Shown: one piece after another, positions 1 to 64,000 of the stretch | Numbering within the stretch: the stretch's first letter is position 1 | How the letters are laid out: the number at the start of each line of letters is the position of its first letter | From: Chlorobiaceae bacterium | GTDB taxonomy: Bacteria > Bacteroidota > Chlorobiia > Chlorobiales > Chlorobiaceae | Direction: 5' to 3' | Length of the DNA: 64,000 nt | Assembly (NCBI GenBank): GCA_013334755.1 | Contig: JAAXWX010000003.1 | Location: forward strand, 1 to 64,000 | The notes under the pieces: model-generated | What the model was told of the DNA's origin: nothing | What the model saw: the letters and a program-made list of their open reading frames with translations, nothing else | Database searches by the model: none | Made by a program: the position numbers and the translations under genes

Positions 1-2
1 GA

Positions 3-632
3 AAGGTGACGGTGGTACTTGGGCCTTCAGGGTCTGGAAAATCAACCCTTGCCCGTTGCATTGTCGGGGTGTGGCCAGATCGTACAGGACGGGTTCTGAT
101 TGATGGTGAGCCTATAGAGAGTTGGGATAGAATGGAACTGGGACCTCATCTTGGCTATCTTCCACAGGATATTGAGCTGTTTGATGGCTCGATTGCTGAA
201 AATATTGCCCGTTTTGCAGAGGTTGACTCCGAGAAGGTGATCGAGGCAGCAAAGCGTACCGGTATCCATGAGATGATTTTGCGCTTTCCCCGTGGTTATG
301 ATACAGAGATAGGCGAGGCTGGAGGTATGCTTTCGGGCGGTCAGCGTCAGCGGCTTGGTCTTGCCCGTGCGATGTACGGCAAGCCGGCGATTCTTGTACT
401 CGATGAGCCGAATGCAAACCTTGATGATGCCGGAGAGCGCTCATTGCTCCAGGCTGTCGGGGAGTTGAAAGCAGCTGCCAAAACGGTTATTCTGATTACG
501 CACCGTCCCAGCATACTCGGCGCAGCTGACCTGATAGTCCTGATGCAGGCAGGTAAGATTGTGCGTTGTGGCCCGCGCGATGAGGTGTTGGCGTTTCTGC
601 GACCGGAGAGGGTGCGTACTGAACCATCTTGA
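3..632 (+). CDS. Type I secretion ABC transporter, ATP-binding C-terminal part (5' end outside window)
   Basis: This is the nucleotide-binding half of an ABC exporter that would power one-step export of a protein across both membranes. Seen: Walker [10 protein letters not shown] near the start of the visible part, ABC signature [14 protein letters not shown], Walker B ILVLDEPN and the switch histidine in ITHRP. The reading frame is open to the left edge, so the GTG at 6 is not the real start; the membrane domain lies upstream. It is followed 37 bases later by an HlyD-type adaptor and then a TolC-type protein, the usual PrtD-PrtE-PrtF order. The family (PrtD/HlyB/LapB-like) is inferred from that context; the exported substrate is not visible here. 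Confidence 0.9.
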
Positions 633-669
633 CCTGATTCAAACTTTGACAAATGTTTAAAGGATAGCA

Positions 670-1842
670 ATGAGTATTCGTGATACAATAGCAACGATGA
701 AGCATACTCCGGCAGAAAAGAGTAACGGGGGGGAATATCGGAATACCAGAAGCCCTATACGACTCGGTATCTGGATACTGCTTGTCGGATTCGGAGGGTT
801 TCTCCTCTGGGCAGCATTTGCGCCGCTTGATGAGGGTGTTCCCTGCCAGGGAGTGGTGAGTCTTGCCACAAAACGCAAGGTCGTTGAAAATCTTCGTGGT
901 GGCAGAATCGAGAAGGTACATGTTCGGGAGGGGCAGATGGTTCGCCAGGGAGATCTGCTGATAACTCTTGACAGTCAGACGGCAAGGGCCCGTTACGATG
1001 AGGTGCATCAGCATTACCTCGGAATCCGGGCTACTGCAGACCGGTTGAGTGCGGAGATGCGTGGTGCCGGTTCGATTACCTTTCACAAGGACTTGCTTGA
1101 AGAGCCAGATACGGCATTGGCCCAGCGCAATATGGAGAATCAGCGACAGCTTTTTCAGTCACGCCGTATGACGCTGAGACTTTTCAATGAGCAGTTGGCA
1201 GGTATAAAATCACTGGTAACTGAGGGATATGCCCCGAAAAGTCAGGAGCGCGATCTGCAACTGAAGATTTCCGAATTCCGCTCTGGTACTGCTGGTGACC
1301 TTGCACAGGTTGAACGTGAGGTTGAGGCTGATGCTGAAAAAACCAGTGCGCTTGCTGCTGAGCTTGCCGATACTGCCGTTAGAGCTCCAGCTTCAGGTCA
1401 GGTCGTAGGCTTGCTTGTTCAGTCGGTGGGTGCTATAATTCAGCCGGGTCAGAAAATAATGGATATCGTTCCAACCAACGAGGGGCTTCTGATTGATGCC
1501 AAAGTTCAGCCGCATTTGATCGACAGTATCCATAAGGGGCTTCCCGTGAATGTGAGCTTTTCCTCATTTGCCCACTCTCCGCAGCTTGTTGTGGAAGGTG
1601 TTGTAGAGTCACTCTCGAAAGATATTGTGTCTGATCCGCAGGTTAATCCGATGGCACCCGGTGCATCCTATTACCTGGCAAGGATCAGTGTGACACCAGA
1701 AGGGATGAAGTCTCTTGGACATCGTCAGATGCAACCGGGTATGCCGGTGCAGGTTGTTATCAAGACGGGTGAACGTTCACTCCTGACTTATCTTATTGAT
1801 CCGTTGGTCAAGCGGATCACGGTTTCTATGAAAGAGGAGTAG
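670..1842 (+). CDS. HlyD/PrtE-family type I secretion membrane fusion protein
   Basis: This is the periplasmic adaptor that links the inner-membrane ABC exporter to the outer-membrane channel. The 390 residues fit the family. There is a short cytoplasmic N-terminus and one membrane segment at about residues 33-53 (GIWILLVGFGGFLLWAAFAP). A lipoyl-like half-motif follows (VPCQGVVSLATKRKVVENLRGGRIEKVHV region), then a helical hairpin at about 115-225 and the returning barrel with APASGQVVGL. The start at 670 has AAAGGA six bases upstream; a later ATG at 700 is possible. It sits between the ABC subunit and the TolC-type gene, so the three are probably one operon. Confidence 0.9.
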   Translation: MSIRDTIATMKHTPAEKSNGGEYRNTRSPIRLGIWILLVGFGGFLLWAAFAPLDEGVPCQGVVSLATKRKVVENLRGGRIEKVHVREGQMVRQGDLLITLDSQTARARYDEVHQHYLGIRATADRLSAEMRGAGSITFHKDLLEEPDTALAQRNMENQRQLFQSRRMTLRLFNEQLAGIKSLVTEGYAPKSQERDLQLKISEFRSGTAGDLAQVEREVEADAEKTSALAAELADTAVRAPASGQVVGLLVQSVGAIIQPGQKIMDIVPTNEGLLIDAKVQPHLIDSIHKGLPVNVSFSSFAHSPQLVVEGVVESLSKDIVSDPQVNPMAPGASYYLARISVTPEGMKSLGHRQMQPGMPVQVVIKTGERSLLTYLIDPLVKRITVSMKEE

Positions 1843-1895
1843 GTATTTGACAGAGATCACGTTTTGTGAAGAGAGGGTTCTATGATTAACGAAAC

Positions 1896-3248
1896 ATGAA
1901 TGGTATGTCGATGATTAAACTGTTGCGTCGTTTGATAGTGGTTGCCGTGTTGTTTACCGCCCACCCTCTTTACGCTGTCCAGGTCGATCTGGTATCGGCC
2001 TATCAGAAGGCGTTGGAGTATGATGCTCGTCTTGGTGCTGCAAAGGCAGATCATCTGATCAATAAAGAGGAAGTTGGCAAGGCAAGGTCACAGTTGCGTC
2101 CGAGTGTACGCGTGAATGCATCCCGGGGTCGAAATGCTACGCAGTATACCAACATAACGGGTAAAACGTCATCAAGCTATTATAATTCGGTCAATTATGG
2201 CGTATCGGTACGACAACCGTTGTTTAATCTGTCGAGTCTGGCCGGATATAAACAGGCCAAGGCTGCAGTTATAAAGAGCGATGCCGAACTTCAGAATGAA
2301 CAGCTGAACCTTATTATCAGATTAACCGAGGCTTATTGTAATGCTCTCTATGCAGAGGATAATCTTGATTTCAGTTTAGTCCACACCAAGGCTGCACAGG
2401 AGCAGCTTAATCAGGCAAAGCGGCGTTTTGACAACGGATTTGGTACGATTACCGAAATTAATGAGGCTCAGGCCAGCTATGACATGGCATTGGCAGAGAG
2501 TGTTGAGATTGTCAATTCAGTGGAGTACAATCGCAGAGAGCTGGAAAACCTTACCGGGGTTTATCCTGATGAGCTATGCAAACTGGTGCCTGAAAAGCTG
2601 ATTTTAGTCCGTCCGGATCCGCTCAGTGTCGATTCCTGGATTGAACTTGCTCATTCCCGAAATCATGCGCTTGCTTCTGCTCATCAGGACATTCAGATTG
2701 CGAAGCGGGAACTTCAAAAACAGCGGGCGTCACGTTATCCGACGATTGATCTGGTTGGCGGAAGAAACTATTCAGAAAGTGAAAATAATTACTCGATCGG
2801 GGCAATCTATGATACCTATTCGGTTAGTGTGCAATTGAGTATGCCGATGTACAGCGGTGGTTTTGCCAGCGCATCTATACGCCAGGCACATGCAAAATGG
2901 CTTAAAGCCGGAGAGCAGTTCAACGGCAAGGAACGGGCTGTTGAGTCAGATATTCGCAAGTATTACAATAATGTTATTACCAGTATTGCCCAGATCCATG
3001 CCTATGAACAGGCCGTGAAGTCGCAGGATATTGCTTTAACGGGGACGAAAAAAGGTTTTCTGGCAGGGCTGCGCAGCAATGTTGATGTGCTCGAAGCTCA
3101 GCGGAAACTCCTGTCGAGCAGGCGAGATCTTGCCAAATCGCGTTACCAGTATATCATCAACAGAATGATGCTGAAACAAAGTTCAGGAACGCTTGTTCCA
3201 GGTGATATCGAAGAGGTAAACGGATGGCTTGGCGCCTTAAAAAAATGA
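1896..3248 (+). CDS. TolC-family outer membrane efflux/secretion protein
   Basis: This is the outer-membrane channel of the type I secretion system. The 450-residue protein opens with a signal peptide (LLRRLIVVAVLFTAHPLYA), then shows two repeated alpha-helical segments with TolC-like content, for example SAYQKALEYDARLGAAKAD at the front and LEAQRKLLSSRRDLAKSRYQY at the back. It follows the adaptor gene by 53 bases. Start choice is uncertain: ATGs at 1896, 1905 and 1911 are all in frame upstream of the signal peptide. An out-of-frame ATG at 1881 opens only a five-codon ORF. Confidence 0.9.
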   Translation: MNGMSMIKLLRRLIVVAVLFTAHPLYAVQVDLVSAYQKALEYDARLGAAKADHLINKEEVGKARSQLRPSVRVNASRGRNATQYTNITGKTSSSYYNSVNYGVSVRQPLFNLSSLAGYKQAKAAVIKSDAELQNEQLNLIIRLTEAYCNALYAEDNLDFSLVHTKAAQEQLNQAKRRFDNGFGTITEINEAQASYDMALAESVEIVNSVEYNRRELENLTGVYPDELCKLVPEKLILVRPDPLSVDSWIELAHSRNHALASAHQDIQIAKRELQKQRASRYPTIDLVGGRNYSESENNYSIGAIYDTYSVSVQLSMPMYSGGFASASIRQAHAKWLKAGEQFNGKERAVESDIRKYYNNVITSIAQIHAYEQAVKSQDIALTGTKKGFLAGLRSNVDVLEAQRKLLSSRRDLAKSRYQYIINRMMLKQSSGTLVPGDIEEVNGWLGALKK

Positions 3249-3515
3249 GAACGTATAGTGGTTACCTCATAGCGTGCAATTTCATATCCATGGAATTTTG
3301 TTAAATCCTCGGCGAAATCAATCGCAAATCGTTCCTGTTATCCGATTGCTGTTGTACCCATCTACGGCCGATGTTGTATCAGGCGTGTTTCAGCTTTTTT
3401 CATCAATTATCAATATCACTTTCTTGTTCACACTTACGTTCCGGTTATGGATGTGTCAGTGATGAGTGCAGCTTTTTTCTGTGGATTATTATCAAAGCAT
3501 AACTAAGTTAACAGC

Positions 3516-4577
3516 ATGTCCCATCCTTCCCGTTTTGAAAATCTGGATGCTGCTCGCGCTCTTGCTGCCTTATTGGTTGTTGTCATGCATGTATCGGAAA
3601 ACTGGGCACGCTTCGACCATTCTACACACGTAATCGGTCCTTTTCTGATCAATTTGAGCCATACAGCTCATTTTGGATCGTTGGGTGTCAACCTTTTTTT
3701 TCTGATCAGTGGCTTCGTCATCCCTTATTCGGTTTCCCGTTCTGGTATCACCGAGTCGAAAGGTTTTTTGTTGCGCCGTTTTTTCAGGATATATCCACTT
3801 TACTTACTCAATATCCCATTGGGAGTGATGACGACATTCTGGCTATGGGGTAAGGAATTCAGCGTTTATGACGGGATACTGAATGCATTGATGGTGCCTA
3901 ATTTTTTTGGAAGACCTTTTGCAGAGGGGCTGTACTGGACGTTACAGGTGGAACTGCTGTTTTATATCATTTGTGCTGTATTTATTTCACGTGCTGATCT
4001 GCGCCGAATCAGTGTGGCATGGGTATTTTTAGCGGTTTCCGCTCTGTATTTTATTGCAAAAAAACTACTTATTCCACCACATCCAATAGCGATCCTTATT
4101 TTTTATCTGGCAGGAGTACGATTTATCCTTTTAGGATGGCTTATTCGCAAGTTCTTTGAGTCTGGAAAGATATCCTGGATTGACAAAGCATTACTCCTCT
4201 CTCTGCTGGTTTATTATCTTTTGTTCATGCCTTATCAGGCATTCCATCTGATGGCAACAGATACGGACTGGATGAACTCAATTATTGAGACTTTGGCGTT
4301 GTTATTGTTCATGTTTTTTTTATATCTGCCTGTGCACTTGCACAGATTGGCCTACATTGGTCGTATCAGTTATTCAATATACCTGATGCACCCTGTTGTC
4401 ATGTACATCATCTATCGAATTGCCGGTTATCCAATCGGGAGTATCTTTGCGGAAAATGATCTTGTCTATAGTCTCATCTTGATTATTATCATAACAATTG
4501 CCGTCAGCCATCTTACCTGGAAATGGGTGGAGATGCCGTTTCAAAGGCTTGGACGAGAATGGATGCGGAAATCATAG
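3516..4577 (+). CDS. Acyltransferase 3 (OafA-type) membrane protein
   Basis: This is an integral-membrane acyltransferase of the family that adds acetyl or other acyl groups to surface sugars. Seen: the N-terminal signature ENLDAARALAALLVVVMHV, whose histidine matches the conserved early histidine of the family, then roughly nine to ten hydrophobic segments and a basic C-terminal end. The length of 353 residues is typical of stand-alone members. Its position between a secretion operon and a glycosyltransferase group suggests it decorates a lipopolysaccharide or exopolysaccharide; the acceptor is unknown. Confidence 0.85.
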   Translation: MSHPSRFENLDAARALAALLVVVMHVSENWARFDHSTHVIGPFLINLSHTAHFGSLGVNLFFLISGFVIPYSVSRSGITESKGFLLRRFFRIYPLYLLNIPLGVMTTFWLWGKEFSVYDGILNALMVPNFFGRPFAEGLYWTLQVELLFYIICAVFISRADLRRISVAWVFLAVSALYFIAKKLLIPPHPIAILIFYLAGVRFILLGWLIRKFFESGKISWIDKALLLSLLVYYLLFMPYQAFHLMATDTDWMNSIIETLALLLFMFFLYLPVHLHRLAYIGRISYSIYLMHPVVMYIIYRIAGYPIGSIFAENDLVYSLILIIIITIAVSHLTWKWVEMPFQRLGREWMRKS

Positions 4578-4844
4578 GCAAAGCGGAGTTGGCTCTGCAC
4601 TGTTGCAGCTGCCGTTCTTTTATCATGAATGGTCGAGTTTCTCTTTACCGGTTTGTACCCCCTCTTATTCTGATTTTTCAAGCATATTCATATGCTCTTC
4701 TGGTTATATGCCAGGGGTTTGTGGATCGTTTGTCCATTGCGATCTCTATGCGGGGACGGCCTGTACTGGATGTGATCCCGAAAAACCGGGTCACTTGGAT
4801 GTGGAAAAAATGATTCATAAACTTATTCAAGGAGGAAAAACGTT
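4578..4844. other. Gene-poor stretch before the IS remnant
   Basis: There is no convincing gene. Two overlapping plus-strand ORFs of 96 and 116 codons run out of the acyltransferase gene in other frames and look like chance. The last 80 bases resemble the leader of an insertion sequence, ending in a strong ribosome site (AAGGAGG) just before the orfA remnant. I could not define an inverted-repeat end. Confidence 0.4.
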
Positions 4845-5047
4845 ATGAAAACAAATCGATGTTCACAACGGAACAACAAATGATTGGCCTCATGAAGGAG
4901 GTCGAAGCCGGGATGTCCGTCAAGGGACTTATTTGTATACATCGTATGAGTGGCAACGTTTACGATTGGAACGTAACGTATGGCGCGGTATGGCCATCAG
5001 CTCCGGCTTCTGCAGATGTCCATTTTTTTATTGCATGTCCAGAATGA
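4845..5047 (+). pseudogene. Remnant of IS3-family transposase orfA (frameshifted, truncated)
   Basis: A near-ideal ribosome site (AAGGAGG) precedes an ATG that reads MKTNR and then stops after 12 codons. Shifting frame at codon 5-6 continues as FTTEQQMIGLMKEVEAGMSV, which matches the helix-turn-helix start of IS3-type OrfA proteins (consensus like MKKSRFTEEQIIGILKEAEAG). Similarity runs through the NVYDWNVTYGA stretch, equivalent to the FYRWKAKYGG motif, and then ends abruptly. So the element carries a frameshift and has lost the rest of orfA and all of orfB. It is probably a decayed insertion in a surface-polysaccharide region. Confidence 0.75.
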
Positions 5048-5126
5048 AGTTTTCTGATATTTTATAGCCTTTTATGGGCAAAACAATTGATGGTATGATT
5101 GCGCATTTGAAATATTGGTGTAAAAA

Positions 5127-7019
5127 ATGATTAAACCTGTCCGGAAACTTTCTAACTCTTTCCGAAAACGATTTTGGTACTTTTCCCATTTATTATCCTG
5201 GAAAGAGTACTGGATCAATAGTTTTGATGGCTTGAAGTTTGCAGTGCGAAGGTATTCCCAAATTCAGCGAAGAGAGATTTCGGTTCATTATCCAGTCAGG
5301 TGCGACTATGAGCGGGGGCTCGTGACAATTGCGATTCTTTCAAAAGATGGATATGATCGTATCCGTCCGTGTATCGAATCACTCGAGAAATATTGTGGGA
5401 AACATAAGATCGAGATCATCATTGGTGATATCGGCACTAAGGACAAACAAGTACCTGCCTTCTACCGGAAAGCTGTGCGGGAGTTCAGGAATATCCGGGT
5501 TGTCCGGTTTAAAACGCACGTTTTATCCAGGAACTATAATGAATTGATACGGAAGCATGCTGGCGGAGAGTATCTGGTTTTTCTCAGCAGAGATACGATC
5601 GTTACACCGGGATGGCTCGATGCCCTTGTTGCACCGCTTGAAGACAGGCGGATCGGGATCGTGGGGGCAAAGCTGTTAAACCGTGATGGAACGATTCAGC
5701 ATGCAGGTATTGAGTATAACGGCCAGGGGGAAGGATTACATATCTTTTATAATGAGCCCTCTGACGTGCCTGTGGCAAATGTTTCCTCAATCATACCCGG
5801 AGTGACTTTTACCTGTGCAGCAATGCGTCATGACGTGTATGACAGGTTCAGATTGAGCGAGGACTTTATTGAAGAGGCACAGGATAATGATTTATGTCTG
5901 CGCTTGCGCTCTGCCGGGTTCATCGTTCTTTATGAGCCCAGGGCAGAATTGTTTCATTTCGGGGGTTCCGCCAATGATCGGCGTAAAGACGACGCAGACA
6001 GGCTTCTGTTCATGCAGAGATGGAAAGATCAGATTCATGAACTTTCGAAATCAGGCATTCAGCGTATTCCATTCAATCCAGAGTACTATCACGATGCAAT
6101 TGTGGTCATTCGTGACGATGGTATCGGCGACTTGCTGATGGGAATTGCCGCGTTCCGCAAGCTTCGTGACACATATCCTCATCGGAAGCTTGTGCTTTTT
6201 ACCTATGAGCGGAATGCTGCTATGATGGATGGATTTGGAATATTCGATGAAATATTTCCGATTGAGAATGGAAAAAAGTATTTGCCACTCCCGATTCCGT
6301 CGAAGAAGACGACTGTATACAACCTGATTGATCTCGAAATGAATTTCGGGGGAGCGTATGGAAAGTCGAAGGAGGAGAATAAGGTTCACCGTCATGTTGC
6401 ATTTGCCAGGACGTTTGGTTTGGATGATTGTTATGAGGAAGTACCGATGCCGGAATATCCTGAGGCGAAAGCGCGTGTTGAGGAAATGTTACTTGCATCC
6501 GGGGCCCGCATGGATGACCCATTTGTGGTTTTCAATCTCATGGCATCGAATCCGGCCCGGAGCTGGTGGGAGCCATATTATCCTGTGCTCATAGAGGCAG
6601 TTGAGAAGATGGGTTTTGTTCCTGTTTTTATCGGGACGAAAGAGTGCCCTTTTCTCAAGGGAGAGAGGGCTATAAATCTTGTCGGTAAGACAGCTACAAT
6701 TCCCGAATACATTGAGGCGCTGAAATTTGGAAAATATGTTATCAGCACCGATACGAGCGCCTGCCATATTGCAGGGTTGTCAAGTATCCCGTTTCTGGCC
6801 ATTTTTACGGGAGGAGTGCTTGCGGAAGCCCGGCTCAATTATTATCGTCAATATGAGGTCATTGAGCCGGAGGGTATCACCTGTTATCCTTGCTGGGATG
6901 AGGGCTGCAAGAAGCGCTCTACCAGGTGGAAGAAGGACCCATGCCGGATCATGGTGACACCTGACAAGGTGATTGCGCAGTTTAAAAAGCTTGTTTTACA
7001 ATACCCTATTGATCAGTAA
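5127..7019 (+). CDS. Two-domain glycosyltransferase: GT2-like N-terminus, GT9 (heptosyltransferase-like) C-terminus
   Basis: This 630-residue fusion appears to join two sugar-transfer modules. Residues about 65-300 look like a GT-A (family 2) enzyme: VTIAILSKDGYDRIRPCIES opens the nucleotide-binding fold, and LVFLSRDTIVTPGWLDALV holds the acidic sugar-nucleotide position. Residues about 325-620 look like family 9: IVVIRDDGIGDLLMGIAAFR is the heptosyltransferase-type start, followed by a C-terminal IPEYIEALKFGKYVISTDTSACHIAG acceptor/donor region (read in two pieces). A cysteine-rich segment (CYPCWDEGC) lies near the end. It is probably cytoplasmic and adds sugars to a surface glycan. The exact sugars cannot be told. 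Confidence 0.8.
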   Translation: MIKPVRKLSNSFRKRFWYFSHLLSWKEYWINSFDGLKFAVRRYSQIQRREISVHYPVRCDYERGLVTIAILSKDGYDRIRPCIESLEKYCGKHKIEIIIGDIGTKDKQVPAFYRKAVREFRNIRVVRFKTHVLSRNYNELIRKHAGGEYLVFLSRDTIVTPGWLDALVAPLEDRRIGIVGAKLLNRDGTIQHAGIEYNGQGEGLHIFYNEPSDVPVANVSSIIPGVTFTCAAMRHDVYDRFRLSEDFIEEAQDNDLCLRLRSAGFIVLYEPRAELFHFGGSANDRRKDDADRLLFMQRWKDQIHELSKSGIQRIPFNPEYYHDAIVVIRDDGIGDLLMGIAAFRKLRDTYPHRKLVLFTYERNAAMMDGFGIFDEIFPIENGKKYLPLPIPSKKTTVYNLIDLEMNFGGAYGKSKEENKVHRHVAFARTFGLDDCYEEVPMPEYPEAKARVEEMLLASGARMDDPFVVFNLMASNPARSWWEPYYPVLIEAVEKMGFVPVFIGTKECPFLKGERAINLVGKTATIPEYIEALKFGKYVISTDTSACHIAGLSSIPFLAIFTGGVLAEARLNYYRQYEVIEPEGITCYPCWDEGCKKRSTRWKKDPCRIMVTPDKVIAQFKKLVLQYPIDQ

Positions 7020-7174
7020 TCGCCGATGCTGCGTACTCTTTTTTCACCGGTTGATTTATCGGAAGCAATTGATTCATAAATGAATTCAAGATGAGTGAAC
7101 GTCATGAAAAACCGAATAGTCTGTATTGGAATGGGATTTTTGGTAAATCTGCTACAAAATAAGTAGCAATATTT

Positions 7175-8167
7175 ATGAATAAAAGTACGCAGAATAGTGT
7201 TGTTTCAGCAATTATTGCTGTTTATAATCCTGATCTGTTTTTTCTTGAAAAAGCAGTTGCCTCTGTGCTCTCCCAGACCATTCCGGTGCTGGAACTTATT
7301 CTGGTCAATGATGGCGGTTCTGAATCATTTCGTCGTATCCTTCAGGATGATCCACGAATCAGGGTGTTCTCAAAGCAGAATGAAGGGGTTGCTGCTGCCC
7401 GCAACTTTGCGCTTCAGCAGTGCAGGGGAGAGTATATTGCCTTTTTGGATCAGGATGATTACTGGTATCCCGACAAGCTGAAGGAGCAGATGGCAATGAT
7501 TCCGGTATCCGGAGAACCCTGCATGGTTACTTCGCCTGTTGATATTGTCAATCACCAGGATGTTTTGATTCAAAAAAAAATAAAGCATGTTCAAAAAATC
7601 TATTTTTTAAAAGCATTCCAGGAAAAAGCTCTTTTACATCTTGCCGAAGAGAATTTCATTTACTCGTCAACACCACTTGTCCATCAAGCTGTTTTTAAAA
7701 GAATTGGAGGGTTTGATTCCTATACTCAGCCGCATGACGACTGGGATATGTATCTCAGAGTTGCACTTGCGGGATTTCCGATTTATTTCTATTGCCATAG
7801 AGCGCTTTCTGTATGGAGGAGTCATGAATCCAATGAGTCTTATAACATTCATGGTATGCTTCATTCAAAATGTCGTGTTGAAAAAAAACTATTGCCCTCA
7901 GTTACTGATCCTTCTGTCAGAAAGATATTACAGACCAGTTTGCATATTGATTATCTGCAACGGGATCAGTTGCTTTATAAAGCGTATCACTACTCTTATT
8001 TTAGAAAGTTAATTTTTCCGCATTTACGAGTTTTGGTCAAAGAATATGCTGTCAACCGAGGGATGAGCAAGGAGCTTGATAACTTATTGAAGACACGGAT
8101 ACGTAAAATTGTGTACAAGTCTCTCAGAAGGTATCTGCTGTCGTTTTATTATCAGGCAATGAGTTAA
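7175..8167 (+). CDS. Family 2 glycosyltransferase
   Basis: This is a GT-A-fold enzyme that transfers a sugar from an activated nucleotide donor. Seen: SAIIAVYNPDLFFLEKAVAS at the start, LILVNDGGSE for nucleotide binding, and AFLDQDDYWYPDKL carrying the D-x-D-like metal site. The 330 residues contain no obvious membrane segment. It lies between the GT2-GT9 fusion and another glycosyltransferase and is followed 13 bases later by the next gene, so the two are probably co-transcribed. Polysaccharide or glycoprotein assembly is inferred from context. Confidence 0.9.
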   Translation: MNKSTQNSVVSAIIAVYNPDLFFLEKAVASVLSQTIPVLELILVNDGGSESFRRILQDDPRIRVFSKQNEGVAAARNFALQQCRGEYIAFLDQDDYWYPDKLKEQMAMIPVSGEPCMVTSPVDIVNHQDVLIQKKIKHVQKIYFLKAFQEKALLHLAEENFIYSSTPLVHQAVFKRIGGFDSYTQPHDDWDMYLRVALAGFPIYFYCHRALSVWRSHESNESYNIHGMLHSKCRVEKKLLPSVTDPSVRKILQTSLHIDYLQRDQLLYKAYHYSYFRKLIFPHLRVLVKEYAVNRGMSKELDNLLKTRIRKIVYKSLRRYLLSFYYQAMS

Positions 8168-8180
8168 GTTTCAGTTTTTT

Positions 8181-9215
8181 ATGACAATAAAAATTCTTTG
8201 TCTGCATGTTGCCGAAGATCAGGCGAGTTACCGTTACCGGGTTGGGCAGTTTCTTCCTTACTGGGGGGATTATGGCATTGAGATGCACCCGGTAAGTATT
8301 ACCGGAAAAAACTACCTTGAAAAACTTGTACTTGCGCTTGATAGTAAACACTATGATTATGTCTGGCTTCAGAGAAAGCCTCTTTCGCTTTTTTTTATTG
8401 CGCTTATCACAAGTCGGTCGCGGCTTCTGTATGATTACGATGATGCTTTATATGCCAGGGAGAGCTTCCTTGACGGGATTCCGAAGAAACCTATACAGCC
8501 CGGTTCTAAACAATCCATCAGCCGTCTTAAGAGATTGCTGAAGCGGAGCACGATGGTGTTTGCCGGAAGTGAGGCTCTTGTCAACTATGCTCTACAGTTT
8601 AATCCCGATGGTACTTTTTTTGTTCCAACAGCATTCAGCAAAGTTTATTCACTTCCAAAAAATGCTTCTTGTCCTGGTGATACCGTTACCTTCGGATGGA
8701 TCGGTCATGACATGAATCTTTTTTTTCTCTCGCTTCTTGATGACGCGGCATCTGTTTTACAGGCGCGATATCCTGAAGTCAAATTTTCAGTGATGAGTGG
8801 TAAACCTCCCGAAGGGCTGAAGACCCGGTGGGATTTTGTTCCATGGTCGATAGAGGCTGAAGCGGATTGGCTCAATTCGATTGATATTGGTATGATGCCT
8901 CTGGTTGATGATGAGTGGAGCAGGGGGAAATGTGCCTTTAAGCTTTTGCAGTATATGGCTTATGGCAAGCCGGTGATTGCATCGGCTGTTGGGGCTAACT
9001 GTACTGTTGTGATTGATGGGGTCACTGGCTATCTTGCTTCATCTTCTGCGGAGTGGCTTACAGCGTTCGAGTCTCTTGTGTCAAGTTCAGCTCGCCGTCG
9101 TGCGATGGGTGAAGAGAGCTGTAAGCACTTTTTACGGACTTATGAGCGTCAAAAGGTGCAGGAGCGGATAGCTGATTTGCTCCACCGGGATTTCAACCAG
9201 ACCCGGCGAGATTGA
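8181..9215 (+). CDS. Glycosyltransferase, GT4-like (family 1 group)
   Basis: This 344-residue protein has the two-Rossmann (GT-B) character of family 4 enzymes: an N-terminal region with LLYDYDDALY, then FGWIGHDMNLF at the domain linker, and a C-terminal donor region with FKLLQYMAYGKPVIASAVGAN, which matches the conserved E/K-x-x-x-M-A-x-G-x-P-V block. It starts 13 bases after the upstream family 2 gene and belongs to the same plus-strand run. Its sugar specificity is unknown. The downstream 220 bases before the convergent gene at 9437 hold no recognisable gene. Confidence 0.8.
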   Translation: MTIKILCLHVAEDQASYRYRVGQFLPYWGDYGIEMHPVSITGKNYLEKLVLALDSKHYDYVWLQRKPLSLFFIALITSRSRLLYDYDDALYARESFLDGIPKKPIQPGSKQSISRLKRLLKRSTMVFAGSEALVNYALQFNPDGTFFVPTAFSKVYSLPKNASCPGDTVTFGWIGHDMNLFFLSLLDDAASVLQARYPEVKFSVMSGKPPEGLKTRWDFVPWSIEAEADWLNSIDIGMMPLVDDEWSRGKCAFKLLQYMAYGKPVIASAVGANCTVVIDGVTGYLASSSAEWLTAFESLVSSSARRRAMGEESCKHFLRTYERQKVQERIADLLHRDFNQTRRD

Positions 9216-9436
9216 ACCGTTGTTTTGCCTGGTGGAATCAAGCTCCGGTATTGCCAGGTCAATCAGCCAGTTCGATCCATTTTTTCTTTCTTTTCTTGCT
9301 GATGCGCATGGAACTGTGTGTATGCCTCTGTTGTTGCATCCCTCTTGCCCTGACTGAATGATTGGGTCACCGGAAACCTGTTTTTCGCGGTAGCTTCCAA
9401 ACGAAAGTTCAGTAATTTTGACGTTCCATATATGGT

Positions 9437-10543
9437 TTACTGATTTTTGCGCAGAGCTGTTTTTTCATTGAGTTTTTGCTGCAGGTATCCTTCAAGATTG
9501 TCAGCCATGACGGACATCGTGAACTCCCTGTTGACCCGTTCATATCCAGCTTTACCGAACTGCACAAGCATGTCTTGATTGTCGATGGCTCTGGCTATTG
9601 CAGCAGCAAGGGCTTGAGGCTCTTTCGGCGGCACGATAAATCCTGTCTTGCCGTCAACCATCAGCTCATTAACGCCGTTAACATTTGTTGCGACCACAGC
9701 TTTCTGCATGGCCATGGCTTCCATAACCACGTTCGGCATCCCTTCAAGAATGGATGACAGGACAAAGAGGTCACACGCTTTCAGGGATGGGTAGATATCG
9801 GCGGAAAATCCGGTAAAGATAAATGATTCTTCAAGTTTTGCGGCTTTTACCTCTTTTTTCAGCTCCAGCTCCAGTTTTCCTTCGCCCGACACCAGAAAAA
9901 CAAGGTCATTTCTTGTTTTGTTCAGGAGAGCGGCTGCACTGATCAGGTAGGTAAATCCTTTTACCTCTGAAAGTCTTCCGGCAGCATAAATTATTTTTTT
10001 ACCGGGAAACCGTTTTGAAAAATCAGCGGGAGTGACCTTCGGGGGGATGGTGATGCCGTTATACATGACTTTGACAAAGTCGTCATCAAACCATCCGTAA
10101 TCACGGTAGATATTCTTGATGGTGCTGCTGTTGGTAATGATACCATCAAGTATATATTGCGCTGAAAGCTTGTAACGCAGCTTTTTTTTAGAGTAATTAA
10201 GTGAACCATGTCTTGCAAGAATGACCGGTGTACCAGTCATTTTAGCCAGTACTCCGGCACTCCTGACATCGGTGTTCAGGTTGCAGATGAGGATATCTGT
10301 GTGTTGTGATTTGAGCGCCCGGGCAAGAGTGTGAAAGTAGAGTCCGGTTGCTTTCTGCCACCGGCTGATACCAAGGCAGGCAAGAGTGTTTTTGGCTGCA
10401 TGGTCGATAAATCTTGATCCTGCTTTTCCAATCATCATGACATGGTGACCTCTTGCAGCAAGCTGAGCTGCTGCAGCAACCATCCATTTTTCACCGCCAC
10501 CGAATTTGCCGGTACCGATAAAGTTTACAAAAGCGATGTTCAT
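9437..10543 (-). CDS. Family 4 glycosyltransferase
   Basis: This is a GT-B retaining glycosyltransferase of 368 residues. Seen: a glycine-rich N-terminal loop (GTGKFGGGEKWMVAAA), a linker IIYAAGRLSEVKGFTYLI, and the family E-x7-E block SSILEGMPNVVMEAMAMQKA followed by GKTGFIVPP. The conserved architecture is complete, so I expect it to be active. It is the last gene of a minus-strand glycosyltransferase trio (11715-12809, 10615-11718, 9437-10543) that faces the plus-strand trio, consistent with a surface-polysaccharide locus. Confidence 0.9.
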   Translation of the reverse strand: MNIAFVNFIGTGKFGGGEKWMVAAAAQLAARGHHVMMIGKAGSRFIDHAAKNTLACLGISRWQKATGLYFHTLARALKSQHTDILICNLNTDVRSAGVLAKMTGTPVILARHGSLNYSKKKLRYKLSAQYILDGIITNSSTIKNIYRDYGWFDDDFVKVMYNGITIPPKVTPADFSKRFPGKKIIYAAGRLSEVKGFTYLISAAALLNKTRNDLVFLVSGEGKLELELKKEVKAAKLEESFIFTGFSADIYPSLKACDLFVLSSILEGMPNVVMEAMAMQKAVVATNVNGVNELMVDGKTGFIVPPKEPQALAAAIARAIDNQDMLVQFGKAGYERVNREFTMSVMADNLEGYLQQKLNEKTALRKNQ

Positions 10544-10614
10544 AATGCGTCGGTGTAAAGCTGCCGTGAAATCCGATCATTTTTTGTCTTTAACTTAACC
10601 AAAAAATATGATGG

Positions 10615-11718
10615 TTATGAGAGGTTTTTCAGCATGTTCCTGACTGCATCGGTCACTGTTTTTGAGTCAATATCGACAACGTCGGGAGTGGGCGATACCA
10701 TAACCTCTTTCAGGGTGCTTAACGGACCGAACTGGTTGTGATCGGTCAATGAGTTGCGATAGAGCCCAATGAGGGGCGTGTTGGAGCAAGATGCGACATG
10801 AACAAGTGAGGTGTCGGGGGTGATGAGGCATTTAAGTCGTTTCACTATTTCGCCGACTTCATAAAGATTGCCGGTTGAGGGTGATGGCAGGATGTTTGTG
10901 TGTTGCTGCTCAAGTGTTCTTTTTTCTTCAAAATCTTGAGGAGACGAGAAGATAACAAACGTTTCGTTTGGGAAACTCTCGATGAGTTCGGACCATTGCC
11001 GAAGGGTTCTGTGTCCTCCGCCATGTCCGGCACTGATGTTGATGCCAAGGTATCTGCCGGGAGCAAGTGTGTTGAGAAATGCAGTGGTGTCGCTTGAAAC
11101 CGGCATGGGAGGCAGGTAGGGTTTGCAGTTGTTGTGATGCGCTGTGGAATTGATAACACTCATGAGCGCAAGGTTTTTAACGGATTCATGCGTATCGGGA
11201 GCAAGGCTGATGAGCTGGTCGTAGAGACCTTCGTGAAAGGTGTTGAGAAGCCCTATTTTGTATCGGGCATGGATGAGCATGGACTGGATGAGAAAATTGG
11301 TCGATGGATGGTCTTTGGGGTTAAAAAGCAGATCAAATTTTTTTGTGAAGATCATATGATAGTACCGGGCAATGTTTTTTTTGGTGTGATAGACCGCAGT
11401 TACATTGGTATCGGCACTGAAAAAATCGAAGATGATCTGGTTAAAGGTGATGATGATAATTGAAAGCTCCGGATATGCTCTTCGCAGGCACTTGATAAGC
11501 GGGGTAAGCATGATGGAATCGCCAAAGCGTTCTTTGGCAAGGATGGCGATGCTTTCGAAAGGTTTATCAGGAAGAGAGTGTGCTTTTCGAGGTTTGGTGA
11601 TGCATTGAAGGATTGTTGCAAAGCGTTGACGGAATGGTCGTGTTTTCTTTTTTTTCAGTTTCATGCTCCTGCTGATTTTTTGATACACCGTTACTCTGGA
11701 CGTGCAGAGGAAGGTCAT
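10615..11718 (-). CDS. Family 9 glycosyltransferase (heptosyltransferase-like)
   Basis: This protein resembles ADP-heptose:LPS heptosyltransferases. Seen: SIAILAKERFGDSIMLTPLI, equivalent to the R-x-x-x-x-G-D-x-x-x-x-P start of the family, and in the C-terminal half LKCLITPDTSLVHVASCSNTP, the typical D-T-x-x-x-H-x-A donor-site block. The first 55 residues are basic and unlike the family. The start at 11718 overlaps the upstream gene by an ATGA junction, which favours it; a second ATG at 11664 would remove the odd leader. Function in lipopolysaccharide core or glycan assembly is inferred. Confidence 0.82.
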   Translation of the reverse strand: MTFLCTSRVTVYQKISRSMKLKKKKTRPFRQRFATILQCITKPRKAHSLPDKPFESIAILAKERFGDSIMLTPLIKCLRRAYPELSIIIITFNQIIFDFFSADTNVTAVYHTKKNIARYYHMIFTKKFDLLFNPKDHPSTNFLIQSMLIHARYKIGLLNTFHEGLYDQLISLAPDTHESVKNLALMSVINSTAHHNNCKPYLPPMPVSSDTTAFLNTLAPGRYLGINISAGHGGGHRTLRQWSELIESFPNETFVIFSSPQDFEEKRTLEQQHTNILPSPSTGNLYEVGEIVKRLKCLITPDTSLVHVASCSNTPLIGLYRNSLTDHNQFGPLSTLKEVMVSPTPDVVDIDSKTVTDAVRNMLKNLS

Positions 11719-12809
11719 AAAGAGAAAGAGTGATCCACTTGATTGCTGCTGATGGTTTTGCAGAAACTGACAATTTCATGCTGCAGTTTGTCGAGTGAGA
11801 ACATGGGCTTTACTGTTTCATAAGCTTTTTTTGCAATTTCTGTTCTAAGTTCGGGGTTCCGATAGAGTTTGGCTAACAGTGCGGCAAGTTTTTCTTCATC
11901 GCCATATTGCAGAAGAAAACCGTTTTCACCGTCATGGATGACCTCTTTTACACCGCCGGCATTCGTGCTTATTGGGGCGATGCCGAGATACATGGCTTCA
12001 AGGAGTGCTATGGAAAGACCTTCAGACATGGAACTGAGCGTGAATACATCGCTTTGTTGCAGATAGGAAACAGGATTTTCCAGGAATCCTGTGAAGAGGA
12101 TACGGTCAGCAATGCCAAGTGATGCGGCAAGAGTCCTGTACTCTTCAAGATGCGGGCCGTGTCCCATGATGACTATTCCTGCATCGGTGGCATCGGTCAA
12201 TGCAAGAAATCGGGCAAAACTTTTGATGAGAAAGTCAAATCCCTTGTTGGGCTCGATTCTTCCCATGGCGCTGACCGTGAATGGAAAGAGCTTTGGAATC
12301 GTTTGTTCTTTTGCCTGCAGCAAGAGGGCTTCCGGGTCTATACCGTAGTAAATGACTTTGATGCATTCCTGACGCATATAGTTTGACAGCAGGAGGGTTT
12401 CCTTGATCTTTTCTGCGTTGACGATAATGCCGTCGGCCATCATATTAAAAACAAGGTTGTAGATCCATTTGTTTTTGAGATCAAGCGTGGAGCCGAGCCA
12501 TAAAATATTTCTGATTCCGCAGATTCTGCTGACAATACCTGCAATGGCGTAGTCTTTACGCATGGATGGTATAATGGCGTCTATGCGGTGTTTTTTTACA
12601 ATGGCAACAAGCTTTGTGATGGTATAGAGGTCAACTTCATTAAGAAAAGGCAGCTGGTATTTTGTGATGTTGAAATGCTCTCCTACCTGCTCGTTTCGGT
12701 AAGCCAGTATGCTTTGGTGATTCTTCAGTGCTTTTGTGGCGAGCAGTATTGATTTTTCATTACCACCTCCCCATTTGCTTCGTGATGAATTGAGGAACAG
12801 GAGATTCAT
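11715..12809 (-). CDS. Family 4 glycosyltransferase
   Basis: This is a GT-B glycosyltransferase of 364 residues. Seen: an N-terminal glycine-rich turn (SRSKWGGGNEKSILLA), a central linker VSAMGRIEPNKGFDFLI, and the donor block SSMSEGLSIALLEAMYLG followed by DGENGFLLQYGD, all standard for family 4. It is the first gene of the minus-strand trio and overlaps the family 9 gene by four bases, so translation is probably coupled. Upstream lie about 220 bases of AT-rich DNA before the bchE terminator, the likely site of its promoter. Confidence 0.88.
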   Translation of the reverse strand: MNLLFLNSSRSKWGGGNEKSILLATKALKNHQSILAYRNEQVGEHFNITKYQLPFLNEVDLYTITKLVAIVKKHRIDAIIPSMRKDYAIAGIVSRICGIRNILWLGSTLDLKNKWIYNLVFNMMADGIIVNAEKIKETLLLSNYMRQECIKVIYYGIDPEALLLQAKEQTIPKLFPFTVSAMGRIEPNKGFDFLIKSFARFLALTDATDAGIVIMGHGPHLEEYRTLAASLGIADRILFTGFLENPVSYLQQSDVFTLSSMSEGLSIALLEAMYLGIAPISTNAGGVKEVIHDGENGFLLQYGDEEKLAALLAKLYRNPELRTEIAKKAYETVKPMFSLDKLQHEIVSFCKTISSNQVDHSFSL

Positions 12810-12971
12810 GGAGTTACTCAGTATCAGATGTATTAAGGTGTATTATAAGATATCGCTGATATTTTATAATACACTGTATTGCATTCAATTATTCCGGGAG
12901 GTCGTTTATTGTTACGCTTTTATTTTTAAAAAAAGAATATCGGCAATTTTCTGCTGAAAGCTGCTTCCTAT

Positions 12972-13010
12972 AAACGAGAAACCCTCCGTTTTGCGGGGGG
13001 TTTCTCGTTT
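12972..13010 (-). terminator. Intrinsic terminator downstream of bchE
   Basis: A 13-base perfect inverted repeat AAACGAGAAACCC / GGGTTTCTCGTTT encloses a 13-base loop and ends in a short T run on the minus strand. It lies 23 bases after the bchE stop codon, closing the bch block. Confidence 0.85.
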
Positions 13011-13032
13011 GTGTGCTGATGGATCGATAAAC

Positions 13033-14673
13033 TCAACAGTTACGAACCGTCGAAGAGTTGCGGTCTTTTATGGTTGACTCGTCAAACTCATCCCAGTTGT
13101 GCTCATCGTGTTCGCGCTGATAACCGGCCTCTTTCAAACCGAAGCTCATATCTGCTACCATTTCGGGCCGCAGCTCCTTGAGGTTTTTGACCTCATCCTG
13201 CGTCAGGATCCTTGACTTGTCGAAGCCGAGATCGATTTCGATCTTGTTGTTCTTGGTCTTGACACGGTCAATATCATAGAACCGCTTGGTAATGGTTGTC
13301 TGGGCAAAAGCCTTCAGACATCCAAGCATATACTTGCGTACATAGGGATCCTTGATCCAGGGATAGCTGAAGAAGGTTTTGCGTGCGTAGAAGCGTGCGT
13401 ATGATTTCAGCACCAGCTTCAGCACATCTTCACGCTCCATGTTGTCGGGCTTGATGATCGGAGTAACGAAGTTGTACTTGGAATAGTCGCGGACCTCAAC
13501 CCTGTCACCAAGCTCCTTGAAGAGGTCGGAGAAAGGCCATGGGGTGTAGATGGTCCAGTTGGCCATATCCGGATCCCAGTCTTTGCAGAGCTGGTAGGTC
13601 TCTTCGATGGTTTCAGGTGTTTCATGTTCGAGACCCATGACAAACTGGGCTTCAGCCACGATACCGTTTTTCTGCAACAGCTTGATGGCAAGCTTGTTTT
13701 CTTCGATAGTGGTTTCTTTGCGGAAACGGTTCAGGTTCATCTGGCTTGCCGCTTCGGTGCCGAGCGAAACGTGAACAAGACCGGCCTTGCGGAAGAATGG
13801 CAGCAGATCAGCGTCTCGCATGATGTCGGTTACGCGGGTATTGATACCCCAGGTAACATCAAGCTTGCGGTCGATCAGTTCCTGGCAGAGTGATACAAAT
13901 TTCTGCTTGTTGATGGTTGGTTCCTCATCAGCAAGGATGAAAAAGCCGACTTTGTGTTTTTTTACCAGTATTTCAATTTCATCAACAAAGTTTTTCGGAC
14001 TGCGTGCACGGTAGCGGCGCCAGAACTGCCACTGTGAGCAGAAGGTGCAGGTAAAGGGGCATCCTCTTGCAAAGTTGGGTACGGCAAGACGGCAGCCGAG
14101 CGGTGTATAAATATACTTGTCCCACTCATAAAGGCTCCAGTCCGGAGAAAGGGTATCAAGATCTTCAATAACAGGATGAGCTGCTGTTGCGAATACTTTG
14201 CCGTCGTCGTCGAGATAGGCTATTCCGGTAATTTCAGCTCTGTTTTGTTTGTCGGTACCGGCAGCGATTTCCCTGATGAGGTTGACGGTTACCTCCTCAC
14301 CTTCTCCACGGACAACGTAATCAGTCTCAGGCGCTTCACTGAGTACCTGCGGGTACATGAAGGTTGAGTGAATGCCGCCCATGATTGTCCTGATCTTCGG
14401 ATCAACCTTTTTGGCAATCTTCATGATATCCTGCGCCTTGAAGATAGAGGGTGTGATATTGGTTGCCATCACGACGTCCGGCTTGTTCTTGCGGATGACC
14501 TCTTCGATCTGGCTGTCATCAAGGTGATCGCACATGGCGTCAACAAATCGCACCTGATCGAATCCCGCCTGTTTCAGGGCACCACCGATATAGGCTACCC
14601 AGCTTGGTGTCCAGTTACCGGCAATTTCGGCTCCACCTGAATGATAATTTGGCTGAACCATCAATATTTTCAT
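13033..14673 (-). CDS. bchE: Mg-protoporphyrin IX monomethyl ester anaerobic oxidative cyclase BchE
   Basis: BchE forms the isocyclic fifth ring of (bacterio)chlorophyll without oxygen, using water as oxygen source. Seen: an N-terminal B12-binding-type domain (residues about 1-135, MKILMVQPNY and IMGGIHSTF), then a radical SAM core with the cluster motif C205-x3-C209-x2-C212 in RGCPFTCTFCSQ, and a C-terminal region to residue 546, the usual family length. It lies downstream of bchM and bchH on the same strand, so the block encodes three successive steps of the pathway. The enzyme type fits a strict anaerobe. Other radical SAM/B12 proteins share the fold, but neighbours make this call strong. 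Confidence 0.92.
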   Translation of the reverse strand: MKILMVQPNYHSGGAEIAGNWTPSWVAYIGGALKQAGFDQVRFVDAMCDHLDDSQIEEVIRKNKPDVVMATNITPSIFKAQDIMKIAKKVDPKIRTIMGGIHSTFMYPQVLSEAPETDYVVRGEGEEVTVNLIREIAAGTDKQNRAEITGIAYLDDDGKVFATAAHPVIEDLDTLSPDWSLYEWDKYIYTPLGCRLAVPNFARGCPFTCTFCSQWQFWRRYRARSPKNFVDEIEILVKKHKVGFFILADEEPTINKQKFVSLCQELIDRKLDVTWGINTRVTDIMRDADLLPFFRKAGLVHVSLGTEAASQMNLNRFRKETTIEENKLAIKLLQKNGIVAEAQFVMGLEHETPETIEETYQLCKDWDPDMANWTIYTPWPFSDLFKELGDRVEVRDYSKYNFVTPIIKPDNMEREDVLKLVLKSYARFYARKTFFSYPWIKDPYVRKYMLGCLKAFAQTTITKRFYDIDRVKTKNNKIEIDLGFDKSRILTQDEVKNLKELRPEMVADMSFGLKEAGYQREHDEHNWDEFDESTIKDRNSSTVRNC

Positions 14674-14819
14674 CGGTCTCCATCCTCCAGATATGTTATT
14701 ACGAAATAGGGATTGCAGTATGAAACTACGGGAATCCTGTTTTAGATTCTTAAAAATCCCTGAATTATTAATTTACAATTATTTTATAAAATTTTTCAGC
14801 GGTTTTCGTTTTAACTTTC

Positions 14820-15518
14820 TCACTTATGAGACGAGTTCATCAGCATGGTATGATAAAAGCCGAAACTGATCTTTTCCCGGGTTTTTATCTGCATGCTGGC
14901 ATTATTCATGGCTTTCTGCATCTCCTCATCGCGGATCATCTGAATGGTCGTGCGGCGTTCTTTTTTCGGGAAATAACCGCCAAGCCAGTGCTGGAATGCA
15001 AGAATCTTGTTATATGGAGCATAGGTGAAAATAACCGGTCCTTTTGTAAGGCTGCTCAGGTTGCGGAAAGCCTGTGCAAATCCTTCAGCAGGGTAGTGGA
15101 TCAGCACATCAAAGCAGACAACGGCATCATAGGTGCCACTGACCGATTCGATCGTGTTTACTTCAAATTCGATGTTGTTCTGCACTCCCTCTTTGACAGC
15201 TTCGGCTTTTGCCTTGTCCACCATCTGGGAGGCAATATCGACTGATTTTACCTTATAACCCGCTTTTGCAAGCCTGATGCTGAACAGCCCTGTGCCGCAT
15301 CCCGCATCAAGAATGGTTGCCCCTTTCGGCAGGCCGAGCTTCTGGAGCCAGTCGAATGCCTTGTCCATCATGACGGCATGGCCCTGACGGACGGTATTGC
15401 GCACGGTCGAGAGTTTATCGTCACCGTATATTGATGCCCACCTCTGAAAGCCTTGTCCGTTGAAATACGAACGGAGCATTTTTTTGTGTTCTTCAGCATT
15501 GAAAGAGGAACTGCTCAT
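14820..15518 (-). CDS. bchM: Mg-protoporphyrin IX O-methyltransferase BchM
   Basis: BchM methylates the ring-C propionate of Mg-protoporphyrin IX using S-adenosylmethionine. The ORF track starts at 15680, but its first 54 codons overlap the end of bchH and are not family-like; ATG at 15518 gives [19 protein letters not shown], a normal BchM start, and a 232-residue protein. Seen: the SAM-binding loop [20 protein letters not shown] and a following acidic residue in VKSVDIAS. It begins 55 bases after bchH and precedes bchE. BchH and BchM are known to interact functionally in this pathway, matching their adjacency. Confidence 0.92.
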
Positions 15519-15573
15519 GGTGTATGTTTTTCGGTTGTGTGGTTGATTGTGTACAATATTGTTTTTCGGTTGC

Positions 15574-18500
15574 TTACTGGTGAACCCCTTCAATTCTTGA
15601 TTCAAGATCGGCGTAGAGCTCCTGCAGCTCTTCAATGGTGCCGGCATCTGTTTGCCAGAATCCGCGGGAATGAGCTTCAAGCAATCTTCTGGTCATTGAG
15701 ATGGTGGCATGCGGGTTAAGGTTTCGAAGCCGTTCAAGCATGGCTTTGTCTTGCAGAAAAGTTTCGTTGAACTGATCGTATGTCCATTTTTTGACAGCCG
15801 AAGCTGTTGCACTCCAACCGTAGGTGTTGCTGAGATGGGATTCTATCTCCCTGACCCCTTCATAGCCTTGCTCCAGCATGGCTTCATACCATTTTGGATT
15901 AAGCAGTTTGGTGCGAGCCTCAAGAGAGACCATTTTTTCAAGAGAACAGATTTTTTGTTTTTTCCCTGTCCCGTCAATATCGCCAACCATTACCTTCGGT
16001 TTTACCTTGCTGAGGTGTTCCACGGTTTTTGATACTCCGCCAAGATACTCATAATAATGATCAATATCAGAAATACCGATTTCAAAGCTGTCGATATTCT
16101 GGAAGGTCAGGGTTACATGCTTCAGTGCACCGCGGAGTGCTTCGGGGCACTCTTCCCACTGACCGGTTGGAGTTACCGCGAAGCTTTTACGGCTGACGAA
16201 GGCTTCGGCAAGCTGGTTATCTTCTTCCCAGCTGCTGCTTTCGACCAGATGGTTGACATTTGCGCCGTAGCTTCCGGGTTCGTTGGAATAGACCCTGTTT
16301 GAGGCCTCCTCGAAGGTGCATGCTCTCTCCAGCATCTCCTGCCGGACATGCTTTCGCAGAAAGTTCATTTCGTCGGGTTCATCGGCCGCTGCTGCCATAC
16401 GGGCGGCCCTGTCAAGCAGCTTGACCTGCAGGGAGAGGAGATCGCGGAAAATTCCGCTGATGGTCATGACTACGTCAATACGGGGTCTGCCCAGTTCGGC
16501 AAGAGGTACAAGCTCGACATCGGCGATCTTGCCCAGTTCATCGGTTTTTACTTGTGCTCCCATAAGTGCAAGTGCCTGTGCAATTCCTTCACCATCACTT
16601 TTCAGATTATCTGTTCCCCAGAGAATCAGGGCAATGGATTCCGGGTTTTCTCCGCTCTCTTTGCGGTACTGCAGCAGCAGTTCTTCAGCCGAAAGTTTTC
16701 CGGTCTGCTGCGCAAAGGTCGAGGGTATGGTATAAGGATCAAGACTGTGAATATTTCTGCCCGTCGGTACGATGTCGGGGTTTCGGACAAGATCGTTGCC
16801 TGGAGATGGAGGGGTATACTTTCCATCGAGCGCGTGCAGAACTGCTGTCAATTCATGGTTTTCAGCCAGATGCATGAGTACGGTGTTCAGGAACTTCCAC
16901 AGGAGATGAAGTTCCGCCGGTCTGGTTCCTGCCTCACGATGCAGATAGTCGTCTGCCTCTGAAATCCTGACAGCAAGGCTTCCCTCAAGCACGGTTGAGA
17001 TTGGCAGTTCCGGTTTCTTTTTCGGATCGAAGTGTCCGGTAAAGCGTTTGACCGCTTCACGGCATATTGCCGACACCTGTTGCCATCTTTCCTGGGCTTT
17101 CCTGTCACTTCCAGAGTTATTCAGCAGTTCCTGGTAATCGTAGTGCAGGTGGTTGCAGATAAGCTCCGGCAGGGATTTACCGTCAAGTTCCGGGCGGCTG
17201 TGAGCGGCGAGGAGGGCAAGGTGATCACTGAGGCTTTCGGGCAGGGGTGCTTCGCCCATAATGTGCAGTCCAAGCGGAATCATCCGTTCCTCAATCATGT
17301 AGAGCTCGCTGTGGAGTCTCAGGATATACTCCTCCGGGGGCTTTTCATCCTGACTTCCATCAATTTCAAGAGCAATCGCAAGCTCCCTGATCTCTTCAAA
17401 CAGCTCATCTGATGCCAGGTTTCTGAATCCGGTTATCAGCTCTTTCAGTTTTCGCAGATTTTTGTAAAGGCCGGCTTGTTCAAGCGGCGGTGAAAGGTAA
17501 CTGATCAGGGTAGCGAAGCCCCGACGCTTGGCAATGGCCCCTTCACTCGGGTTATTGACGCAGTAACAGTAAAAGTTCGGAAGGTTGCCGATCAGGCGCT
17601 TTGGCCAGCACGAGCTTGACAGGCCAACCTGTTTGCCAGGCATGAATTCAAGGGCACCGTGGGTGCCGAAGTGCAGGACAGCATCAGCATCGAAGCACTG
17701 TTCAATCCAGGTGTAGAAGGCGGCAAAGGCATGATTTGGTGCGGCGTCTTTTGCCATGAGCAGCCGCATCGGATCGCGTTCGTAACCGAAACTGGGCTGC
17801 TGGCCGATAAAGATGTTGCCTAACGAACAGCCGAGAATATGAAAGCTGTTCCGGTCATTGAGGATCTCGCCCGGAGCATCTCCCCAGAAAGGCTCAATAG
17901 CTTCGTAGGCAGGAAACCGTTTACGGTACTCCTCGACGGGCAAATGTGCCTCCACGTTGCCGTCGGTGCCATAGATCAGACGGTTCCCTTCAAGCAGGCG
18001 CGCTCTCAGTGCCTCTGAACTTTCCGGTACATCAACATGGTATCCAGCCTCTTTCATGTCGGTAAGGAGCCGGTACAGGCTCTCGAAAACATTGAGGTAT
18101 GCTGCTGTGCCTGCATTGCCGAGGTTGGGTGGAAAATTGAAGAGCACGATGGCAATTTTCTTTTCGGCGGGCGCTCTCTTCTGCAGCCGGAGGAGTCGCT
18201 GCACCCTTCCGGTAACGATGTTCAGCTCCTCTTCAAGTGCTACGGTACGCTCGCTTCCGCTCTCTGTGCCGGCATAGATGTGCGGTTCAATGGAGCCGTC
18301 CAGTTCAGTGACCGCTATACTCAGAGCGGTCTGCAGCGGAGTCAGGCCGAGATTGCTTTCACGCCACTGTTCAATCGGCTGAAAGGAGAGCGGTACAAGA
18401 TTGAAACAGGGTATATCAAGCTTTTTCAGCACAACAACTGCTTCTGGAGCCTTGTTTTCTGCAGGGCCGCCAACAAGAGAAAATCCTGTAGCATTGATCA

Positions 18501-19404
18501 GCAGGGAAGGCTTCAGTGAACCAGGTTTTTCAGGGTTGATAAAGCGCTCAAGAGCAGGCCGGAAATCGAGGCCTCCGCTATAGACAATAGAGCTTTGAAT
18601 TCCTCTGGATTCCAGCGAGTGCACCAGAGCTTTCAGGTGCTCCATGTTTTTACTCAGCACCGTCGATCGCATGGCAAGAATGATTACACTACCCTTGTCG
18701 AGGTTTGCGTTGTTTTTTCGCTGCCACTCAAGAAAGTGTGGTGCAGCAAAAAATGGTTCTGGCGCATGCGGGTGGCAGATAGCTGCATCGGGATAGAAGA
18801 GCGGATCCTCTTGAGGTAGTTTGCCTTTCCATACTGGAATGTAGCGATCGACGAGAAGAGAGAGGAAGCGCTCCATGTTTTCCTGTGAACCGTTCAGCCA
18901 GAACTGGTGGGCAGCAATAAAGGTGTGGATATCGCGTGCCTTGCCGGGAATGTGTTTCATGAGTTTGCTGACACTGCGTACCAGTGCAAGCTGCCGCTGG
19001 CTCTCGCCATGGTTCTGTTTTGGCATCAGTCTGGATGCCCACTGTTTGAAGATTCCGGTCTCTTTTGGCTCTTCTTTTTTTGGTTTTCTCAGTGAAAACT
19101 TTCCCACTCTTGTCTGGGTGATGAGAGCCGGGTTGCTGGTAATGATGCAGACCGGACAGCTCAGGCGGTCAAGCATTTGTTCCAGCGGCCTTACAATTTC
19201 TTCGCTGAAGAGCATTGAGCCGAAGACAAAATCCGCATCCGGAAGCGTGTTTTTCAGCGTTTCCCAGAGTTTTTTACTGTTATGAAGGCCCAGACTGAAC
19301 ACCGAGACCTCCAGACCGATATGAAATTTCCTGTTCAGCTCTCCGGCAGCAGCTTTTAAGACGCTGTTGTTGGTGGCCTCCATGGTAAGGAAGACAAAAT
19401 GCAT
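15574..19404 (-). CDS. bchH: Magnesium chelatase subunit H (BchH)
   Basis: This is the porphyrin-binding large subunit of the enzyme that inserts Mg2+ into protoporphyrin IX, working with BchI and BchD (not in this window). The 1276 residues match BchH/CobN proteins. Recognisable blocks are [20 protein letters not shown], close to the plant/purple-bacterial H subunit, [20 protein letters not shown] (the metal-chelatase H-x-G-T-H-G block), and [20 protein letters not shown]. Start at 19404 has GAGGGG about eight bases upstream. I call this one bchH rather than bchS because its N-terminal third is closer to classical H subunits and it lies directly before bchM. Confidence 0.85.
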
Positions 19405-20050
19405 AATTCAAACCCCTCAATAATAAGTGAGAACAGTCAGCATCACTCTGTACTGCTGAACTTCGCGGTAAAGCGTATCATGATTTTCAACTGCCTGCAG
19501 GTACAGTTGGAGTCATGTAAAGGGTTGGAACTATTAAATCAGCAAAATCCGGTTTTGCTGGAAGAGGTTATGAGGCTGGGGGAGAGTAAAGGCGAGGGTG
19601 TGATATGTTATGCTTTGGTTGTAATTCTCTTGTGCATGTGTCAGACGGCCTTGATAGAGGGAGCTGGTGAACGTGTGATTTCCGGAATGTCGTGAAATTG
19701 AAGAGTCACGTTCATAGTGCCGCGGGCTGAAAGAAAAGTAATAGAGGTGGTTGTGCAGCTTGATGACAGGTACTGAGAGTTCCCGGGGAACTATCGGGCT
19801 GCCGGAAAGAGACTTGACTTTCGTTTTGGAGTTGGAGGATGTTGTTTTGGCAAAGAGGCTGAAACCGACTATAGAAATCACAAAGAATAAGAGTATCTCA
19901 AGAGAGCGGCAGATACTGCGTATGATATTGCACTTCCTTGGGTACATAGGTATAACTTTCTTAAAATATACCAAACGGATCAGCAAAAAAAAACTGTTGT
20001 TGCCCAGGTCATTTTAAAAAATAGAGAGTAACAGTTCGTTCAGCAAACAC
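19405..20050. other. Long spacer between the bchS-type gene and bchH
   Basis: About 650 bases separate the two chelatase genes. Apart from the weak minus-strand ORF at 19534-19947 I see no gene, tRNA or repeat. The stretch next to bchH should carry the bchH promoter, because a hairpin just after the bchS-type gene probably ends the upstream transcript. Confidence 0.4.
19534..19947 (-). CDS. Possible small hypothetical protein with one membrane segment
   Basis: I do not recognise this ORF. From the ATG at 19947 it gives 137 residues: a basic N-terminus (MYPRKCNIIRSICRS), one hydrophobic segment (LEILLFFVISIVGFSLFA) that could be a signal anchor, and a hydrophilic tail rich in serine, histidine and asparagine. 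There is no Shine-Dalgarno sequence. Its position between two co-directional bch genes is the only reason to keep it; it could equally be chance. Confidence 0.25.
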   Translation of the reverse strand: MYPRKCNIIRSICRSLEILLFFVISIVGFSLFAKTTSSNSKTKVKSLSGSPIVPRELSVPVIKLHNHLYYFSFSPRHYERDSSISRHSGNHTFTSSLYQGRLTHAQENYNQSITYHTLAFTLPQPHNLFQQNRILLI

Positions 20051-20077
20051 AAAAGCACGGCGGTGAGCCGTGCTTTT
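20051..20077 (-). terminator. Intrinsic terminator after the bchS-type gene
   Basis: There is a perfect 11-base stem AAAAGCACGGC / GCCGTGCTTTT with a five-base loop. On the minus strand it ends in TTTTGTGTTTG, 28 bases beyond the stop codon. It implies that bchH has its own promoter. Confidence 0.85.
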
Positions 20078-20104
20078 GCAGGGTAAGCTGTTGTTCCATA
20101 AGCC

Positions 20105-23100
20105 TTAAATCTCTATTCCTTCAAGGCGGTCTTCAAGATCGGAATAAATCTCCTGCAGCTTTTCAATCATGTCGGGGTCTGCACTCCACATCCCGCGTCC
20201 GCTTGCTTCGAGCATGCGGCCAACAATATTCTTGAATGCTTTTGGATTGACTTTCATAAGGCGTTCACGCATGTTCGGGTCCATGGCGTAGGTTTCGGCC
20301 GCTTCCTTGTATACCCAGTCGTCAACACCTTTGGTGACGGCATCCCATCCAAGCATATAGGTGAAACGGTTACTGATTTCAGCAGCTCCGCTGTGACCCT
20401 GATCAAGCATGGTTTCAAACCACTTCGGGTTCAGCAGTTTGCTGCGGAACTCAACCTTCAGGGCTTTGTCGGCGTCATCGATTTTCACATCGGCTGTGAA
20501 GGTCTCAACGTAGTTCAGTTTTACCTGGTCACCTTTCGGATTCCGGCGGCGGGCTGAAAGCTGAAGCGCTCCCGATGAGGAGAAGTAGCGGTCAATATCG
20601 GTAATGCCGAATTCAGCCGAGTCGACCTGCTGTACGACACGGTCAACAGTGCTGAGCAGACCTTTCAGGATATCAGTCTGCTGGTCGCCGTAACGGTTGC
20701 CGCCATAGGCAAACCCGGTACGTTTGATAAACATGTTGTCGAGATCTTCTTCCGATTCCCATGCTGAGTCTTCCACCAGTTCTTCAACCTGTGAGCCATA
20801 GGCTCCGGGGGCCTGGGTAAAGAGGCGCGAGGTGGCGCTCTCGAAATCCTTGCCCTCTTTCAATGCTGCGTCCACATGTTTTTTGATGTGGTTCATCTCA
20901 TGCGGCTCAATGGCTTTTGCTGCTTCCTTGACCAGTTTGTCGAGATGATCGACCAGAACACCGAAGGTATCACGGAAGATCGAGCTGATCTGGATCAGCA
21001 CATCAATTCTGGGACGGCCGAGCTTTTCGAGCGGCACAAGGCGATAATGGCTGATTTTACCCTGCCCATCATAGGCCGGTTCGGCGCCGATAAGGTGAAT
21101 GATGACGGCAACCGCTTCACCCTTGCTCTTGATGGTATCAAGTCCCCAGAGTACCTGTGCGATGGTTTCAGGATATTCACCGTTATTTTCTTCGACATGG
21201 CGGTTCAGGATGGTGTTGGCAATCTGCTTGCCTCGTTTGAAGGCCAGTTCGGAAGGAATGCGCCATGGGTCAATGGCGTGGATGTTGCGGCCTGTTGGCA
21301 GAATGCCGGCACCGTCACGCACCAGATCACCGCCGGAGCCTGATGAAATGTACTCACCGCACAGGGCACGCAGAAAGCCCTTCATCTCATTTCGGTTGTC
21401 TTCGAGTGCAATTTTGAGGGCAACTCCATCCTGCAGGGCAGCGTTGATGGCTTCTGCCATTGCCTGTGTCGCTTTTTTGCCGCCGGTCATTGTGCTGAAC
21501 ACTGTAGCCGGATTGGTCTGGCCGAAAATAGTTTTCTCGATAAACTCCCGTGTATGCTCGTCTACCGTTTCGCGCACTTTGAGAGCTGATGGTTCACCTT
21601 TACGGGCACGGGTTGCAAGCGAGGCATAATCACCATACGTATCGTCCTCGCCGATGGCCTGCATGATGATTGATGGCAGTGATTTTTCATTACCTCGTAC
21701 CTTCAGGTACTCCGTAATGGTGGTTACCTGGGTTTCAAGTTTCGGGGTTTCGCCGAAGACGTGCAGCGAGTTGGAAATAAGTCGACCCTCGAGTTCCATC
21801 ATATAGGTGTAGAGGCGGCTGATGTAGTCCTGGAAGGTTTCTCCTTCAACACGAGGGCAGTCATCAGTGAGATTGAGCTGCTGTGCCTTGGTGATGATCA
21901 CCTCTTCGGTCTCGACATCCACGATCTTTTCAAGTCCGCGTTCGCGGTAATCGTTCAGCATCTCCTTGAATGCAGGCAGCTCCTTGTAGAGGCCAGCCCT
22001 GGCAAGCGGCGGGATGTTGTGTGAAATCATGGTGGCGTAGCCGCGGCGTTTGGCGATATTGGCCTCGCTCGGGTTGTTGATTGGATAAATATAGAAGTGC
22101 GGTACCTCGCCGAGCAGTGCGTCCGACCAGCAGTCGCCGGTTACACCGAGCTGCAGGCCCGGCATCCATTCTGCTGTGCCGTGCATGCCGATGTGCACCA
22201 GGGCGTTTGCCTGGAAGATGCGGCTGATCCAGCGGTAGAAGGCTATATACTGATGGTGCGGCGTGTTCTCTTTGTCGAAAAGCAGGCGCATCGGATCGCC
22301 CTGTATGCCAAGGCGCGGCTGAATGCCGATAAAGATATTTCCGAGAGTAAGACCGCCGATAAACAGTCTGTCCGGCTTGATCGGGGCAATGTCACCCGGG
22401 AATCCGCTCCAGCGTCCTTCAATGCGCTCTCTCTCCCTCGTGCTGGTGATGCTGTTATAGAGTTCGCGGTCAATGGCAAAACAGTTCTGTTCGTGTGCCT
22501 GGATTTCGTAATCAGTGGCTTTATCGAGCATGGCAAGCAGCGCTTCCGGCGATTCCGGCAGCTCACCGACATTATACCCTTCGGCTCGCAGTGTCAGTAT
22601 GATATTATAGATGCTTTTCGGTACGTCGAGCAGGGCGGCACTGGCCTTTTTACCCATTCCGGGAGGATAGTCGTACGCTACGATGGCAACTTTTTTATCC
22701 CTGTTGGATACTTGGCGCAGCTCGGAAAACTTTTTGGCTAAACCGGCAAGCCTATCAAGACGATCCGGGACAGTCTGGAGGCGTCCATCCTTGATGGCTC
22801 CAAGCACAACCGGACATACTGCGCCATCCATTTCTGGCAGTGAATAGGTCATGGCCGACTGCAGCGGTATGACTCCCTGTGATTTCCATGAGGCGAAATC
22901 CTGGATAAAGAGCGGCTGAGAGACGACATAGGGGGCATTGATTTTTCCCAGAATCTCGTCGCGTGCGGCTGATGATGCACCCGGTGTGGTTGCGCCGGCC
23001 GGGCCGCCCACAAAGCCGAAGCCCATCATGTTGATGAGCATGTCGATGTTGTTGTGCGTAAACCACTCTCTTGCGGCAACGTGTCCTTCAACACCCATGA

Positions 23101-23908
23101 CAAAAACCGGCAGGGGATTGAGCCCCCTGGCTTCGATGGCCCGGATGGTATTGTCAATATATTCTTTCTCCTGCAGCAGGTGCTTGCGGAAGAAGAGCAG
23201 GCCGATGTTGCGTCTTTTGGCCGAAGCTTTGTCGCGCTTGTGTAGCCATTTTTCGTAATGGTGCAGATCTTTCTGGTATTCCGGTGCATCCGGGTGATAG
23301 AAGCCCATCGTTGGAATCTCCTGCACCTTTTCAACCTTGACATCGACTTCGAAGTATTCGGCAATAATATAGTTGAACATTGATGCCAGATTATCCGTGG
23401 TCGGATTCATCCAGTAGGTGTAGACCTGCATCCAGTTCTTGAAATCCTTTGCTTTTTTCGGGATCAGCGGCAGCATGGTGCGCATGATTTTCAGCAGCTT
23501 CATGTAGCCGTACAGTGCATCCTCGTCGCGTCCCTTTACCAGCATTTTTGCAACTTTCTTGACGATATCGGGCATGCCGCTCCCGTCTCCCGATACGACA
23601 TAATTGCCAATTTTCGTCAGCTGCATGACTTCCGGCATAGACTCATAGGCAAAAACGGTTTTCACCTTTGACTGCTCAATCTGTTCCTGCAGCCAGTCAG
23701 CCTGGCCCTTGAACTGGATCAGGGTGGTGAAAATGCAGTCGGCATTGCGGATGGCCTCGGCCGCTTGAGGGTTCTGATGCTCAAGGTCCTGATCGGTCCA
23801 TTGGGTCAATTCGGCATGAGCGGCAATTTTTGCAGTCACTTCGCGCCATACCCGCTGGTTGCATTGCTCCATCCCGACAATAGCGGCAATTCTGATTTTA
23901 TCGTGCAT
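20105..23908 (-). CDS. bchS: Magnesium chelatase H-type subunit paralogue (BchS type; BchT possible)
   Basis: Green sulfur bacteria carry three H-subunit paralogues (BchH, BchS, BchT); this 1267-residue protein is one of the extra two. Seen: ALVHIGMHGTAEWMPGLQLG, the chelatase histidine block, plus DGAGILPTGRNIHAIDPWRI and the C-terminal LLNPKWFETMLDQGHSGA shared with bchH here. The N-terminus (MHDKIRIAAIVGMEQCNQ) differs clearly from bchH. Assignment as bchS rests on adjacency to bchH-bchM-bchE, which I recall as the arrangement in Chlorobaculum tepidum, so BchT is not excluded. The extra paralogues are thought to favour bacteriochlorophyll c-type pigment supply or regulation; that part is not visible in sequence. 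Confidence 0.75.
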   Translation of the reverse strand: MHDKIRIAAIVGMEQCNQRVWREVTAKIAAHAELTQWTDQDLEHQNPQAAEAIRNADCIFTTLIQFKGQADWLQEQIEQSKVKTVFAYESMPEVMQLTKIGNYVVSGDGSGMPDIVKKVAKMLVKGRDEDALYGYMKLLKIMRTMLPLIPKKAKDFKNWMQVYTYWMNPTTDNLASMFNYIIAEYFEVDVKVEKVQEIPTMGFYHPDAPEYQKDLHHYEKWLHKRDKASAKRRNIGLLFFRKHLLQEKEYIDNTIRAIEARGLNPLPVFVMGVEGHVAAREWFTHNNIDMLINMMGFGFVGGPAGATTPGASSAARDEILGKINAPYVVSQPLFIQDFASWKSQGVIPLQSAMTYSLPEMDGAVCPVVLGAIKDGRLQTVPDRLDRLAGLAKKFSELRQVSNRDKKVAIVAYDYPPGMGKKASAALLDVPKSIYNIILTLRAEGYNVGELPESPEALLAMLDKATDYEIQAHEQNCFAIDRELYNSITSTRERERIEGRWSGFPGDIAPIKPDRLFIGGLTLGNIFIGIQPRLGIQGDPMRLLFDKENTPHHQYIAFYRWISRIFQANALVHIGMHGTAEWMPGLQLGVTGDCWSDALLGEVPHFYIYPINNPSEANIAKRRGYATMISHNIPPLARAGLYKELPAFKEMLNDYRERGLEKIVDVETEEVIITKAQQLNLTDDCPRVEGETFQDYISRLYTYMMELEGRLISNSLHVFGETPKLETQVTTITEYLKVRGNEKSLPSIIMQAIGEDDTYGDYASLATRARKGEPSALKVRETVDEHTREFIEKTIFGQTNPATVFSTMTGGKKATQAMAEAINAALQDGVALKIALEDNRNEMKGFLRALCGEYISSGSGGDLVRDGAGILPTGRNIHAIDPWRIPSELAFKRGKQIANTILNRHVEENNGEYPETIAQVLWGLDTIKSKGEAVAVIIHLIGAEPAYDGQGKISHYRLVPLEKLGRPRIDVLIQISSIFRDTFGVLVDHLDKLVKEAAKAIEPHEMNHIKKHVDAALKEGKDFESATSRLFTQAPGAYGSQVEELVEDSAWESEEDLDNMFIKRTGFAYGGNRYGDQQTDILKGLLSTVDRVVQQVDSAEFGITDIDRYFSSSGALQLSARRRNPKGDQVKLNYVETFTADVKIDDADKALKVEFRSKLLNPKWFETMLDQGHSGAAEISNRFTYMLGWDAVTKGVDDWVYKEAAETYAMDPNMRERLMKVNPKAFKNIVGRMLEASGRGMWSADPDMIEKLQEIYSDLEDRLEGIEI

Positions 23909-23990
23909 AGAATTACAAAAGATGTGCGTTTGTTGTGGTTTTAACAGGATTGCAAAATGTAATAAAATCCCTTGATGTAAACTAACGATT

Positions 23991-24028
23991 AAAAAAAGAG
24001 CCAGCCCCTCTTTGCAAAGGGGCTGGCT
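23991..24028 (-). terminator. Intrinsic terminator after the TonB-dependent receptor gene
   Basis: The stem AGCCAGCCCCT / AGGGGCTGGCT with an eight-base loop is followed on the minus strand by CTCTTTTTTT. It lies just past the receptor stop codon and before the bchS-type start, so the receptor and bchS-type genes are probably separate transcripts. Confidence 0.88.
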
Positions 24029-24062
24029 GGTGTCAACACAACTGATTGTTGAATGGTTTTTC

Positions 24063-26573
24063 TCAGAAGGTCAAATCCAGTCCTGCAACATAGCTGCGTC
24101 CAGGAGCACGGAACCATTCAGCCTCTTCATACTGCACGTTGCCGATGTTCTTGCACATGATTGTTCCGCCGATGTTGTCAGTGAACTGGTACTTAGCACC
24201 GGTATTGAACACGATGAAGTCTCCGGGGTAGTTTTCCCCTTGAGGATTCGGGTATGAGCTCACGGCTTTGTACTTGCCGACAAAACGGCCGGTCAGGTTC
24301 ACAGCGAGTTTTGCCGTTGGCTTCCATGTAGCACCTGCAGAACCGGTATGCTCGGGGCGATAGGCAAGCCAATCAGGGTCGGGATTGCTATTACCTGCAA
24401 GGGTCGCCGGATCACTGCTCTTGTTCTTGGCGTTCATGTAGGCATAACCGAGACTGAAGTTCCAGGCATTGCTTGGTCTGACGTTAAGGCTGGTTTCGAT
24501 ACCCCAGATCCTTGCTTTGGCAATGTTTTCATAATGGAAGACAATCGGATATCCAGTAGGATTAATATTCCTTGACTCGATCAAATTGTCGTAATCATTC
24601 AGGTAAGCGGATACATCAAGGGATACCTTGTCGCCGAACTGCTTGTATGCACCGATTTCGTAGCCGGTCATGGTCTCCTTGTCGAGAGCCGGATTCGGAT
24701 TGCCCATAAAAATACCTGCATCGCGCACAAAGCGTTCCGCAAGCGTTGGTGCCCGGAAGCTCTTGCCCCACGAGGCACGGAAAGACATGTCATCCATTGC
24801 CTTGTAGTTAAGTGCAACACGAGGACTCAAGGCATCAACTGACTGGTTCTCGATAGTGGCGCCTGTTACATACGTAAAGGGAGGAATCATATCCCTGTAA
24901 TCCTGGAACGAAGTATTTTCAGCATCAATTCCACTCCAGTCATAGCGAATCGAAAGAAGTGCTGTGAGTTTGTCGCTGATTTTCCACTCGTCCTGCAAAA
25001 ACGCAGCGGCATTTTTCTCCTGGATATCACCGAATGCTCCTGCAACAGGGAGTGGAGCTATATACTGGGTCGACTGCACATCAACAATGTTTCCGTCTAC
25101 ACCGAAAAGGAGGCGGTGATTGTCCATGGCGCGCCAGTCAAGCTTGATGCCTGCACCGTAGCGGTTTGAACGGTTTTCATTGAATTCACCGGGATCCCTG
25201 TCATAAGGATTGATCGCATAGCTGAACGGAGGAAATGGAACAGGGAAGGTAAATCCGAAGACTTGCCGGACAGCTGTAGGATTGTAATTGATGCGGTATT
25301 GGTTATAGGTGTAATACAGCCGAGTGTCAAGGGTCAGTTTGTCACTCAACATGTTGACATAGTTCAGACCAAGCAGAACGTCTTTGCGTTTGACGATGTC
25401 ATCAGCATAAGCAGGAGCGGCAAGGTCATAGGCCCTTGCAGGGAAGGGGATATAGTTAATTGACGGTGGAGAGGTGAAGAACGATACATTGATGTTATAA
25501 GGCCAGGTGCTTACATAACCAGCATTGGTCTCGCTGTACGATGAGGAAAGCTGCAGGTACTGTTTTGCATCGATATCGTAGCGGGCCTTGAACTTTACAT
25601 CGTTCATGAGTGTCTGGGAGTTTTGCCGGTAGCCGTCATCCTCGCCATGAGAATAAAGCAGGCTGTAGGTGAGTTTGTCGCACTTGTCACCTATACCTAC
25701 GTAGGTATTCCAAAGCCATGGAGTATAGCCGTTGCGGTAAACGCTCTGATCACTCGAGGGAGGTGCATCATAAAAGCCACCGCTAACGCCAGCCTTTATT
25801 TCGCACTTGTCGGGGAGATGGCCGAAAACGTTAACAACGCCACCCATTGCTCCTGAGCCATAAAGGGTCGTTGATGCACCTTTAACGACCTCAATTTTAT
25901 CGGCTGAGTTCATATTGATATTGGTCCAGACAATACCACCTGTTTCGGGGGTGCTGAGCGGGACGCCGTCATAAAATGCGGCAACACGGGTACCGATGCC
26001 TCCACCCTGAAAGGTGTTTGAGCCGCGGATCTGCACTGTTGAAGCGCTATAGCCGCTAGAACGGTTTATGTTGACGCCGGGTACGGTTTCAAGGGTTTTG
26101 TCAAGCGATGGATTCGGTTCTTCCTTGATTTTTTCTTTTGAAACGATGTTTGTGGTTGTTGGAACATCAAGGCGGTCCTGCTTGTAAAGCGCTGCACCGA
26201 CCACGACCTCTGAAGCCATGATGGTGGTTTGGCCAAGCTGCAGGTTGACCACGCTGGTCTGGTCTGAGCTGACCGATACAGTCTGGCTTGCCGGGGCGTA
26301 GCCAACAATGGAGATGGAGACTTTCTGCTGTTTTGCGGGGACGTTCTGCAGCGTGAAGTTCCCGTTCATATCGGTCGCTGTGCCGATAGTCGTGCCCGCA
26401 ATGGTGACTGAAGCGCCATATACGCCTTCGCCGTCAGCTTTGTCGGTGACTTTGCCTTTGACTGTACCGGTATCTGCTCCGTAGGAGGGGAGAGGCACCA
26501 GTGATGTCATGAGGCAAAACGCCGAAAGAACAAAACGCACAAAGCGAGATGCTTGTGAATGTTTTGTTTTCAT
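24063..26573 (-). CDS. TonB-dependent outer membrane receptor with N-terminal carboxypeptidase-regulatory-like domain
   Basis: This 836-residue outer-membrane transporter would import a scarce nutrient using TonB energy. Seen in order: signal peptide (FVLSAFCLMTSLVPLPSYGA), a beta-sandwich regulatory-like domain at about 36-110 (GKVTDKADGEGVYGASVTIA), a plug domain at about 130-250 (VSKEKIKEEPNPSLDKTLET, VQIRGSN), and a beta-barrel ending in aromatic residue F (YVAGLDLTF), the usual outer-membrane sorting end. It lies upstream of the bchS-type gene. The substrate is unknown; corrinoid is attractive because BchE needs B12, but I found no cobalamin riboswitch in the 290-base leader. Iron or another metal chelate is equally possible. 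Confidence 0.88.
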   Translation of the reverse strand: MKTKHSQASRFVRFVLSAFCLMTSLVPLPSYGADTGTVKGKVTDKADGEGVYGASVTIAGTTIGTATDMNGNFTLQNVPAKQQKVSISIVGYAPASQTVSVSSDQTSVVNLQLGQTTIMASEVVVGAALYKQDRLDVPTTTNIVSKEKIKEEPNPSLDKTLETVPGVNINRSSGYSASTVQIRGSNTFQGGGIGTRVAAFYDGVPLSTPETGGIVWTNINMNSADKIEVVKGASTTLYGSGAMGGVVNVFGHLPDKCEIKAGVSGGFYDAPPSSDQSVYRNGYTPWLWNTYVGIGDKCDKLTYSLLYSHGEDDGYRQNSQTLMNDVKFKARYDIDAKQYLQLSSSYSETNAGYVSTWPYNINVSFFTSPPSINYIPFPARAYDLAAPAYADDIVKRKDVLLGLNYVNMLSDKLTLDTRLYYTYNQYRINYNPTAVRQVFGFTFPVPFPPFSYAINPYDRDPGEFNENRSNRYGAGIKLDWRAMDNHRLLFGVDGNIVDVQSTQYIAPLPVAGAFGDIQEKNAAAFLQDEWKISDKLTALLSIRYDWSGIDAENTSFQDYRDMIPPFTYVTGATIENQSVDALSPRVALNYKAMDDMSFRASWGKSFRAPTLAERFVRDAGIFMGNPNPALDKETMTGYEIGAYKQFGDKVSLDVSAYLNDYDNLIESRNINPTGYPIVFHYENIAKARIWGIETSLNVRPSNAWNFSLGYAYMNAKNKSSDPATLAGNSNPDPDWLAYRPEHTGSAGATWKPTAKLAVNLTGRFVGKYKAVSSYPNPQGENYPGDFIVFNTGAKYQFTDNIGGTIMCKNIGNVQYEEAEWFRAPGRSYVAGLDLTF

Positions 26574-26816
26574 GATGGTATGTGGTTTAGTTGCAATGAT
26601 ACGAACAAAAAAACAGGGTTAATACCTTTTGTGATCGTGTTTGCCTTTCATAAAACATCAAAACCTTTCATCAGCATTCAAAACAGCTATATGCTCCGTC
26701 TCAAGCGATATGTATTCTCTATATTCGTTAATCTAAAAAAAAAAAAAAGAAAGATTCAACTTTTGAAGTAAAACCCGGGTCATCGAGATAATTATGGATG
26801 AATCGGTGCTAAATAA

Positions 26817-26838
26817 CTCCCCGATAACTACCGGGGAG
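26817..26838 (-). terminator. Probable terminator after the SPT-like gene
   Basis: The stem CTCCCCG / CGGGGAG has an eight-base loop and is followed on the minus strand by TTATTTAG. The T run is imperfect, so efficiency is uncertain. A 14-base poly-A run lies nearby at about 26736-26749. Confidence 0.6.
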
Positions 26839-26863
26839 CGCAGGTGATGGTTGATTTATTGTT

Positions 26864-28066
26864 TCAGATGATGCCGAGTTCTTTGCCGATCGTGCAGAAT
26901 TCAGTGATCACTTTGTCAAGATGGACTTGCTGGTGGGTTGCCATAAAGCTGGTGCGAAGCGCTTCATGGCCAGGCATGACGCCGGGCCGGATGAAGGCGT
27001 TCACATACACACCGGCATCAAAAAGTTTTTTCCAGAAGAGAAGAGTTTTCTCCTGATCGCTGATCAGCACCGTGACAATAGCTGTACGGGATGGCATCAG
27101 GGTGAATCCGGCATTGAGCAGTGCCTGGCGAACGTAATCGGTATTGGAGATGAGCCGATTCATGAGTTCCGGTTCGGTGCGGATGATTTCGAGAGTGGCG
27201 AGAACGGCTGCCACGCTTGCCGGTGTGGGTGAAGCGCTGAAAATGAGTGAAGAGGCGTTATGTTTGATATAGTTTATGACGCTGCGGTCGCCTGCAACGT
27301 ACCCACCGAGTGAACCGAAGGTTTTTGAGAATGTCCCCATGATGAGGTCAACCTCACTGACAAGACCGAATTCCGATGGTGTTCCTCTGCCTTTTTTGCC
27401 GATCACACCAACGGCATGAGCGTCGTCAATGAGAATACGTGCGTTATATTTTTTGGCCAGTTTCACAAGGTTAGGAAGGTCGACAATTTCACCCGAGACC
27501 GAGAAGACTCCATCTGAAACGATCAGGCGGCCTGCTGATGCCGGGATGGTCTGAAGCACGCGCTCCAGGTCTTCCATATTGTTATGGTTGTAGCGAACCA
27601 GATTTGCTCCGGCCCCCTGTGCCATAATGGATGCGGCAACAAGACTTGCGTGGTTGTCGCGGTCAGAGACGATATATTCGCCGCGCTGGACCAGCGTGGG
27701 AATAATACCCTGTCCGGTCTGATAGCCGGTGCTGAAAAGCAGGCAGCGCTCTTTTTCAAAAAAGTCAGCAAGCTTCTCTTCCAGTTCGACGTGCAGGTTT
27801 ACTGTGCCGGTCATATACCGCGATCCGCTGCAGCTTGTGCCATATTTGTTTATAGCATTGATTGATGCAGCTTTTACTCTCGGATCGGCAGTAAGGCCAA
27901 GATAGTTGTTTGAACCGGCCATAACCAGCTTTCGTCCGCCAAAAGAGACGACCGGACCTTCATTTTCGTCTATTGGATGAAAAAAGGGATATATGCCCTG
28001 AGACTTCACCTCGTCGGCTATCGTATACTCAACGCACTTTTTAAATAAATCTTTCGTTTTCTCCAC
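26864..28066 (-). CDS. Alpha-oxoamine synthase, serine-palmitoyltransferase-like
   Basis: This is a PLP enzyme that condenses an amino acid with an acyl-CoA. The family contains serine palmitoyltransferase (SPT), 8-amino-7-oxononanoate synthase and 2-amino-3-ketobutyrate ligase. Seen: [40 protein letters not shown] (PLP-contacting aspartate and histidine) and [13 protein letters not shown] with the Schiff-base lysine. Several stretches (NNMEDL, the [20 protein letters not shown] region, [11 protein letters not shown]) read much more like bacterial SPT than like BioF, and the 400-residue length fits. It would make 3-ketosphinganine in the cytoplasm. No biotin genes adjoin it; a divergent dehydrogenase lies 233 bases away. 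Confidence 0.75.
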
Positions 28067-28299
28067 AGGAATGCAATTTTACTTCAGCTGTAACAAAAAG
28101 CTGGAATTTCTTGTTTTTATGGTCGTCTCGTTTCGTTTTTACAGATGACCAGTTTCAAGTAAGCGGATTTTGCTTAGAATCCGAAATGTATCAAAAATTT
28201 TATTTTTTTTGTTAACACAGGTGCCGGTTTTTTTTGTTGGATGAAAAGCCTGTAAGGGAGATGCCGCTTGAGTTGCTGAATTAATGGAGTCAAAGGGTT

Positions 28300-29292
28300 A
28301 TGAGTGAAACAATATTAGTAACGGGTTCGAGTGGTTTTATTGGTGCGCGATTACTGAAACATCTTGCAGATGAGGGTGAGAAGGTAAGAGTTTTTCTTCG
28401 TCCGGAGAGTAAAGGTGACTCTTTTCCGGAAGGTGTTGAGGTCGTGCGGGGCAGTTTTTGTGATTTGGAGGCTCTTGGCCGTGCGGTGCATGGTGTCGAC
28501 AGGATTGTGCATCTTGCAGGGGTCACAAAAGCACTTGACGAGGCAGGCTATGATGCGGGTAATGTGATGCCGGTGCAGAATCTGCTTTTGGCCGTCAATT
28601 CATATAATCCGGGACTCAAACGCTTTTTGCTTGTTTCGTCATTGACGGTTGCCGGCCCTGCATCGGAAGGGATATGCGGGGTCAGGGAGTCCGACATACC
28701 CATGCCGGTGAGCGCCTATGGCCGCAGCAAGTTACGGGCGGAAACCCTCTGTATGGAGAGTTCGTCCCGAATTCCGGTTACCATAGTGCGTCCTCCTGCG
28801 GTTTATGGCCCGGGTGACCGGGATGTCCTGCAAGTTTTTCAGATGCTTGACAAAGGGTTGCTGGTATCTCCGGGCAGTGCCGCCCGTCAGCGTTTCAGCA
28901 TGATTTATGTTGATGATCTTGTCAGAGGTATGATGATGGCGGCCCGCTCGGAGTTGTCTGCAGGACGTACCTATTATATTACTTCCCCACGGTCATGGTC
29001 ATGGGATGATCTGGTTGCTGCCGTGCAACCGGTGCTTGGTTCCAAGCATGTGCACACGTTGTCACTGCCGAAACCCCTCGTATTTTTTGCTGGTATGGTT
29101 GTCGGGATGGCTGCGTCGTTACGGGGAATCCCTTTACTGATCAATCGTGATAAGGCCAATGAGCTTGTGCAGGATTTTTGGGTCTGCTCCTCAGAGCAGG
29201 CAGAGATTGATCTTGGTTTTACGGCAGCAACATCTCTTGGCGAAGGGGTTGAAAAAACAATTGCATGGTACCGTCGAAATGGATGGCTGTGA
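28300..29292 (+). CDS. NAD(P)-dependent epimerase/dehydratase family protein (extended SDR)
   Basis: This is a Rossmann-fold oxidoreductase of 330 residues. Seen: the nucleotide-binding loop TGSSGFIGARLLKHL near the start, the family LAGVTKA segment, catalytic Y-x-x-x-K in AYGRSKLRAE, and VRPPAVYGPGDRDV. It is complete and should bind NAD(H). The substrate is unknown: sugar-nucleotide, steroid-like or ketone reduction are all found in the family. Because it is divergent from an SPT-like gene, a role comparable to the ketosphinganine reductase CerR described in other bacteria is a reasonable guess, not a conclusion. It converges on holA, 12 bases away. Confidence 0.82.
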   Translation: MSETILVTGSSGFIGARLLKHLADEGEKVRVFLRPESKGDSFPEGVEVVRGSFCDLEALGRAVHGVDRIVHLAGVTKALDEAGYDAGNVMPVQNLLLAVNSYNPGLKRFLLVSSLTVAGPASEGICGVRESDIPMPVSAYGRSKLRAETLCMESSSRIPVTIVRPPAVYGPGDRDVLQVFQMLDKGLLVSPGSAARQRFSMIYVDDLVRGMMMAARSELSAGRTYYITSPRSWSWDDLVAAVQPVLGSKHVHTLSLPKPLVFFAGMVVGMAASLRGIPLLINRDKANELVQDFWVCSSEQAEIDLGFTAATSLGEGVEKTIAWYRRNGWL

Positions 29293-29304
29293 ATCCCTGA
29301 TCGT

Positions 29305-30345
29305 TTATCCCAGCAACTTCTGCATGAGTCTCAGGAGCAGATATTTTTCGTCAGGGTAGGGAAGAATCCCTTTGAGAGCGGCATCAGTCTCTCTCAGGGC
29401 AGAGATAGCATATTCTGCATCCTGTATAGAAAATGATCTGGTATAGGAAAGGTAGTTTTTGACGAAGTACTCCTGTTTGCCGTACATGCCAAGTGTTTTT
29501 GCGATTTCTGCCGGGGGAAGCTGCCGTACTTCGGGCAGAGAGAGTTTCCAGAGGCGGATATAAAAGGTGGTCAGAAAGCGGACGATGCTGCCGAGTCCTT
29601 CTTTCTGTCCCTCCTGTTCCATGATCATGAGCGATATACCGCTGCAGAGTCTCAGATTACGTTCTGCAAAGGCTTTTTCGAGTTCAAAGACATTGTAGGT
29701 GCGTGATATGCCTACGGAGTCATAGACATCAGGCGCCGTGATGCGTTTATCCTGGCTTCGGGCAGAGGCGTACATGATGATCTTTTCAATTTCCTGGCAT
29801 ATCTCACGCGCCGATGGCTGGATATAGGCAGTGAAGGCTTTGAGAGCATCCGGCTCAAATGTCCAGCCGAAAGCTTTTGCTCTGTTGGATGCGAAAAGAT
29901 CGGGCGCCTTTATGGCAGGGAAATCGTGACGGTATTTTTTTAATCCGCTGAAGGGGGATTTTTCAATCTCTTTTTTATCGATCTGATCGGCATCAAGCAC
30001 GAGAACGGTAAATTCTGCCGGACTTGACAGGTAACGGCTGAATTTTTCTTCATGCTCTTTCTGTTGCTCCCTGGTCGGAGGCTTTTTGATTTTTTCAAAC
30101 TGCCTTACAATGACAAGCTGTTTTTGGGTAAACATGGGATATTCTGAGGCCTTTGATACCAGTTCACCAAGCGTGTGATCGGGAGCGTAAAGAATCCGGG
30201 TGTTGCAGGCGGCATCACTTTCCGATGGAAAAACCGCCGTTTTGATCATGTCGGTGAACTCTTCCTTGAGGTAACTTTCCGGTCCGTAAAAGAGATAAAC
30301 CGGTGAAATTGTTCCGGCAATAATATTTTTTTTCAGTGCATCCAT
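29305..30345 (-). CDS. holA: DNA polymerase III subunit delta
   Basis: The delta subunit opens the sliding clamp as part of the clamp loader. The 346 residues match Hol[21 protein letters not shown] at the N-terminus, a degenerate AAA+ nucleotide fold without a true P-loop, the central [13 protein letters not shown] segment, and a helical C-terminal collar with [15 protein letters not shown]. It lies downstream of ssb on the same strand with about 130 bases between, so a shared replication function is plausible, though a hairpin in the gap may separate transcripts. Confidence 0.88.
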
Positions 30346-30473
30346 CGTTGCTATAGGGTAATACGGGGTGCACCGGAGCGCACCCTGTTTTTTTGACCTG
30401 CTTTTTTTCCTGACACCCTGTCATGGAGCCTGATCGTTCTCTGTTCCGAATGACCAGGAAAACGGGGATTGTT

Positions 30474-30935
30474 TCAGAAGGGCAGGTCGTCCTTTTCATT
30501 TTCAAGCATCGGAACCGAAGGGGGAGCTGGCGGCAGTTGATGGTCAGATGTAGTCTGCTGGCGCTCGTAACCTGTCGGGCCACCTTCATATTGGCCAGAT
30601 CCGGACGGTTTGCCATCAAGCATCTGCATTTCGCTGATTACGATTTCTGTGGTGTACTGCTTGACGCCCTCTTTCTCCCAGTTCCGGGTCTGCAGTTTTC
30701 CCTCAACGTAGACTTGCGATCCCTTGTGCAGATATTCTTTACAGATTTCGGCAAGTCGTCCCCATGCGACAATTCTGTGCCATTCAGTTCTCTCCTGCAC
30801 TTCGCCTTGCTGGTTCTTGAATTTTTCGCTTGTTGCAATCGTGAAGTTCGCAACTGTTGTTGATCCTGCCAGCCGGCTTTCTGGTTCACCACCGAGTCTG
30901 CCGATCAGCATTACCTTATTAAGTCCTCTTGCCAT
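30474..30935 (-). CDS. ssb: Single-stranded DNA-binding protein
   Basis: SSB coats single-stranded DNA during replication and repair. Seen: the OB-fold start [18 protein letters not shown], the segment [20 protein letters not shown], a glycine/proline/glutamine-rich linker, and the acidic tip DDLPF that recruits partner proteins. The 153-residue length is normal. It is transcribed after pyrK and before holA on the minus strand. Confidence 0.95.
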
Positions 30936-31008
30936 GGTATTTGGAGGTTCGTTTAAAAAAAATTCAGGAATAGCTTTCTCTCAAATAACAAAGATAAAAT
31001 TATCTCTT

Positions 31009-31815
31009 TTATACTGCAAGCAGTTCGGCGTCAATGACAGGACCCTCCTGACAGAGCAGGATGCTGCGGAGTCCACCATCCGGGCTCTTGACTTCAACGC
31101 TGCATCCGTAGCAGATCCCGATGCCGCAGCCCATAACCGATTCAAGTGAGACGTCGCATGCCAGATGGTGTTCGCGGCAGAATCCCGCAAGTGCTTTAAG
31201 CATAGGATTTGGACCGCACGCGAAAACTTTGAGAGTTCCCTTTTTTTCAAGTCCGGTCATTTCGCTTTCAAGGAGTTCTATAACGGTGCCACGATATCCT
31301 GCTGAACCATCATCAGTTGCAAACAAGCAGTTTGAAAGATCCCTTGCGAGCAGTTCTTCCTTTGTCCGCCCTCCAATGAAATTGATGACTGGTGTGCCTT
31401 TTGCTGCAAGTGTTCTTTCAAGAAAGAGCATGGGGGCTGTGCCGATTCCTCCGGAAACAAGAATGGCTGTGCTGAACTCCCTGCTGGTGATATCGAAACA
31501 GTTTCCGAGCGGGCCGAGCACCAGTACTGTTGAACCTGTTTCGGTGTCGCAGAAAAGCGATGTGCCGTGTCCGATTGATTTAACCATGATGTCGATGAGC
31601 CCTCCGCGTACATTGTGTATCGAAAATGGTCTTCTGAGCAGTGGCAGTGTGGCGTCGTTGACCTTGACGTTGACAAAGTTGCCAGGTTTTGCTACAGCGG
31701 CAATTGCCGGGCAATCGAGGGTGATAATGCTGACGGCACTGTTGATGTGGATGGTCTGGACGACAGTAGCCCTGATATCGACGATGGAGTTTGTTTCGAG
31801 CATGGCAGGGCTCAT
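31009..31815 (-). CDS. pyrK: Dihydroorotate dehydrogenase electron transfer subunit PyrK
   Basis: PyrK passes electrons from dihydroorotate dehydrogenase (PyrD type 1B) to NAD+ through FAD and a [2Fe-2S] cluster. Seen: an FAD-binding RRPFSIHNV motif, the NAD-binding VSGGIGTAPMLF segment, a FACGPNPMLKAL motif, and the C-terminal cluster cysteines in CGIGICYGCSVEV and LLCQEGP. The length of 268 residues is typical; an internal ATG (MLETNS) five codons in is an alternative start. It is a pyrimidine-synthesis gene; pyrD is not in the window. Confidence 0.9.
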   Translation of the reverse strand: MSPAMLETNSIVDIRATVVQTIHINSAVSIITLDCPAIAAVAKPGNFVNVKVNDATLPLLRRPFSIHNVRGGLIDIMVKSIGHGTSLFCDTETGSTVLVLGPLGNCFDITSREFSTAILVSGGIGTAPMLFLERTLAAKGTPVINFIGGRTKEELLARDLSNCLFATDDGSAGYRGTVIELLESEMTGLEKKGTLKVFACGPNPMLKALAGFCREHHLACDVSLESVMGCGIGICYGCSVEVKSPDGGLRSILLCQEGPVIDAELLAV

Positions 31816-32020
31816 GATAATAGTTGGATGATGCGACGGATCGTGAGATTAATTAAGTGAGCAGAATACTCATTTGCAAGTTCTTCCATCGAGATAAAAA
31901 AGTTTTAATTTTTAACCTTGTTTGAAGTGTGTATGTTAGATCTTTTGTAGTGTCAGCTCTGAGTTATATCTTTAACTTTTCTGATTTTTCTTCAGCGTTC
32001 CTAAATCCAATGTCCGGTTC

Positions 32021-33247
32021 ATGCGTATTTTAACTTTTACAGGTAAAGGCGGGGTAGGCAAAACCAGTGTCTCTGCGGCTACGGCAGTCCGCTTATCGCA
32101 GCTGGGTTATCGCACACTTATCCTTTCAACCGATCCCGCACACAGTCTATCGGATTCGTTTAACCTGCCTCTTGGCGCCGAACCAACAAAGATCAAGGAG
32201 AATCTTCATGCCATTGAGGTCAATCCTTATGTGGACCTGAAGCAGAACTGGCAGTCCGTACAAAAATACTACACAAAGGTTTTTATGGCCCAGGGTATCT
32301 CAGGGGTCATGGCAGATGAAATGACAATTCTGCCCGGTATGGAAGAGCTGTTCTCTCTCTTGAGGATCAAGCGGTATAAAGCCTCCGGACTTTATGATGT
32401 TCTGGTGCTTGATACAGCCCCGACGGGTGAAACCCTGCGGCTCCTCTCCCTTCCCGATACGCTTGCCTGGGGTATGAAGGCGATCAAAAATGTCAATAAA
32501 TACCTGATCAAGCCGCTCAGCAAGCCTCTTTCAAAAATGTCGGATAAAATCGCCTTTTTTATTCCTCCGGCAGATGCCGTTGAGTCGGTTGACCAAGTTT
32601 TTGAAGAGCTTGAAGATATCCGCGAGATTCTTACGGATAATAAGAAATCAACGGTGCGCCTGGTGATGAATGCAGAGAAAATGTCGATCAAGGAGACCAT
32701 GCGTGCCTTGACCTATCTGAACCTGTACGGTTTCAAGGTTGATATGGTGCTGGTCAACAGGCTGCTTGATACAAAAGAGGACAGTGGCTATCTGGAGAAC
32801 TGGAAAGCTATTCAGCAGAAGTATCTTGGAGAGATAGAAGAGGGCTTTTCCCCCCTTCCGGTTACAAAACTCAGGATGTACGAAAAGGAAATTGTTGGAC
32901 TCAAGTCACTTGAGTTGTTCGCCAAAGATATGTATGGCGACACTGATCCGGCCGATATGATGTATGACGAACCACCGATAAAATTTGTCCGTAACGGTGA
33001 AGTCTACGAGGTACAGTTGAAGCTCATGTTCGCCAACCCTGTTGATATTGATGTTTGGGTAACCGGTGATGAGCTGTTTGTACAGATCGGTAATCAGCGG
33101 AAAATCATCACCCTTCCGATCAGCCTGACCGGACTTGAACCGGGTGATGCCGTCTTCAAGGACAAGTGGCTTCATATCCCTTTTGACCTTAATCGTCAGG
33201 AGCAAAGCCGACAGCAAAAAGAACAAAAAGCATACGATAGAGGATAA
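32021..33247 (+). CDS. ArsA/Get3-family ATPase with C-terminal HSP20-like domain, copy 1
   Basis: This is a soluble P-loop ATPase of the ArsA/Get3 class, which couples ATP binding to metalloid export or to delivery of hydrophobic proteins. Seen: deviant Walker A GKGGVGKT at residues 8-15, STDPAHSLSDSF (switch I), DTAPTGETLRLLSLP (switch II), and after about residue 315 a small beta-rich tail (EVYEVQLKLMFANPVDIDVW, DKWLHIPFDL) like the ArsA HSP20-type domain. The 408 residues are one ATPase unit, not the duplicated ArsA of arsenite pumps, and no arsB or arsR is near. It lies 125 bases before csmC. A role in handling chlorosome envelope proteins is inferred from position only. Confidence 0.85.
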   Translation: MRILTFTGKGGVGKTSVSAATAVRLSQLGYRTLILSTDPAHSLSDSFNLPLGAEPTKIKENLHAIEVNPYVDLKQNWQSVQKYYTKVFMAQGISGVMADEMTILPGMEELFSLLRIKRYKASGLYDVLVLDTAPTGETLRLLSLPDTLAWGMKAIKNVNKYLIKPLSKPLSKMSDKIAFFIPPADAVESVDQVFEELEDIREILTDNKKSTVRLVMNAEKMSIKETMRALTYLNLYGFKVDMVLVNRLLDTKEDSGYLENWKAIQQKYLGEIEEGFSPLPVTKLRMYEKEIVGLKSLELFAKDMYGDTDPADMMYDEPPIKFVRNGEVYEVQLKLMFANPVDIDVWVTGDELFVQIGNQRKIITLPISLTGLEPGDAVFKDKWLHIPFDLNRQEQSRQQKEQKAYDRG

Positions 33248-33372
33248 TGCCCGAGTTGAAGAGTATTTGTTTTGATCGATATTTATGTTTAACTTTCATT
33301 AAAGTAATTTCATTAGTTTCATAACCATAACAGGGGCTTTTTTGTAGCGGCCTCATTTCCAGGGAGAGTGAT

Positions 33373-33792
33373 ATGTCGGAATCGTACCAGAAACTGCGTA
33401 AGGATTTTAAGGAACTTGAATTTACCGATCGCCTTACCTTTCTTGCTGAAAGTGTGCTTTTGACCGGACAGAGTGCTGTTGTAGGTGGTTTGAATCTTGC
33501 CGGTAATATCTTTGATACGGTAACTGGTACCGTAGGCGCTGTTATCGACGCATCGGGCATCGGCAATCTGCTTGGCAGTACCGGTGGTGTTGTTGGTGAG
33601 ACGATTGACAGGGTTGCTATTACCGTTAAAGACGCATCCAGAACTGCCGGAGAACTCTATGTCAGTGCCGTTGAAACCGTTGAAAATGCAACAGGAAATG
33701 CTGCAACAGCAGTTGGCGATGCAGGTGTATCTGCATCAGAAGTTGTCAAGAATTTTGCAGGTTCTTTTCAGAAGGGTCAGATAAAAAAATAA
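33373..33792 (+). CDS. csmC: Chlorosome envelope protein C
   Basis: CsmC is a protein of the lipid monolayer that wraps the chlorosome, the light-harvesting organelle of green sulfur bacteria. The 139-residue protein has a charged N-terminus ([20 protein letters not shown]), then a long region rich in glycine, valine and alanine ([20 protein letters not shown]) able to sit at a lipid surface, and an alanine-rich tail. Direct placement before csmA matches the known csmCA pair. A purine-rich ribosome site (GGGAGAG) precedes the ATG. It is probably transcribed both with csmA and from the region after the ArsA gene. Confidence 0.88.
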
Positions 33793-33922
33793 GGACGGGC
33801 CATTTTTTGCCTGGTAGTTGTTTCTGAAGAAGTCTGTAAAAATCTTTTTTTGTGTTTTTTTGATTATTCTATAAATTGAGTCAAGAATTTTTATTCTAAT
33901 AATTTTCCAACAATTAAATTCC

Positions 33923-33929
33923 AAGGAGG
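33923..33929 (+). promoter_or_regulatory. Strong Shine-Dalgarno of csmA
   Basis: AAGGAGG lies four bases before the csmA ATG. Most genes in this window have weak or no such site, so this fits very high CsmA synthesis. The AT-rich 140 bases upstream could hold a csmA promoter (TTGAGT at 33876 and TAATAA at 33897), but the spacing of 15 is poor. Confidence 0.7.
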
Positions 33930-33933
33930 AATT

Positions 33934-34176
33934 ATGAGTGGTGGTGGCGTTTTTACCGATATCCTGGCTGCAGCCGGACGCATTTTTGAAGTGATGGTTG
34001 AGGGGCATTGGGAAACAGTCGGTATGCTGTTTGATTCTCTGGGCAAAGGTACAATGAGAATCAACCGCAATGCTTATGGCAGCATGGGCGGAGGCACAAG
34101 CCTTCGTGGTTCTTCACCTGAAGTTTCAGGATATGCTGTTCCTTCAAAAGCTGTTGAATCAAAATTCGCAGAGTAA
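33934..34176 (+). CDS. csmA: Chlorosome baseplate protein CsmA (precursor)
   Basis: CsmA binds bacteriochlorophyll a in the paracrystalline baseplate and passes energy from the chlorosome to the FMO protein. The 80-residue translation shows the known start [20 protein letters not shown], an amphipathic helix, and the single histidine H25 in EGHWE, the expected pigment ligand. CsmA is known to be processed: the mature form is 59 residues, which here would end at LRG before the tail [13 protein letters not shown]. It has the best ribosome site in the area and a strong terminator just downstream, consistent with an abundant short transcript. Confidence 0.95.
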
Positions 34177-34203
34177 GCATCAGAGAGTTATGCTCTTAGC
34201 ACA

Positions 34204-34240
34204 GGCAGTGAAAAGGTTAAAGCTTTCACTGCCTTTTTTT
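34204..34240 (+). terminator. Intrinsic terminator of csmCA
   Basis: There is a perfect 10-base stem GGCAGTGAAA / TTTCACTGCC with a 10-base loop, followed by seven T residues on the plus strand, 28 bases after csmA. It would isolate the chlorosome genes from the downstream 516-codon gene, at least partly. Confidence 0.92.
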
Positions 34241-34354
34241 GTTTTCATAAAAAGCCATCCACTTTGGCGTCATCGCCTGATTTCTGTTTATTATAAAATT
34301 TTCATAGATTTAAAATCAACGTGCTAATCAGTATCAAGTGAACAGGTATGGGTA

Positions 34355-35905
34355 ATGGCTAATTTATCTTTGTATGTTTCAGCGCAGACCGAGCAGAGTG
34401 ATGTGACTGAGTTTTTTCAGAAAGGACTCATGCATGCCGGTGAGAATCCTGTTGCATTTTTTGAAGGGGTTTTTTACGAGTCACACCAAGAGCGCGTTGG
34501 TAATATTGCCTTTCAGGATTATCTGATCTATACCGACAAGGCTGTTTACTTCTGGGCAAGGGGTTCTAATAAAGACTATCTTGACAGATTTAATCTTGGT
34601 TGCGTCTCTGTGAACAGCCGGAATAAAGATCATGATTTTGCGACGCTTAATTTTAAGGTTCGCCGTGAGGATAAGGATCCTGTCTATGTAATTTTTGATA
34701 TGGTTGAACTGAGGGAAGCTGAATTGATTATAAAGCTTCATACGGTTATTGAATCGATCATAGAAGAGCGTTTTGGCCTTAATTACCGGAAAAATCTTCC
34801 GGATGATGTTTCTCTTCTTATACAGCAGGGGGTAAGGAGTGTTTGTGTTCCCCAGGTTATCTCTATTCGTTTTGATGCTCCTGATTCCTCTCAGCGGGAG
34901 AGCCATATCGGTTATGGCCAGGATTTGCTTGAGCAATATAAGGCCTCCATCGGTTATCCGGCGGATGATAAAGGGCCTCAGCAAGGTGGAGCCCCATATG
35001 GAGGAGTGCATGGCGGAGAGCATAATCAGGAAGGATTTTCTCCTGCGGATGTTTTGAAGGGAATTGAAAATATCCTTCCTACAGATCCTGCCTCACTGAA
35101 AAGAATTGCAGGTTCAATCAAGGAGATGATTGGAGATGCACCATTCAAGATTCGTGACCAGATCAAGAGTGACCTGCAGCATGTTCCCGGCATGCTTAGC
35201 GCGCTTACTGAGTTGCTCAATAGTATAGCTGATAATCCTCAGGCCGAGCGTTTTGTTCTCAATATCGTTAAAACCGCCGTTAAAAATGATGGTGTAATCG
35301 GATCGGTTGGAAAGCTTATAAAGCTCTCTTCCAGTTTTAGCGATAACTCGAAGAGGAAGGCGCAACGACCAGCGCCAAAAGCAGATAATACTGCCTCAGA
35401 TGATGATTCTTCACAAAACAGGCACCGCGACTCAGGTGACGATAACGACCACACGTTCAGAAGAAAGAGCATTCATATAACAAGCAATGATGATGCGACG
35501 CTGAATGATGATTGTTTCAGCAGCGATCCTGTTTCAACTGAGTTGAAGAATACGATTTCTGCTGTGTCCAGGGGGTCAGGAGCCAGAGAAAATGACATTG
35601 AAAGTGATGCCGGCTCGAAGCGTAAAAAGATTGCGATCAAATCTCTTGACGAGAATGTCCCGCCAATTGTGAAAAATATGATGAGTACGGATGACTCTCA
35701 GGGTGCTGGAGAACGTGTTTCAAGAAATAAAATCAGAATTAAGACGGATGAAGATGATGTTCGTCCGGCAGAAAAAATCAGTTCGGTATCGCTGCATGAA
35801 GATGATGTTCCGGAAAAAAGTGCATCTGATGCAACTCGCATGACAGGAAATGAGACCGGTACCGAAAGAGCAGCTCAGCAAAAGAACGTATTCAATCAAG
35901 ATTAA
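34355..35905 (+). CDS. Unknown protein between csmA and an ArsA-type ATPase; PH-like N-terminus, acidic disordered tail
   Basis: I do not recognise this 516-residue protein by name. The N-terminal 140 residues look like a bacterial pleckstrin-homology-type fold ([18 protein letters not shown], then a helix [19 protein letters not shown]). Residues about 215-330 are mostly helical with [20 protein letters not shown] and [13 protein letters not shown]. From about 335 to the end the chain is low-complexity, rich in Asp, Ser, Lys and Glu with repeated IRIKTDED-like pieces, so probably unstructured. There is no signal peptide or membrane segment. It ends 26 bases before the second ArsA gene, so they are probably co-transcribed. 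A chlorosome or membrane-surface role is inferred from location. Confidence 0.8.
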
Positions 35906-35931
35906 GTCCACTCAATAGTTTTATTATCAAC

Positions 35932-37086
35932 ATGAGAATTATTCTTTACTTGGGTAAAGGAGGTGTAGGGAAAACTACAGTTTCAGCTTCATCGGCAACA
36001 GCAATTGCCCGAAGGGGACAACGGGTTTTGATCATGAGTACCGATGTTGCTCACAGTCTTGCTGATGCATTGAATTCTGAGCTCTCGTCTACTCCGGTTG
36101 AGGTTGAAAAAAATCTCTTTGCCATGGAGGTAAATGTTCTCGCGGAAATCAGGGAGAACTGGAATGAGCTTTATTCTTATTTCTCATCGATTTTAATGCA
36201 TGATGGGGCAAATGAAGTTGTTGCTGAAGAACTTGCCATCATGCCGGGTATGGAGGAGATGATCAGTCTGCGCTATATCTGGAAAGCTGCGAAATCAGGT
36301 AATTATGATGTTGTTGTTGTTGATGCTGCTCCAACCGGAGAGACCATGCGTTTGCTCGGAATGCCTGAATCGTACGGATGGTATGCCGATAAAATTGGCG
36401 GATGGCATTCAAAAGCCATTGGTTTTGCAGCGCCGCTTCTCAACAAGTTCATGCCGAAGAAAAATATCTTCAAGCTTATGCCTGAGGTGAATTCTCATAT
36501 GAAAGAGCTCCACGCCATGCTTCAGGATAAAACCATAACGACTTTCAGGGTTGTCCTTAATCCTGAAAATATGGTTATCAAGGAGGCTTTGCGCGTCCAG
36601 ACCTATCTTAATCTGTTCGGTTACAAGCTTGATGCTGCCATCGTTAACAAGATTCTTCCTTCAAGCTCATCAGACAGCTATCTGCAGAGCCTTATCGATA
36701 TTCAGAGCAAGTATCTCAAGGTGATAGAAAACTGCTTCTACCCTGTGCCGATTTTCAGGGTGAAACAATCAACGGCAGAAATCATCAATACCGACAGGCT
36801 CTATCAGTTGAGCCAGGAGATGTTTGGTGAAAACAATCCCGCAGATATACTTTACACGAATGATAAAACCCAGATGCTGGAGAAAATCAACGGAAAATAT
36901 GTTCTCAGTCTTTACCTGCCGAATGTTGAAGTGAAGAAGCTTAATGTGAATATCAAGGGTGATGAGCTGCTGGTTGATATCAATAACTTCCGTAAAAGCA
37001 TTATTCTGCCGAATGTTCTTGTTGGCCGCAAGACGGAGGGTGCTGACTTTGCTGAAGGGAACCTGAATATCACTTTTGCCAACTAA
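35932..37086 (+). CDS. ArsA/Get3-family ATPase with C-terminal HSP20-like domain, copy 2
   Basis: This is the second single-unit ArsA-type ATPase of the locus (384 residues). Seen: Walker [27 protein letters not shown] (switch I; the usual DPAH is DVAH here), [15 protein letters not shown] (switch II), and a C-terminal beta-rich domain ([20 protein letters not shown]). The two copies differ enough to be old paralogues rather than a recent duplication. No arsenic-resistance partner genes are present. Together with copy 1 it brackets csmC-csmA and the 516-residue protein, which suggests a shared job such as delivering or assembling envelope proteins; this is inference. Confidence 0.85.
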
Positions 37087-37128
37087 GAGAGCCGGACAGG
37101 GATTTAAAGGATAATCGCTCCACTTATT

Positions 37129-37169
37129 AAAGGACGGACAGCTATCGAGAGGCTGACCGTCCTTTTTTT
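37129..37169 (+). terminator. Terminator after the second ArsA gene
   Basis: A 14-base stem AAAGGACGGACAGC / GCTGACCGTCCTTT with one mismatch is followed by T7 on the plus strand. It overlaps the stop codon of the convergent folK gene. Confidence 0.88.
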
Positions 37170-37675
37170 ATCTTGATCCCGTTTTTTATCTTGATCAGTA
37201 CCGAAGGGTCGCTGCAGCATTCGAGAAGCTGCAGAATGCTTTTTTGCATTGCCGTGTGGAGAGGATTGGCAATGTCGAGCAGAGGGATTAGAACAAATTT
37301 ACGGCAATGCAGTTCAGGGTGCGGGATTGAAAGTGTTCCGGTGTGGAGGCAAAGCTCATCATAGAGCAGTATGTCGAGGTCAATGACTCTCGGACTCCAT
37401 CGAGGATAGGCATCCGGCCGTCCAAGTTCCTGTTCAATGGCTTTACACTGCATGCGCAACTCTTCTGGAGGAAGCAATGTCTCAAGCAGAACGACGCCGT
37501 TATAAAAGCGGTTTTGTTCACTCTCGCCGACCGGTTCAGTCATATAGACAGATGAAACTGCACATACCGATGTCTCTTTAAGAAGTGCGAGCAGATTCAG
37601 GGCCTCCTGCAGGTGCAGGAGACGGTCACCGATATTTGATCCTATCCCGATAAAGACTTTGTGAACCGGTGTCAT
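37142..37675 (-). CDS. folK: 2-amino-4-hydroxy-6-hydroxymethyldihydropteridine pyrophosphokinase
   Basis: FolK transfers pyrophosphate from ATP to the pterin in folate synthesis. Seen: VFIGIGSNIGDRLLHLQEAL at the start, VETLLPPEELRMQCKAIE-type central helix, and RVIDLDILLYDELCLHTGTL, the conserved metal-binding aspartate block. The ORF track starts at 37798, inside folB; I prefer ATG 37675, one base after the folB stop codon (TGAAATG), giving 177 residues and a normal start. An ATG at 37711 is also possible. folB and folK are therefore coupled. Confidence 0.9.
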   Translation of the reverse strand: MTPVHKVFIGIGSNIGDRLLHLQEALNLLALLKETSVCAVSSVYMTEPVGESEQNRFYNGVVLLETLLPPEELRMQCKAIEQELGRPDAYPRWSPRVIDLDILLYDELCLHTGTLSIPHPELHCRKFVLIPLLDIANPLHTAMQKSILQLLECCSDPSVLIKIKNGIKIKKGRSASR

Positions 37676-37676
37676 T

Positions 37677-38054
37677 TCAGTGACGTGGGGTGGAGTAATC
37701 GGCTTCGGCATAATCGCAGATTCCGTCAACTGGCGGGTTACGTTTGCGAACCCTGATGGCGACGTGCTCAAGAACGGGAAATTCATTGAGGAGATCATGG
37801 GCTATCTCATAGGCGACTGCTTCGATGAGAAAGTATTTTCTCAGGGTCAGCGCTTCCCGTATTTTCTTGTATACAGCACCGTAATCGATGGTTTTCGTTA
37901 TCTCATCATTTTGCGCTGCTTCGGTGAAGTCAAACGTGAGTTCCGCATCGACTTCATATTTTGCTCCAACGGTATGCTCTTCCTTGAGTACACCATGGTG
38001 TGCATAAAAAACCATGTTTACCAGCCGGACGCATGAGTTGGTGTACTTTGCCAT
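37677..38054 (-). CDS. folB: Dihydroneopterin aldolase
   Basis: FolB cleaves dihydroneopterin to the hydroxymethyl pterin used by FolK. The 125-residue protein shows [21 protein letters not shown], the conserved Y-x-x-H-G-V-x-x-E-E pattern with the catalytic glutamate, and [16 protein letters not shown] with [14 protein letters not shown] at the end. It is followed immediately by folK, the next enzyme of the pathway. Confidence 0.92.
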
Positions 38055-38116
38055 AAAATTTCCGGGTGATGAATAATCGTCAGATACATGCTTTTTAAGT
38101 GTATCGTGACTGCTGT

Positions 38117-38452
38117 TCAGGGTTTGATTTTTTTTTCATATTTGTTGCCGATAACCTTGCATTCGGGGATGCAGAACCATAAGAGCATATCGGAGTTGCC
38201 GTCATTCAATACTTTGAAACTGCCGGAATCAAAAACAACTTCAACGATAATGTTGTCCAATAACAAAAGATCCCCTTCGTAAATCTCGTGACCATCTTTA
38301 TCATCAAGTCCGGTGCACTGCAACCATTCGGAGCGTTGCCTGAACTTGAGAAAATCAACATCCCGGGTGTTTACTGTAGAGAACTTCCAGATATCCTCAA
38401 GTGATGTTACGTCCTGAAATAATGCTTTAAATCTGATTTTATTGATATCCAT
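38117..38452 (-). CDS. YopX-domain-like small protein
   Basis: The 111-residue product (from MDINKIRF; an ATG three codons earlier is also possible) looks like the YopX family found mostly in phages and mobile regions: [13 protein letters not shown], then [20 protein letters not shown], which matches the typical T-G-L-x-D-K-x-G-x-E-I-Y-E-G-D block, and an all-beta C-terminus. The molecular function of the family is not established. It sits alone among housekeeping genes, 62 bases before folB, so it may be a captured phage gene. Confidence 0.7.
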
Positions 38453-38728
38453 GAAGATCATCTATTGAAAGCCCCGAAACCGGGCAGTGCTTCGAGAATA
38501 TTGCATATGCTGATATCCGCCCATATCGTCAAAAAATAATATAACAATTCTCTATCTCGTTTTACTACAGGCCATAAATACCGCTCTTATGAGGCATTGT
38601 TGCTAAGCTTGAAGCACCTGTACCAGCTAAATGTGGCTGCTGAAGCAAATGGTACGACGGTTTGTTATTCAAAATTTACTACCTTTGAGCGGAAATATGT
38701 TTTTTTCAATGCACCAGAAACGGCAATT

Positions 38729-39607
38729 ATGAAGAACAAGGCTCGTAATGATTTTTACGAGGGGTGCCGTGCAAGGGCCATCATGCTGGCCCTTGAAGAG
38801 GATCGCTATACAGGCGATATTACAACTCTTGCGACTATTAATCCACGTCAGGGGGGGAGTGCTGTTGTCAGGGCCAAGGAGGATGGCATTGTGGGTGGAG
38901 CTGATGTTGCCGCCCAGGTTTTTGCCGCCTGTGATCCCAAGCTTGCTGTTGTGCTGCATCGCAGCGATGGTGAGGCTGTTTACCGCGGTGACATGATTCT
39001 TGAAGTGACAGGAAAACTTGCCCCACTGCTCATCGGTGAACGTACTGCACTTAATTTCATGCAGCGCATGTCTGGAATTGCAACCAGAACGAGGGCCTAT
39101 GTCGACAAGATTTGTCATACTGGCGTTAAAATTCTTGATACCCGAAAGACCGCCCCGGGCTTGCGCTATTTTGACAAGGAGGCCGTCAGGATTGGCGGAG
39201 GTCAGAATCATCGCTTCGGATTGTTCGACATGATCCTCATCAAGGATAACCACATTGATGCTTCCGGAGGTATTGCCAAGGCGATTCATCATGCCCGGTC
39301 ATATCGTGAAAAACAGAAACTTGAGGTGAAGATAGAAACCGAGGTTCGTTCAATGGAAGAGTTAAGGGCAGCTCTGGTGTACCTGCCGGATATTATTCTT
39401 CTTGATAACTTTACTCCTGAGCTGCTGAAAGAGGCTGTCGTTCATGTCAGGAAAAGCTGCAATAGTGTGCTTCTTGAGGCGTCGGGCAATGTCGGTATGC
39501 ACAATGTGCTGGACGTTGCTGAAACCGGTGTTGACTTTATTTCAATCGGAGAGCTGACACACAGCGTCAAGGCTCTTGATCTTTCAATGACGATCAAGCT
39601 TGTCTGA
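38729..39607 (+). CDS. nadC: Nicotinate-nucleotide pyrophosphorylase (quinolinate phosphoribosyltransferase)
   Basis: NadC converts quinolinate and PRPP to nicotinate mononucleotide in NAD synthesis. Seen: EDRYTGDITTLATI near the N-terminus, ERTALNFMQRMSGIATRT, ILDTRKTAPGLRYFDKEAV with the PRPP-site residues, GGGQNHRFGLFDMILIKDNH and LEASGNVG. The track begins at 38597, but the first 44 codons are not family-like; ATG 38729 gives 292 residues, the usual size. It is followed 15 bases later by acpS. Confidence 0.93.
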   Translation: MKNKARNDFYEGCRARAIMLALEEDRYTGDITTLATINPRQGGSAVVRAKEDGIVGGADVAAQVFAACDPKLAVVLHRSDGEAVYRGDMILEVTGKLAPLLIGERTALNFMQRMSGIATRTRAYVDKICHTGVKILDTRKTAPGLRYFDKEAVRIGGGQNHRFGLFDMILIKDNHIDASGGIAKAIHHARSYREKQKLEVKIETEVRSMEELRAALVYLPDIILLDNFTPELLKEAVVHVRKSCNSVLLEASGNVGMHNVLDVAETGVDFISIGELTHSVKALDLSMTIKLV

Positions 39608-39622
39608 ACGGAGATTGAAACT

Positions 39623-39985
39623 ATGGATGTCGGGGTGGATATTGTTGATCTTGACCGGATAGCATCGCTATACAGCCGTTATGGCATGAAGTTTCTCCAG
39701 CGGTTTCTTTCCGAAGCGGAAATCGCTCTTTGCCTCCATAAACCACAGGTTGTCGCAAGTATCGCTGGCCGTTTTGCAGCTAAAGAAGCTGTTGTCAAGG
39801 CTCTCGGAACAGGATTTTCGGATGGTGTACACTGGAAGAGTTTTGAAATACTCAATGATGAACGGGGTCGTCCATTTGTGCAGCCTGCTGATGCCAGCTG
39901 TTTTTCTCCCGGATGTTCCATTAAAATTTCTATCGCCCATGACCATCATGCTGCTGTAGCGATGGCGTTGATTGATGGACTATGA
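39623..39985 (+). CDS. acpS: Holo-[acyl-carrier-protein] synthase
   Basis: AcpS moves phosphopantetheine from CoA to acyl carrier protein. The 120-residue protein has both family motifs: GVDIVDLDRIASLYSRYG with the Mg-binding aspartate, and GRFAAKEAVVKALGTGF with the second metal ligand and the catalytic lysine. Its C-terminal ISIAHDHHAAVAMAL is also typical. It follows nadC closely and is probably in the same transcript, ended by the hairpin just downstream. Confidence 0.93.
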   Translation: MDVGVDIVDLDRIASLYSRYGMKFLQRFLSEAEIALCLHKPQVVASIAGRFAAKEAVVKALGTGFSDGVHWKSFEILNDERGRPFVQPADASCFSPGCSIKISIAHDHHAAVAMALIDGL

Positions 39986-39993
39986 GTGCCAAA

Positions 39994-40031
39994 AAAAAGC
40001 AGGAGCTCTTTCAGAGTAACTCCTGCTTTTT
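39994..40031. terminator. Bidirectional terminator between acpS and tig
   Basis: The stem AAAAAGCAGGAG / CTCCTGCTTTTT encloses a 14-base loop, with A and T runs on both flanks, so it can end transcripts from acpS (plus) and tig (minus). Confidence 0.92.
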
Positions 40032-40046
40032 TATGAAAACTGAAGA

Positions 40047-41327
40047 TCAGTCCTGGTGAGCCGGAATCGGTTTCTCTTCCTCGGTGATGGTTATCTTCGA
40101 CTTGATGATGTTGTAAATCTTATCTTTGAGAATAGTATCGGTGATATAATCCCTGAACTCGTCTGACATGAAGGTGCTCAGGAGTTCTTCGGCATTCATG
40201 GCCTCACCTTTTTCCGCCTCCTTTTCAGCGTAAGCCTTGATGTCTTCATCCGAGACTGAAAGATTTTCATTTTCAGCTATTTTCTGGCTTATAAGCAGCC
40301 ATTGAGCATGTTTTTCAGCATTCGGCCTCATGGCATGCCGGAACTGCTCTTCATCAAACCCTTTAGGAAAGTTTCCTCCCATCTGACGCTTGGCATTTTC
40401 AACGAGCATTTTCGAGAACGATGCAATCATGGATTTCGGAGCAGGGACCGGGTTTTCTTCAATCAGTTTAGCCGAGATGGATTCAAGGAACTCCTCATCG
40501 GATTTCAGGAGAAAGTGCTGTTCGAGCTGAATCCGGACGTCGGCTGTGAAGTCAGTAACTGATTCAAATTTCTGCCCGGTGATCTCTTTAACCAGTTCAT
40601 CGGTAAGTTCAGGCAGTTCAAGCCGTTTGATTTCACTGATGACAACACGGAAACGAGAAGGCTCTGCAGACTCTTTCTGATCGTTTTCAACGTCGACACT
40701 TTCACCTGCTTTTTTTCCTGTAAGCGCTTTGCGGAAAGGGTTCTCTTCGGGAAGGTACTCAAGCGTGAAGTGATGGTTTTCAGTTTTATCCCCTTCTTCA
40801 GGTTCGCCGGCTTCATTGATCCTGTACACATCGCCAATCACGGTATCGGTTGATGATGCGGCTTCGTCGACGCTGATGAGGGTCCCGTGTCCTTTGAGAA
40901 TAAGGTTTATTTCACGCTCAATATCACCATCGGTAATGACATAGCGGTTTTGTGTGAATGTATTTCCACTGAAATCTTTCAGTTCAAATTCGGGATGGAT
41001 TTCGTATGAGAGCTGGATTTTCAGTTCATCGGGCGCAAAAGTGAAGTTGATGATTTGTGCGCGACTTGCTGGTTTGATGTTATCGGCATCAGCAATTTCA
41101 CCGAAATATTTGGATGCCATTTTTTCGGCAATTGTTGCCTCAATTGAGGGGCCTGCCAGTTTTTTAATCAAGCTTGCCGGTGCATGTCCTTTTCTGAATC
41201 CCTTGATCTGAATGTTTCTTTTTGCCTCTTCCAGTTCCTGGTTATATTCGGTACCGAACTCTTCTGCGGAAAGAATAATTTCCAGTTCCTGTTCGGTTTC
41301 GCTAACGTTCTTGATATTCTTTTGCAA
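40047..41327 (-). CDS. tig: Trigger factor (ribosome-associated chaperone/prolyl isomerase)
   Basis: Trigger factor binds nascent chains at the ribosome exit. The 426 residues follow the family plan: ribosome-binding domain with [20 protein letters not shown] (signature G-F-R-x-G-x-x-P), a middle PPIase-type domain with [20 protein letters not shown], which looks shortened and acidic compared with classical FKBP domains, and a long helical C-terminal domain. Catalytic isomerase residues are not evident, so chaperone activity may dominate. It lies 96 bases downstream of the M16 protease gene. Confidence 0.92.
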
Positions 41328-41423
41328 GGCTCTCGTAGGTTAATTAGTAATGGTGAAAAATTAAAAGTTAACAAGATACGAATAAATCTTGTGTTTTAAA
41401 ACAGAGCATCTCTATCCTTTGTA

Positions 41424-42704
41424 TTACCGCCCGGGTTTGTAGACCAGTGTTGAGTAGGCGGCATCGTGCAGCATCTTTACTGCTGCTTCGGCGATATCTT
41501 CAGCGGTGACCGCCTCAAGAGCAGCGGTTTTTTCTTCAGGTTCAATGTATCTTCCAAAATAGGAGAGGTCTGATGCTGTCTGTGACATTCTGCGTGTCAT
41601 TTTTTCCATGCCCATGATATGAGATCCGAGCAGTTTCGTTTTTGCAGCCTGCACCTCTTCCGGGTCGGGTTGCTTCAGCGCATCGCTCTGGAGCAGTTCC
41701 CTGATGAGCTCAAGGGTAACCTTGGTTTTGTTGCCGTCGGTTCCGGCATAGATATTCAGTGCCGTCAGATCGTCGTAAAAGGTGACCGATGAATAAACGT
41801 TGTATGCCAGTCCACGTTTCTCCCGAAGTTCCAGATTAAGCAGAGAGCTCATACCGTTGCCGAGCATGGAGTTGAGCACCATCAGGCTGTAAAAGAGCGG
41901 GTCGTGGCGTGCGATTGCGGTGCCGACGACGATCTGTGCCTGGCAGACCCGTTTTTTCAGTGTCAGGGTAAAGGGGGTGTAATCTTCTGCAAGGAAAGGC
42001 TGGCGGACATACTGGCTTCCGGAAGGCTCCCTGAGCTTGTTGAGAAATCGTTCTCCAAGCTGCATAATCTCGTCGTGATGAACCATGCCGGTAGCCGTGA
42101 CAAGCATTTTTTGCGGAATATAGTGCTGCCGCATGAAGGTTTTCAGGTTATCGTCACTGAAGGCTTCAACGCTTTTTTCAGTGCCAAGGATTGGCGTGCC
42201 AAGAGGGTGGCGGGGAAACGAGCGCAGGTCGAACTCATCGAAAATAAGCTCTTCAGGGGTGTCGTTGACGCTGCTGATCTCCTCAATGACCACCTCTTTC
42301 TCTTTTTCGATTTCTTCAGGAGGAAAAACCGGGTCGCAGACAAGATCGGAGAGAAGGTCGAAAGATGGTTCCAGATGTTCAGGAAGGCAGCGCAGGTAGA
42401 TGCAGGTCTGTTCTTTGGTGGTGAAGGCATCAAGATAGCCGCCGTGTTTTTCAATGTTTCTGGCGATATCGATGTATGTGCGCCGACTCGTACCTTTAAA
42501 GAGCGCGTGTTCAATGAAATGTGCCAGTCCCGGAGAGTCGCCGGGGTCATCGCGAGAGCCAGCATCAATCTGGATGCCGAGTGTAACACTTTTTACCAAA
42601 GGGACAGCATCCGTGATGATCCTTAATCCGTTCGTCAGAACTCCTTGATGAACTGAAGTTTCTGAAAAGGGCGATGGCTGACGGCGGGAATTTTCTTTCG
42701 TCAT
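41424..42704 (-). CDS. M16-family zinc peptidase (processing-peptidase-like)
   Basis: This is an inverzincin-type metalloprotease. Seen: H62-x-x-E65-H66 in GLAHFIEHALFKGTSRRTY, the inverted zinc motif with catalytic glutamate, a downstream VVIEEISSVNDTPEEL segment supplying the third ligand, and the R/Y-containing C-terminal half LREKRGLAYNVYSSVTFYDD. The 426 residues form a single two-domain unit, as in bacterial PqqL/YmxG-like enzymes. There is no signal peptide, so it may be cytoplasmic. Its substrates are unknown. Confidence 0.9.
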   Translation of the reverse strand: MTKENSRRQPSPFSETSVHQGVLTNGLRIITDAVPLVKSVTLGIQIDAGSRDDPGDSPGLAHFIEHALFKGTSRRTYIDIARNIEKHGGYLDAFTTKEQTCIYLRCLPEHLEPSFDLLSDLVCDPVFPPEEIEKEKEVVIEEISSVNDTPEELIFDEFDLRSFPRHPLGTPILGTEKSVEAFSDDNLKTFMRQHYIPQKMLVTATGMVHHDEIMQLGERFLNKLREPSGSQYVRQPFLAEDYTPFTLTLKKRVCQAQIVVGTAIARHDPLFYSLMVLNSMLGNGMSSLLNLELREKRGLAYNVYSSVTFYDDLTALNIYAGTDGNKTKVTLELIRELLQSDALKQPDPEEVQAAKTKLLGSHIMGMEKMTRRMSQTASDLSYFGRYIEPEEKTAALEAVTAEDIAEAAVKMLHDAAYSTLVYKPGR

Positions 42705-42923
42705 TACTGAATAATTTTCTGATGCTTGTGACAGGAATTGAATGCAATGTAGTTTTAATTCTTATTTTTATGAACAGTGAAGGTTTTGCCGTTGTTTATT
42801 CTCTGCTGCCGGGATACTTTTTTATTCGGGTATTTTGCCTGAAATTCAGAAAAACACTGTTGTACCCGGAGTTTTCAGCGGGGAATGCACGGGAATAAAC
42901 AGACGGAACTATTGCGGCGTTTC

Positions 42924-43910
42924 ATGCTCAACTCATCAATTGTCATAACCGGAGCTACCGGATATATAGGTTCCCAGATTGTTCTTGCGCTGCTTTCACG
43001 GTTTTCAGGAGAGATCCGATGCAAGGTGATTGCCCGGAAGAGCTCAAACTGCTCTTTTCTTGAGGGATTGCCGGTTGAAATTGTCAGGGCAGACATTCTT
43101 GATCCTCTTGCCCTGATCGATGCCTTCAGGGGAGCAGATACGGTATTTCATTGCGCAGGCCTTATCTCCTATACAAGGAATTCCCGTAACGCACTCTATG
43201 AGGCGAATGTTATCGGGACAAGGAATGTTGTCAATGCGGCTCTTTACAATAATGTCCGAAGGCTCGTCATGACCAGCTCCATTGCTGCTGTCGGGGCTTC
43301 TGAGGATGGTTCACCGGCCATCGAGTCAACCTCTTTTCAGGAGTGGCAACGCAGGAACGGTTATATGGAGGCCAAGCATCTTGCCGAACTTGAGGGGTTG
43401 CGCGGCGTCGCAGAAGGACTTGAAGTTGTGCTGGTCAATCCCGGTGTTGTCATTGGCATAGACCGAAAAAACCCCGCTTCGGTCAGCTCCTCGAACGATG
43501 TGCTGCGTCTCATTTATCAGGGAAAGCTGCCGCTCTTCCCTGCTGGAGGTACCGGTTTTGTCGATGTCCGTGATGTGGCTGATGCTCATATAACAGCATG
43601 GGAAAAAGGGCGTTCAGGGGAGCGTTATATTGTTGTCGGCAACAATCTGACGTTTCGGGAGCTTTTTGCCCGTATAGGGACTCTTGCTGGCAGCAGTACA
43701 GGGCACGCATTCATGGTGCCAAAGAGTATCGGTCTGCTTGCCGGTCTTGGCGGAGAGCTCTGGTCGATGTTTTCGAACAGCCATTCCTTTGTCAGTCTGG
43801 AGAGCATACGGATTGCATCAAGGATTCTTGCCTATAATAACACCAGGTCGGAACAGGAGCTCGGTTTGTGCTACCGGGATCTATCCGAAACGCTCAAGAC
43901 TCTCTTATAA
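42924..43910 (+). CDS. NAD-dependent epimerase/dehydratase family protein, second copy
   Basis: This extended short-chain dehydrogenase has the nucleotide loop [16 protein letters not shown], a [15 protein letters not shown] segment, and catalytic Y-x-x-x-K in [19 protein letters not shown] and [12 protein letters not shown] are also typical. I start at the ATG giving [13 protein letters not shown] (329 residues); the track start at 42885 adds 13 hydrophilic residues. It resembles dihydroflavonol-reductase/3-beta-HSD-type members and is distinct from the copy at 28300. The gene lies 44 bases before recA. Its substrate is unknown. Confidence 0.82.
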
Positions 43911-43953
43911 CCTGAAGAATCCACTTTTCCTCCAATTTTATCATGTATATGCT

Positions 43954-45000
43954 ATGGATACTCAGAAAAACGAAAAAAAAGCTGTTGCGGTTGATCCTGC
44001 AAAACTCAAACAATTGAACCTTGCTGTCGAAGCACTTGAAAAACAGTTTGGCAAGGGAGCTATCATGCGCCTTGGTGACGATTCGGCGGGAATGAAGGTG
44101 CAGTCGATTTCAACAGGATCGATGACCCTGGATTTTGCCCTCGGTGTAGGCGGCTTGCCCCGTGGCAGGGTAACTGAAATTTATGGCCCGGAATCTTCGG
44201 GAAAAACAACTCTTGCTCTTCATGTTATTGCTGAAGCGCAGAAAGTGGGGGGAATTGCTGCTATCGTCGATGCCGAACATGCCTTTGATCCTACTTACGC
44301 ACGAAAGCTTGGTGTCGATATCAACGCCTTGCTTATCAGCCAGCCGGAATCCGGCGAGCAGGCACTCTCCATTGTGGAGACGCTCGTCAGGAGCAATGCC
44401 ATTGACGTGGTTGTAGTTGATTCTGTTGCCGCTCTGGTACCCCAGGCAGAACTTGAAGGCGAGATGGGCGACAGCGTCATGGGACTGCAGGCGCGACTTA
44501 TGAGCCAGGCACTGCGCAAACTGACCGGTGCGATTTCAAAATCGAGCTGCGTCTGTATTTTTATCAACCAGCTTCGCGACAAGATCGGTGTTGTGTATGG
44601 GAATCCTGAAACCACGACTGGTGGCAAGGCATTGAAATTTTATTCGTCAGTTCGACTTGATATTCGTAAAATTGCACAGATCAAGGATGGCGAGGAGATT
44701 ATGGGGAACCGTACCAGGGTAAAGGTAGTTAAAAACAAGGTGGCTCCTCCTTTCAGGACGGCTGAGTTTGATATTCTTTATGGTGAGGGTATTTCTGCGA
44801 TGGGTGAACTGATTGACCTGGCGGTTGAGTTCGGGGTCGTGAAAAAGGCAGGATCATGGTTCAGTTATGGTACTGACAAACTTGGTCAGGGACGTGAAAC
44901 CGTCAAGAAGGCTCTGCGTGAAGATGCTGCTTTGTACAGCAAGATCCAGGCGCAGGTCAAGGAGCTGATGAGTGGTCCGGCAGAGATTATTAACAGGTAG
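43954..45000 (+). CDS. recA: Recombinase RecA
   Basis: RecA forms filaments on single-stranded DNA for recombination and SOS induction. The ORF in the track begins at 43684 inside the upstream gene; ATG 43954 gives [20 protein letters not shown] and 348 residues. Seen: [11 protein letters not shown], Walker [34 protein letters not shown], and [20 protein letters not shown] (L2 loop). I saw no clear SOS box in the short upstream gap. Two bases after its stop comes dusB, so they are co-transcribed. Confidence 0.97.
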
Positions 45001-45002
45001 AT

Positions 45003-46046
45003 ATGAAAATCGGAGCTATTGAGATTGACCAGCCAGTCATTCTTGCACCGATGGAGGATGTAACCGACAGGGCATTCCGCCAGCTGTGCAAGCGTCACGG
45101 GGCGGACATTGTCTATACGGAGTTCATCAGCGCCGAAGCGCTGCGCAGGGGTGTTGAAAAGTCGATGCGCAAGCTGAAGGTTGATGCAATTGAACGCCCA
45201 TTTGCCATACAGATTTTCGGCAGCAGTGTCGAGTCGATGGTTGAAGCAGCGGTCATTGCCGAAGAGTACTGTCCGGACTATCTCGACATTAATTTCGGAT
45301 GTCCGACAAAGAAGGTTGCCGGTAAAGGGGCTGGCGCTGCGTTGCTCAGGGAGCCGGAGAAGATGGCCGCTATTTCCGAGGCGGTTGTAAAAGCGGTCAA
45401 CATTCCGGTCACCGCCAAAACAAGGATTGGGTGGGACCATGAATCGATTAATATTCTTGATGTTCTGCCTCGTCTTGAGGATGCCGGTATACAGGCGCTT
45501 GCGCTGCATGGCCGCACTCGCAGTCAGATGTACAAGGGCAGGGCTGACTGGAACTGGATTCGCGCAGTGAAAGAGCGCGCCCGGATTCCGATTATTGCCA
45601 ATGGAGATATCTGGTCAGCCGAAGATGCAGTTGCCATGTTTGCCGAGACCGGAGCGGATGGTGTGATGATCGGCAGGGGTTCCATAGGCAACCCCTTTAT
45701 TTTTGAAGCTGCAAAACAGTTGCTGAAAACCGGAAAGCTGATGCTGCCGCCTGATTTTCGTGCAAGGATAGAGGCTGCGATTGAGCATCTGAAGCTTTCC
45801 GTACAGTTCAAGGGCGAAAAGTATGGTGTGCTTGAAATGCGACGTCACTATGCCACCTACCTGAAAGGGCTTCCGATGGTGTCGCGGGTACGCAACAAAC
45901 TGGTGCGCGAGGATGGGTGGGAGCAGGTTATTGATATTCTTTTTGCCTACCGCGAAGAGTGCGAAGGGTATGTGAGGGATGGGAAGATACTTGAGGGAAC
46001 GGAGTACCTCAATGATCATTCTGATAAACTTTTGTTGAATTATTAA
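45003..46046 (+). CDS. dusB: tRNA-dihydrouridine synthase (DusB-like)
   Basis: Dus enzymes reduce uridines in the tRNA D-loop with FMN and NADPH. Seen: [40 protein letters not shown] with the catalytic cysteine, [20 protein letters not shown], and [19 protein letters not shown]. The 347 residues match DusB-type proteins. It starts two bases after recA and is followed 21 bases later by asd. Confidence 0.92.
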
Positions 46047-46067
46047 GCCAATAATAGATAATATTTT

Positions 46068-47090
46068 ATGAGTAGTGTGGATTCCCGCTGCCGAGTGGCG
46101 GTACTTGGTGCAACCGGCCTTGTGGGCCGAACGATGATCAAGGTTCTGGAAGAGAGAAATTTCCCTGTGACTGACCTTGTTCCCCTTGCCTCATCAAGAA
46201 GCGCCGGTCAGGCGGTCACCTTCGGGGGCAAAGAGTTCATTATCCGTGAGCCTTCTGCCGAGGCTTTCGAGGGAGTTGATATCGCCCTGTTTTCTGCAGG
46301 CGCGACAGCCAGCAAAGAGTGGGCTGTGGTTGCAGCCGCAGAAGGCGCGGTTGTTATCGACAATTCATCGGCATTCCGCATGGAGCCCGATGTGCCTCTG
46401 GTTGTGCCCGAGGTCAATCCCGAAGCTATTTTCAGGGCAGATGGCACCCCCGAGCGGATCATTGCCAATCCCAACTGTTCGACCATTCAGATGGTGGTGG
46501 TGCTCAAGCCGCTTCATGACCGCTTCGGCGTCAAGAGGGTGGTTGTTTCGACCTACCAGTCGGTTACCGGCAAAGGAAAGATCGGGCGCGATGCCCTTGA
46601 AAGCGAGCTTGCCGGAGAGAGCCAGGAGCAGTTCACCCATTTTCACCAGATTGCCTTCAACGCCGTGCCGCAAATCGATGCTTTCACCGATAACGGCTAT
46701 ACCAAGGAGGAGATGAAGATGGTCAACGAAACCCGCAAGATCATGGGCGACAAGAATATGAGCATTTCGCCTACCACGGTGCGTATTCCGGTCTATGGCG
46801 GCCACGGCGAATCGCTCAACATAGAGCTCGAGAGTGAATTTGATATCGAAGAAGTACGAGAACTGCTTCGTCAATCACCCGGTATTATCCTGCAGGATGA
46901 TCCTTCAGCGAGGCTCTATCCCATGCCGCTCACCTCATATGAGCGCGACGATGTTTTTGTGGGCAGGATTCGCCGTGATTACTGGCATCCCCAGACCCTG
47001 AACATGTGGATTGTGGCCGATAACCTCCGGAAAGGCGCGGCAACCAATGCGGTGCAGATAGCCGAAGTGGTTATTGCGAAGAAAGGATAA
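46068..47090 (+). CDS. asd: Aspartate-semialdehyde dehydrogenase
   Basis: Asd reduces aspartyl phosphate to the semialdehyde, the branch to lysine, threonine, methionine and diaminopimelate. Seen: VAVLGATGLVGRTMIKVLEE (NADP loop), ALFSAGATASKEW, the active-site cysteine in IIANPNCSTIQMVV, and TTVRIPVYGGHGES. The 340 residues are typical. Its last 20 bases overlap the convergent gene at 47071-47955. Confidence 0.95.
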   Translation: MSSVDSRCRVAVLGATGLVGRTMIKVLEERNFPVTDLVPLASSRSAGQAVTFGGKEFIIREPSAEAFEGVDIALFSAGATASKEWAVVAAAEGAVVIDNSSAFRMEPDVPLVVPEVNPEAIFRADGTPERIIANPNCSTIQMVVVLKPLHDRFGVKRVVVSTYQSVTGKGKIGRDALESELAGESQEQFTHFHQIAFNAVPQIDAFTDNGYTKEEMKMVNETRKIMGDKNMSISPTTVRIPVYGGHGESLNIELESEFDIEEVRELLRQSPGIILQDDPSARLYPMPLTSYERDDVFVGRIRRDYWHPQTLNMWIVADNLRKGAATNAVQIAEVVIAKKG

Positions 47091-47955
47091 ATTCCTTGTT
47101 GTTCGAAAGAGCCATCAGTGCCGAGCTGATGGCTTTGACTGCAGCCGCAGAAGAGAAGGGAAGTTTTTGCGGATTATTGATGGCAATAGATGGGGGTATG
47201 CCGAGCGGTTTCAGCTTAATGGATGTCTCCCTCTGGATCAGCGCGATCATTGTCTTGTCGGCCATTGAGCCGGTAACCTGCACACCGGCATCCTGACAGA
47301 CAGGGTTGTCGATAAGTATATGTATGGTAAAGTATTCAATCTCCTTCCGGTTTTTGACTTCCCTGCATGAGAATTTTTCTATCCTGCCCTTACTTGATAT
47401 TGTCAGGAGAATAAAGTTGTTCTCAACTTCAAGGATTACCTGTGTATTACTTGTGTGTTTTGAAAGGTGGAGAAGAGGCAGCTGTGGAGTACCCCTGAAT
47501 ACGATCCGGTGAGTTGTTGAAAAGTGTTCGGAGACTTTTCTGCAGGGTTCTGCAGGATAGAAGAGCAGGATTTTTTTTTCAAGCAGCCCATGGCTGTTGT
47601 CGCCGTAAGAGGTAATATCGAAATCATACTCTTCAGGTTGGTTTAAAAAGTAACCCGCTTCGATTCTGCCGTACTTCCTGCTCTCCTCACTGCTTGCATT
47701 GGCGGGAAAGCAGGCGGGAAGGGGAAGATAGCTTTTCGGCCCGATACAGAGTGCGAGTTCTTCATCCGGCCACTCATTGAGTTGGTTGTCCAGTTTTTTC
47801 AGAAGTCGTTTACCTCTGTCAAAAGCAAAGTCACCAAGGCCGAATGGCAGAGTTTTACACAAACTCAGGCTGTATTCTGTGTCACCTGACGTTTTAAGCC
47901 GGACAAGAGCGCACTCTTTGGCGTCGATGGCGCAGGCGATCAGGCTTTTGCTCAT
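47071..47955 (-). CDS. Unknown conserved-looking protein, possible actin-like (PilM/DUF3822-like) fold
   Basis: I do not recognise this 294-residue protein. It begins MSKSLIACAIDAKECALVRL, which could be the first strand-turn-strand of an ASKHA (actin-like) domain, and the central VILEVENNFILLTISSKGRIE looks like a second such turn; this is only a resemblance. There is no signal peptide or membrane segment. Its ATG overlaps the stop of the ComEA-like gene (TAATG), so it is the third gene of alr-comEA-unknown. A link to DNA uptake or pili is possible from that neighbour but unproven. Confidence 0.7.
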   Translation of the reverse strand: MSKSLIACAIDAKECALVRLKTSGDTEYSLSLCKTLPFGLGDFAFDRGKRLLKKLDNQLNEWPDEELALCIGPKSYLPLPACFPANASSEESRKYGRIEAGYFLNQPEEYDFDITSYGDNSHGLLEKKILLFYPAEPCRKVSEHFSTTHRIVFRGTPQLPLLHLSKHTSNTQVILEVENNFILLTISSKGRIEKFSCREVKNRKEIEYFTIHILIDNPVCQDAGVQVTGSMADKTMIALIQRETSIKLKPLGIPPSIAINNPQKLPFSSAAAVKAISSALMALSNNKEFILSSQ

Positions 47956-48470
47956 TATTCCAGTGTGAAATATTTTTTGAGGGATTCAAGCTTTTTTTTA
48001 CCGATTCCTTTTACAGCAAGAAAGTCTTCAAATTGTTGCACTTTCCCCCCTTTTTTGCTTCTGAAGGCAATCAGGCGTTCGGCCATAACCGGCCCGATTC
48101 CCGGAATTTTCTGTAACTGCCGGCTGCTGGCTTTATTGAAAGCAATCGTACCGGTGAACACCTTTTTTCCTGACGAGCGGTGCTCTGTTTTTTTTCCATC
48201 GGCAATCTCATCGCCTTCTGTTTTTACCTCTTGCAGCATCTCCTCTTTCACTGTTGCCTGCTCCATGGTGGCAAGGCTGATAAGGCTGTCGACTTCTGTT
48301 TCACGGTAACGGGCCGTTTCCGTCTTTTTGAGAAGGGTCGCCGCATCCTCTACGGAACGGATATTTTTAAGGACGCCTCCAAGAACCAGAAATCCCAAAA
48401 GAATAGAAATCAGAGAGATTTCTGCTTTTGTAAGGCTAAGTCTGATTGAAAGTTTTTCCAGGGGATTCAT
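47955..48470 (-). CDS. ComEA-like helix-hairpin-helix DNA-binding protein with N-terminal membrane anchor
   Basis: The 171-residue protein has one N-terminal membrane segment (ISLISILLGFLVLGGVL), a charged linker with many glutamates, and a C-terminal pair of helix-hairpin-helix motifs: FNKASSRQLQKIPGIGPVMA and FEDFLAVKGIGKKKLESLKK. This is the layout of ComEA, which binds incoming DNA in natural transformation, but similar HhH proteins have other roles. I choose the ATG at 48470, which overlaps the alr stop codon as ATGA; the ORF track start lies inside alr. Confidence 0.8.
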   Translation of the reverse strand: MNPLEKLSIRLSLTKAEISLISILLGFLVLGGVLKNIRSVEDAATLLKKTETARYRETEVDSLISLATMEQATVKEEMLQEVKTEGDEIADGKKTEHRSSGKKVFTGTIAFNKASSRQLQKIPGIGPVMAERLIAFRSKKGGKVQQFEDFLAVKGIGKKKLESLKKYFTLE

Positions 48471-49618
48471 ATAAATATACGTTTTACTCTGGAAGAAACC
48501 GAACAAAGCGTTTCGTAGCTGATGGTTCCGGAAATTTCGGCAAGATCATCTGCTGATGGTTTGTCCCAACCGAAGAGAATCGCCGTGTCTCCTTTTTTGA
48601 CATCGTGCACTGCGCCCAGGTCAACCATAATCTGGTCCATCGTAACTGTACCGACCTGCGGATAAGAGTTGCCGTTGATTGTGATGGTGGTGCGGCATGA
48701 CAGGCTCCTTGCATAACCATCGGCGTAACCTGCGGCTATGGTTGCGATATACCGTGGTTCCCGGGCAGTCCATGTTCTGTTATAGCTGATGGTAGTTCCT
48801 GCCTGCACGGGTTTGATAAAAATCACTTTTGCTTCGAACTGCATGACCGGTTTGACGTTGAGGCGGAAAGGAGTGTGTTTTGCCGGATGGTAACCATAGA
48901 GCAGAATGCCTGGCCTCACCATATCAAGCCAGGATTCAGGTGTCGAGAGGATTGCTCCGCTGTTGGCGGTGTGTTTGCAGACTGTTCTGGCGGAAGCATG
49001 CTCATATTCTGCCGTGAGTGTTTTAAAAGCTTCGAGCTGTATTTTGGTGAAGCCTTCGGCTGATGTACTGTCGGCAAAGTGGGTATAGATTCCTTTCAGC
49101 TCAAGGTGCGGGGAGCGATCGATCTGCCTGAGAAGCTCCATGGCAACAGAAGGGGGAGTGCCAAGTCGTCCCATGCCCGTATCGACTTTTAGCTGTACGG
49201 CAAGTGTTTTGCTGTGTGCGGCAGCAATTTCTTCTGCAGCATGAAGTGTGGGGCTGTCGCAGACGGTCATGTCTATGCCATATTGCAGGTAAAACTCGAT
49301 ATGCGAAAGAAGCGGCGAAGAAAAGGCGAGAATTGTCGCTGGTTGCTTCAGAGCGCCTCCGGTTTTCAGCTCAATGGCTTCATGGATGTTTGCTACACCA
49401 AAATCTTTGATGCCAACCCTTTCAAGCGTTTCGGCAACCCTGTGGACGTTATGACCGTAGGCATTTGCCTTGACGATACCCATGATACGAGTTTTTTCGC
49501 CGACTCGATCGCGGATCAGGCGAGTGTTCCATGCGAGATTGTCGATGGAGACAACGGCCTCTGTCATGTTTTCAGCAGGAATTCCCCTTGCCGAAAAGCC
49601 TGGTTCTTTTTCATCCAT
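48467..49618 (-). CDS. alr: Alanine racemase
   Basis: Alr makes D-alanine for peptidoglycan using PLP. Seen: MGIVKANAYGHNVHRVAETL with the PLP lysine, VQLKVDTGMGRLGTPPS, MVRPGILLYGYHPA, a TISYNRTWTA segment with the catalytic-tyrosine region, and DQIMVDLGAVHDVKKGDTA. The 383 residues are normal; ATG at MTEAVVSIDN would trim 17 residues. It is the first gene of the alr-comEA-unknown operon. Confidence 0.93.
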   Translation of the reverse strand: MDEKEPGFSARGIPAENMTEAVVSIDNLAWNTRLIRDRVGEKTRIMGIVKANAYGHNVHRVAETLERVGIKDFGVANIHEAIELKTGGALKQPATILAFSSPLLSHIEFYLQYGIDMTVCDSPTLHAAEEIAAAHSKTLAVQLKVDTGMGRLGTPPSVAMELLRQIDRSPHLELKGIYTHFADSTSAEGFTKIQLEAFKTLTAEYEHASARTVCKHTANSGAILSTPESWLDMVRPGILLYGYHPAKHTPFRLNVKPVMQFEAKVIFIKPVQAGTTISYNRTWTAREPRYIATIAAGYADGYARSLSCRTTITINGNSYPQVGTVTMDQIMVDLGAVHDVKKGDTAILFGWDKPSADDLAEISGTISYETLCSVSSRVKRIFI

Positions 49619-50008
49619 AAAAGCTGCTATTAATTTTTTATCGGAATAGTTCCATAAAAGGAATCAGGTGTATTCCGACAACATCGGGAGTTTATTTGGC
49701 TCTCTTTATAATTGTCCTGTCAACCGGTCTGGCTTTGAAGCCCGAACGCTCAAGACGATTGTGCAAGATGCTTCTGATGCGGCTTCAGGAGATCAGCTTT
49801 CTCTGATGCCACAATTTCTTGTAAAAAAACATATTTTGCACCTGATTATCAAACCGTAAAGAAACTTATTCATCCGGTATCGTTAATTGAAAGGATGTTC
49901 GGCAAACCCCTCCCTTCAGGAAAGGGAGTATCTTAACAATTAATGTATATTTTCTGTTAAACGTCATCAGGTATCGTTTTCACTTTAACTCATTTCTCAG
50001 CTATAATC
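49619..50008. other. Intergenic region between divergent alr and the CBS-like gene
   Basis: There are 390 bases without a convincing gene; a 63-codon plus-strand ORF (49668-49859) has no family look. A small hairpin CTCCCTT / AAGGGAG lies at 49910-49928, about 80 bases before the next start, and could be part of a leader. The region should carry divergent promoters. Confidence 0.5.
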
Positions 50009-51382
50009 ATGTCGAACCACGATATATTCGGGCTTGCCGCAGAAACGCCGATGGTTCTTGTAAAACAGATGGCCCGCCAGATCAGGCCGACGGTCATGGC
50101 CAAACTTGAGTTCATGAATCCAGCCTGGTCGCATTATTACAGGGTGGCATCAGCCATTGTCAGGGATGCTGAGGAACGCAAGCTGATTCATCCGGGCATG
50201 ACCCTTGTTGACTGGACTTTTGGCAGCAGCGGGATCGCCCTGGCTATGGCTGGAGTGAGCCGGGGCTACAAGCTGCTGCTGGCTGCTCCTGATAAAATAT
50301 CGCAGGAGAAGCAGGATATGCTCAGGGCTCTCGGTGCGGAACTGGTTATTACCCCTTCGGATGCGTTGCCCGGAGAGCCTCGAAGCTGTATGAATGTGGC
50401 TGAAAGTCTTGTGAGAAGTATTCCGAATGCCTTTTTTGCCGGAATGTATGAGAACCCTCTCAGCTTTAAGGTTCACAGTGAAACCACCGGCAGCGAGATT
50501 TTCAGCCAGACAGAGGGTCGGGTTACCCATGTTTTTGTGCCGATGATTTCCGGCGCAATGGTTTTCGGGATCGCTTCTTTTCTGAAAGCAAAGAATCCCG
50601 GGATCAAAATTATCGGTGTCGAGTCGCAGGGTTCAATCTATTACGATCTTTTTAAGGACGGAAAGCCTGGAGTTGCGGCATTTTCCGAGCTTGAGGAAAT
50701 AGGTTCCCGGCAGCCCTCAGCATTCTGGGATCCTTCAGCTTTAGATGATGTGATGCAGGTAAGCGATTATGACGCATTCAACTGCGGCAGGGAACTCTTG
50801 CGGATGGAAGCTGTTTTTGCCGGGGGTGCATCTGGTGCAGCTATGGCTGCAGCACTTCGGGCTGGAGAAACGTATGGTGAGGATGATTGTGTGGTTGTGG
50901 TGATGAATGATTTTGGCGGATATTATCTCAGCAAGATGTACCGTGACGAGTGGATGCGCAAGCGCGGCTATTATCGAAAGGCAAAATCAGCCCTTGAACA
51001 GATTACAGCCGAAGATATTCTGCACTTGAAGGCGCGCAGGAATCTGATTTTCGCTTATCCGGAAAATACGCTTGCGGAAGTGTTTGAGATGATGAAGCAG
51101 AACGACGTCTCCCAGCTTCCTATAGTTTCCTATAACGCTCCGATAGGCAGTATCAGTGAAAACAAGATTCTTTCTATTCTTATTGAAAACGATGACGCCA
51201 TGAACTCAAAGGTTGTCGGGTTTATGGAGAAGCCATTTCCGGTCTGCCGACTGGATGCAACGATTTCCGAATTATCCGACAAACTGCAGCAAAGTGCATC
51301 CGGAGTACTGATAAGCTTGTCTGATGGACAACTTCAATTGCTTACAAAATCAGATCTTATTGATGCATTGACTCATAAATGA
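50009..51382 (+). CDS. Cystathionine beta-synthase-like protein with C-terminal CBS domains; PLP lysine missing
   Basis: The 457-residue protein has the fold of the cysteine-synthase/cystathionine beta-synthase family (about 1-330) followed by a pair of CBS sensor domains (about 335-457; DILHLKARRNLIFAYPENTL, SQLPIV). Alignment to the family is plain (AKLEFMNP, LRALGAELVITP, IIGVESQGS), but key residues are gone. The PLP lysine in the usual N-P-x-x-S-V-K-D-R is tyrosine 43 in NPAWSHYYR; the phosphate/substrate loop T-S-G-N-T-G reads TFGSSG; and the G-T-G-G-T phosphate loop reads PMISGA. It should not do PLP chemistry. Nucleotide sensing or a regulatory or scaffold role is possible. It has no operon partner. 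Confidence 0.88.
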   Translation: MSNHDIFGLAAETPMVLVKQMARQIRPTVMAKLEFMNPAWSHYYRVASAIVRDAEERKLIHPGMTLVDWTFGSSGIALAMAGVSRGYKLLLAAPDKISQEKQDMLRALGAELVITPSDALPGEPRSCMNVAESLVRSIPNAFFAGMYENPLSFKVHSETTGSEIFSQTEGRVTHVFVPMISGAMVFGIASFLKAKNPGIKIIGVESQGSIYYDLFKDGKPGVAAFSELEEIGSRQPSAFWDPSALDDVMQVSDYDAFNCGRELLRMEAVFAGGASGAAMAAALRAGETYGEDDCVVVVMNDFGGYYLSKMYRDEWMRKRGYYRKAKSALEQITAEDILHLKARRNLIFAYPENTLAEVFEMMKQNDVSQLPIVSYNAPIGSISENKILSILIENDDAMNSKVVGFMEKPFPVCRLDATISELSDKLQQSASGVLISLSDGQLQLLTKSDLIDALTHK

Positions 51383-51562
51383 GAGCAGTGGAATTATCTG
51401 GTTGTTTTTTTTAAGGGATTTATTTAATTAAGCACTCTGAACATTCCTCTTTTTTTTCAGGTGCGATGCACTATATTGCGCCATAAAGCCGGAAAAAATG
51501 TCGGGGGGGAAGTACTGAAAATCCTGACAGCTTCGAGCCGGGTTAATAACCAGCAATATGAT

Positions 51563-52123
51563 ATGAAGGTAGAATCCAGAAAAAGGCAGTTCATTTTGGA
51601 GGGGAAGATCAAGGCTTGCTTCTGTGAAGGATGCGGCCAGATTACAAACAAAGTGTTTGTCGGCGAATGGATGCCGAGCGATAAGCCGAAGGAGGATGAT
51701 TTTCTGACGGCCGTTGCTGTTAAAAAGCCTAAAGGCGGGAAAAATGGTACTGGTGAGTTGCATCCTGCAGCTGAAAATCAGTACTGGATTCGCTGTTCCG
51801 AATGCAATCAGGTCTTTCTTCTCAAGGAGTGGCAGATACAGATTGACCGGGAAGTCAAGCCTGATGAGCTGAAAGCGGAAGAGTGCCAGGTTTATTCTCC
51901 GCATGGTATTTATGCAAAAGGTGATGCACTGTATCACCAGGCACTTGGTGAGGTCGGGGTGGTCAGGGAAAAACAGGCGACAGGAAGCGGTGCGTTTGTC
52001 ATTATCGTTGAGTTTTGTAAAAGTGGCAGAAAACAGCTCCTTGAAAATGTGCAGATGAACTCTGGCAATGGAAAAAATTCGGAAAGTGTTACGGATATTA
52101 TTAAACTCAAACTAAGACGTTGA
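51563..52123 (+). CDS. Unknown protein with two cysteine pairs (zinc-ribbon-like)
   Basis: I do not recognise this gene. From ATG 51563 it encodes 186 residues starting MKVESRKRQFILEGKIKACF. Two cysteine clusters (CFCEGCG near residue 20 and CSECNQVF near residue 90) could together hold a zinc ion. The second half contains SPHGIYAKGDALYHQALGEV, a small beta-rich module somewhat like CarD/Tudor-type folds. The ORF track begins at a GTG at 51461, which would add 34 residues without a clear ribosome site. It lies just before rpsU in the same direction. Confidence 0.6.
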   Translation: MKVESRKRQFILEGKIKACFCEGCGQITNKVFVGEWMPSDKPKEDDFLTAVAVKKPKGGKNGTGELHPAAENQYWIRCSECNQVFLLKEWQIQIDREVKPDELKAEECQVYSPHGIYAKGDALYHQALGEVGVVREKQATGSGAFVIIVEFCKSGRKQLLENVQMNSGNGKNSESVTDIIKLKLRR

Positions 52124-52147
52124 TCTTTTAAAAGGGGGTGAATTACA

Positions 52148-52345
52148 TTGGTTAGTGTGCAGATAAATGATAATGAATCGATCGATAAAATGCTGAAACG
52201 CTTCAAGAAAAAGTATGAGCGTGCAGGTGTTTTAAAGGAGTTTCGTGCAAACGCATACTTTGTTAAACCTTCGGTGGATGGTCGTTTGAAGCGCTCAAGA
52301 AGCAGGCGGAGAGCGCAGAGGGCAAATGAAGAACGCAATTCATGA
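52148..52345 (+). CDS. rpsU: 30S ribosomal protein S21
   Basis: S21 is a small basic protein of the 30S subunit. The 65 residues read [20 protein letters not shown] then [18 protein letters not shown], a standard S21. The start codon is TTG at 52148: it is preceded by AAAAGGGGGTG seven bases upstream, and no ATG is available before conserved sequence begins. It is followed by an intrinsic terminator. Confidence 0.95.
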
Positions 52346-52369
52346 TCATTCTGATCGGAAAAGTTATGC

Positions 52370-52402
52370 AAAGCAGCTCCTTTACGGGGGTTGCTTTTTT
52401 TT
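52370..52402 (+). terminator. Intrinsic terminator after rpsU
   Basis: A stem AAAGCAGCTCC / GGGGTTGCTTT (two G-T pairs) with a short loop runs into an eight-to-nine-base T run, 25 bases after the rpsU stop. Confidence 0.85.
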
Positions 52403-52425
52403 TGTCAATACCAATCAACTGACTC

Positions 52426-53727
52426 ATGAGAGTGTTCAAAGGTGAAGTTACAGCATTACCACCCGACAAATCAATTTCCCACCGTGCGGCACTTATTGGT
52501 GCGCTCTCGGAAGGAACAACAGAGATAACGAACTTTTCAGGCGGATTTGACAATCAGTCCACCCTGGGAGTTCTGAAAGATGCCGGGATCATTCTTCGAC
52601 AGGAAGATGTGGATGGCGGCTACGGCCGTCGTATCAGACGGGTCGTTATCGAATCAGGTGGATTATGGAGTTTTTTACCGCCTTCAGCTCCTCTGATGTG
52701 CAATAATTCAGGAAGTACCATGCGCATGTTTGCCGGTATTCTTGCTGCCCAGCCTTTTGCAAGCGAGTTGATCGGCGACAGTTCTCTGATGAAGAGGCCA
52801 ATGAAAAGGGTTGCTGACCCGTTGCGACAGATGGGTGCCGATGTTGAGCTTTCTTTGGCGGGAACAGCACCAATCAGAATTAAAGGGACAAAAGAGCTGA
52901 AGCCCATCGAGTATCGTCTTCCGGTCCCCTCGGCGCAGGTGAAGTCGCTTGTGGCTTTTGCCGCTCTTCATGCTGACGGTGAATCGAGGATTATCGAGTC
53001 GGTTCGTTCGCGTGACCATACCGAAGTGATGCTTGGTCTTGAGAGCATTGAACATGAGGGGGAGCGGGTCATTGTCGTGCCAGGTCGAAAAGCTGTTGCA
53101 GCAAAACCTTTCTATATACCCGCAGACCCCTCTGCAGCTTGTTTCATTGTGGCGCTTGGCCTGCTTGCCCGCGGTTCGGAGATCATCATCAGGGATGTCT
53201 GCCTCAATCCGACGCGGGCGGCATTTCTTGATATCCTGACTGACGCCGGTGCGGGATTGACGATTGAAAACCAGCGCGTGATTGGCGGTGAAATGATCGG
53301 TGACATTCTGGTTCAGAACCATGCGGGGCTGGAACCCCTCATGATCCTCGATCCGCAGGTGGTTGCCTATATCATTGATGAAATACCGATGCTTGCTGTT
53401 CTTTCCGCCTTTGCTTCAGGCCGCTTTGAACTGCACAACGCTGCCGAGTTGAGAACAAAAGAGAGTGACCGGATTGATGCACTTGTTGTTAATCTTCAGC
53501 GTCTTGGCTTTGATTGTGAACAGTATCCTGACGGTTTCATGGTCAAGGGCCGCCGGATAACCCCGTCAGGAACGGTGGTCATCGACAGTTTTGATGATCA
53601 CAGAATTGCCATGAGTTTTGCCATTGCGAGCAAAGCAACAGGGTGCCCCCTTGATATTACCGATATCGATGTGGTTGGTGTCTCGTTTCCGAATTTTTTT
53701 GCATTGCTTGAAAGCCTGGAAGCCTGA
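52426..53727 (+). CDS. aroA: 3-phosphoshikimate 1-carboxyvinyltransferase (EPSP synthase)
   Basis: AroA joins shikimate 3-phosphate and phosphoenolpyruvate in aromatic amino-acid synthesis. Seen: [20 protein letters not shown] (phosphate-binding lysine), [51 protein letters not shown] and [15 protein letters not shown]. The 433 residues and all motifs are complete. The ATG lies 23 bases after the rpsU terminator. Confidence 0.95.
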
Positions 53728-53738
53728 CTGGTCAGCAG

Positions 53739-53766
53739 AGAGAGGTCAGGATTGCCTGACCTCTCT
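53739..53766. terminator. Bidirectional hairpin between aroA and the hydrolase
   Basis: A perfect 12-base stem AGAGAGGTCAGG / CCTGACCTCTCT with a four-base loop covers the end of the minus-strand hydrolase gene. No T run follows on either side, so termination is probable but not certain. Confidence 0.6.
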
Positions 53767-54537
53767 GATATGGTCAAGCAACGCAAGGTTGAAGGCTTCG
53801 GGTTGCTCCATGTTCGAGATATGTCCGGCTCCTGCAAGCAGATGGAGTTTTGAGCCGGGAATTTGGTAATGAATGCTTTCGGCTGTTTCAGGTGTTGTAA
53901 GCCGGTCCTCCTTTCCGTTCAAAACCAGCACAGGGCAATGTATGCCGGCAAGACGAGGGGTTGCATCGGAACGCATCATGATCGCCTTCATTGCTTCGAT
54001 GATGACTGTGGCGGGTTGTTCTGTTATCATCGTCGCGGCTTGTGTGACCAGTTCCGGTTTCAATGTGTATGTGCTGGTGGTAAAGTAATTCGGGATCATT
54101 CGCTTTGCGGCTTCTTCGGCGCCTTCAGCCTTTACTGCTTTAATGAACTCTTCCCGAACAGATTTTGCTGAAGGAGCATCAGCTTCAGCCCTGGTATCGC
54201 ACAGAACCAGCGATATGGTTTTACCGGGGTAAAGCCGGTAGAATTCAAAAGCCTGATATCCACCCATCGACAGTCCGACAACCGTCACGCTCTTTATTTT
54301 CAGCGATTCAAGGAGTTTGGCAAGTTCATGGGCGTAATCAGTAAACGTCCAATCATTCCGTTTTTCAGAGCCGTCAATACCGTAAGAATTCGGGGCTACG
54401 ACAGCCAGACCGGCTCCTCCCAGAGCATCAAGCTGTGGCTGCCACATGGCGGAAGAGAGCGGAAATGCATGCAGAAGCAAGAGAGCATGTTTCTCAAGGC
54501 CACGTTCTGTTATGTTTACACCGCGGTATGTCAGCAT
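53746..54537 (-). CDS. Alpha/beta-fold hydrolase
   Basis: This 263-residue protein has the esterase/lipase/haloperoxidase-type fold. Seen: LLLLHAFPLSSAMWQPQLDA (oxyanion region), the nucleophile elbow VVGLSMGGYQAFEFYRLYPG with serine, the acid residue in VLVLNGKEDRLTTPE, and the terminal histidine in LLAGAGHISNMEQPEAF. The triad is complete, so it should be active. The substrate is unknown; 3-oxoadipate enol-lactonase-like annotation would be over-specific. It follows the YtxH gene by three bases. Confidence 0.88.
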   Translation of the reverse strand: MLTYRGVNITERGLEKHALLLLHAFPLSSAMWQPQLDALGGAGLAVVAPNSYGIDGSEKRNDWTFTDYAHELAKLLESLKIKSVTVVGLSMGGYQAFEFYRLYPGKTISLVLCDTRAEADAPSAKSVREEFIKAVKAEGAEEAAKRMIPNYFTTSTYTLKPELVTQAATMITEQPATVIIEAMKAIMMRSDATPRLAGIHCPVLVLNGKEDRLTTPETAESIHYQIPGSKLHLLAGAGHISNMEQPEAFNLALLDHIREVRQS

Positions 54538-54540
54538 CTA

Positions 54541-54864
54541 TCAGTTTTCCTTGGTCTTGGGATATCCTTTGATTTCCCTGATAATGCTGTTGGCCTCATT
54601 AAGGATTTTTTTTGCCTCATCACGGGCGGTGTCGATGATCTCCTGTGAGCGTGTTTTTGCTTCGTTGCTGTAAGCACTGTCGTGTTCGCTGCTCTCATAA
54701 AGGTCGGTAGCCTTGTCGAGCGCAAGTTTAATCTTGCCCGAAATAATCTGCTGGGTCTCCGTTCCTTTATGTGGAGCGAAAAGCAATCCCATAATGGTTC
54801 CTGTAGCAGCACCAAGCATGGCACCGAAAAAAAGACCTTTGTAAAACTTGTCTTGCTGTTCCAT
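54541..54864 (-). CDS. YtxH-domain protein
   Basis: The 107-residue protein begins MEQQDKFYKGLFFGAMLGAA, with the short glycine-rich hydrophobic segment GAMLGAATGTIMGLLFAPHKG that defines the YtxH family, then a long charged helix. It is probably a small membrane-anchored or membrane-associated protein, sometimes linked to general stress in other bacteria. The track start at 54936 adds 24 residues with no family match, so I use ATG 54864. It is coupled to the downstream hydrolase. Confidence 0.82.
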   Translation of the reverse strand: MEQQDKFYKGLFFGAMLGAATGTIMGLLFAPHKGTETQQIISGKIKLALDKATDLYESSEHDSAYSNEAKTRSQEIIDTARDEAKKILNEANSIIREIKGYPKTKEN

Positions 54865-55092
54865 AGTTACAATGAAGTTTTGTTTGCAATCAATATAAAG
54901 ATAAAGGATGGAATGCTCTTTTCCTTTTTTATGCATTTTTACTCTTTGTGGGAATCAGCGCTGTTTTTTAAGTAACGTTTAAGGGTTCGCTAAACCTTCT
55001 TTAAGAATCCAGGGGTTACCTTTTCTACAAGAAATAGAACGTTACATTTGGACGAAAACGGTAGTTTTTTTCACATTTTATTAGATGAAACA

Positions 55093-55284
55093 ATGAAAAC
55101 AAATACCAAATTCTGGACGAGTCCTTTTGCCATCGGGGCATTTATTCTATCTGTACTGACCGGCCTTCTGTTGTTTTTTAACGCCGTTATAGGTATTTCT
55201 CAGTCAGCACATGTGTTGCTGAGCTCCATGTTTGTCATTGCTGTTGTTTTTCACACCGTTATTAACTGGAATCAGTTTAACTGA
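55093..55284 (+). CDS. Small two-helix membrane protein (DUF4405-like)
   Basis: From ATG 55093 it encodes 63 residues with two membrane segments (IGAFILSVLTGLLLFFNAVI and VLLSSMFVIAVVFHTVINW). Two histidines, one near each end of the second helix (AHVLLSS, FHTVINW), resemble the DUF4405/cytochrome-b-like pattern in which histidines can bind heme. It is short for that family. No partner genes are near. The track start at 55048 is less likely. Confidence 0.6.
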   Translation: MKTNTKFWTSPFAIGAFILSVLTGLLLFFNAVIGISQSAHVLLSSMFVIAVVFHTVINWNQFN

Positions 55285-55438
55285 TGCTTTTCAAAAAAGT
55301 CGGTGTCCCTTTATTTTCGATTCACCTTGTGTTGTCAACCTGTCTCACGCTTATCTGTGTCAGGTGATAACGTGGAGCCTTCTTAAGCTTTTTTATCGTG
55401 AGAGCTGGACGATAATCGTGGCGGCAATGACGATATTT

Positions 55439-56860
55439 TTATCGAAACAGGTCAAAATCGTTTGCGAGCATGCGCATAATCTCTTCGCGTGATTCAACAA
55501 TCCGCTCAACCAGATCCGGTCGGCAGAGCAGTCTGAATTTTTTTGTATACCGCTCAAAAGCGAGAATAAAGTCTGACTGAAAGACCGATTCATTCAAGTC
55601 ATCAAATCGGACATACTCCGACTCACACTGCAGGGAGTAGTGGATGTGTTCTGAGCGGGTAGGGTAGACCCGCAGCTCCTTCAGATCAGCGTAGTCGAAA
55701 ATATCCTTCTTGGAAGGCGGGTCAATCAGCACCTCATGACCGTGAAGCGCCAGATGGTAGCGCTTGTTGAGAAACAGGCAGATTTCCGCTTCCATATTAC
55801 GGCGCATCTCGCTGTTACTGTTATAGATAAACCACCGTTCGTCCTCTTTTGCGGAATTTCTCAGGTAGGGTTGCACGGTTATTGCCCGTTTGTAAACCCT
55901 GCGCATGAGAATATCGTCAAGCAGGGCGACAACAGGATGCTCCTTTTCCGGCATAAGCTGTTTCAGTTCATACAGGACACGATCATCGGCGTTTCCGTAA
56001 AAAAGCTCACGCAAGGCGCACGGAGAAAGCATGCCTTCGCTTGCGATATCCTGCAGAAGTCTTCGGAGCATAGCCGAGAGTGCCCGACTGGTGTGGTGCC
56101 AGTAAACATTCCGCATCATCATGTATTTCGCAAACAGCAGACTCTCAAGTGGCGCTATACCCTTTTCCGTGATAGCAAAGCGTTCTCGGTGCGGATCAGG
56201 GACAAAAGACTCAATCAGGCGCTCAATATCAATGCTTCCATAGGGAATATTACAATGATGGGCATCTCGCATCAGGTAATCCATTTTGTCGGGGTCAAGC
56301 GTACCACTGACCAGCTTGCTGAAACGGGTTCTGCCCGAGATAAGCTCTATGACTGATTCCGGAGATACTTTCCACTCTTCCTGAAGAATTTCAGCAATCG
56401 TCGGTACCCGTGCATTCTGCTCATAGATAAAGTGCCGGCAAAGCTCCTCATGATGCGAGAATACGGGTTCATTTCCATAGTGAGGAATTTGCTCTTCGAT
56501 GATATGAGCATGGGGAAAGTGGCCGATATCGTGCAAGAGACAAGCCGAAAGCAGCACCCTGCAGTTATGCTCATCAAACGTGAACCGGTCATCCTGAAGG
56601 CTTTGAGCAAGAGGACTGGTCAACATGCGCTGCAGAATCAGCTTCATAAGATGATAAACCCCTATGGAGTGTTCAAAGCGAGTGTGCGTTGCGCCAGGAT
56701 ATACCTGCTGCGAGAATGAGAGCTGCCGAATTCCCTTGAGGCGGAGAAACGAAGGGTGTGACAGTATATGTTTCAGCGGACCGCTTAACGGGATGTGACC
56801 CCAGATCGGAATGCGGATAAATCCGCCATCAGACTGAAAAAGCAGGTGTTCGGCTATCAT
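55439..56860 (-). CDS. HD-domain phosphohydrolase (dNTPase/SAMHD1-like)
   Basis: This 473-residue protein is a metal-dependent HD phosphohydrolase. Seen: FSQQVYPGATHTRFEHSIGV (H-x3-E-H entry), LLSACLLHDIGHFPHAHIIE with the HD pair, and a later LVSGTLDPDKMDYLMRDAHH with the final aspartate. This layout matches YdhJ/SAMHD1-type proteins that act on nucleotides. The C-terminal third is longer and unassigned. It would be cytoplasmic. There is no operon partner. Confidence 0.88.
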   Translation of the reverse strand: MIAEHLLFQSDGGFIRIPIWGHIPLSGPLKHILSHPSFLRLKGIRQLSFSQQVYPGATHTRFEHSIGVYHLMKLILQRMLTSPLAQSLQDDRFTFDEHNCRVLLSACLLHDIGHFPHAHIIEEQIPHYGNEPVFSHHEELCRHFIYEQNARVPTIAEILQEEWKVSPESVIELISGRTRFSKLVSGTLDPDKMDYLMRDAHHCNIPYGSIDIERLIESFVPDPHRERFAITEKGIAPLESLLFAKYMMMRNVYWHHTSRALSAMLRRLLQDIASEGMLSPCALRELFYGNADDRVLYELKQLMPEKEHPVVALLDDILMRRVYKRAITVQPYLRNSAKEDERWFIYNSNSEMRRNMEAEICLFLNKRYHLALHGHEVLIDPPSKKDIFDYADLKELRVYPTRSEHIHYSLQCESEYVRFDDLNESVFQSDFILAFERYTKKFRLLCRPDLVERIVESREEIMRMLANDFDLFR

Positions 56861-57071
56861 GAAGTCTCTGCGTTTGTGGGGGGTAAATGATTATCAGTCA
56901 AGATACACAACAAACCTTGCCGGGCAAACCATGTACATCTCATCTTTTATGAAGAGTTTTCAGGATTCAAATATCAGCTTGTCGAAACAATGCTTCATGA
57001 TGATGAGGCAGTTTCCGGGCATTAACCCTGTCATGATATCGATGTTTAGTGCGTTCGGTTACCAATAACAG

Positions 57072-58574
57072 CTATCCTGTTGCTTTTCGTGCCTCCTTGA
57101 GATGCAGTTTACATACCTTGCGGAAATGGTGGCCGTAGATAGCGAGTGTTACCGCATGAGGCAGGGCCCGCTGGCGATTGAAAAAGGTCCAGATCAGCAT
57201 TTTCCAGTATTGGAAGCGTTCGCGCCCTACAACGCCGAGCAGGACGGTTGACCGGGCAAAGGCAAGGAGGTGCCGGAGGCGGAAGCGTTCATTGAACAGC
57301 GGTGTCCGGTACTCCTGGAGAAGAGTACGGATTCTTGTATAGTACTGTTTGGGTGCATAGAGTTGCGTCATCATGTCGGTATATCCTTTTCGCAGGATCT
57401 CCAGATCCATTTTTGGAATAATGTTGGTATTGCTGTCGGCATTGTCGCCGCTTGAGTTATGCAGCAACCGACCCTCTTTTTGCATCCGTTCATAGAGTCT
57501 GGTGCCGGGAAGTGCCTGAAGAATACCGACCATTGCGGTGACGATGCCGCTTTTCTGGATGAATTCAATCTGTTTCTGGAAAATTGATGGCGTGTCGCTG
57601 TCGAAACCCACAATAAATCCACCCTGTACCTCCATACCTGCCTGCTGGATCTTTCTGATGTTTTCGAGCATGTCTCTTGATGTATTGTGCTGCTTGCCGC
57701 AGGCTTCGAGTGCGGTGTTATCCGGTGTTTCGATGCCTATAAAGACCTGGGTGAAACCAGCTTCAGCCATCAGCTTCATCAGTTCCGGGTCATCGGCCAG
57801 ATTGATTGAGCACTCCGTATAGAATCTGGTCGTTGTTTTGTTGCGTCTCTGCCATGCAATCAGCTTGGGCAGCAACTCTTTTTTCAGGTATGTCTTGTGG
57901 GCAATAAAGTTGTCGTCGACAAAAAAGATACTGTCCTGCCATCCAAGTTTTCTGAGTCCTTCAAGCTCGCCAATGATCTGATCGCTGGTTTTAGTACGGA
58001 TTTTGTGCCCTAAAAGCGCAGTGACATTGCAGAAATCGCACTGGTAAGGGCACCCTCTTGAAAACTGCAGGGCCATTGAAGCGTATTTGTTGATGTCGAG
58101 CAGATTCCATTGGGGGGCAGGAGTCAGGGTAATATCGGGAAAAAGTTCTGACGCATAGATTTTTTTCGTGGTACCGTTCTTCAGATCATCAAGAAACGGC
58201 TGAAGCGTGAGCTCGGCTTCGTTCAGCACAAAATGATCGACAGAGGGAAAGTCTTTATGTTCAGAAGTAAAGAGAGGCCCGCCGGCAACCACCTTTAAGC
58301 CGGCCTTGTTGCAAAGGTCAATAACCTTTCGGGCAGATTCCTGCTGGACGGCCATGGCGCTTATGAAAGCCATGTCGGCCCATGCAATGTCTCTTGTGGT
58401 AAGGGGAGAGACGTTGAGATCGACAAGTTTCCGCTTCCAGCGTTCAGGAAGCATTGAGGCTACCGTCAAAAGGCCGAGTGGCGGAAGGGAGGCTTTTTTG
58501 TTTACAAATTTCAGGGCATGTTTGAAACTCCAGAAGGTGTCGGGGAACTCCGGATAGATCAGAAGAATATTCAT
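57072..58574 (-). CDS. B12-binding-domain radical SAM protein (DUF4070 type)
   Basis: The 500-residue protein begins MNILLIYPEFPDTFWSFKHA (I start seven codons after the track). It has a B12-binding-type N-terminal domain (about 1-140), a radical SAM core with C175-x3-C179-x2-C182 in FSRGCPYQCDFCNVTALLGH, and a C-terminal DUF4070-like region from about 360. Relatives include HpnP-type methylases. BchQ and BchR, which methylate the C8 and C12 side chains of chlorosome bacteriochlorophylls, are also B12-binding radical SAM enzymes, so it could be one of these, but I cannot tell from motifs. It differs clearly from bchE in this window. Confidence 0.82.
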   Translation of the reverse strand: MNILLIYPEFPDTFWSFKHALKFVNKKASLPPLGLLTVASMLPERWKRKLVDLNVSPLTTRDIAWADMAFISAMAVQQESARKVIDLCNKAGLKVVAGGPLFTSEHKDFPSVDHFVLNEAELTLQPFLDDLKNGTTKKIYASELFPDITLTPAPQWNLLDINKYASMALQFSRGCPYQCDFCNVTALLGHKIRTKTSDQIIGELEGLRKLGWQDSIFFVDDNFIAHKTYLKKELLPKLIAWQRRNKTTTRFYTECSINLADDPELMKLMAEAGFTQVFIGIETPDNTALEACGKQHNTSRDMLENIRKIQQAGMEVQGGFIVGFDSDTPSIFQKQIEFIQKSGIVTAMVGILQALPGTRLYERMQKEGRLLHNSSGDNADSNTNIIPKMDLEILRKGYTDMMTQLYAPKQYYTRIRTLLQEYRTPLFNERFRLRHLLAFARSTVLLGVVGRERFQYWKMLIWTFFNRQRALPHAVTLAIYGHHFRKVCKLHLKEARKATG

Positions 58575-58714
58575 CGTTGCATTGCCTCCAGGCAATTCAG
58601 TTCGCCTTAACGTTTAAAAATGATAAAGCCTTGCTTGACATAAGCTTTGCTTAATAAAGTTAAAACGCTGAAAGCAAGCCTTAAAGTTTCATGGTGTGTA
58701 TTTATGTCAGTGAT

Positions 58715-59449
58715 TTAATACCGGTCAAGAGTGAATTTTTCGCCGAGGTACATTTTTCTGACCTCAGGATTGGCCGCAATCTCTTCCGGGGTACCATGCA
58801 TGAAAATGCTTCCGTCAAAAAGCAGGTATGCATGGCTGGTAATAGAGAGGGTTTCATGGACGTTATGGTCGGTGATAAGTACACCAATGTCGCGTCTGGC
58901 AAGTCCTTCTACAATCTGCTGGATATCCTCGACAGCAATAGGATCGACCCCTGCAAAGGGTTCATCAAGCAGGATGAATTTAGGGTTGAGTGCAAGAGCC
59001 CTTGCAATTTCCGTACGCCGGCGTTCCCCTCCCGAGAGCGCATAACCCATGCTTTTACGGATAGTGGTGATGTTCAGCTCTTCGAGCATCATGTTTGCTC
59101 TCTCCTTGCGTTCTGCTTTCGCCAGGCTGGTGAACTCAAGGACGCTCAGGATGTTTTCCTCGACTGTCATGTTTCGGAAAACTGACGCTTCCTGGGGGAG
59201 ATAGCCGATCCCGAGACGCGCCCGCTTGTACATGGGAACGCGTGTGATGTTTACCTGATCAAGAAAAACATCGCCTCCATCAGGTCTTACCAGCCCTACG
59301 ATCATGTAGAAGGTAGTGGTTTTTCCTGCACCGTTTGGACCGAGCAGCCCTACAATCTCACCCTGTTTAACTTCGATGGATGAGCATTTCACAACTTCGC
59401 GTTTGTTGTAGATCTTCTTTAACTTGTTACAGCTCAGTGTTGCTCTCAT
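58715..59449 (-). CDS. lptB: LPS export ABC transporter ATP-binding protein LptB
   Basis: LptB powers extraction of lipopolysaccharide from the inner membrane with LptF/G (not in window). Seen: Walker [21 protein letters not shown], the LptB-type segment [20 protein letters not shown], signature [19 protein letters not shown], Walker [21 protein letters not shown], and [14 protein letters not shown] with the switch histidine. The 244 residues fit. The presence of LPS export fits the glycosyltransferase content of the window. Confidence 0.93.
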
Positions 59450-59622
59450 GCCGGTGCTGAAAAAATGGTCGATAGTATGTTGTTAAGTATCCTGGAAACG
59501 CAATACGGCTCATCACGCGCAATATAGGAAATATCACAGGGCAAATGAGTGTGTGCCTTTATGCGAAAAATGGAAGTCGCAATTATCATAAGCCGGAAAT
59601 ACCTTTATATCATGTTGAATGG

Positions 59623-60648
59623 TTATACCGGAAAATCAAGCGGGTTAATGTTTTTCTTCCTCAAACTTCCAGGTGAATAGCCAAATTGCTTGCCGAAAGC
59701 ATTGATAAAGTGATTCACATGCGAGTAACCAAGATTTTTTGCTATGATTTTCATTGGTACCTCGGTATTTAAAAGAGTCGTATGAGCCTCGTTGAGGCGC
59801 ATTTCGGAAATGTATGTGAAAAGAGATTTTCCATAGATATTTGTAAACCGCTCTTTCAGCTTTCGTCCCGATATTCCATATTTTTCTGCAAGCTCGTTCA
59901 GGGAAGGTACTTTTCCTTCCAGTTGAAGCAGATCATCATGCAGTTGATGTATCTGTGCATCAATTTCCAACTCTGGCTGCGGTGTTTTTATGGTACCGGT
60001 AACATATTGACACAGCGCACAGAGATAATCAAGTACTTTGGCCTGGATGTGCAGTTTGTCGATAGGCCCGAGCAGATGATCAGCTATGCTGAAATGGAGC
60101 AGGGCGTTAATGTATTGAGGAATCGTGTTAACGGATGTTGTCGGTATTGCCGCGACTCGAAGTCCAGTCAGAAGCGATTTTGCAAATTCTTCCCCGAGAA
60201 GCTGATTCAGTACTGAATCACCGATGATAAGGGTCGTTATTTCAATATTCTCGCTGGCATCCAGCTTTACGAGGCTGTTACGGACATTTAGATGCTCAAA
60301 CAGACAATTGTTGTGTCCGAAAATAAAATCTTTTCCCTGCTCGTGATCCAAAAGCACGATCCGCCCTGTTTTTGCTGTCTGTACGCACAGCACAGGTTCA
60401 TTGAAATGTTCTTCAATAGTTGCAATCGGGAACAACTGCCCTGATACTTCCGGCTTGAAGTGGGCGATGCCTCGTCGAATGACCATATTCATGGGCAGAT
60501 GAATTGACTGGGACCACCCTTTACCGATCTCTTCAGGCATCTGATGTGGTGTCTGTGGCATATCCTGTTTTGAATAGTCGAATGCTACAGCGGTATTTTC
60601 AGGATAACTGCTCCAGCTGAATCTGCTGCTTGCTAAAGAGGATTTCAT
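59623..60648 (-). CDS. AraC-family transcriptional regulator
   Basis: This 341-residue protein (from MKSSLASSRF; the track adds nine codons) has an N-terminal effector region of unknown ligand and a C-terminal AraC-type pair of helix-turn-helix motifs: SLNELAEKYGISGRKLKERF and MKIIAKNLGYSHVNHFINAF followed by KQFGYSPGSLRK, the family signature. It resembles PchR-like regulators, which sense siderophores in other bacteria. It lies downstream of csmE, separated by a terminator, so it is probably an independent gene; I do not see a target operator. Confidence 0.88.
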   Translation of the reverse strand: MKSSLASSRFSWSSYPENTAVAFDYSKQDMPQTPHQMPEEIGKGWSQSIHLPMNMVIRRGIAHFKPEVSGQLFPIATIEEHFNEPVLCVQTAKTGRIVLLDHEQGKDFIFGHNNCLFEHLNVRNSLVKLDASENIEITTLIIGDSVLNQLLGEEFAKSLLTGLRVAAIPTTSVNTIPQYINALLHFSIADHLLGPIDKLHIQAKVLDYLCALCQYVTGTIKTPQPELEIDAQIHQLHDDLLQLEGKVPSLNELAEKYGISGRKLKERFTNIYGKSLFTYISEMRLNEAHTTLLNTEVPMKIIAKNLGYSHVNHFINAFGKQFGYSPGSLRKKNINPLDFPV

Positions 60649-60843
60649 TCGCACCATTATCTTATGATTGAACAATCAAAATGGCTTTTTTTCAAATGTA
60701 GTGGAAATCAGGTAAAGGGTGCCTCAACAAAATATTTTCCGTTTCATTATTTCAGAGCGGGATGTAACTGTTCTGGTAAAAAACTCTTTTCAGATAGTGT
60801 TTAACCAGGAGTTGAAGAGGTTGGAGATAATTCAAGGGAATGA

Positions 60844-60871
60844 AAAAACGAGGCATATCAGCCTCGTTTTT
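60844..60871 (-). terminator. Intrinsic terminator of csmE
   Basis: A perfect 11-base stem AAAAACGAGGC / GCCTCGTTTTT with a six-base loop ends in TTTTTTCA on the minus strand, 47 bases after the csmE stop codon. Confidence 0.92.
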
Positions 60872-60917
60872 CAATAGCTCCCTTAAACGTTCAAGGAAGA
60901 AGATGTACTGGTTTACT

Positions 60918-61169
60918 TTAATCCTTGAATCGTTGCTCGATATCCTTTGTAGGCTTGGCATAACCAGCCGCTGCCGGAGATGAACCCTTGAACGAGGACG
61001 ATGCTCCGCCATAAATAAACGGATAAGCATTGACCAGTAAGCGTTTAGTCGTTTTTCCTACATTTTCCAAGGCATCACCAACCACCCACCAGTGACCATC
61101 AATGAAGACTTCCAGAAATCTTCCGTAAGTCTCTGCCCCATTGGTAAAAACTCCAGATATGTTGCTCAT
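60918..61169 (-). CDS. csmE: Chlorosome envelope protein E (CsmA paralogue)
   Basis: CsmE is a chlorosome envelope protein related to CsmA. The 83-residue product starts MSNISGVFTNGAETYGRFLE and keeps the CsmA pattern around its histidine (FIDGHWWVV, H26), which probably binds a bacteriochlorophyll. The C-terminal tail GSSPAAAGYAKPTKDIEQRF parallels the CsmA tail that is removed on maturation. The track starts at a TTG two codons earlier; ATG 61169 is simpler. It stands alone with its own terminator, about 27 kb from csmCA. Confidence 0.85.
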   Translation of the reverse strand: MSNISGVFTNGAETYGRFLEVFIDGHWWVVGDALENVGKTTKRLLVNAYPFIYGGASSSFKGSSPAAAGYAKPTKDIEQRFKD

Positions 61170-61481
61170 GGCCAATTGTTTTTCAGTTTTAATTTTTCTC
61201 TTGAAGAAATCTAATAAATCCAGCCATGAAAAAAAAATATTTTATCATCAGCTTATCGCTCATTGAGCAATCCGCACTGAATTTGTCTTTAACCCATTCT
61301 TTTTTTTGCTTGTTGCTGTATGACGGGACTCTGTTTCCCGGGATGTCATCCTTTTTTTTCAGTACATGACAAATAACCCCTGCGGGGGCATTCAATGTAT
61401 TATACTTTAATCATATAGATAAATCAGGCATCGTGTGTACTGTGATTGATCATCATGATTATTTATTTCCTTTTTAACTAT
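61170..61481. other. AT-rich leader region upstream of csmE
   Basis: Roughly 300 bases lack a believable gene. A 68-codon minus-strand ORF (61189-61395) looks like chance. The region holds a small GC hairpin (CCCC-TGC-GGGG near 61374) and long A and T runs, and should contain the csmE promoter, which I cannot pinpoint. Confidence 0.45.
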
Positions 61482-61509
61482 AAAAAACGGCACCAGTTAC
61501 CCGGTGCCG
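61482..61509 (-). terminator. Intrinsic terminator after the outer-membrane protein gene
   Basis: A seven-base stem CGGCACC / GGTGCCG with an eight-base loop runs into TTTTTT on the minus strand, 31 bases past the stop codon. Confidence 0.88.
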
Positions 61510-61540
61510 GTCATAGTTCTTATTAAAGGCTGAGGACAAC

Positions 61541-62200
61541 TCAGAAGTTGTACCGCACGCCGAGAAGGATATTGCTTGTGGCTACTTCGAACGTTGCCTT
61601 TTCGGCAAGGGTAACATCTGCAGTAGCAAAGTAACGGTAAGAAAGGTCAACATTTACCTTATCGGAGGCTTTGATGCCTACACCGGCTCCAACCTGCCAT
61701 GCAAATACATGCTGGAAGAAAGAATACTCCATCCAGTCACCGTTATAACTGTCAATATCATTATGCCATTTCTCATCAACAGTGGCAAGGCCAGCACCAG
61801 CCATAACAAACGGTGAAACAGCGCCTTTCGTGTTGAAATCGACATAGCCGTTGATCATGTAAGGCTGGAGGGCAGTGGTCATTTTCCCGTTACTTCCGAA
61901 GGAATTAGTTACATCCATATTGGCGCCGGCAGTATCAGTCAGCTGATCAAGCTTGTTGGACTGATAGCCGACTGCAGCTTCAACCCGGAAGTTGTCAAAT
62001 TTAACACCGAAGGCACTTTCAAGAGCCAATCCGTTATTGAATGTCTGGTTGCCGGTACCGGCAGCAGCACCAGTCGTCCAGTTTGAATCATGCATAGTGC
62101 CGAGTCCACCGGATAGTCTGACATAGGGGGTGACTGCCGAAGCAAGCGAAGGGGCTGCACAGATACTGGCAACCAGTAAAACCATTGCGATTTTTTTCAT
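61541..62200 (-). CDS. Outer membrane beta-barrel protein
   Basis: The track ORF begins at 62446, but a clear signal peptide starts at ATG 62200 (MKKIAMVLLVASICAAPSLA), giving 219 residues. The mature part has alternating beta strands typical of small OmpW/OmpA-like barrels (TPYVRLSGGLGTMHDSNW, INGYVDFNTKGAVSPFVMAG, VNVDLSYRYFATADVTL) and ends in the aromatic outer-membrane signal LLGVRYNF. It may be a porin or surface protein; there is no peptidoglycan-binding domain. It is probably transcribed alone, with its promoter in the long upstream gap. Confidence 0.85.
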   Translation of the reverse strand: MKKIAMVLLVASICAAPSLASAVTPYVRLSGGLGTMHDSNWTTGAAAGTGNQTFNNGLALESAFGVKFDNFRVEAAVGYQSNKLDQLTDTAGANMDVTNSFGSNGKMTTALQPYMINGYVDFNTKGAVSPFVMAGAGLATVDEKWHNDIDSYNGDWMEYSFFQHVFAWQVGAGVGIKASDKVNVDLSYRYFATADVTLAEKATFEVATSNILLGVRYNF

Positions 62201-62844
62201 TGTTTCGTCTGTTATATGTCTGTTTTGTTGGTTGATTGACGCAAACATTATTGCGCACAGCAAAAATAGTAAATAATTGTACTTTTTATACTTGAATTTG
62301 TTTGTTGTTATCTTAACAATTGTTATATTCCCGCCCGAAAAGCCGTGGTCGGTGTGCCTGTAACCATTAATGGTTTTATCAACATTGCGCGGCCTCAATT
62401 TCTTGTCTTTGATTGACAATCTTTCCAATCTCCATTGATAACTCATCCAATGCTGATGAGCTTATGCTGTTTTTCAGGAGACTCATTTGTGATTTTGCTG
62501 CAGGGGAGTGCTGTGGTATTGCTGTGATGGTCACAGGATCTGGTTTCTTAATACCTGAAAAGTTTTGATCATAGGGTTTTGCGTTATCTGTATTTTTATG
62601 TTTCGCGGTCATTAATTTTTTTGAGATTCTGTAACCATGAGATATCATTAAAAAGGGTTGGTCTGAGAAAAGTTACAGGGAGTTTGCCTGCAAGTTCAGT
62701 ATAGAAAAGTAGTCTCAATTCATGAGTTTCCTGTAATGGACTTTTGTTGCAAAAAAACATGTTGTTTTCTTTGGATAAATATTCAGCAGCTATATAATGG
62801 AATGATATAGCTGGATGTTAACTGTGTACTGATTGATAATAAGA
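62201..62844. other. Long intergenic region with a 12-base palindrome
   Basis: The 640 bases between divergent genes hold one weak minus-strand ORF (62379-62612) and a perfect palindrome TAACAATTGTTA at 62314-62325, about 115 bases before the outer-membrane protein start, a possible operator. No RNA gene was seen. Confidence 0.45.
62379..62612 (-). CDS. Possible small hypothetical protein
   Basis: I do not recognise this ORF. From ATG 62612 it encodes 77 residues, hydrophilic, starting MTAKHKNTDNAKPYDQNFSG and ending in a predicted helix (ALDELSMEIGKIVNQRQEIE). The size and a C-terminal helix are loosely like small anti-sigma factors, but that is not evidence of function. There is no ribosome site and no neighbour in an operon; it may be chance. 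Confidence 0.25.
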   Translation of the reverse strand: MTAKHKNTDNAKPYDQNFSGIKKPDPVTITAIPQHSPAAKSQMSLLKNSISSSALDELSMEIGKIVNQRQEIEAAQC

Positions 62845-63372
62845 ATGCGAAACGTAATATCTTACAAGGGAGTCTGGCCGAAGCTGCATGAAACAGTTTT
62901 CGTGACGGACGGTGCATTTGTTATTGGCGACGTGCATATTGGTGCGCATTCAAGTGTCTGGTTCAATGCGGTGGTGAGGGGTGATGTCTGTCCTATCCGT
63001 ATTGGTGAGAAAACCAGCGTGCAGGATAATGCTACGCTGCATGTCACGCACGATACAGGCCCTTTACATATCGGCAACTGTGTTACCATCGGTCATGGTG
63101 CCGTGCTGCATGCCTGTACGGTGAAGGATAATGTTCTGATTGGAATGGGAGCAGTCCTGCTTGATGACTGCGTTGTGGAGCCTTGGTCGATTGTTGCTGC
63201 CGGTGCACTGGTAAGGCAGGGTTTTACGGTGCCTTCAGGTATGCTGGTTGCAGGTGTTCCCGCTAAAGTAATGCGTCCGATAACGGATGATGAGCGGCGC
63301 AATATTGAGGAGTCTCCCGAAAATTATGTCCGTTATTCACAAAACTATCGTGAAGAGGAAAAACAGTCTTGA
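62845..63372 (+). CDS. Gamma-carbonic-anhydrase-family protein
   Basis: The 175-residue protein has a left-handed beta-helix fold with hexapeptide repeats: FVIGDVHIGAHSSVWFNAVV, IRIGEKTSVQDNATLHVTH, CVTIGHGAVLHACTV and VLIGMGAVLLDD. Histidines in these turns match the zinc ligands of the family, so metal binding is likely; carbonic anhydrase activity is not assured, since many members lack it. I start at ATG 62845 (MRNVISYKG) rather than the TTG in the track. Confidence 0.9.
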   Translation: MRNVISYKGVWPKLHETVFVTDGAFVIGDVHIGAHSSVWFNAVVRGDVCPIRIGEKTSVQDNATLHVTHDTGPLHIGNCVTIGHGAVLHACTVKDNVLIGMGAVLLDDCVVEPWSIVAAGALVRQGFTVPSGMLVAGVPAKVMRPITDDERRNIEESPENYVRYSQNYREEEKQS

Positions 63373-63498
63373 GAAAAGAGGTCTTCTTCTCTGATTTCGC
63401 TAAATTGGGCAGGACGTTTTTGATTGTTTCCGGCAGGCATGGGGCTTTTGTCCTGTTACTCTTTTTTTTAACGCATCTCACGAAACTCTTTGTCTGAT

Positions 63499-64000
63499 AT
63501 GATGCAAAACGATGTTGTTGTTGTCGGTGGTGGTATAAGCGGTCTCAGTCTTGCTTTTTATTGTGTACAGGCTGGCATGAAAACCACACTGCTTGAGAAA
63601 AATCATACAATCGGAGGTTCGTTTGCCTCCCCTGAGTATAGCGCAAACGGGAAGAAATTCTGGATGGAGCTTGGAGCTCATACCTGTTACAGCTCTTACC
63701 AGAATCTGCTTGATATAGTTGAAGAATGCGGCCTGAAAGATTGGATCATTCCTCGTGCAAAGGTCCCGTTTACCCTGCTTGTAGACGGTAAAATCAAATC
63801 CATTGTTTCTCAGCTCAATATTCTGGAACTGCTGGTTTCAGTCCCGAATCTCTTCACATTGAAGAAAACCGGTCTGAGTGTAAGCTCCTATTATTCAAAA
63901 ATTGTGGGAGAAGGGAACTACAGGGATGTGGTCAGCCACTTTTTCAATGCAGTGCCTTCTCAGGTAACCGATGATTTTCCTGCTGACATGATGTTTAAAA
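63499..64000 (+). CDS. Protoporphyrinogen-oxidase-like FAD-dependent enzyme (3' end outside window)
   Basis: The frame is open from ATG 63499 to the window edge (167 codons seen), so it is absent from the ORF track. Seen: the FAD-binding start DVVVVGGGISGLSLAFYCVQ and an acidic residue closing the fold in TTLLEKNHTIGGSF, as in HemY-type protoporphyrinogen oxidases and related carotenoid/amine oxidases. ELGAHTCYSSYQNLL follows in the usual place. Green sulfur bacteria need such an enzyme for the step before Mg insertion; the family assignment is likely but the C-terminal half is not visible. Confidence 0.75.
   Translation, partial: MMQNDVVVVGGGISGLSLAFYCVQAGMKTTLLEKNHTIGGSFASPEYSANGKKFWMELGAHTCYSSYQNLLDIVEECGLKDWIIPRAKVPFTLLVDGKIKSIVSQLNILELLVSVPNLFTLKKTGLSVSSYYSKIVGEGNYRDVVSHFFNAVPSQVTDDFPADMMFK

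Follow-up and report, generated by a model that had tools for sequence, protein, structure and literature searches.

A cystathionine beta-synthase homologue without its cofactor lysine is maintained in Chlorobiaceae

The gene considered here lies at 50009..51382 (+ strand) of the window, by which we mean the whole stretch of 64,000 nucleotides of Chlorobiaceae DNA that was analysed, and encodes 457 amino acids, intact from ATG to stop. We call the product pseudo-CBS. Residues 1-322 (50009..50974, +) form the former catalytic domain, a PALP domain of fold type II, and residues 330-457 (50996..51379, +) form a pair of CBS domains (Bateman module), which is now the most conserved part. Pfam placed PALP at residues 10-299 (E 6.6e-56) and called a single CBS domain at 342-392 (E 1e-12); the second CBS domain was under Pfam's reach and was seen in the structural model and by alignment to Rv1077, the cystathionine beta-synthase of M. 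tuberculosis. This alignment ran nearly end to end (residues 8-452, E 4e-70) and was colinear over PALP domain and CBS pair; Rv1077 exemplifies the bacterial cystathionine beta-synthases with a Bateman module. The whole-length family similarity claimed in the initial annotation was thus confirmed, as was its description of an intact, maintained reading frame: no internal stops were found in the family, and dN/dS was below 0.2. However, the protein scored only 319 bits against the cystathionine beta-synthase model TIGR01137, whose curated cut-off is 510 bits. The AlphaFold2 model (mean pLDDT 81, pTM 0.66) had a full-length CBS fold and matched full-length CBS structures, but with the two halves placed differently (rmsd ~13). 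Its core matched PLP enzymes in Foldseek, including CapA1 and the L. pneumophila CBS (TM 0.86-0.91 by target length, rmsd 2.2-2.7), which agrees with Pfam in assigning the protein to the PALP superfamily.

The neighbouring genes are alr (48467..49618, -), which is divergently transcribed, and, downstream on the + strand, a zinc-ribbon-like protein with two Cys pairs (51461..52123, GTG start uncertain), rpsU (52148..52345, encoding bS21; PF01165, E 8e-17) and aroA (52426..53727). The zinc-ribbon-like protein had no Pfam match above cut-off, Zn_ribbon_5 being sub-threshold. Synteny anchors were aroA and, within Chlorobiaceae, alr. Between alr and the pseudo-CBS gene, a stretch like AAAAAACATATTTTGCACCTGATTATCAAA (49825-49857) was kept in most of 13 Chlorobiaceae and is probably a promoter or operator. 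No riboswitch or other RNA family was detected near the gene, so no RNA element ties it to AdoMet.

The gene is retained in the Chlorobiaceae genomes whose locus is assembled. When 61 genomes of the family were searched, all but a few contained a full-length match with 68-93% identity. Most of the genomes in which the gene was missing or fragmentary also lacked aroA and/or alr, or their contig ended there, and the absences (G059, G034, G082 and others) were therefore mostly counted as assembly gaps; in the incomplete genomes G038, G040 and G080, aroA was missing along with pseudo-CBS. No relatives were found on viral contigs, and those in a plasmid collection were all below 60% identity and, where annotated, were ordinary CBS, CysK or PLP enzymes. 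One Chlorobium genome (G065:C44, L075, 4493-5836) also carried a second, divergent CBS of 29-30% identity in which the lysine is preserved (NPGGSIKDR), either a later acquisition or a binning contamination.

The family alignment comprised 70 rows, corresponding to 67 distinct sequences from Chlorobium, Chlorobaculum, Pelodictyon and uncultured Chlorobiaceae, with Prosthecochloris outside the sample. The lysine that forms the Schiff base with PLP, in the motif N-P-x-x-S-[VI]-K-D-R, was missing from all 67. At the corresponding motif of the window, NPAWSHYYR (residues 37-45; 50117..50143, +), the initial annotation had read the catalytic lysine as Tyr43 (codon 50135-50137), and the alignment bears this out: position 43 was Tyr in 69 of 70 rows and Ser in one, while Lys occupied it in 30 of 30 active-type homologues, a pattern far beyond chance. 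Its readings of the two other loops also held, TFGSSG (70-75; 50216..50233, +) replacing TSGNTG or TAGNTG and PMISGAM (178-184; 50540..50560, +) replacing the GTGGT phosphate loop. In addition, the Ser that contacts the pyridine N1, found at this position in all 30 active-type homologues, was replaced by Ala274 (50828..50830, +) in 68 of 70 rows, and further PLP contacts were changed, namely D44 to Tyr/Cys, Q146 to Met and R305 to Tyr. Pseudo-CBS thus has neither the phosphate loop (ISGAM) nor the N1 serine of a CBS enzyme. Of the 80 positions at which at least 97% of the 30 active-type homologues agree, 39 were retained in Chlorobiaceae; K43, D44, T74, Q146, the G180-T184 loop, S274 and R305 were among those lost or altered. 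The family alignment contained no newly fixed or invariant lysine in the former site. The orthologues in green sulfur bacteria of this family, which the initial annotation had proposed to inspect, share the lysine loss; near-identical orthologues with an intact lysine, which would have pointed to a local mutation, were not found, and intact positional orthologues appeared only at 45-48% identity. Tyr43 is therefore a clade-wide trait of Chlorobiaceae and no local mutation, and pseudo-CBS is, judged by these residues, a dead cystathionine beta-synthase. The single family member with Ser at position 43 (NPAWSHSYR) was seen in G084 (L081, 5204-6574).

In the loops that formerly held PLP, conservation was higher than elsewhere in the domain (entropy 0.45 vs 0.83), and among 313 circular shifts only the unshifted arrangement gave an entropy as low as 0.45. 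The replacements in the former cofactor shell were G39 to Ala/Cys, G40 to Cys/Trp/Phe, K43 to Tyr, D44 to Tyr/Cys, S71 to Phe/Tyr, Q146 to Met, G183 to Ala, T184 to Met, S274 to Ala and R305 to Tyr. For these shell positions, picked from knowledge of CBS structures and loops once the alignment had been seen, the summed side-chain volume was ~570 cubic angstroms above that of active-type homologues, with no overlap between the groups, and the shell was more hydrophobic than the active-type one. These data suggest that the former cavity is packed with side chains. A repurposed hydrophobic or small-molecule site, or chemistry without a lysine, could equally account for so conserved a shell.

The distribution of constraint over the protein was inverted. 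Between Chlorobium and Chlorobaculum, identity was 63% in the catalytic half and 81% in the CBS pair, and the catalytic half was ahead in 0 of 936 pairs, whereas it was ahead in 90 of 90 pairs of the active-type sisters (77% vs 65%) and in 380 of 380 pairs of CBSs from the phylum (64% vs 35%), three genomes being entered twice in these pairwise comparisons. With a fixed topology, the ratio of CBS-pair to catalytic tree length was 0.25 in Chlorobiaceae, 1.53 in the sisters and 3.1 in the phylum. For close pairs, dN/dS was ~0.05-0.11 in the catalytic half and 0.02-0.05 in the CBS pair; dS was similar in both halves, so the constraint acts on the protein. Purifying selection on the gene is strong, and the CBS pair is now better conserved than the formerly better conserved catalytic half. 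With catalytic residues lost and purifying selection across a clade, pseudo-CBS qualifies by its sequence as a pseudoenzyme, and the earlier view of a dead sulfur-amino-acid enzyme that is still maintained is supported, the CBS module being held tightest.

Ten genomes of the same order (G088-G097), from the sister families f3 and f4, contained proteins 45-48% identical to pseudo-CBS in which all motifs were intact (NPGGS[VI]KDR, TAGNTG, GTGGT and GGSSG). The gene order CBS, zinc-ribbon-like protein, rpsU, aroA was found in Chlorobiaceae and at most f3/f4 loci, while the sister loci L069 and L072 had no matching neighbours. The Chlorobiaceae and sister-family copies formed one clade in the tree (support 1.0), in which the Chlorobiaceae stem was long, at 0.77 substitutions per site, and they have Trp69 in common, which is mostly missing from other sampled CBSs of the phylum. 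Unlike pseudo-CBS, the f3/f4 proteins retain the lysine, TAGNTG, GTGGT and the serine, and their catalytic half is the conserved one; from these residues they are presumed to be active. CBS was absent from both f2 genomes, and in one of them (G087) alr and aroA lay 1.3 kb apart with no CBS between. Comparison of these loci reveals three fates of one locus: intact in the sister families, deleted in f2 and converted in Chlorobiaceae. Since an intact enzyme occupies the same locus in the sister families, the conversion most simply happened once, on the Chlorobiaceae stem, and the loss of PLP contacts would most simply be a single event before the Chlorobium/Chlorobaculum split. The zinc-ribbon-like protein was linked to CBS, rpsU and aroA in the intact and the pseudo-CBS lineages alike.

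These lineages also differed in CysE. All nine of the Chlorobiaceae and f2 genomes that were tested had a CysE above its curated cut-off, and none of the seven tested f3/f4 genomes with an intact CBS did (G090 had a sub-cut-off relative), a contrast that is a correlation over few lineages. CysK-type proteins were found in every genome tested and were above the curated cut-off in all Chlorobiaceae tested. An intact CysK (NPGGSVKDR) is encoded next to a cysE-like gene in the genome of the window; this CysK was the only close PALP relative of pseudo-CBS found there (~34% identity), and like O-acetylserine sulfhydrylases generally it shares the PALP fold with pseudo-CBS but has no CBS pair and retains the lysine. 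Because cysteine could be obtained from sulfide by CysE and CysK, catalysis by CBS would be dispensable.

In the CBS pair, the ribose-binding-type motif T446-K-S-D449 of CBS2 (51344..51355, +) is retained: D449 was present in 70 of 70 family rows and 30 of 30 active-type homologues, and T446 in 64 of 70 and 29 of 30. The canonical aspartate of the CBS1 motif was missing from both groups alike. Retention of T-K-S-D is compatible with binding of an adenosyl ligand, but it singles out no new role because active-type homologues, Rv1077-type enzymes included, conserve this T-x-S-D as well. From Rv1077-type enzymes pseudo-CBS otherwise differs in the missing PLP lysine, the changed phosphate loop and N1 serine, the apparently filled site, the inverted constraint and the score below the TIGR01137 cut-off.

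We consider the best explanation, with a probability of about 0.62, to be a clade-wide pseudoenzyme that arose from an active-type, Bateman-domain cystathionine beta-synthase and became a ligand-responsive regulatory or scaffold protein, a change enabled by the CysE/CysK route. According to this hypothesis, cysteine supply by CysE and CysK would have freed CBS from its catalytic job and left the sensing or regulatory one. Pseudo-CBS would no longer bind PLP, side chains would fill the old cavity, and the PALP fold would act as a scaffold or bind a partner, in a state that may be set by a ligand on the CBS pair; AdoMet, AMP or another adenosyl compound is the most likely candidate. The target would probably lie in sulfur amino acid or one-carbon metabolism. 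The more specific proposal of a stand-alone sensor, that is, a cofactor-less CBS acting as a ligand-gated regulator of sulfur or one-carbon metabolism throughout Chlorobiaceae, with the active ancestral state preserved at the sister loci, is more tentative, and we rate it at somewhat less than even odds.

Other readings deserve attention. A new enzyme or ligand site in the PALP fold, performing PLP-independent chemistry or holding a small molecule under regulation by the CBS pair, would centre on Tyr43, Arg45, Asp68, Ser74, Ser181, Glu205, Phe302 and Tyr305. That the former active-site shell still ranks among the best conserved parts of the domain, with several polar residues newly fixed in it, speaks for such a site; nevertheless, the net shift to bulk and hydrophobicity points to a filled cavity, residues 180 and 40 are free to vary, and evolution has been faster in the catalytic half than in the CBS pair, and we regard this reading as unlikely. 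Somewhat less probable again is a regulatory subunit that modulates CysK, an active PALP relative, by forming a heteromer with it. Fold type II enzymes dimerise through the PALP domain, and a CysK above its curated cut-off occurs in all Chlorobiaceae tested, intact and beside a cysE-like gene in the window's genome, but the two genes are unlinked and the proteins are just ~34% identical.

The two remaining readings are both close to excluded. An enzyme still active with PLP, in which another residue or free PLP stands in for the lysine, would fit the conserved fold and the high PALP score in Pfam, and yet the remaining PLP contacts have changed together, the site has no new invariant lysine, and the score is far under the TIGR01137 cut-off (319 vs 510 bits); its probability is very small. 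Smaller still is that of a decaying gene or a sequencing or assembly error: the catalytic residues are indeed gone, but 67 distinct sequences from many independent assemblies, free of internal stops, together with a dN/dS well under 0.2, refute it, and most absences go with missing anchor genes or contig ends.

Pseudoenzymes as such are common and well known. What is rare among bacterial ones is a conversion for which the intact orthologue still occupies the locus, both sides are densely sampled and the shift of constraint from the catalytic to the sensor half can be measured. For cystathionine beta-synthase, PMC4133348 describes C. elegans CBS-1 as having tandem catalytic regions in one chain (citing Vozdek 2012). 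Our literature search, which mostly covered papers outside subscription journals, found no description of an inactive CBS from green sulfur bacteria. One of the two catalytic modules of the C. elegans protein is reportedly degenerate and offers a precedent for a pseudo-domain in a CBS; that pseudo-domain is fused to an active module, whereas pseudo-CBS stands alone and is clade-wide. Neither the annotation of the Chlorobiaceae gene as cystathionine beta-synthase nor the reverse transsulfuration credited to green sulfur bacteria on its basis is supported by the sequence. Chlorobaculum tepidum, a green sulfur bacterium, is genetically tractable. Elsewhere in the window, positions 47074-47955 encode a protein without a Pfam match that evolves much faster (32-63% identity) than its neighbours and always lies beside an HHH-motif protein.
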